Source: a virus
Direction: 5' to 3' (one strand)
IMG/VR virus record: IMGVR_UViG_3300007734_000504
Location: 1-24,824 of that record
Length of the DNA: 24,824 nt
The notes under the pieces are model-generated. The model was not told the DNA's origin and searched no databases. It was given only the letters and a program-made list of their open reading frames with translations. The translations under genes and the position numbers were made by a program. The stretch's first letter is position 1. Each line of letters begins with the position of its first letter. This document shows positions 1 through 24,824 of the stretch, piece by piece.

Positions 1-239
1 GCTACTTGAGACAGCGCTGGCGGGAGGTAGCCACCGAACTGGGCAAAGACAAGCCGATCAGCGCTGATGCCGTTTTGGACTGGTTTGATGATTTTTTTGG
101 TCACATCAACAAATCAAAGTTTTTGATTGGCAAGGTGAACAGCAAAGACGGGCGAGCGTTTACTGCCGATTTAGAGTGGATTCTGAAACCCAGCAATTTT
201 GCAAAAATAGTGGAAGGAAAATATCATGGCGCTCACTAA
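1..239 (+). CDS. C-terminal end of phage replication organizer-like protein (5' partial)
   Basis: The reading frame is open at the left edge, so only about the last 79 residues are present. A TTG at position 6 is unlikely to be the true start. The fragment reads LRQRWRE near its start, then WFDDFF, FLIGKVN, DLEWILKP and NFAKIVEGKYH. This pattern is the conserved C-terminal tail of many phage replication-initiation (O-like/helix-turn-helix) proteins, which usually end in an FxxDLEWLLRPxNFAKVLEGKYH-type block. The DNA-binding N-terminus would lie upstream of the window. The protein would act in origin recognition or helicase loading. The next gene starts inside its last codons (14-nt overlap), so the two are probably translated together. 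Family assignment rests on remembered motif similarity. The partial status is certain. Confidence 0.7.
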   Translation, partial: YLRQRWREVATELGKDKPISADAVLDWFDDFFGHINKSKFLIGKVNSKDGRAFTADLEWILKPSNFAKIVEGKYHGAH

Positions 240-465
240 CTTCAAAAAAGAGGAAATTTTCGAAGGCAAATCTGACCTGCTTTGCAGCGTGGACGGCTGC
301 ACAAGCCGCTGGAGCGTGAGGATTGATGGGCAGCTACCGAAATGCAGTCATCACCAGTGGCAGCAGCCAAAGTACGGCAACACCAAAACTTACCAGCAGT
401 ACATCGCAGGCAAAAATCAGCCTGCCAAAACCGTTGATGCTTGGTTACCGAGGGAGCAATGGTGA
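226..465 (+). CDS. Small putative zinc-binding hypothetical protein
   Basis: This 79-residue protein starts at an ATG inside the end of the replication gene and is preceded by an AAGGA ribosome site at about 213-217. It has a LLCSVDGC motif near residue 19 and KCSHH near residue 39, giving a CxxxxC...CxHH arrangement that could bind one zinc ion. The rest is basic and polar, with many Q, K and W. I do not recognise a named family. Small zinc proteins next to replication genes in Gram-negative phages often serve as accessory DNA- or protein-binding factors, but no function can be assigned here. The stop TGA overlaps the ATG of the next small gene. Confidence 0.7.
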   Translation: MALTNFKKEEIFEGKSDLLCSVDGCTSRWSVRIDGQLPKCSHHQWQQPKYGNTKTYQQYIAGKNQPAKTVDAWLPREQW

Positions 466-575
466 ATTACTTTGAAGCACACAAATTGCTAGACGAGGTC
501 AAGGATGGAGTCTTCCACACCTTTGCCGACATCAAGACCGCGTTGGAACTCACCGGCGACTTGGATTTTGAATGA
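459..575 (+). CDS. 38-residue conserved phage small protein
   Basis: ATG at 459 overlaps the preceding stop and opens a 38-residue frame beginning MVNYFEAHKLLDEV and ending LELTGDLDFE. The NYFEAxKLLDxVxxG ... ALxLTGDL pattern is one I recognise from short hypothetical proteins in phages and prophages of Burkholderiales-type hosts, located between replication genes and the resolvase. It is predicted to be two short helices. A following frame (TTG 568) overlaps its end. Function is unknown. Its small size makes it easy for gene callers to miss, and some may instead extend the next gene upstream through it. Confidence 0.6.
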   Translation: MVNYFEAHKLLDEVKDGVFHTFADIKTALELTGDLDFE

Positions 576-804
576 AGAAGGCCAAGCCGACGATGAGCAT
601 AGGCATCGCTGTCTCGTACGGTGGCTTATCAAAAAAAGAATACAAAATCGTGACGATGCTCACATCTGGCTCAACGGTTACGCTGACGACCGTGGGCGAC
701 ACCAAAAGGGCTGGAACGAACTACATCCCAAGTCGCGTCTTGAAAACGATGTTCGAGACCAATGGACAAAGGGTAATAAAGGAACAGAAGGAGAGTGGAA
801 ATGA
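568..804 (+). CDS. Basic, tryptophan-rich hypothetical phage protein
   Basis: The frame encodes EHRHRCLVRWLIKKR near its start and ends with QWTKGNKGTEGEWK. Both the RHRCxVRW block and the final QWxxGNxGxxGxW block resemble a recurrent small phage protein family found beside RusA-type resolvases (from memory, DUF7696-like). I place the start at TTG 568, overlapping the upstream stop. The same frame has an ATG at 505 with a good GAGGT site, but the added residues 505-567 lie over the conserved 38-residue gene in another frame and look like its out-of-frame reading. The competing frame 572-814 lacks family-like features. The product is rich in Arg, Asp and Trp, suggesting nucleic-acid contact. 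Function is unknown. Confidence 0.55.
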   Translation: MNEEGQADDEHRHRCLVRWLIKKRIQNRDDAHIWLNGYADDRGRHQKGWNELHPKSRLENDVRDQWTKGNKGTEGEWK

Positions 805-1049
805 ACATTTTTGAGCAGGGCAAAACTCTTTACACGCAGAACGAATTCAACACAGCATTGACCGAGGCCAAGGCCGAAATCATGGCCGTTGCAATTCAAA
901 CAACCAAGCAAGCAATGTTCCTTGAGCGAAAGGCCCGCGCTCAGTTGTTGATGGACATGGCTGACGCTGATGATGAGGGCGCGGTCTGCACCGCCCTGCG
1001 AAATGCCGCCATGGAAGTCATGAACCGCATCCCTGCGCAGCGGCAATGA
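801..1049 (+). CDS. Small helical hypothetical protein
   Basis: An 82-residue protein starts at ATG 801, which overlaps the previous TGA (ATGA), with a strong GAAGGAGA ribosome site six bases upstream. A GTG at 795 in the same frame would fall on the ribosome site and is rejected. The sequence is almost entirely predicted helix, rich in Ala, Met, Lys and Glu (for example LTEAKAEIMAVAIQ and LLMDMADADDEG). No catalytic motif or membrane segment is visible. Its position directly before the RusA gene, with overlapping stop and start, suggests co-translation and a role in replication or recombination, but I do not recognise the family. Confidence 0.65.
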   Translation: MNIFEQGKTLYTQNEFNTALTEAKAEIMAVAIQTTKQAMFLERKARAQLLMDMADADDEGAVCTALRNAAMEVMNRIPAQRQ

Positions 1050-1468
1050 TGCAAATTACATTCACCGTCCCCGGCCCGCCGCACGGCAAAGGCAGGCCAA
1101 GGTTTGCCCGGCGTGGCAACTTTGTTGCAACCTACACCGACGCCAAGACCAGCAGCTACGAAGACCAAATAAGGTTTTACGCTCTGCAAGCCATGGGCAG
1201 CAGCAAGCCGCTTAAAACGGCGCTAGAGGCGTTTATTTACGTCAGGCTACCTGTGCCACAGTCATACTCCAAAAAACGCACTGAGGCGTGTTTAAGTGGC
1301 TTGGAGAGGCCATGTAAGAAACCAGACCTGGACAATGTTGTCAAATCCTTCATGGATGGCATGAACGGCATTGTCTACCAGGATGATGACCAGGTAGTTG
1401 ATTTGCATTCAACCAAAAGGTATGCAGAAAATGCTGGCGTGGATATTTTAATTAAGGAAATAACATGA
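1046..1468 (+). CDS. rusA: RusA-family Holliday junction resolvase
   Basis: This 140-residue protein fits the RusA endodeoxyribonuclease family in length and motifs. The N-terminus has the beta strand ITFTVPGPPHGKGRPRF. The catalytic acidic cluster is visible in KKPDLDNVVKSFMDGMNG (D94, D96, and D104 nearby), followed by YQDDDQV around residues 111-117. RusA dimers cut four-way junctions symmetrically, resolving recombination intermediates and debranching DNA before packaging. The start ATG 1046 overlaps the upstream stop; a second ATG at 1049 is equally possible. The next small zinc-finger gene overlaps its TGA. Family assignment is strong. Use in this phage is inferred from the family. Confidence 0.9.
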   Translation: MMQITFTVPGPPHGKGRPRFARRGNFVATYTDAKTSSYEDQIRFYALQAMGSSKPLKTALEAFIYVRLPVPQSYSKKRTEACLSGLERPCKKPDLDNVVKSFMDGMNGIVYQDDDQVVDLHSTKRYAENAGVDILIKEIT

Positions 1469-1644
1469 TTGAACGTAAGCTAAATGCGTTAGGCAATCCC
1501 CCATATTATGTTTGTACGCTTTGTAATTGGGCATATTCTGGATTGCATGAAGCAAATAAACACGCTTTAAATTGTGGGTACAAAGAGCCGCAGCAATTTG
1601 CATTTCAAAGCATTTCTAGAAAACCGCAGGTGGAAAAGAAATGA
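1465..1644 (+). CDS. 59-residue single zinc-finger protein
   Basis: ATG 1465 overlaps the RusA stop (ATGA) and the frame ends in a TGA overlapping the ATG of the NinB-like gene, so it sits tightly inside the operon. The core is VCTLCNWAYSGLHEANKHA followed by LNCG: Cys17-x2-Cys20, His33-x3-Cys37, an almost canonical C2HC (C2H2-like) zinc finger with aromatic and leucine residues at the expected hydrophobic positions. The C-terminal tail is basic and polar. Such fingers bind nucleic acid or proteins; the partner is unknown. It is AT-richer than RusA. Exact stop-start overlaps at both ends support it as a real gene despite its small size. Confidence 0.65.
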   Translation: MIERKLNALGNPPYYVCTLCNWAYSGLHEANKHALNCGYKEPQQFAFQSISRKPQVEKK

Positions 1645-2048
1645 AGATTGCAGTATGGGAACCCGTCCAGGCCCACAAAGAAATGATGACCGTGATCTGG
1701 CCTACGTTGAAATCAATGCTAATGGCAGGCCATCGGATGACAATTGAAATCAAGCAAAGCAGGCGCAGCGTGGAACAAAACGCAATGTTTCACAGTTTGA
1801 TAGGCAAAATCAGCAAACAAATGGCGGTGGCAGGCAGCACCTGGACAGCAGATGACTGGAAAAGATTGCTGGTTGACCAATGGGCGCACGACACAAATCG
1901 TCAGATTGGCAAAGTTTGCCCAAGCCTGGATGGGGAGCGGATAGTCCAACTTGGTTTGCAAAGCCACAAATTTACTACGGGCGAGAGCAGTGAATTTATT
2001 GAATTCCTACTGGCCTGGGCAGCGTTGAAGGGTATTGATGTATCCTAA
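1641..2048 (+). CDS. ninB: NinB-like recombination protein
   Basis: The 135-residue product matches the NinB/Orf family in length and pattern. It has RSVEQNAMFHSLIGKISKQ at residues 42-60 (the family QNAxxxxLL helix), WTADDWKRLLVDQW at 68-81, and a C-terminal SHKFTTGESSEFIEFLLAWA helix. Lambda NinB (Orf) binds single-stranded DNA and SSB and acts as a RecFOR-like mediator, promoting loading of recombinase or annealing. Here it lies immediately after RusA and a zinc-finger protein, the usual late replication/recombination cluster. The start ATG overlaps the upstream stop. The C-terminus overlaps the next gene by 11 nt. Confidence 0.85.
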   Translation: MKIAVWEPVQAHKEMMTVIWPTLKSMLMAGHRMTIEIKQSRRSVEQNAMFHSLIGKISKQMAVAGSTWTADDWKRLLVDQWAHDTNRQIGKVCPSLDGERIVQLGLQSHKFTTGESSEFIEFLLAWAALKGIDVS

Positions 2049-2316
2049 ACACGCCTACGTCAGAGACAAAGCATTGCTTAAACGTGTTGCCCTGCTAGAC
2101 TGCCAGCATTGCGGTAGCGGGGAAATGGTGCAAGCAGCACATACTAATTGGGGTGGCGGCAAAGGCAGGGGCGTTAAAGCAGACGATAATTTGGTGGCTG
2201 CACTGTGCCAAAAATGCCATTGGGAAGTTGACCAAGGCGTAAAATTAACCAAACAACAACGGCAAGATATGTGGCAAGCAGCCCATGAAAAGACAATAAA
2301 GGCACTAAATGATTGA
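2038..2316 (+). CDS. Small HNH-type (DUF968/Ref-like) nuclease or zinc protein
   Basis: A 92-residue protein. Key residues are C22-x2-C25 (CQHC), the AAH triad at 33-35, a Gly/Lys loop, an Asp-Asp-Asn turn at 49-51, and C57-x2-C60-H61 (CQKCH). This is the zinc-stabilised beta-beta-alpha arrangement of small HNH proteins in the DUF968/Ref/NinG neighbourhood, where AAH precedes a loop and then LCxxCH. Such proteins act as recombination-associated endonucleases. The start is taken as ATG 2038; the TTG three bases earlier is less likely. It follows the NinB-like gene, as comparable nucleases do in lambdoid phages. Nuclease activity is inferred. The zinc ligands are directly visible. Confidence 0.7.
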   Translation: MYPKHAYVRDKALLKRVALLDCQHCGSGEMVQAAHTNWGGGKGRGVKADDNLVAALCQKCHWEVDQGVKLTKQQRQDMWQAAHEKTIKALND

Positions 2317-2815
2317 AATACAGTACAAAGCCACAGAGGATTTAATTCCCTACGCACGCAACAGCCGCACGCACAGCGCCGAGCAAGTGGCTCAAATAGC
2401 AGCCAGCATACGGGAATTTGGCTGGACAAACCCAATATTAATTGACGGCGAAAACGGCATTATTGCTGGGCATGGCAGGGTATTGGCAGCACATAAGCTG
2501 GGCGAAACGCAAGTGCCTACCATTGAACTAAGCCACATGAGCGACACTCAAAAACGGGCATACATCATTGCGGATAACAAGTTGGCGTTAAATGCTGGGT
2601 GGGATGATGAAATGTTGGCGTTAGAAATTGATGAATTAAAAGAAGCAGGATTTGATCTTAGCTTTACTGGATTTACAATTGACGATATTAATGCTTTAAA
2701 AACACCTGATTTTGATGCAGCAAGTGAAGACGATCAAGGCAAGTTAGATCAATTAGACCCTAAATGGATTGCTTGCCCTCATTGTGGAAAAAAATTTGAT
2801 GCAAGACAAGCCTAA
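2309..2815 (+). CDS. ParB-domain protein with C-terminal CxxC tail
   Basis: The 168-residue protein has a full ParB/sulfiredoxin N-terminal domain: LIPYARNSRTHS at 12-23, QIAASIREFGW at 29-39, the nucleotide-binding box IIAGHGR at 51-57, and ADNKLAL at 88-94. It lacks the long DNA-binding and dimer domains of chromosomal ParB. It ends with WIACPHCGKKF, a single CxxC knuckle at 156-159. Phage ParB-domain proteins of this type are often fused to or neighbour DNA methyltransferases. Here no methyltransferase follows; the next gene is Mom-like and overlaps by 17 nt. A role in DNA modification or in sensing DNA is an inference. The CTP/ATP-binding fold is established for the family. Confidence 0.85.
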   Translation: MIEIQYKATEDLIPYARNSRTHSAEQVAQIAASIREFGWTNPILIDGENGIIAGHGRVLAAHKLGETQVPTIELSHMSDTQKRAYIIADNKLALNAGWDDEMLALEIDELKEAGFDLSFTGFTIDDINALKTPDFDAASEDDQGKLDQLDPKWIACPHCGKKFDARQA

Positions 2816-3494
2816 TTTAAAAATTGATTGGGCAAGCCATGAAGCGGCTAAATATGCTTGCACAAATTGGCATTACAGCAAATCAATTCCTGTGCCGCCG
2901 TTAGTAAAGATCGGTGCATGGGAAAATGGTAAGTTTATTGGAGTCGTTATTTTTAGCAGAGGAGCATCATCAAATTTAATGACACCATACGGATTAAAAC
3001 AAGACGAAGGCGGTGAATTAACTAGAATTGCTTTAACAAATCATAAAAGCACAGTTAGTAAAATAATTAAATTTGCATTAATCTTTTTAAAAAAAAATAG
3101 CCCAAATTTAAGGCTAATTGTCTCGTTTGCAGACCCACAATATGGGCATCATGGCGGCGTTTATCAAGCAGGGAATTGGGTTTATTGCGGAGATACAGCT
3201 TCAGGCGTTGAATACTGGCATAAAGAAAAAAGACTTCATTCTCGGCAAGTTAGCGAAAAAGGTTGGAACATTCAACAAGGACAGCAGCGCAAAACTATAA
3301 AGCCAAGCGAATGTAAAATAATAAAAACAATTGGTAAGCATAGATACTTGATGCCACTTGATAAAGAAATGAGTGCTAAAATTGCATTATTGGCAAAGCC
3401 ATATCCTAAGCGTGAGAAGCAGGCGATGGTTGATTCCCTCAACACAGCGGTGGTGCATCACCAACCCTCACGCTCCAATGCCAACGTACCCTAG
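2799..3494 (+). CDS. Mom-like adenine (methylcarbamoyl) DNA modification protein
   Basis: The start is ATG 2799; an upstream TTG at 2769 lies deep inside the ParB gene. The 231-residue product shows a GNAT-like layout. It has WHYSKSIPVPP at 24-34, WENGKFIGVVIFSRGA at 41-56, GELTRIALTNH at 72-82, and SFADPQYGHHGGVYQAGNW at 109-127. The WHY...ELtRiAL...SFADp.GHhG.iYQAgnW series is the signature I associate with the Mom family, which converts adenine to N6-methylcarbamoyl-adenine in phage Mu and shields DNA from restriction. The spacing of Asp112 and Tyr122 fits the residues I recall as important in Mu Mom. Codons are AT-rich compared with neighbours (about 20-35% GC in 3001-3120), suggesting separate acquisition. 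Activity is inferred. Confidence 0.75.
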   Translation: MQDKPNLKIDWASHEAAKYACTNWHYSKSIPVPPLVKIGAWENGKFIGVVIFSRGASSNLMTPYGLKQDEGGELTRIALTNHKSTVSKIIKFALIFLKKNSPNLRLIVSFADPQYGHHGGVYQAGNWVYCGDTASGVEYWHKEKRLHSRQVSEKGWNIQQGQQRKTIKPSECKIIKTIGKHRYLMPLDKEMSAKIALLAKPYPKREKQAMVDSLNTAVVHHQPSRSNANVP

Positions 3495-3912
3495 TAACAG
3501 TAAATGCAGCGAACTAGGATGCAAAGAGCCAAGAAGCAAGCTAAACAGCTACTGCACCAAGCACGGCGGCAAAGACAATCTAGACGCTAGGCAAACAGAC
3601 AGCATCTACCAAACACCAGCATGGCGCAGCGTAAGACAACGCCAGCTAAGCATCCAGCCCTTATGCCAAGCCTGCCTAAGCAGGGGCAAAATAGAGGCCG
3701 CACAGCACGTAGATCACGTATTTCCTTGGCGGCATATGGGAAAGCACGCCTTCCTTCACAACATCTTCCAATCTCTTTGTCACGCCGACCACAGCCACAA
3801 AACAGCGCAAGAGCGTAAGGGTAACTACCTACACTGGACAATGGAAGGCGAGCGCACGTACACACAGGCCGACTATGCTTATGCAATGCGCCAAAATGTG
3901 CACACAAATTGA
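3478..3912 (+). CDS. HNH endonuclease with N-terminal zinc knuckle
   Basis: A 144-residue HNH nuclease. I choose ATG 3478 because the conserved protein begins there (MPTYPSNSKCSELGC) and longer in-frame starts only read through the Mom-like gene. The N-terminal part has C10, C15, C26 and H29, a possible zinc knuckle. The core has C63-x2-C66, the AQHVDHVFPWR motif with H77, D79 and H80, HN at 94-95, and CHADHSHK with C101 and H105. HNH proteins beside terminase genes in HK97-like cos phages assist the terminase in cutting concatemers, so a packaging role is likely from position. It overlaps the previous gene by 17 nt. Confidence 0.85.
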   Translation: MPTYPSNSKCSELGCKEPRSKLNSYCTKHGGKDNLDARQTDSIYQTPAWRSVRQRQLSIQPLCQACLSRGKIEAAQHVDHVFPWRHMGKHAFLHNIFQSLCHADHSHKTAQERKGNYLHWTMEGERTYTQADYAYAMRQNVHTN

Positions 3913-3979
3913 CACAGTGCTCAAAACAAGCAAAAAATGGACAAAACAGGGCAAAAAAGGCTAGAAACTTAAAAATGTT

Positions 3980-4030
3980 GCTTTTATGCCAAAGCAAGCG
4001 CGTACCCAATTACCCGCAAAATGGGTTGGG
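3980..4030 (+). other. Two small hairpins in the gap before the terminase genes
   Basis: The 148-bp gap 3913-4060 has no convincing gene; a 22-codon frame at 3895-3963 is only Lys/Thr-rich filler. It contains GCTTT/AAAGC around a six-base loop (3980-3995) and a bulged hairpin, CCCAATTACCC with GGGTTGGG (4005-4030), followed by the G-rich stretch GAGGGGGG. No poly-T follows, so these are not clear terminators. The position directly upstream of the small terminase gene is where cos or pac sites commonly lie, so a packaging-recognition role is possible but unproven. An extended -10-like TGTGATAAT at 4044-4052 sits too close to the ATG for a normal leader. Confidence 0.3.
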
Positions 4031-4060
4031 GAGGGGGGCCTAATGTGATAATATCAGCGC

Positions 4061-4516
4061 ATGAACCGACTTCCACCCGAACTTCACATCGTCCACGGCA
4101 CCAAAGCCGAGCACAAAGGCAGGCCGTTGCCCGAGGCCATTCGCCAACGCATTCCCAAACCCGTTTGGCTTGATGATCCTGATTTGTGGGACATGGATGT
4201 TTTTATTACCACCACCGCCGATTTTTTGTGGGACACCTACGGCATTGGCTCGGCGCAAGATCAGCATTTGCTGGGAGCTTTGGCTTTCCAGCTTGACGTT
4301 TTTGTTAAGTGCATTAAAGGATCAAGAGCCGGTGGGCCAGTGACTAAATTTAATGCTGGTGCTACTGTTGGAACAAACCCATACCTGACAACCGGCGAAC
4401 GTGCATTGGGCCGAGCTATTATGATAATGAATGAACTGGGCTTAACGCCCAGGGGCAGGCTAGCAACCAACAAAGTCGAAAGCGGCAAATTTGCTGCACT
4501 GATGGCTGGCCCGTGA
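4061..4516 (+). CDS. terS: Terminase small subunit, P27 family
   Basis: The 151-residue protein begins LHIVHGTKAEHKGRPLPE, the typical P27-family opening (lhgtxrxxr...P). It continues with P.PVWLDD, a long helical FLWDTYGIGSAQDQHLLGALA segment, and a C-terminal alpha-helical region ending NELGLTPRGRLA, the family hallmark (GLTPxxRxRL). It would recognise the packaging site and recruit the large subunit. ATG 4061 has no clear Shine-Dalgarno sequence, and the gap upstream is non-coding. The large subunit starts within its stop (GTGA), which supports coupling. Confidence 0.9.
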   Translation: MNRLPPELHIVHGTKAEHKGRPLPEAIRQRIPKPVWLDDPDLWDMDVFITTTADFLWDTYGIGSAQDQHLLGALAFQLDVFVKCIKGSRAGGPVTKFNAGATVGTNPYLTTGERALGRAIMIMNELGLTPRGRLATNKVESGKFAALMAGP

Positions 4517-6174
4517 ATTTTGAAGATGGCATCCTATATGCCGTGCGAGTTGTCAAAGGCGAAATACCTGTTTGCCGAAACGTCACGCTTGCCTGCCAAC
4601 GGTTTTTAAATCAAGTAGAAGATAAGTCTTGGGCATACGAATTTCATGCTGATTTTGTAAACCATTTTTTGATGTTTGCCAGCGAGTTGCGGCACACCAA
4701 AGGCCCAGACGCAGGCAAGTTATTGGTGTTGGAACCGTGGCAGCTATTTATAGTCTGTGCCATTTACGGGTTTCGGAACAAACGCAACAAAGCCCAGCGC
4801 ATGGTCACAGACGTGATTGTGTTTGTACCCCGCAAGGCAGGCAAATCAACATTGACAGCAGTCATTGCCCTATACGAATTAATTTGGGGGGAAGCAGGCG
4901 CAGAGGTTTACACTTTGGCAACAACTAGAGAGCAAGCCGGAATTGTGTTTCACGCTGCCACCGGCTTTGTTGAAGCCATGCCGCAAAACATTGCTGCTTT
5001 GTACAACGTCAGCAGGCACCAGATTACGAAAACAGGCGACAGTCAAACAGTATTCAAGGCATTATCCCGAGACACAAAAAAGACCGGCGATGGAATGAAC
5101 CCAGCCTGCGCCATTGTGGACGAAGCCGCCCAGATTGTTGACCGCAACAGCATAGAGGTACTGCACAGCGGCATGGTTGCCAGGCTTAACCCATTGCGGA
5201 TTTACATTACAACCGCCAGTTTTACCAAAGAAACCAAATTCCATGAAGATTTAACCCTGATGGAATCCATGCTGACGGGCGAGGCTACTGACAATCCGCA
5301 TTGGTTTGGTTTGCTGTACAGCTTGGACGCTGGCGATGATTGGCGTGACCCAAGCACTTGGGCCAAGGCAAATCCAATGCACGGCATATCGGTTTTTGAA
5401 TCAGCAATTGCTGAACGGGCAGAAATGGCAAAGCACAAGCCTGCCGCCCTTAACGAATTCCTGTGCAAGACTTTAAACGTCTACGTGAGTGCCAACAGCG
5501 CCTGGGTTGATAGAGCATACTGGGATGATGCCAAATGCGCTCTAGTGCCTGGCAGACAGCCCGAGGCGGTATTCATAGGCTTTGACTTGGCAGCTACTCG
5601 AGATTTGAATGCAGTCTGCACGCTCAAGCGATTTGCTGATGACGACTATGAAGCCGAATTTAAATTCTTTTTACCCTCAGACGGCTACGATTTAATCCCT
5701 AAACACTATGCCGACATTTTTGCAGTAGCCAGAGCATCAGGCATTTTGCACATCACCCAAGGCAATGTAATGGATGACCGAGAAATTAGCGAGTACATCC
5801 TAAAGCAGTGCGAAAAATACGAAGTAAAGGAAATTGGCTTTGATGCCTACAACGCTGCCAGCCTAGTGGCTCGGCTTAACGATGCTGGCTTGCCGCTTAA
5901 AAAAGTGGGTCAGGGCATGGCGGTATTAAGCAACCCGTCAAAACACGTAGAGAAATTGCTGATGCAATACAGCATTAAACATGACGGCAACCCGTTTGTT
6001 GGCTGGCAGCTTGGCAACTGCGAAGTCTACGAAGATGTTAACGGCAACGTCAAAGTCAGAAAAAACGAAGCCGACAAATCTGCCAAGGTGGACGGCATCA
6101 TTTCCCTTATCATTAGTATGCACTGCAACCTAGATAATCCCGTACAATCAGGATTCGGTTTCAGAACTTTTTGA
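4513..6174 (+). CDS. terL: Terminase large subunit (ATPase and nuclease)
   Basis: The 553-residue HK97-type (Terminase_1) motor starts at GTG 4513, overlapping the terS stop. The ATPase domain has a Walker A-like box VPRKAGKST at 105-113, Walker B AIVDEA at 200-205 with the catalytic acidic pair at 203-204, and the coupling motif YITTAS at 231-236. The C-terminal RNase H-like nuclease shows its acidic triad: Asp358 in IGFDLA, Asp444 in IGFDAY, and Asp527 in KVDGIISL. Length and order are normal for the family. It translocates DNA into the prohead through the portal and cuts concatemers. All key residues are intact. Confidence 0.95.
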   Translation: MNFEDGILYAVRVVKGEIPVCRNVTLACQRFLNQVEDKSWAYEFHADFVNHFLMFASELRHTKGPDAGKLLVLEPWQLFIVCAIYGFRNKRNKAQRMVTDVIVFVPRKAGKSTLTAVIALYELIWGEAGAEVYTLATTREQAGIVFHAATGFVEAMPQNIAALYNVSRHQITKTGDSQTVFKALSRDTKKTGDGMNPACAIVDEAAQIVDRNSIEVLHSGMVARLNPLRIYITTASFTKETKFHEDLTLMESMLTGEATDNPHWFGLLYSLDAGDDWRDPSTWAKANPMHGISVFESAIAERAEMAKHKPAALNEFLCKTLNVYVSANSAWVDRAYWDDAKCALVPGRQPEAVFIGFDLAATRDLNAVCTLKRFADDDYEAEFKFFLPSDGYDLIPKHYADIFAVARASGILHITQGNVMDDREISEYILKQCEKYEVKEIGFDAYNAASLVARLNDAGLPLKKVGQGMAVLSNPSKHVEKLLMQYSIKHDGNPFVGWQLGNCEVYEDVNGNVKVRKNEADKSAKVDGIISLIISMHCNLDNPVQSGFGFRTF

Positions 6175-6183
6175 GGGGAAATC

Positions 6184-7572
6184 ATGGCTTTATTTGACAT
6201 TTTCAAGCAAAAAACAAGCAAAGAATCCAACTCAATGTTTGGGCAAACCGCCCTTGGCAATAATGTTTTGTGGGGCAGTAGCAACAAATACAACAGCGCC
6301 AACAGCCAAATACTCTACGTCACCACGGGTAGCAGCACAGACGCTGGCAGACCCGTAGACATGAGCATGATGAGCCGTAATTCCACGATTATGGCTTGCG
6401 TGGGAGCAAAAGCCAGGGCAATGGCTCAATTGCCAATCCGAATTATGTGCGAAATGGACGATGGCAGTTACCACGATGCCGTCAAAAGCTCAGAGGTAAG
6501 CGCCAGGGACAAAGCTAAAGCTAAGCAAGTTGCTTATCTATTAAGCAACCCAAACAACTTTCAAAGTGCCTACGAATTTCTGTACCAGTACATTATGTGG
6601 CATGAATTGTCTGGCGAGGTTTACATTTTGTGGTGGCGCAAAGACCAAGAAAGCAGCACCCAGACCCCGTTGGAAATGTACGTTTTTGATAGCACTCTAA
6701 TCAGTACAACGGTGAATGTAACCAGATACCCCAGCTACAGACTTAGTACCCCAGCATACGGATTTAACCGGGACGAACCGCTTGCAGCCCATCAAGTCAT
6801 GCACCTAGTGGACGCCGCTTGGCAGGGTAATGGCGGTTTTAACAAAGGAATTTTGGCAGCAGAATTGATTGGCCTAGACCAAGATATTGACCTGTACGCA
6901 AACTATGTGATGCAAAACGGGGCCAAACCTAGCGGAATGTTTGTAACCGAAAACGTAATTCCCGATGGAAAATACAAGGAAATTGCGGCACGGCTCAAAG
7001 AGGCATGGTCATCAATGACGGGCAGCCGCAACGCAGACCCAAGCAAGCCAGGTCAGGGTATGCTGCTAGATCAGGGCATGAAATATCAGCCGCTGGATAT
7101 GCTGACGCTGCAAGATACTGACTGCGCCAAACTCAAAGAACAAACCATGAAACGCATTTGCGGTTTGTTTGGCGTGCCGCCAGCAATGATTGGCATTGCC
7201 GATCAGAAATACAACAATACCCAGACTATGCTGGATGAGTTTTACAAAAGCAGTATGTACCCGCTGCTGGTAAATGTTCAGCAAAAGCTAAAACAGCACC
7301 TGCTTGTCGGATACCCGAATTTGTGTGTAGAATTTGACACAAGGGCATTTTTGCGTGGTTCACCCGTAGATCAAATGAATTTTTCGGTGGCTGGGGTAAA
7401 CGCTGGCATAATGACCGCAAATGAGGCACGGGAATATCTTGGAATGAAAAACATTGACGGTGCAGACGAATTGAAAGCCGGAAAATTTAGTGATACAATT
7501 CCTGGCAGCAGCCCTCAAGATACTGGCGGTGGCGGCGGTGGACAGACAAGGAAAATGAACATTGGCAAATAA
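6184..7572 (+). CDS. Portal protein, HK97 family
   Basis: A 462-residue portal protein with an AGGGGAA ribosome site before ATG 6184. Family features include ALFDIFK at the N-terminus, NSTIMACVGAKARAMAQLP around residues 65-85, the LLSNPN...YEFLYQYIMWHELSGEVY region, and GLFGVPPAMIG near residue 330. The C-terminus is a Gly-rich tail with low complexity. Twelve copies form the DNA channel at one capsid vertex and the docking site for terminase and head-tail connectors. It lies directly after terL and before the protease, the canonical HK97 order. The 104-bp gap after it (7573-7676) has no gene or clear signal. Confidence 0.92.
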   Translation: MALFDIFKQKTSKESNSMFGQTALGNNVLWGSSNKYNSANSQILYVTTGSSTDAGRPVDMSMMSRNSTIMACVGAKARAMAQLPIRIMCEMDDGSYHDAVKSSEVSARDKAKAKQVAYLLSNPNNFQSAYEFLYQYIMWHELSGEVYILWWRKDQESSTQTPLEMYVFDSTLISTTVNVTRYPSYRLSTPAYGFNRDEPLAAHQVMHLVDAAWQGNGGFNKGILAAELIGLDQDIDLYANYVMQNGAKPSGMFVTENVIPDGKYKEIAARLKEAWSSMTGSRNADPSKPGQGMLLDQGMKYQPLDMLTLQDTDCAKLKEQTMKRICGLFGVPPAMIGIADQKYNNTQTMLDEFYKSSMYPLLVNVQQKLKQHLLVGYPNLCVEFDTRAFLRGSPVDQMNFSVAGVNAGIMTANEAREYLGMKNIDGADELKAGKFSDTIPGSSPQDTGGGGGGQTRKMNIGK

Positions 7573-7676
7573 ACCACACGTTCCGCACAATCTGTTACTA
7601 TTGCTCGCAAAATATCGGTCAAAAAAGCCGCAGACAATACACGATATGGATAAGACCAAAACCAACGAGGTAATCC

Positions 7677-8432
7677 ATGAACGAAATGCTAATCGTCTGC
7701 GAAGCAAAACTAAATCTGAACCAGCAACCCGGCACAATTGAAGCCAGGGTCACAAGCTGGGGGCCACGAGAAGGCGCAGACGGGCGCAAGTTTAATTATC
7801 AGCCAGAAGGCTTTGCAGACTGGGCCAAAGAGTTTGAGGCAATGGGCAGGCCGTTACCCATGTTTGTCAATCACTCAGCGGACGCAATCCCTGTCGGCGA
7901 ATGGATGCATTTTGAGTTTGACGATACCGGCATGACTGCCAGCGGCAGACTCTACACCAACACCACCCAAGGCAGCGACCTCTATAACGTGATGAAAGAA
8001 TCGCCAGCCATGTTTGGCGGGGTATCTGTTGGAGCGTATGCCGAGACTTATCAGATGGTCAACGCTGACGGCGAACCAGACCAATCTGACGAAGCATATT
8101 TTCAAATTACCAAGGGCGGCTTGCGGGAAGTTTCTGTGGTCATGTACCCCAACAACCCCGAAGCCTGCGTCAGCAAGCTGGAATACTTTAGGCCCGATGG
8201 GTCTGCAAATTTAAAGATTTTGGAGCAAGCCTTGCGTGATGCTGGGCTATCTAAAAGTGATGCGGTTGCCGCTGCATCGACTTTCAAAAAGGTGCTGGAG
8301 CAGCGTGATGTTGTCCAAATCCCGAATGAAATTGCGCCGAACCAGAGCGACTCTGATGCGGAGGCAACCATACTCGCCGCCCTTGAGCAGCGGGAATTAT
8401 TGCAAACTTTGTCAAACCGTTTAAGGAAATAA
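7677..8432 (+). CDS. Prohead maturation protease (HK97/U35 family)
   Basis: This 251-residue serine protease shows the family triad in expected order: His66 in MFVNHSADAIPVG, Ser117 in GGVSVGAY, and Glu151 in LREVSVVMYPNNP. Spacing is close to HK97 gp4, which cleaves the delta domain of the capsid protein and is then degraded. The C-terminal part after about residue 180 is Ala/Gln/Leu-rich and likely helical. ATG 7677 is preceded by a GAGGT site. The capsid gene follows after a 2-nt gap, which supports coupled expression. Confidence 0.92.
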   Translation: MNEMLIVCEAKLNLNQQPGTIEARVTSWGPREGADGRKFNYQPEGFADWAKEFEAMGRPLPMFVNHSADAIPVGEWMHFEFDDTGMTASGRLYTNTTQGSDLYNVMKESPAMFGGVSVGAYAETYQMVNADGEPDQSDEAYFQITKGGLREVSVVMYPNNPEACVSKLEYFRPDGSANLKILEQALRDAGLSKSDAVAAASTFKKVLEQRDVVQIPNEIAPNQSDSDAEATILAALEQRELLQTLSNRLRK

Positions 8433-8434
8433 TC

Positions 8435-9775
8435 ATGTCCCAAGTCATCATTGAAAAACTTGATGCTATTGAAGCCGCCAACGCCGCCAAAATTGCTGAA
8501 GTTACCAGCGCAGCTACTGCTGCAATTGACATTGCCAAAAATGAAATGGCTGAGAAAATCTCGGCGCTTGAGGCAAAAATCAGCACGCTGCAAATGCCTC
8601 CCGTCATTCAAATTGCCAAAACAATTCGCACTGACGTCAATCGCTCTGTCCGTGAGCAGTTGAAATCATTTTATTCCGCCAACAATCGGGTGGAAAAAGC
8701 ACTAAAGATTTTTGCTGATGAAAATCAATATCTGGCTTACATGAACGAAGCCTCTGCGCTAACTGGCGGCGGCAATGGCATCGGTGGACGCACGGGTTAT
8801 GACCCTGTGTTTGCAGCAATGCGTTTGGCTAACCCTATGCGTGGACTAAGCCGAACTGTTGTTACTGATGGTTCTAGTTATCAATTCCGCAGCAAAACCG
8901 GCAACGCTGGCGCAACTTGGGGCTACACGGTCCAAAACAACGGCGGCGCAACCACGCAAGATATGAATATCTGGCAACTGGTGCTGCAAGATTTGAACGT
9001 GCAATTCCCGGTACGTACTGCTGCACTGGACGACATTGATGGGCTGGAAGGCACCATTGTTGACGATATGCTAATGGAGTTTGCCCAGGCCGAAGCGCAG
9101 TCCATGATCCAAAACAGCGATCAAACCAACTCGCCTAATACCTATGGTGGAACATCCGGTTTGCGTGGTCTAGATCAATATCCTGGCGCAAATGCCACTT
9201 ATGCAGGCGGCACTACCAGCGCAGCAGCTTACGGCACCAGCGGTACGGGCAGTGCTACCGGCTTGCACAGCATTGCTACATACGATCAATTGACTAGCAA
9301 CGTCAACACTGTCGGCGCAAATGCAATAACTTACAAAGACGTTATCAATCTTTGCTATGCACTGCCCCAACAATATTGGACGACTAACGCTTGTTTCATG
9401 GTTAACCCTGTGCTGGCGCAAGCTATTCGTGGCCTGCAAGATACCAATGGACGTCCAATTTTTAACTCAATGGAATCGCTGAATCCAGACGGCATTATTG
9501 GGCAATTGTTGGGCTTTAATGTTGTTATGAACAAGTATCTTGACAACCCAAGCCAAGCAACAACCGGCAGCGCAGGAACCACATCGTTGTACCCAATGTA
9601 TTTTGGGAATTGGCAGCTTGGTCACAGCATCATTGATCGCATGGACATGGTAATGCGCCGCTACGACCAGACGACCCCAGGCTCGATTACGTTCTATGGC
9701 GAAAAACGGCTGGCAACCAGTATTCGTGACCCGAACGCCATCATCCGTTATCGCTCGACCGGCACAGCGACCTAA
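8435..9775 (+). CDS. Major capsid protein with delta domain (HK97 fold)
   Basis: A 446-residue capsid precursor. Residues 1 to about 104 form an Ala/Glu/Lys-rich helical segment (IEKLDAIEAANAAKIAEV and following), the expected delta or scaffolding domain. It is followed by the shell domain that starts near EASALTGGGNGIGGRTGYD and ends with GSITFYGEKRLATSIRDPNA, a typical HK97-fold C-terminus. The adjacent protease would remove the delta domain during maturation. The ATG has an AAGGA ribosome site. The gene is followed at once by a strong intrinsic terminator, consistent with very high expression of the final gene of this transcript. A shorter paralogue follows the terminator. Confidence 0.93.
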   Translation: MSQVIIEKLDAIEAANAAKIAEVTSAATAAIDIAKNEMAEKISALEAKISTLQMPPVIQIAKTIRTDVNRSVREQLKSFYSANNRVEKALKIFADENQYLAYMNEASALTGGGNGIGGRTGYDPVFAAMRLANPMRGLSRTVVTDGSSYQFRSKTGNAGATWGYTVQNNGGATTQDMNIWQLVLQDLNVQFPVRTAALDDIDGLEGTIVDDMLMEFAQAEAQSMIQNSDQTNSPNTYGGTSGLRGLDQYPGANATYAGGTTSAAAYGTSGTGSATGLHSIATYDQLTSNVNTVGANAITYKDVINLCYALPQQYWTTNACFMVNPVLAQAIRGLQDTNGRPIFNSMESLNPDGIIGQLLGFNVVMNKYLDNPSQATTGSAGTTSLYPMYFGNWQLGHSIIDRMDMVMRRYDQTTPGSITFYGEKRLATSIRDPNAIIRYRSTGTAT

Positions 9776-9784
9776 GTTGCCATT

Positions 9785-9817
9785 GCAGGGGGAGGTTGGA
9801 CTTCCCCTGCCTTTTTT
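9785..9817 (+). terminator. Intrinsic terminator between the two capsid genes
   Basis: A perfect-looking 10-bp stem pairs GCAGGGGGAG (9785-9794) with CTTCCCCTGC (9801-9810) around the six-base loop GTTGGA, with one G:T pair. A C and six T residues follow directly (9811-9817). It lies 10 bases after the stop of the first capsid gene and 20 bases before the start of the second. Expression of downstream genes must depend on partial read-through or an unseen promoter. Confidence 0.9.
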
Positions 9818-9837
9818 AACTATTCGGGAAAAATCAA

Positions 9838-10869
9838 ATGACTACAGCACGCATTTTGTCGGGCATTAAACAAACGCTACACGAAGGCCATGCTGTCAAA
9901 ATTGATTTGACCGAAGCCTCAGCTCTCACTGGTTCTGGAAACGGAATCGGTGGGCGCACATTTTTTGATAATGCTTTTGCTGCGTTGCGATTTGCAAATC
10001 CAATCCGTGAATTATCAAGGGTAATCCCTGCGGCTGGCTCCAGCGTGCAATTTGTTGCAAAAACAGGTAATGCCGCCAACAGCACAAACCCCTGGTTGTA
10101 CGCTGCCACGCCAGACACTGGTTCACCAAACACCGCTACCAGCATTTGGCAATTGCCAACCCGAGTTGTCAGCGCCAGTTTGCCCGTGCGAACAGCGGTA
10201 ATGTCGGACATTAACTATTTGAATGAAACGCTCGTTGAAGACATGATGCTGGAATTTGCACAGTTAGAAGGTGCAAGCATGATTTTAAACAACGATCAAA
10301 CCGGCTCTAGCACAACAAGTACAGGCAGCACCAATGGCCTACGTGGACTAAATTATTATGCAAGCGGCTCGGCAGCTTACGGTTCATCTGGCACTGCAAT
10401 TACAGACGGCATACACACAATATTAACTGTATCGCAAAACGGCGCTGCAATTGTGTACGATGATTTAGTCAACTTGGCTAAAAGTTTCCCGGCACAATAT
10501 TGGAATTTGCCCGGTTGCGCTTGGATGATGCACCCAAACACGATTCACGATTTGCGTCAGCTTAAAGCAGCAAGCAGCGGTAATGCCAGCCGACTGTTGG
10601 CAGAAACAGGCGATGACGATGGCGGCGCTGTAGCTAATTTGTTTGGCTGGCCTGTGATTCCAAACCCAAACATGGAAACCATTGCCGCAGGAAAATTTAC
10701 GATTTACCTTGCTAATTGGCCCAGGTTTGTAACTATTGCAGACGTAGAGGAAATGACTGTGCAAGCAATGGAGCAAAGCGCACCGGGATTTATTACTCTG
10801 TACGCCGAGCGCCGAATGGTGTCTACCGTGCGTGACCCGTTTGCAGGCGTGCGTTTGGTTGGGGTCTAA
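9838..10869 (+). CDS. Second HK97-fold capsid-like protein lacking the delta domain
   Basis: The 343-residue protein is a clear paralogue of the gene before it. EASALTGSGNGIGGRTFFD at residues 26-44 matches the start of the shell domain of the first protein. Further shared blocks are FANPIRELSR, SSVQFVAKTGNA, LPVRTAVMSDI, DMMLEFAQLEGASMI, GLRGL, AQYWN, and APGFITLYAERRMVSTVRDP at the end. Only about 25 residues precede the shell domain, so the scaffold-like delta domain and a protease site are missing. It could be a vertex (pentamer) or minor capsid subunit, or a decoy produced by duplication; its exact role is unknown. An intrinsic terminator precedes it, so it is probably made at a lower level. 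Confidence 0.9.
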   Translation: MTTARILSGIKQTLHEGHAVKIDLTEASALTGSGNGIGGRTFFDNAFAALRFANPIRELSRVIPAAGSSVQFVAKTGNAANSTNPWLYAATPDTGSPNTATSIWQLPTRVVSASLPVRTAVMSDINYLNETLVEDMMLEFAQLEGASMILNNDQTGSSTTSTGSTNGLRGLNYYASGSAAYGSSGTAITDGIHTILTVSQNGAAIVYDDLVNLAKSFPAQYWNLPGCAWMMHPNTIHDLRQLKAASSGNASRLLAETGDDDGGAVANLFGWPVIPNPNMETIAAGKFTIYLANWPRFVTIADVEEMTVQAMEQSAPGFITLYAERRMVSTVRDPFAGVRLVGV

Positions 10870-10871
10870 GA

Positions 10872-11531
10872 ATGTCCAGCGAAATCCTTGGCGCTCAAGG
10901 TGGGGCAACCCGCAACCCGTTCAATTACGCGAAAGTCGAGCAGGTAAATCGGGATGTAGTGACGCCCTGGCTCACGCTGGATGAAATTACTCAACAGCTA
11001 AATTTGTTTGATGACGAAAGCCAAGATGACTATTTAAGCAGCCTGGAACTGGCGACCAGGTTTGCCATAGAAGATTATCTCGGGATGTCCATATTTTCCA
11101 TGACGTATCGGGTTTGGTACGGCGCTCAAGGAACCATTACCGCACCAATGGCTCTTGACTTGCCAGAAGTCAGCCAGAATTTATACCCTACGCAAGCAGG
11201 CATAACAATTAACTCTGTTGGTTATTACAACAACAGCGCACCGCCTACCCTTACTTTATTAACAGCATCAACCTACTACTACGATGCCAGCGGCAACCGG
11301 GTTATTTTGACCAGCCTGCCCACAATCACAAGTGACATGGCAAACCCAATTGTCGTGACTTACACCACTGCCGCCAACCCGTTGCAAACGTATCCCGCAA
11401 TCAAACAAGCTGGCTTGTTGTTACTGACGCACCTATACAACCAGCGCAGCAACAGCACGGAAGCATCGCTAAAAAATATTCCGTTTGGCGTAGATACACT
11501 GTTACGTCCGTATAAAGAATTGGTCATGTAA
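10872..11531 (+). CDS. Head-tail connector protein (HK97 gp6-like)
   Basis: A 219-residue protein with the helical N-terminal block of gp6-like connectors: TPWLTLDEITQQLNLFDD, then DDYLSSLELATRFAIEDYLG. A beta-rich middle follows, then the C-terminal helix YPAIKQAGLLLLTHLYNQRS and the end NIPFGVDTLLRPYKELVM, which is typical of the family (IPxGVxxLLxPYR). The protein would form the ring beneath the portal. The start is 2 nt after the second capsid gene, and the stop overlaps the next start (ATGTAATG), indicating coupled translation. Larger than the classical HK97 gp6 because of the inserted beta region. Confidence 0.85.
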   Translation: MSSEILGAQGGATRNPFNYAKVEQVNRDVVTPWLTLDEITQQLNLFDDESQDDYLSSLELATRFAIEDYLGMSIFSMTYRVWYGAQGTITAPMALDLPEVSQNLYPTQAGITINSVGYYNNSAPPTLTLLTASTYYYDASGNRVILTSLPTITSDMANPIVVTYTTAANPLQTYPAIKQAGLLLLTHLYNQRSNSTEASLKNIPFGVDTLLRPYKELVM

Positions 11532-11875
11532 TGGCGATTGCACGTTTTGAAAACATTGCAATCAACAATCTTACCTTTAGCTTGACAGCTTTTGGTGAGC
11601 AAACCACGACCACAACAAAATGGTTTGACACTCGGGCCACAGTGTCGGCTGTAGGCAACAATTTAAAAATCTCAGAAAAATATCGGCTGTACGATAACTT
11701 AGTGCGGTTCCGTTTAAATTACACGCCGCATATGCAAACAATAGCCAACGCTCAGCATCTGTTTAGCATCACGTACAGGGCGCAAGATTGGCGCATCAAC
11801 GATGTGCAGGAATCAGACAATCGAATGAGCGTATTGATAATGTGCTATCGCAATGAACCGGTAACTGCAACGTGA
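11531..11875 (+). CDS. Head closure / head-tail joining protein
   Basis: A 114-residue beta-rich protein in the position of HK97 gp7 / SPP1 gp16. It has a strand-rich pattern with FGEQTTTTTKWFDTRATVS early and YRAQDWRINDVQESDNRMSV late; the latter resembles the family motif rGxxwrIxdV...r...l. These proteins close the connector channel to hold packaged DNA and provide the tail-docking surface. TAATG overlap at the start and GTGA overlap at the end tie it to both neighbours. Assigned from position and weak motif similarity. Confidence 0.75.
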   Translation: MAIARFENIAINNLTFSLTAFGEQTTTTTKWFDTRATVSAVGNNLKISEKYRLYDNLVRFRLNYTPHMQTIANAQHLFSITYRAQDWRINDVQESDNRMSVLIMCYRNEPVTAT

Positions 11876-12291
11876 CCGCACAGCAAAATCCAGTTACATA
11901 TGCCAAGGCCATCCAAGCGGCATTGACCACTATTGTCACTCCGGTCCCCGTCTACGCCACATTTAACCGCAACTTTGCCACCGAGCCAAAATTTATTACC
12001 TGGATGCTGCGAAACGTTCACCAACCGGTTTACACCGGCATTTATCAATCCGTCAAAGGCATTGATACGCCAGTATTCCAAATCAGTATTTTTACTCAAG
12101 TTATCGAAGACGGTTTTACAATCAGCAATCAGATACTACAATCACTGCACGGCTACAGCGGATTGTTTGGCGGTGCAACCTACGGCATACAGATCAGCAA
12201 GGCCGATGTGCAATGGCTCTACAACACATACGACAATGACGAAAAACTTGGACAAGTAATCTTAGATTGCACACTAGATATACCGACCTGA
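11872..12291 (+). CDS. Tail terminator / tail completion protein (DUF3168-like)
   Basis: A 139-residue protein begins at GTG 11872 overlapping the previous stop. The layout (a short helix with IQAALTTIV, then VPVYATF, then strands FQISIFTQ and a helix QILQSLHGY, and a C-terminal VILDCTLDIP strand) fits gpU/DUF3168-type tail terminators, which cap the tail tube and join it to the connector. Its location between head closure and tail-tube genes is the standard one. No catalytic motif is present. Confidence 0.75.
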   Translation: MTAQQNPVTYAKAIQAALTTIVTPVPVYATFNRNFATEPKFITWMLRNVHQPVYTGIYQSVKGIDTPVFQISIFTQVIEDGFTISNQILQSLHGYSGLFGGATYGIQISKADVQWLYNTYDNDEKLGQVILDCTLDIPT

Positions 12292-12333
12292 TAAGACAAT
12301 AAATTTTCTTCTACCTCAACAAAGGAACTTATC

Positions 12334-12828
12334 ATGGCTCTCCCGACAAAAATATTACCCGGCTTTTCGGCCACTTTGTACGCTCAACCCAGCGCAACGC
12401 CAACGCCTTTAACCGTGGCTAATTTAAGCACATTGGGCAGCGTTTCGCCATTGGCAATCAGCGGTAACGTAGTGCCTGTCGAAGCAATACCGGCATTTGG
12501 GCAAGACGATGCGGTTGCATCGTTTATGGTGGCTGGCTCACGTCAAAGCGATAAAATCCCAGTGCAATCAGCGCCGACAAGCATGAGCATTACAGCAGCT
12601 TGGAACCCAAGCGATACCGTCTTGCTGCTCCTGCGTGCAGACGCCTACAACGGCACCATTGATCGCACCTACGTGATTGCCGCAACTGATGGGACAAACA
12701 CGATTTATTACGCTTTCAACGGCAGGGTTAGTCAATGGACAATTGACAGCGCACCAGGTGCCGAGGCAAAGGTCAATTTCACAATTCATCCCCGTGGCAA
12801 TCAATATGGCTGGAGCAACACAGCATGA
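12334..12828 (+). CDS. Major tail tube protein
   Basis: A 164-residue, beta-rich protein preceded by AAAGGAAC before ATG 12334. The N-terminus ALPTKILPGFSATLYAQ and the Thr/Ser/Ala-rich strands are typical of siphoviral tail tube subunits. FMVAGSRQSDKIPVQ and YYAFNGRVSQWTI fit the central sheet and the C-terminal strand. Hexamers stack to form the tail lumen. Its place between tail terminator and chaperone genes, and the independent ribosome site after a 42-bp gap, support high expression. The assignment is mostly positional. Confidence 0.8.
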   Translation: MALPTKILPGFSATLYAQPSATPTPLTVANLSTLGSVSPLAISGNVVPVEAIPAFGQDDAVASFMVAGSRQSDKIPVQSAPTSMSITAAWNPSDTVLLLLRADAYNGTIDRTYVIAATDGTNTIYYAFNGRVSQWTIDSAPGAEAKVNFTIHPRGNQYGWSNTA

Positions 12829-13016
12829 GCAACATAGATTCAGTGCTGGCAGAAATGACCAGCAGCTACGGCGACTTAACTGCGCTTGCACGGCAACAGG
12901 TAGTCAGCGCACCGGAAATAGCCGAAGCGTTGGCAGAGGCAGACCCAGACTCAGCGGAGTACGTTTGCCTCAAACTCTTGGAAAAAAATGTCCGAAAAAA
13001 TACAGAACACGAATGA
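12825..13016 (+). CDS. Small acidic hypothetical tail-module protein
   Basis: A 63-residue protein whose ATG overlaps the tail tube stop. It is Ala/Glu-rich and helical (IAEALAEADPDSAEYVCLKLLEK). No family recognised. Its final 29 nt overlap the next gene in the +1 frame across a run of seven A residues. Position suggests a tail assembly accessory protein. It may be a small chaperone, but the real frameshifted chaperone pair lies farther on. Confidence 0.6.
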   Translation: MSNIDSVLAEMTSSYGDLTALARQQVVSAPEIAEALAEADPDSAEYVCLKLLEKNVRKNTEHE

Positions 13017-13209
13017 TTTGCTGAACTTTTTGGTAACTCAAGCCGAATCTCGCAAGGATTGGTTTGGGTTTACCCAACAAAAAATGACAGGCATACAACT
13101 GGTGCATCAGATTGCCGCCAATCATGCCGACACAATGACGCCAGAGCAAATCGTAAAGTTTGTCGTAGAACTTAACAATTTAATGTACAAAGACATCATC
13201 CGAGGATGA
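12988..13209 (+). CDS. Small helical hypothetical tail-module protein
   Basis: A 73-residue protein from ATG 12988, which follows TTGGAAAAAA. Helical and amphipathic (DLLNFLVTQAESRKDW, then TPEQIVKFVVELNNLMYKDIIRG). I do not recognise the family. It overlaps the previous small gene and is separated by one base from the next, so it belongs to the tail operon. Function unknown. Confidence 0.6.
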   Translation: MSEKIQNTNDLLNFLVTQAESRKDWFGFTQQKMTGIQLVHQIAANHADTMTPEQIVKFVVELNNLMYKDIIRG

Positions 13210-13210
13210 C

Positions 13211-13684
13211 ATGAGCGTCAGCATAAAACTTGAAGGCATGGGCAGTGTCCAAGCAGTCTTTCGAGAGTTGGCAGACGAAATTGGCGACAAAAAAGCCAAC
13301 AGCAAAATTCTAGTTCCGGCAGTACGGGAGGCCATGAAACCAGTATTGGCGAAAGCAATTGCAGAAGCACCAGAAGACACTGGTGGCCTTAAACGCAGTT
13401 TACAAGTTGAAGCACGCCGCCCAAACCGAAAAGACAAGCGATCAAAATACATTGCCAGCACTGACACAGTTATTTCGCTGGTGACTACAGCATCTGGCAA
13501 AAAATTAGCCAAACTGGGTATAAAAAGCGATGCCAGGGCAATGGCTCAAGAATTTGGAACTGCACGTAATCCAAAACATTCTTATTTGCGTGTTGCGTTA
13601 GAATCAGAATCACAGAACACAGTAAAGACGCTTGCTGAAATATTGGCAAGAAGAATTGACAAATACAAGAAAGCAAATCTATGA
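13211..13684 (+). CDS. HK97 gp10-like morphogenesis protein
   Basis: A 157-residue protein with the gp10-family pattern: IKLEGMGSVQAVFREL at the start, AEAPEDTGGLKRSLQVE at about 54-70 (family aPvdTGxLrxSl), and MAQEFGTARNPKHSYLRVALE at 111-131 (family veyGTxxxpAxPFlrpAle). Members are neck or tail-completion proteins that join head and tail. The typical place is between head closure and tail terminator; here it comes after the tail tube and two small genes, which is unusual. ATG 13211 has GAGG immediately upstream. It overlaps the chaperone gene by 4 nt. Confidence 0.85.
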   Translation: MSVSIKLEGMGSVQAVFRELADEIGDKKANSKILVPAVREAMKPVLAKAIAEAPEDTGGLKRSLQVEARRPNRKDKRSKYIASTDTVISLVTTASGKKLAKLGIKSDARAMAQEFGTARNPKHSYLRVALESESQNTVKTLAEILARRIDKYKKANL

Positions 13685-14148
13685 CAAGACTATCCAGCGC
13701 ACTGGGAACAGGCGCAGAATTCCGCATCAAGAAGTTTGATCTTGGAGGCCACGCCTTCCGAGTGCGAGTGCCACTGGTCAGCGAAAGCGATGCCATGCAC
13801 AGCCGCATCATCAAACCAGACAGCGCAGCAATTGACAAAATTTACGCTGATTTAACAAAATCCCTAGACGAATTTAAAACACTAAAAAACGAAGACTTAG
13901 TTTTTACCGAGAACGATGTTGTCGTATCTGGGCGATCAATGCGGGAAGCCGCCACCAACAAAGCAATGATGGAAGCACGCATCACCGAGATGATTCGCTT
14001 GCTACAGCCTGAAAACCCAGCCAACACTCTGGACGACATAACCTACGCCGAGATTGAGCAAGAATGGCCCTTGAGCGTCCAGCTTGCGTTAGTAGAAAAA
14101 ATCAGTGAAGTTGTTAGCCCAGGCTACAAGGAGACACGGGGAAACTAA
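13681..14148 (+). CDS. Tail assembly chaperone (lambda gpG-like)
   Basis: A 155-residue protein overlapping the gp10-like gene (ATGA). It begins with a beta segment (FRIKKFDLGGHAFRVRVPLVSESD) like other gpG-type proteins, then is acidic and helical. Near its end the zero frame reads CGG GGA AAC TAA; the GGGAAAC heptamer at 14139-14145 is in the X XXY YYZ phase for a -1 frameshift that avoids the stop. Tail chaperones bind the tape measure and recruit tube subunits; the ratio of short and long forms matters for assembly. It lies two frames before the tape measure gene, as in lambda. Function inferred from position, structure and slippery site. Confidence 0.82.
   Translation: MTRLSSALGTGAEFRIKKFDLGGHAFRVRVPLVSESDAMHSRIIKPDSAAIDKIYADLTKSLDEFKTLKNEDLVFTENDVVVSGRSMREAATNKAMMEARITEMIRLLQPENPANTLDDITYAEIEQEWPLSVQLALVEKISEVVSPGYKETRGN
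14139..14145 (+). promoter_or_regulatory. Programmed -1 ribosomal frameshift site GGGAAAC
   Basis: The heptamer is read as G GGA AAC in the chaperone frame, one codon before TAA 14146-14148. Both tRNAs can re-pair as GGG AAA after a -1 slip. The -1 frame then continues CTA ATT GGC without a stop into the T-like frame. Lambda G-T uses the related GGGAAAG at the same place. A fusion of about 274 residues results. Confidence 0.88.
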
Positions 14149-14504
14149 TTGGCTCGTTAAGGGAACAAGTCGCAGCGGCGATGATCTTTAACGGGCACAC
14201 ACCAGAATCAATTGCTGCCCTCGATCAAATCACCATGCTGCAAATCCAAACAATGTACGCTGATGGAGTGCTGGGCAATCATGGTCTGCTGGCGCAGCTT
14301 GCAGTATTGACAACCGGCGTCTTTAATTACATTAGACCGCCTCACGCAGCCCCCTACCGGCTTGCAGGCACGCTTGGCGCTGTGCATGACTACCTGTACC
14401 CTCCAGCCAGCAAAGAACAGCTTGCAGCGCAGGCCAATGACAGTCTGTTAGCGTTTATGGTGCAGGCACCAGGTTTCAATTCGGAGAAATTCAATCATGG
14501 CTAA
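14145..14504 (+). CDS. Tail assembly chaperone frameshift extension (lambda gpT-like)
   Basis: This frame is reached by the -1 frameshift at 14139-14145 and encodes 119 extra residues (LIGSLREQVAAAMIF and on). An internal ATG at 14181 exists, but it follows no ribosome site and is probably not used independently. The segment is Leu/Ala-rich and helical, with LQIQTMYADGVLGNHGLLAQ. In lambda the T domain of the gpGT fusion contacts the tail tube subunit while G contacts the tape measure. The stop overlaps the tape-measure start by 8 nt. A gene caller may list it as a separate protein of 107 residues. Confidence 0.8.
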   Translation, partial: LIGSLREQVAAAMIFNGHTPESIAALDQITMLQIQTMYADGVLGNHGLLAQLAVLTTGVFNYIRPPHAAPYRLAGTLGAVHDYLYPPASKEQLAAQANDSLLAFMVQAPGFNSEKFNHG

Positions 14505-16701
14505 CATTGCTCGGCTCGGTGTAGCCCTTGGCCTAAACAGCGCCGAATTTGTCACTGGCATTGCTGCTGCTGGAAAAAAATTAGAAGACTTTGCAAACAA
14601 AGCTGCTGGATACGGAAAAGTTGCAGCAACCGCTTTTGTAGCAGCGACAGTTGCAGCAATGGCATATGCTGACGAAATTGCAGACGTAGCCAAAGCCAAT
14701 GACGTAGCAATTGATTCAATCATTAAGCTGCAAAACGCTTTAGCAAACTCTGGCGGTTCCGCAGACAACGCAGGAAAACTGTTATCTTCGTTTAGCAAAT
14801 TTGTTGACGATGCTGCTGGCGGTTCTTTTGAGGCGCAGCAAAAATTAGCCAAATTAGGTGTGTCGTTAAAAGACATTGGCAATTTATCTACTGATACGTT
14901 ATTTCAAAAAACGATCAAAGGGCTTGCCGACATTGAAGACCCATTAACCCGTAGCGCTAGGGGCATGGATGCTTTTGGCAAAGCAGGCAAAGGTGTAGAT
15001 TGGGTTGGCGTTGCTGAAGGCATGGCAAACGGAGCAGAGGCAAGTAAAAAACAAGCCAAAGCAATACAAGACGCCGCCGATGCTTTTGATATGCTAAAAC
15101 AAGCAGGCAGGGACGTTAATTTACTTATTGCAGAAACACTCGGCCCATCATTAAAACTTACTGCCGAATACATAAAAGGAATAACAGATGGCTCAAATTT
15201 GTTAGGCAGTGCTTTTAAAGTAGTATTTCAAACTGTTGCAGTGCTTGGTTCAGATTTGCAATTTATTTTTCAAGGCATATCAGACGAAGTAACACACACA
15301 ATTGAAAATCTAAAAATATTAACTACAGAAGGAATAAAAGCAGCAATTGCTGCTAATGAAGCGTATGAAAAAAGACGGCAGCAAGCAAGAGCCAATTTAG
15401 ATTTGTACCAAGCCCGTATTACGGGCACAGATGACGGATTTAGGGGCAAAGGTTTTGATGATCCTAGAATTGCTAAACCAGCAACTGGCGGCAGACAAGT
15501 AACGCCAGGCGTTGACGCTAAAGCCGAAGCTCAAAAAAAAGCAGCATTAGCAAAAGATTTTGAAATAGAAAAATTAAGGTTGCAAAATGATTTGGCAATG
15601 ACTAATCTTTTTTTAAATGAACAACAAAAAATAGAACAAGAATATGAACAAAAAAATGAAATGGCTATTTTAGAAAGAAATCAAAATAATATTTCTGAAG
15701 AATATAAATTTAAAGAAAAAAATCTAAGCATTTATATGCTCAAAGAATTTTCATTATATCAACAATTATTAGAAAAACAAAAACAATTAAAATTTAAAAA
15801 TATGGCTACAGAAGCAGAGCACGAAATGACATTAGCAAAAGAAAGTGCAGAAGCCACTGCTGCTTTAGATGCTTTTTATGTTGCAGGAAATGTTGCTTTG
15901 CGAGAAAAACAAGAATTAGAATATACTGCATTAAATAGAGCGCAGCAAATGTTTGTGTTAGAACAAGAATCAAGATATATAAAAACAGAAGATTACGAAT
16001 TAGCAAAAGAAATGTTAGAAATAAAATTTAAACATGAAGATGCTATAAAAGCAATAAATGCCGATGACAGATTAACAGCAGATGCTAAAAAATTAGCATT
16101 AGCAAACGAAGTTCAATATCAAGAAAAGTTAATTGAATATGCTAAACAAAAAAATCAAATATTAAAAGAACAAAAAGAAGGTGGATTCATGGAGGGCTTT
16201 GAAGACAAAATGAATCGCTTTGGTAAAAATATGAAAACCGCTTTTGAAGCTGGCGGCGAAGCATTTGATGCAGTTATGTCAAGCATGGAGCGAGGTTTAG
16301 AACAATTTGTAACTACTGGAAAAATAAATTTCACAGATTTTGCTGGTTCTATTATCAAAGATATGTTGCGTATTCAATTAAGGCAATCAGCAAGCAATTT
16401 GTTTGCAATGATTGGTCAATCTTTATTTCCAGGAAAAGCAGACGGTGGCCCAGTAGAAAGTGGCAACCCATACATAGTAGGCGAACGTGGGCCAGAATTG
16501 TTTGTGCCACGCAGCGCAGGCGCAATTGTGCCAAATCATTCAATGGCAATGATGGGCGGCTCTACAAACATCACAAATTACAATATCCAAGCAATTGATA
16601 CCAAATCGTTTGAAGATCGCATACTTGGCAGCAGCAAAGCAGTGTGGGCCGCAAACGCATACGGCGCTAAAAACTTATCGCTGGGCAGGGGAAGAACATG
16701 A
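14497..16701 (+). CDS. Tail tape measure protein
   Basis: A 734-residue protein starting at ATG 14497 with a GGAG site at 14483-14486. N-terminal ANIARLGVALGLNSAEFVTG is the usual tape-measure opening, then Ala-rich hydrophobic helix (VAATAFVAATVAAMAYADEI). A long Lys/Glu/Gln-rich coiled-coil region covers residues about 345-560. The C-terminal part resembles the lambda-type TMP domain (FTDFAGSIIKDMLRIQLRQ) and ends with KADGGPVESGNPYIVGERGP and GAIVPNHSM, a common motif. It sets tail length and is ejected with DNA. Tail length from a helix of about 734 residues would be roughly 110 nm. DNA for the coiled-coil (15540-16180) is sharply AT-rich (near 20% GC in places), so that segment may have been exchanged. 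Confidence 0.92.
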   Translation: MANIARLGVALGLNSAEFVTGIAAAGKKLEDFANKAAGYGKVAATAFVAATVAAMAYADEIADVAKANDVAIDSIIKLQNALANSGGSADNAGKLLSSFSKFVDDAAGGSFEAQQKLAKLGVSLKDIGNLSTDTLFQKTIKGLADIEDPLTRSARGMDAFGKAGKGVDWVGVAEGMANGAEASKKQAKAIQDAADAFDMLKQAGRDVNLLIAETLGPSLKLTAEYIKGITDGSNLLGSAFKVVFQTVAVLGSDLQFIFQGISDEVTHTIENLKILTTEGIKAAIAANEAYEKRRQQARANLDLYQARITGTDDGFRGKGFDDPRIAKPATGGRQVTPGVDAKAEAQKKAALAKDFEIEKLRLQNDLAMTNLFLNEQQKIEQEYEQKNEMAILERNQNNISEEYKFKEKNLSIYMLKEFSLYQQLLEKQKQLKFKNMATEAEHEMTLAKESAEATAALDAFYVAGNVALREKQELEYTALNRAQQMFVLEQESRYIKTEDYELAKEMLEIKFKHEDAIKAINADDRLTADAKKLALANEVQYQEKLIEYAKQKNQILKEQKEGGFMEGFEDKMNRFGKNMKTAFEAGGEAFDAVMSSMERGLEQFVTTGKINFTDFAGSIIKDMLRIQLRQSASNLFAMIGQSLFPGKADGGPVESGNPYIVGERGPELFVPRSAGAIVPNHSMAMMGGSTNITNYNIQAIDTKSFEDRILGSSKAVWAANAYGAKNLSLGRGRT

Positions 16702-17348
16702 GTTTTCAAACCATCTTTGAAATCAGCCAAAGCATTAGCGTCCAGAATCGGCGCACCGTTGGGCAGCAGGTCAGCAGATCAGGCCAGGTGCGAGTGGCTG
16801 AATACCTAACATCTGTGCCGTGGTCATTTACCGTTAGGCCACACGCATATTTGTATTACCCGCAAGTGCGTGGCGTTATCCAAGCCATTGATAACAAAGA
16901 CCGTCAACTGCCCGAAACAATTACATTTGCCAGCAGCTTGCTCAGTTGGTTTGACGATTACAAAGGCGGCTTAACCAGTGGGCAGGCAGCAGCCCTAACG
17001 CTTGCAACAGTGCCAGCCGCTAACGCCACAACAATCAGTGTAGGCAACCTGCCCAGCGTATCAGCAGGCACAGTAGTGTTTGCGGCAGGCGATTTTCTTC
17101 AACTTGGAATTTACCCGTACAAAGTCACAGCCGAGGTTTTACGTGGCGGCGGCTCAACTGTCAGCGTAACCCTGCACCGCCCAGTAATTGGCACGCCCTC
17201 AACAGGCATCTTAACTGCAGTCGGCTCGGCCTGCACGTTTTATTTGCTGGCGGCACAATGTCCCACGTACACACTTAACCCAATGACCTCTGGCGCATTT
17301 GTGCAATGGGACGGGGACTTTGTGTTTATTGAGGACATTACAGGATGA
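16698..17348 (+). CDS. Minor tail protein (distal-tail / gpM position)
   Basis: A 216-residue beta-rich protein directly after the tape measure, overlapping it by 4 nt. It begins SFQTIFEISQSISVQNRRTV, with YLTSVPWSFTVRPHAYLYYP, and ends GAFVQWDGDFVFIEDITG. The position after the tape measure matches lambda gpM or Dit-type distal tail proteins, which form the ring at the tail tip. No enzymatic motif. A middle region with TLATVPAANATTISVGNL looks like an inserted beta-sandwich. Assigned from position and general composition only. Confidence 0.65.
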   Translation: MSFQTIFEISQSISVQNRRTVGQQVSRSGQVRVAEYLTSVPWSFTVRPHAYLYYPQVRGVIQAIDNKDRQLPETITFASSLLSWFDDYKGGLTSGQAAALTLATVPAANATTISVGNLPSVSAGTVVFAAGDFLQLGIYPYKVTAEVLRGGGSTVSVTLHRPVIGTPSTGILTAVGSACTFYLLAAQCPTYTLNPMTSGAFVQWDGDFVFIEDITG

Positions 17349-17992
17349 CCACCGCAATGGCTGCATTGAGCAGCCCATCCATCATCCAAGCCGAATTTAT
17401 ACGGCTTATCACCAGCACGGCAACCTATTATTTTTGCAATGCAGCGGCAGCAATTACTGTAGACGGCATGACGTTTAGCAACTTGGGGAGTTTGTTAACC
17501 ATCAGCGCAATTGACAGAAACATCAAAGCCAACAGCGCAGACCTAGCAATATCGCTGACAGGCGTGGACGGCACCAATATCGCTGTAGTGCTTGCCGCCA
17601 ACATCAAAGGCAGCAATATTGACGTATGGCGTGGATTCTTGGACAGCAACAATCAAATTATTACCAGCCCAAGCCAGCAGTTTTTTAAACGATATTCCGG
17701 CATTGTTAGCAATTGCTCAATCACGGAAGATTTTAACGATCAGCTAAGAACACGCATCGCAACTGTAGGCATTACCTGCGCCAGCTTTCGAACCATCCTA
17801 GAGAACCGCATACAAGGCATCAAAACGACTCCCAAGGCGTGGAATTTTATCTACTCTAGCGACACTAGCATGAACCGTGTCCCAGCGATTGCAGCCACTT
17901 ATTTTGACTTTGGCAAGCCACCACAATCAGCCACAGTCAGCAGCAACACATCAAACGCTCAAACGACTTTTGAATCACCAGGAATAAGTTGA
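17345..17992 (+). CDS. Minor tail / tail-tip hub-associated protein (DUF2163/gpL-like position)
   Basis: A 215-residue protein with its ATG overlapping the preceding stop. Features: IIQAEFIRLITSTATYYFCNAAAAITVDGMTF at the start, a beta pattern through DVWRGFLDSNN, then SITEDFNDQLRTRIATVGITC. It recalls the DUF2163/BR0599-like tail proteins that sit just before the peptidase and the J-like hub. Residues such as C146-like in the GITCASFR segment are single and do not form a known iron-sulfur or metal site. Likely part of the tail-tip complex. Function inferred from location. Confidence 0.6.
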   Translation: MTTAMAALSSPSIIQAEFIRLITSTATYYFCNAAAAITVDGMTFSNLGSLLTISAIDRNIKANSADLAISLTGVDGTNIAVVLAANIKGSNIDVWRGFLDSNNQIITSPSQQFFKRYSGIVSNCSITEDFNDQLRTRIATVGITCASFRTILENRIQGIKTTPKAWNFIYSSDTSMNRVPAIAATYFDFGKPPQSATVSSNTSNAQTTFESPGIS

Positions 17993-18441
17993 TGATTCGT
18001 GAAGCCAACAAACACGATATGCCGCAGTTGCTGCAAATGATGCGGGACTACAGCACGCAAACGCCCGTGCCAGCACTACAAGCAGCAGCAGCGCATGATG
18101 AGGCGCACGTTGCCAACTTAATGACGCAAATGATGACAGGCCGTGGCTTTGTGCTGATCGACAATGAATCTAGGGGCTTTATTGCTGCATTGATTACTAC
18201 AAATGTCTGGTGTCCAGAAGTCTACGAATTGCACGAACTGGCCTGGTGGGTTAAACCCGAGCATCGTAATGGAACCGTTGGCGGCAGGCTTTGGAAAGAA
18301 TTTGATCGCCTGGCTACAGATTTAATTGACGATGGACGCATTGATGTGGCAGTAACCGCTGTGATGGCAAACAACTCATGGATTGATTACACCAAACGAG
18401 GCTACAGCCCTATGCAAGCAACATTTTTTAGGGTGCATTGA
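17992..18441 (+). CDS. GNAT-family acetyltransferase-like tail-module protein
   Basis: ATG 17992 overlaps the previous stop (TGATG); the protein has about 149 residues. It starts MIREANKHDMPQLLQMMRDY, the typical GNAT beta1-alpha1, then FVLIDNESRGFIAALIT (strands 2 and 3), YELHELAWWVKPEHRNGTVG (strand 4 and the acetyl-CoA pyrophosphate loop, here HRNGTVGGRLW rather than strict Q/RxxGxG/A), and SWIDYTKRGYSPMQATFFRV at the end (GNAT YxxxGF-like). In lambda this site holds the NlpC/P60 tail protein gpK. GNAT proteins with structural roles are known in some virions, so acetylation or a structural role is possible. The fold is confident; the substrate is unknown. Confidence 0.82.
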   Translation: MIREANKHDMPQLLQMMRDYSTQTPVPALQAAAAHDEAHVANLMTQMMTGRGFVLIDNESRGFIAALITTNVWCPEVYELHELAWWVKPEHRNGTVGGRLWKEFDRLATDLIDDGRIDVAVTAVMANNSWIDYTKRGYSPMQATFFRVH

Positions 18442-21400
18442 TGGTAGCAACAATTATTGCGGCTGGAGCAGCTTTATTAGGAGGTGGCGCTGCGGCTGTA
18501 GCAATATCAACATTTGCAGTTAATTTTGCCGTTAGCTATATTGTTGGTCGGATATTTGCCCCTAATGACCCAACAGCAAATCAACCCGTAGACCAAGGCG
18601 TTAGACAACAAGTTGCACCCAATACCACCAACAGCTTGCCTATTGTTTACGGCAGCGCATACATGGGCGGCACATTTGTGGACGCAGTGCTGACAATTGA
18701 CCAGCAATCAATGTACTACGTGCTGGCAATCAGCAGCATTAGCCCTAATGGGCAATTTACTTTTGATCGCACCAAGTTTTACTACGGCGACCGTTTGGTG
18801 ACTTTTGATGCCTCAGATTTAACCAAAGTTGTCAGCTTGACAGACGGTGCTGGCAATGTAGACACAAAAATTAGCGGTTATCTTTACATCAATTTGTACA
18901 CCTCAACTGATGCAGGTGCCATCACTACCATCACGGGCAGCGCACCAAATACCGCAATGGGCGGCGCAGACATTATTGCAGCGGAACGCTGGCCTGCTGC
19001 CGTTCGACAAATGAATGGTTTGGCGTTTGCAATCGTAAAACTAAACTACAACCGAGACGCAGGCACCACAAATCTACAAGCCATCACGTTTAACGTCACT
19101 CAAAATTTAAACGGCACAGGCGCAGCTAAACCAGGAGATGTGTGGGCAGATTATTTAGGCAATGAAGTCTACGGCGGCGGCATGGCAGCAGGGTTAATTG
19201 ATACCGCCTCTGCAACTGCGCTCAACACCTACGCTGACCAAACCATTACGTTTACCGACAGCAACGGCAATCCTGCAACTCAAGCCAGATATCGAATCAA
19301 CGGCGTGTTGGATACAGGGCAAAATGTACTTGCCAACATTGATCGCATTATGCTGGCCTGCGACAGTTGGAACGCTTACAACGCAGCGTCCGGACAGTGG
19401 TCAATTGTGGTCAACAAAGCGGAAAGCACCGCATACGCTTTTGACGACACAAACATTATTGGCGACATAAAAGTCAGCTTGACAGATATTGCAAACTCAA
19501 TCAATCAAATTGAGGCTCAATTCCCAAACAAATTAAACCGTGACCAGCGAGATTTAGTTTATCTTGAAACCCCGTCAAACCTGCTTTACGCTAACGAGCC
19601 AATCAATAAATTCTCATGCAATTTTGACTTGATAAATGAGTCTGTCCAGGTCAGTTATTTGGCAAATCGAGTGCTAGAGCAAGCCAGAGAGGATTTGATT
19701 GTTGGCATCAATGCAGCTTATCCAGCCATCCAGTTAGACGCTGGCGATGTGGTATCCATCACAAACACCAGTTACGGCTGGAGCGCCAAGTTGTTTAGGG
19801 TGATGAAGGTTAGCGAGGTATCACTGCCTGACGGCAATTTAGGCGCAAGTCTAGAACTTAATGAATACAACGCTGCCGTCTACGACAACGCCACTATAGT
19901 CCAGTACAGCCCAGCACCCAATACTCAAATCACAGACCCGTCTTTTTTTGGCACTGTCCCTGCGCCAACAGTCACCGCCAGTTACCCATCAGCGGCAGTG
20001 CCGACAATCACTGTGCAGCCGTATGTTGGGACCGCCAGTTTTGTAACTGTTGCAGAAATATGGTACTCAGCATTTGCCAGCCCAACGCCAAGCCAACTGT
20101 ATTTGTTGGGGTTTACGCAAGTGCCAAGCAACGGCGTCCCTATTTCTCCAAGCCAATCACTGCCCACGATATCGGCAACGCTCCCTGGCGGCAATTGGTA
20201 TTTGTTTGCTCGTCTTGTAAATGGTATTGCAACCAGCCAATATTCTGTAGCCTCATCAGTTTTGCAATGGCGACCAACTACTTTTCAATATACCGAGCGA
20301 TACATAAATGTCCGCTACGGCAACGATTTAGTGGGGACAGGCTTTACCACTAACCCAAGAAACAAAGCGTACTATGGCCTGCAAAACACGCCTAGCACTA
20401 CTGGCAGTTCAAACGCATCTGATTACACCTGGTATCAAGCATCGTCTAATTTTTCGACTGATAAATATTTGTTGTATGTAAATCGAGGCAATCGCAAATT
20501 CAGTTTTGAAGTTGGAGAAGCGTCATTTGTAAATCTTAACGCTGCCTTTGTTCCGACTAACACAGCGGTTTATGACCCAACAATATGGCTGGGATTAGAA
20601 GACGGCATTAACAGTATTGATTTAGACATCAGAACAGGACAACTAACAATTGTTGGAACAACGGCTGTATCACAACAAGACGGCATTGTTTCCGTTACCA
20701 ACAACACCAACGGCACAATGGTGGTAAAACTAGCTCAATTCTTAAATTTTGGCGCAGGCGTTTATTCTAAGAATTTTGCAGCCGCTACATTGACAATTGA
20801 TGTATTCGGGCGAGTAGTGGGTTTTACTTCCCCTGACAGTTTTTACTACACCGAGTCAACATTTCAAGCCACAGCAGCGCAAACAACATTTTCTGTAACG
20901 CACATTGTCGGTGATGTTTTAGTATTTAAAAATGGTTTGTTGCTTGATACCACAGAATACACCGAGACAAGCACCACTGTAGTTTTAGGAACAGGTTGCA
21001 CAGTCAATGATACTGTCATTATCATAAACATGAGGGCTGTTAGCACATCAGTTTTCTATGAAGATTTAGGATTATTTGTTGTTGATAACGGCGTAAATTA
21101 TATTGAGTATGCCAATCAACCCTATCAAAATATAGTGGTAGGAGATATTCTCACATTTACAAATGTTGGAACACCAACTCAATACACGGTAACAGCGTTC
21201 TATCCAGGAATTAATATTGTTGAATTCAGCCCAAATCAAGGTGGCAATTTAAATGGTGCTAGTGTTTACCGCTACAGAGCAGCAGCATCAACTTACCGAC
21301 CGTGGTCACGTTACAGCGCAGACGTTACTGCGGTAACAACTTACACACCGACAACTATTACAATTCAAAACGGGTTTGAATCAATCTACGTCAATGGCGT

Positions 21401-21737
21401 GCAATTCAGCGAAATTGATTACGATTTAGATGGCCCTGCAATTGTTGGATTTCCAGGCGCAGTCACAGGAAAAATTACAATCATTTTATATTCAGGAAAT
21501 AATTACGCCGTGCCAGCTAGCAACGTAACCAACAGCGTGGCATATTCGGTTAACGGCGCAATTACTTACACATTCCAAAGCAACCCATTAGCAATGGAAG
21601 TTTACGCCAATGGAGTTATCCTTGCCAAAACTTATGATTACAACGCCAGCGCAGCAAATTACAACTTAGTTACTGCGATTCCAAATAATTACACTTTGCT
21701 AAACCAACAAACATTTGCAAGAGATGGAGCCGCATAA
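18441..21737 (+). CDS. Central tail hub / host-specificity protein (lambda gpJ-like)
   Basis: The largest complete gene, 1098 residues from ATG 18441. The N-terminus (residues 2 to about 38) is a hydrophobic, Gly/Ala-rich helix that could insert into a membrane. LPIVYGSAYMGGTFVDAV and the region to about 480 resemble the J-like hub (putative phage tail domain), including DRIMLACDSWN and the typical AGDVVSITNTSYGW. Fibronectin-like and beta segments follow. The C-terminal 300 residues hold related beta modules with the pattern vyvNG..l...dY (FKNGLLLDTTEYTET, IYVNGVQFSEIDYD, VYANGVILAKTYDYN). The protein would form the trimeric tail tip and contact the receptor. The next gene starts in its stop (TAATG). 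Confidence 0.85.
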   Translation: MVATIIAAGAALLGGGAAAVAISTFAVNFAVSYIVGRIFAPNDPTANQPVDQGVRQQVAPNTTNSLPIVYGSAYMGGTFVDAVLTIDQQSMYYVLAISSISPNGQFTFDRTKFYYGDRLVTFDASDLTKVVSLTDGAGNVDTKISGYLYINLYTSTDAGAITTITGSAPNTAMGGADIIAAERWPAAVRQMNGLAFAIVKLNYNRDAGTTNLQAITFNVTQNLNGTGAAKPGDVWADYLGNEVYGGGMAAGLIDTASATALNTYADQTITFTDSNGNPATQARYRINGVLDTGQNVLANIDRIMLACDSWNAYNAASGQWSIVVNKAESTAYAFDDTNIIGDIKVSLTDIANSINQIEAQFPNKLNRDQRDLVYLETPSNLLYANEPINKFSCNFDLINESVQVSYLANRVLEQAREDLIVGINAAYPAIQLDAGDVVSITNTSYGWSAKLFRVMKVSEVSLPDGNLGASLELNEYNAAVYDNATIVQYSPAPNTQITDPSFFGTVPAPTVTASYPSAAVPTITVQPYVGTASFVTVAEIWYSAFASPTPSQLYLLGFTQVPSNGVPISPSQSLPTISATLPGGNWYLFARLVNGIATSQYSVASSVLQWRPTTFQYTERYINVRYGNDLVGTGFTTNPRNKAYYGLQNTPSTTGSSNASDYTWYQASSNFSTDKYLLYVNRGNRKFSFEVGEASFVNLNAAFVPTNTAVYDPTIWLGLEDGINSIDLDIRTGQLTIVGTTAVSQQDGIVSVTNNTNGTMVVKLAQFLNFGAGVYSKNFAAATLTIDVFGRVVGFTSPDSFYYTESTFQATAAQTTFSVTHIVGDVLVFKNGLLLDTTEYTETSTTVVLGTGCTVNDTVIIINMRAVSTSVFYEDLGLFVVDNGVNYIEYANQPYQNIVVGDILTFTNVGTPTQYTVTAFYPGINIVEFSPNQGGNLNGASVYRYRAAASTYRPWSRYSADVTAVTTYTPTTITIQNGFESIYVNGVQFSEIDYDLDGPAIVGFPGAVTGKITIILYSGNNYAVPASNVTNSVAYSVNGAITYTFQSNPLAMEVYANGVILAKTYDYNASAANYNLVTAIPNNYTLLNQQTFARDGAA

Positions 21738-22336
21738 TGACACAAGCCTTTAATTTAGGACAACTAGCCAACAACCTTAATACATCAGGCCAGCTTGATG
21801 CCACAGATGGCTTGGTTGGTGCGGTGCCAATTGCTAATGGCGGCACAGGAGCAACATCGGCAGCAACAGCCAGGACTAATTTGGACGTTGCCCAAGCCGT
21901 TTATTCGGTGCCAGCAGGCGGGATTATTATTTGGTCAGGCTCGCAAGCAAGCATACCAACTGGCTGGGTATTGTGTAACGGCTCAAACAGCACGCCTGAT
22001 TTGCGAGACAGGTTTGTTGTTGGGGCGGGGTCAACTTATGCGGTAAATGCCTCTGGCGGGTCTGCCAATGCAATTGTTGTCAGCCACACGCATACATTTG
22101 TTGGTGATGCAATGGCTGCTCACAATCACAAACCTGTAAACGGTTACGCAATGGGCCTTAACCCTGGCGGCGGCGGCGGTTTGGGCGGAGGCGATCTCAA
22201 CACTGCTAGCGGCGATTTGAATACATCTTCAGTTTCGGCAGGCACTCCAACAGGAACAAACAGCACCACAGGCAGCAGCGGAACTAACGCCAATTTGCCG
22301 CCGTACTACGCATTGTGCTACATTATGAAGTCATAA
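21737..22336 (+). CDS. Tail fibre protein with phage tail collar domain
   Basis: A 199-residue protein, start overlapping the J-like stop. It begins with a short attachment segment and the fibre motif VPIANGGTGATSAATARTNL. The collar domain follows: GGIIIWSGSQASIPTGWVLC then NGSNSTPDLRDRFVVGAG, typical of PF07484. SHTHTF and AHNHKP histidine clusters may bind metal, as HxH motifs do in T4 fibre tips. A Gly-rich stretch and the final LPPYYALCYIMKS complete the usual architecture. Host binding or baseplate attachment is likely. Confidence 0.88.
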   Translation: MTQAFNLGQLANNLNTSGQLDATDGLVGAVPIANGGTGATSAATARTNLDVAQAVYSVPAGGIIIWSGSQASIPTGWVLCNGSNSTPDLRDRFVVGAGSTYAVNASGGSANAIVVSHTHTFVGDAMAAHNHKPVNGYAMGLNPGGGGGLGGGDLNTASGDLNTSSVSAGTPTGTNSTTGSSGTNANLPPYYALCYIMKS

Positions 22337-22350
22337 GACAAGAATCGTAG

Positions 22351-22390
22351 CCCTGCGAGTTAGCGGGGAGCGTCACCACCCGAGCAGGGG
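22351..22390 (+). promoter_or_regulatory. Structured leader covering the ribosome site of the next gene
   Basis: CCCTGC (22351-22356) can pair with GCAGGG (22384-22389), and CGGG (22364-22367) with CCCG (22379-22382), giving a nested hairpin with an asymmetric inner loop. The outer right arm contains the AGGGG ribosome site of the gene that begins at TTG 22397. Pairing would block initiation, so translational control of this small structural gene is plausible. No poly-T follows, so it is not a normal terminator. Confidence 0.45.
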
Positions 22391-22396
22391 AACATC

Positions 22397-22894
22397 TTGG
22401 CAAAGTTTAGTAAAAATACGATATCGCAGGTATCGGGGTTTGACAATCCCGTTATCGCTGGCGAATTAGTTTACAACCAGCAAACCTACTGGAACCTGAC
22501 GCTCACAGCAGCAGACTCAGCAGGCGTCCAACAACCCGTAGATTTGACCGGCGTTACTATTAACGCACAAATTCTGCGGCGTACTGTTACAAATCTAATT
22601 GACACCCGCAATGGGTTAGTTTTTGACATTGGCGATTTTTCACCTACACCAACGGCTGTTGCATTGACCGTCAGCAACATTGTCACAGCGGCAGGCTCAT
22701 TCACCATCACAATCAACGACTCCACCTGGGGGCTGCTGACTACCGATGCCGAATTGGGCATTGACGTAAACAACCCAGTCTGTTTTTCTGGACGCATCAA
22801 GATTTCATTTCCCGCCAACTCGCCTACGCCTGCCGAGGACAACATCATTTTCCTGATGTTCTTGGTTCGGTCAGACGGCATTATTAAAATTTAA
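22397..22894 (+). CDS. Beta-rich tail/baseplate accessory protein, TTG start
   Basis: A 165-residue protein. The start codon is TTG 22397, supported by a strong AGGGGAAC site six to ten bases upstream and by the lack of a nearer ATG. The N-terminus contains FDNPVIAGELVYNQQTYWNL, then a PVDLTGVTINAQILRR segment, which resembles BppU-type N-terminal domains (aG.pvDLTGxtvxxxiR), found in receptor-binding assemblies. The rest is beta-rich and ends with IIFLMFLVRSDGIIKI. Role inferred as fibre or baseplate adaptor. The 60-bp gap before it holds a structured leader. Confidence 0.65.
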   Translation: MAKFSKNTISQVSGFDNPVIAGELVYNQQTYWNLTLTAADSAGVQQPVDLTGVTINAQILRRTVTNLIDTRNGLVFDIGDFSPTPTAVALTVSNIVTAAGSFTITINDSTWGLLTTDAELGIDVNNPVCFSGRIKISFPANSPTPAEDNIIFLMFLVRSDGIIKI

Positions 22895-22906
22895 GGGGAA
22901 AAAATC

Positions 22907-24824
22907 ATGGCAAATATGCAAGTTACTGTTGTAGACGGCAACAATGTCACCGTCAGTTTAGATCGTGGCGTAGCGGGTGTTGGCATTGCCAGCATTTCGC
23001 TGGTTGTCATCAACCAAGCAAATTATCTGTTGATAACTTATACCAACGGCACGACTCAAACAGTTGGGCCTGTGGGCGTTATTCAATACAACGCAACCAC
23101 GCCTATCAATATTTCTGGTTCAACCATCAGCCTGTTAACAGTGCCGGTTAATCTTGGCGGTACTGGACAGACAACGGCTAACGCTGGCCTCAATGCTTTG
23201 CTCCCAGCGCAAACAAGCCAGGCTAACAAGTATTTGCAAACAGACGGCACAAATGCGTCCTGGGACGCCATCAGCTTGTCTACAGCCGATATCACTGGCA
23301 TCTTGCCTGTAGCCAACGGCGGCACCGGAGTTAGCACCAGCACAGGCACTGGCAACACAGTTTTGTCAAACTCTCCAACACTTGTCACGCCAGTCTTGGG
23401 AACGCCAGCATCAGGAACCCTCACCAACGCCACAGGATTGCCCGTAGCGACCGGCATCAGCGGCTTGGGCACAGGCATAGCCACATTCCTTGCAACGCCA
23501 TCCAGCGCCAATTTAGCGGCTGCATTGACGGATGAAACAGGCACAGGCGCAGCCGTATTTGCAACCAGCCCGACACTTGTTACACCCGCACTTGGGACAC
23601 CGGCATCAGGCGTAATGACAAACGTCACCGGCACAGCGGCTGGTTTGACTGCTGGCAATGTCACCACCAATGCTAATTTGACCGGAATGGTGACATCGGT
23701 TGGCAATGCAACTACAGTAATCACTAACGCAAATCTAACTGGCGGTGTTACGTCAATTGGAAATGCAGCAACAGTAATTACTAACGCAAACTTGACGGGC
23801 GATATAACATCAGTCGGCAACGCAACTGCAATATCCGCTGGCGTAATTGTCAACGCAGACATAAACGCATCTGCCGCCATTGACGACACCAAACTCGCAA
23901 CAATTGCCACCGCCCTAAAAGTTAGCAATTCAGCTACCACGGCAGCATCAGCAAACACCGCCAGCGCAATTGTGGCTCGGGACGCCAGCGGTAATTTTGC
24001 AGCAGGAACTGTCACAGCAGCATTGACCGGCAACGCCAGCACAGCCACCACTTTGGCAACGGGCAGGACAATCGAAATTACTGGCGACCTGGCGTACACA
24101 TCGCCCAGCTTTGATGGCTCTGCAAACGTCACCGCAGCAGGCACCTTGGCAACCGTGGCAACGGCAGGCGTTACCGGCTCTAGCACCGCCATTCCAGTGG
24201 TAACAATCAATGCTAAAGGTTTGACAACAAGCATTACCACAGCAGCGGTCGTTGCACCGGCAGGCACGCTATCAGGCAGCACTCTGGCGGCTGGCGTTAC
24301 CGGTTCATCATTGACAAGCCTTGGCACAATTGCTAATTTGTCTGTGACGGCAGGCACAATCTCAACAACCCCATCAGCATCCACAGACATTGCAAACAAG
24401 GATTATGTCGATACCGTGGCCCAAGGGCTTGATCCTAAAGCATCATGCGTAGCTGCTACCACTGTCAACATCACGCTATCTGGTACACAGACGATTGACG
24501 GTGTTGCCTTGATTGCGGCAGACAGATGCTTAGTTAAAGATCAAACAGCGCCAGCAGAAAATGGCATTTATGTTGTTGCCGCAGGAGCCTGGGCCAGATC
24601 AGCCGACATGAACGCTTGGGCAGAAGTGCCAGGGGCGTTTACGTTTATTGAGCAAGGCATGCAATACGCTGATACCGGTTGGGTTTGCACCTCAAACGCT
24701 GGTGGCACGCTAGGAACAACGGCAATCACCTTTGTGCAATTTGCAGGCGCAGGCAGCTACACCGCCAGCACTGGCCTGACTCTCACCGGCACAGCGTTTA
24801 GTCTCACAGCACCCGTCACAGTGG
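22907..24824 (+). CDS. Long repetitive tail fibre protein (3' partial)
   Basis: ATG 22907 follows AAGGGGAAAA and opens a frame that reaches the right edge without a stop, giving at least 639 residues. It begins MANMQVTVVDGNNVTVSLD, then a fibre shaft of low complexity rich in Thr, Ala, Asn, Gly. Typical shaft motifs include LPVANGGTGVSTSTGTG, two copies of a SPTLVTPxLGTPASGxxTNxTG unit, and a 19-residue tandem unit repeated three times. From about residue 490 comes NKDYVDTVAQGLDPKASC, then CLVKDQTAPAENGIYVV and ADTGWVCTSNAGGTLGTT, a module widespread in phage fibres. The receptor-binding end lies beyond the window. The gene is not recognised by tools that require a stop codon. Confidence 0.9.
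   Translation, partial: MANMQVTVVDGNNVTVSLDRGVAGVGIASISLVVINQANYLLITYTNGTTQTVGPVGVIQYNATTPINISGSTISLLTVPVNLGGTGQTTANAGLNALLPAQTSQANKYLQTDGTNASWDAISLSTADITGILPVANGGTGVSTSTGTGNTVLSNSPTLVTPVLGTPASGTLTNATGLPVATGISGLGTGIATFLATPSSANLAAALTDETGTGAAVFATSPTLVTPALGTPASGVMTNVTGTAAGLTAGNVTTNANLTGMVTSVGNATTVITNANLTGGVTSIGNAATVITNANLTGDITSVGNATAISAGVIVNADINASAAIDDTKLATIATALKVSNSATTAASANTASAIVARDASGNFAAGTVTAALTGNASTATTLATGRTIEITGDLAYTSPSFDGSANVTAAGTLATVATAGVTGSSTAIPVVTINAKGLTTSITTAAVVAPAGTLSGSTLAAGVTGSSLTSLGTIANLSVTAGTISTTPSASTDIANKDYVDTVAQGLDPKASCVAATTVNITLSGTQTIDGVALIAADRCLVKDQTAPAENGIYVVAAGAWARSADMNAWAEVPGAFTFIEQGMQYADTGWVCTSNAGGTLGTTAITFVQFAGAGSYTASTGLTLTGTAFSLTAPVTV
23372..23632 (+). repeat. Two copies of a 22-codon fibre repeat
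   Basis: Codons for SPTLVTPVLGTPASG (from 23372) and SPTLVTPALGTPASG (from 23567), each followed by a TNxTG ending, are 195 nt apart. DNA identity is partial, so they are older copies than the 57-nt tandem array. GTPASG-type repeats are common in shaft regions of tail fibres and mediate recombination or domain swapping. Confidence 0.75.
23669..23839 (+). repeat. Three tandem 57-nt repeats in the tail fibre gene
   Basis: Units at 23669-23725, 23726-23782 and 23783-23839 each encode NANLTGxxTSxGNAxTxI-like 19 residues. Protein similarity is higher than DNA identity, which suggests selection at protein level. The third unit is slightly degenerate at its end. They form a beta-structured shaft segment. 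Confidence 0.85.

Follow-up and report, generated by a model that had tools for sequence, protein, structure and literature searches.

Why would a phage of the HK97-like siphovirus type carry two adjacent capsid genes, with a scaffold domain on the first of them only? This question is raised by the window, that is, the whole stretch of DNA that was analysed, which spans an entire virus record of IMG/VR (24,824 bases; linear class, probably a fragment). An earlier note on this DNA had likened the pair to a division of labour between hexamer and vertex subunits. The features under discussion are listed below, with the first capsid protein denoted as MCP and its paralog as PAR.

7677 to 8432, + strand: prohead protease of the Peptidase_S78 type (PF04586, E 2.7e-9; PHROG head maturation protease)
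8435 to 9775, + strand: MCP, HK97-fold major capsid protein of 446 aa (PF05065, E 2.7e-32; phrog_10 major head protein; 58% identity to the capsid protein of P19250A)
8435 to 8746, + strand: delta-like N-terminal domain of MCP, residues 1-104, predicted helical (AF2 helices; family-wide composition; no counterpart in PAR)
8747 to 8794, + strand: motif EASALTGGGNGIGGRT, start of the MCP shell core (sequence and alignment)
9785 to 9817, + strand: terminator-like hairpin (10 bp, loop of 6) with a T-run, between MCP and PAR (247/249 relatives vs 3.4% in shuffles)
9838 to 10869, + strand: PAR, paralogous HK97-fold capsid protein of 343 aa without the delta domain, proposed vertex subunit (PF05065, E 5e-23; 38% identity to MCP; 56% to P19250A_0006)
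9913 to 9960, + strand: motif EASALTGSGNGIGGRT of PAR, the same motif as in MCP (sequence)
10872 to 11531, + strand: head-tail adaptor, at the end of the shell gene pair (PF05135; phrog_442 and phrog_40)

Both MCP and PAR score above the Pfam cut-off for PF05065, and both are matched to the major head protein in PHROG; by gene family, they are ordinary PF05065 capsids. In BLASTP, the two share 38% identity over 343 aligned columns (E 7e-69), and the RDP motif is found in each of them, at 9725-9733 in MCP and 10831-10839 in PAR. The pair of open reading frames, the HK97-fold shell core and the shared motifs described in the earlier note were thus all recovered. It had also been claimed that the N-terminal scaffold domain belongs to the first protein only, and this is borne out by the lengths ahead of the shared EASALTG motif, which are about 104 residues in MCP and about 25 in PAR. 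The short N-terminus of PAR is predicted to form a short helix and is conserved among PARs. MCP combines the delta domain with an adjacent gene for the S78 prohead protease, which would cut this domain off, whereas PAR has no delta domain.

In the AF2 model, the extension of MCP is made up of helices at residues 2-50, 62-91 and 96-109, with a pLDDT of 71-79 for residues 1-50 only and of 34-47 further on. Throughout the family, charged residues and Ala are frequent in this extension, while Gly and Pro are scarce. Such a composition, along with the modelled helicity, is as would be expected of a delta-like scaffold domain. The full models of MCP and PAR, made from family alignments without the P19250A row, have a mean pLDDT of 49-51. 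With Foldseek/VIA, they match chiefly HK97-fold shells (best structural Z of 11.1 for PAR and 10.4 for MCP, at an rmsd of 7-9 angstrom for these low-confidence models), and T4-type capsids are absent among the best structure matches listed for these weak queries. By sequence, the solved structure nearest to both proteins is that of the RcGTA major capsid protein. An HK97 fold is supported for both MCP and PAR by these RcGTA matches together with the matches to the weak models. The structure prediction advised by the earlier note has therefore recognised the fold, but with a pLDDT of about 50, the distinction between five-fold and six-fold packing is beyond the models.

Among 50,697 phage records, the only close relative was Methylophilaceae phage P19250A (KX815270). 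Its genes 0005 and 0006 form a tandem pair in the equivalent place, with MCP 58% and PAR 56% identical to the window proteins; the capsid annotation is present on 0005 only, P19250A_0006 being annotated as a 'hypothetical protein'. The viral contigs of IMG/VR, on the other hand, contain hundreds of relatives of the pair. The final count came to 494 loci, of which 454 carry both genes, 25 MCP only and 15 PAR only. In all 25 MCP-only loci, the contig ends within 350 nt after MCP, and in all 15 PAR-only loci, it starts within 500 nt before PAR; a single-gene locus with room for the other gene was found nowhere among the 494. This absence is not an artefact of the search, because for many loci, MCP was the only query used to find them. 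Several of the loci share one contig, and in total, the set comprises 249 different complete PARs along with the MCPs belonging to them. The second gene is thus kept in related genomes, both in the 454 loci and in the P19250A isolate, as the reading of the earlier note requires. In two loci, the PAR gene (L324:1682-2932) or the MCP gene (L347:3119-4462) is split into two frames, possibly through assembly errors. Neither relatives outside the known group nor a pre-duplication intermediate were found in plasmids or in 274 genomes of one class.

The age of the duplication was addressed with a maximum-likelihood tree, in which seven single-MCP phages served as the outgroup. All seven have one MCP with no paralog after it. 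The MCPs of the group form one clade (support 95/88) and the PARs another (100/99), with a longer stem branch for PAR (1.02) vs MCP (0.59). Since the two kinds of proteins form separate clades, one duplication is older than the diversification of the group, although the precise point of attachment is less certain because the outgroup branches are long. MCP and PAR distances correlate between the two genes (Mantel test on the matrices, r 0.39; none of 2000 permutations reached this value), and therefore the genes have at least partly travelled together. Over 181 comparisons, MCP has a median dN/dS of 0.09 and PAR one of 0.07, and by this measure PAR is constrained as much as MCP, both being under strong purifying selection. 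The tree, the dN/dS values and the co-occurrence together describe an ancient paralogous pair whose members are both retained under selection. An old duplication common to relatives, which the earlier note wanted tested by phylogeny, agrees with the reciprocal monophyly and with the pair in 454 loci, while a recent or degrading copy is ruled out by the tree and dN/dS.

What has PAR kept, lost and gained since then? Its shell core is complete. Its loss of similarity to the single-MCP phages is concentrated in two places: the stretch that corresponds to MCP 388-410, late in the P-domain, and the segment reading DTNGRPIF in MCP, which in the HK97 fold would correspond to the axial loop. An E-loop insert of about 70 aa is present in 20 of the 249 PARs and an extra N-terminal domain of about 100 aa in 7, and neither occurs in any of the 249 MCPs; on the PAR tree, a minimum of 2 changes is needed for the insert and of 3 for the domain. 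As far as these additions go, PAR varies in ways that are foreign to MCP. In the PARs with the E-loop insert (L110:4976-6211, L189:4001-5224 and their relatives), the insert has matches to phrog_21413 and a tail-fibre family, and the MCP of the same genomes is devoid of it. In those with the N-terminal domain (L287:5375-6697, L309:5419-6741 and L285), this domain matches phrog_2859, a family of unknown function, and carries the motif GRGGTEVGVARARDI.

The two genes are separated by a hairpin at 9785-9810, which is followed by CTTTTTT and has a folding energy of -22.3 kcal/mol over a 68-nt region (z -2.3). Outside 9785-9817, the window has no strong terminator-like structure with a T-run. In the family, the 75 nt past the MCP stop were scanned, with dinucleotide shuffles as the control. 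A GC-rich hairpin was observed there in all but 2 of the 249 relatives (shuffles 3.4%), compared with 19 of 243 past the stop of PAR; with the T-run included, the numbers are 218 relatives (shuffles 2.7%) and 7 of 243. Among the terminator-like hairpins, 139 distinct sequences occur, so it is the structure that persists as the sequences diverge, and the hairpin of P19250A matches the window's in position. In two loci, about 600 nt lie between the MCP hairpin and PAR (L173:3406-3992, L428:5338-5981), and in L173 this stretch encodes a YIGKGxxxR-like segment that looks like a GIY-YIG homing endonuclease.

The earlier note held that this terminator sets unequal expression. The hairpin itself is real and nearly universal, but similar ones also lie past the MCP gene in four of the seven single-MCP phages (L349-L355, mutually unrelated or unrelated to the group), namely Azospirillum phage Cd (AzoCd), Halomonas phage H4907 (HmeH4907), Bcep176 and ST64B. 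Because these phages carry it as well, the hairpin is not specific to a two-subunit shell, and its value as specific evidence for the ratio of two subunits is weakened. It is predicted to be an ordinary MCP-end signal, which would lower all downstream genes, including PAR. It is compatible with a minor PAR and falls short of proof.

According to a 2025 paper (PMC12407261), T4 is the one virus in which pentamers and hexamers are assigned to two different HK97-fold proteins, and it serves as the phage example of a rare arrangement in a recent review (PMC13185644, 2026). Its gp24 has a propeptide of 10 residues, vs 65 for gp23, and forms 11 vertices (PMC9958956). The pair in the window is similarly a paralogous HK97-fold pair, the minor member of which has a much shorter N-terminal extension. 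However, T4 is a myovirus of about 170 kb, whereas the window has a siphovirus-type gene set and relatives of about 39 kb. Further, the window proteins belong to PF05065 and are 38% identical, while gp23 and gp24 share 17-20% identity. Pfam and PHROGs matched them to HK97/phrog_10-type families only and to no T4-type capsid family. As the families, the level of identity and the type of phage all differ, the duplication is, on sequence grounds, independent of that in T4, and PAR is not an ortholog of gp24.

HK97 and RcGTA resemble the window in their HK97 fold, delta-like domain and S78-type protease adjoining the MCP gene, but they employ one protein for pentamers as well as hexamers and have no paralog. 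Another syntenic pair of HK97-fold paralogs is that of the Family 2B encapsulin of Streptomyces lydicus, where the two, in strong synteny, build one irregular shell (PMC12407261). That system differs in its mixed shell, cNMP-binding domains and cellular operon, in place of the phage morphogenesis operon seen here; Pfam found no cNMP-binding insertion domain in MCP or PAR, and the neighbours are phage head and tail genes, with no cargo-enzyme operon. In the earlier note, such a tandem pair was called uncommon in HK97-like siphoviruses, and the literature is in agreement. In the open-access literature searched, which does not include the P19250A genome paper (Moon 2017), siphophages with HK97-fold MCP paralogs in tandem are not reported, and neither is a stable tandem duplication with specialisation.

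It is proposed that MCP builds the hexamers of the shell, with its cleavable, helical delta-like domain scaffolding the prohead, and that PAR, an ancient duplicate without this domain, would have specialised in a minor role in the shell, closing the 11 pentameric vertices other than that of the portal. The arrangement would be that of T4 gp23/gp24, evolved independently within PF05065, and we give it somewhat better than an even chance. Other phages of about 39 kb have T=7 heads, and with such a head, about 360 copies of MCP to 55 of PAR would be required. The hairpin past MCP would lower the transcription of PAR and of all later genes. The presence of PAR in the virion, its place at the vertices, the T number, the ratio and the strength of the hairpin are what we infer. 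The obligate co-occurrence and order of the genes, the purifying selection, the PAR-only elaborations and the T4 precedent incline us, by a little, towards the vertex role. Against it counts the fact that in other HK97-like phages of about 39 kb, one MCP forms both capsomers. Moreover, the sequence features of PAR fit any specialised minor shell role.

The main rival, which we regard as unlikely, is that PAR and MCP mix in heteropentamers and heterohexamers, PAR being a second shell subunit without a strict vertex role. PAR has kept the whole shell core, and because it stands at 38% identity to MCP, where gp23 and gp24 have only 17-20%, such mixed capsomers are less easily excluded. A two-component shell with irregular tiling by two syntenic HK97-fold paralogs does exist in S. 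lydicus (PMC12407261), and the low-confidence AF2 model of PAR has structural matches to both subunits of that shell. Nevertheless, PAR-rich capsomers would have little scaffold for want of the delta domain, the long PAR stem branch and the PAR-only inserts point to a distinct site, and tailed-phage shells are regular in composition. A special position is less probable still, with a few copies of PAR around the portal vertex or nucleating the shell there. Portal-proximal capsomers are normally MCP hexamers, and we know of no HK97-fold paralog that acts at a portal vertex, though the gene does sit between MCP and the head-tail adaptor, the protein has no scaffold domain of its own and the hairpin would hold its level low.

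We attach even less weight to PAR as an alternative subunit that alters the size of the head or makes a small shell of its own. The full HK97-fold core, the lack of a delta domain and the encapsulin-like structural matches would suit it, but the longest family contigs mostly measure about 35-41 kb, as does P19250A, and among them neither a second genome size nor an adjacent cargo gene was seen. Finally, PAR might act outside the virion, as a regulator or decoy with a retained fold, or be a decaying duplicate. The annotation of P19250A_0006 as just a hypothetical protein is in keeping with this, and yet a dN/dS of 0.07, a frame open in nearly all of the hundreds of relatives, a fully kept shell core and no loss among the loci make it highly improbable.

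Most tailed phages build pentamers and hexamers from one protein, and the question of why some divide the task between separate proteins has so far rested essentially on one case, T4. If the vertex assignment of PAR is true, a second independent split would be available in small (about 39 kb), abundant and widespread freshwater phages that include a cultured member. Its drivers, such as stability, vertex decoration and assembly control, could then be tested directly, and in many lake viromes a component of the shell would lose its mistaken 'hypothetical protein' label. A broader claim, which we hold tentatively and at a little under even odds, is that this is a second, independently evolved virus lineage, and the first of the HK97-like siphovirus type, with separate hexamer and vertex HK97-fold genes, and that in some members extra surface domains are mounted on the vertex subunit, as the PAR-only E-loop inserts may indicate.

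A few other genes came to attention. In MW202613.1 (L348:2322-3974), positions 3501-3902 match a capsid protein, and the gene annotated there, for a hypothetical protein, runs on the other strand; an MCP gene was probably missed in that record. A Mom-like DNA modification gene lies at 2769-3494 of the window (phrog_1384, E 4e-55), with ParB-like, RusA, NinB/Orf and HNH genes as its neighbours. In the tail region, at 18438-21737, there is an ORF of 1,099 aa without a PHROG match, and the P19250A gene in its place is annotated as host specificity protein J.
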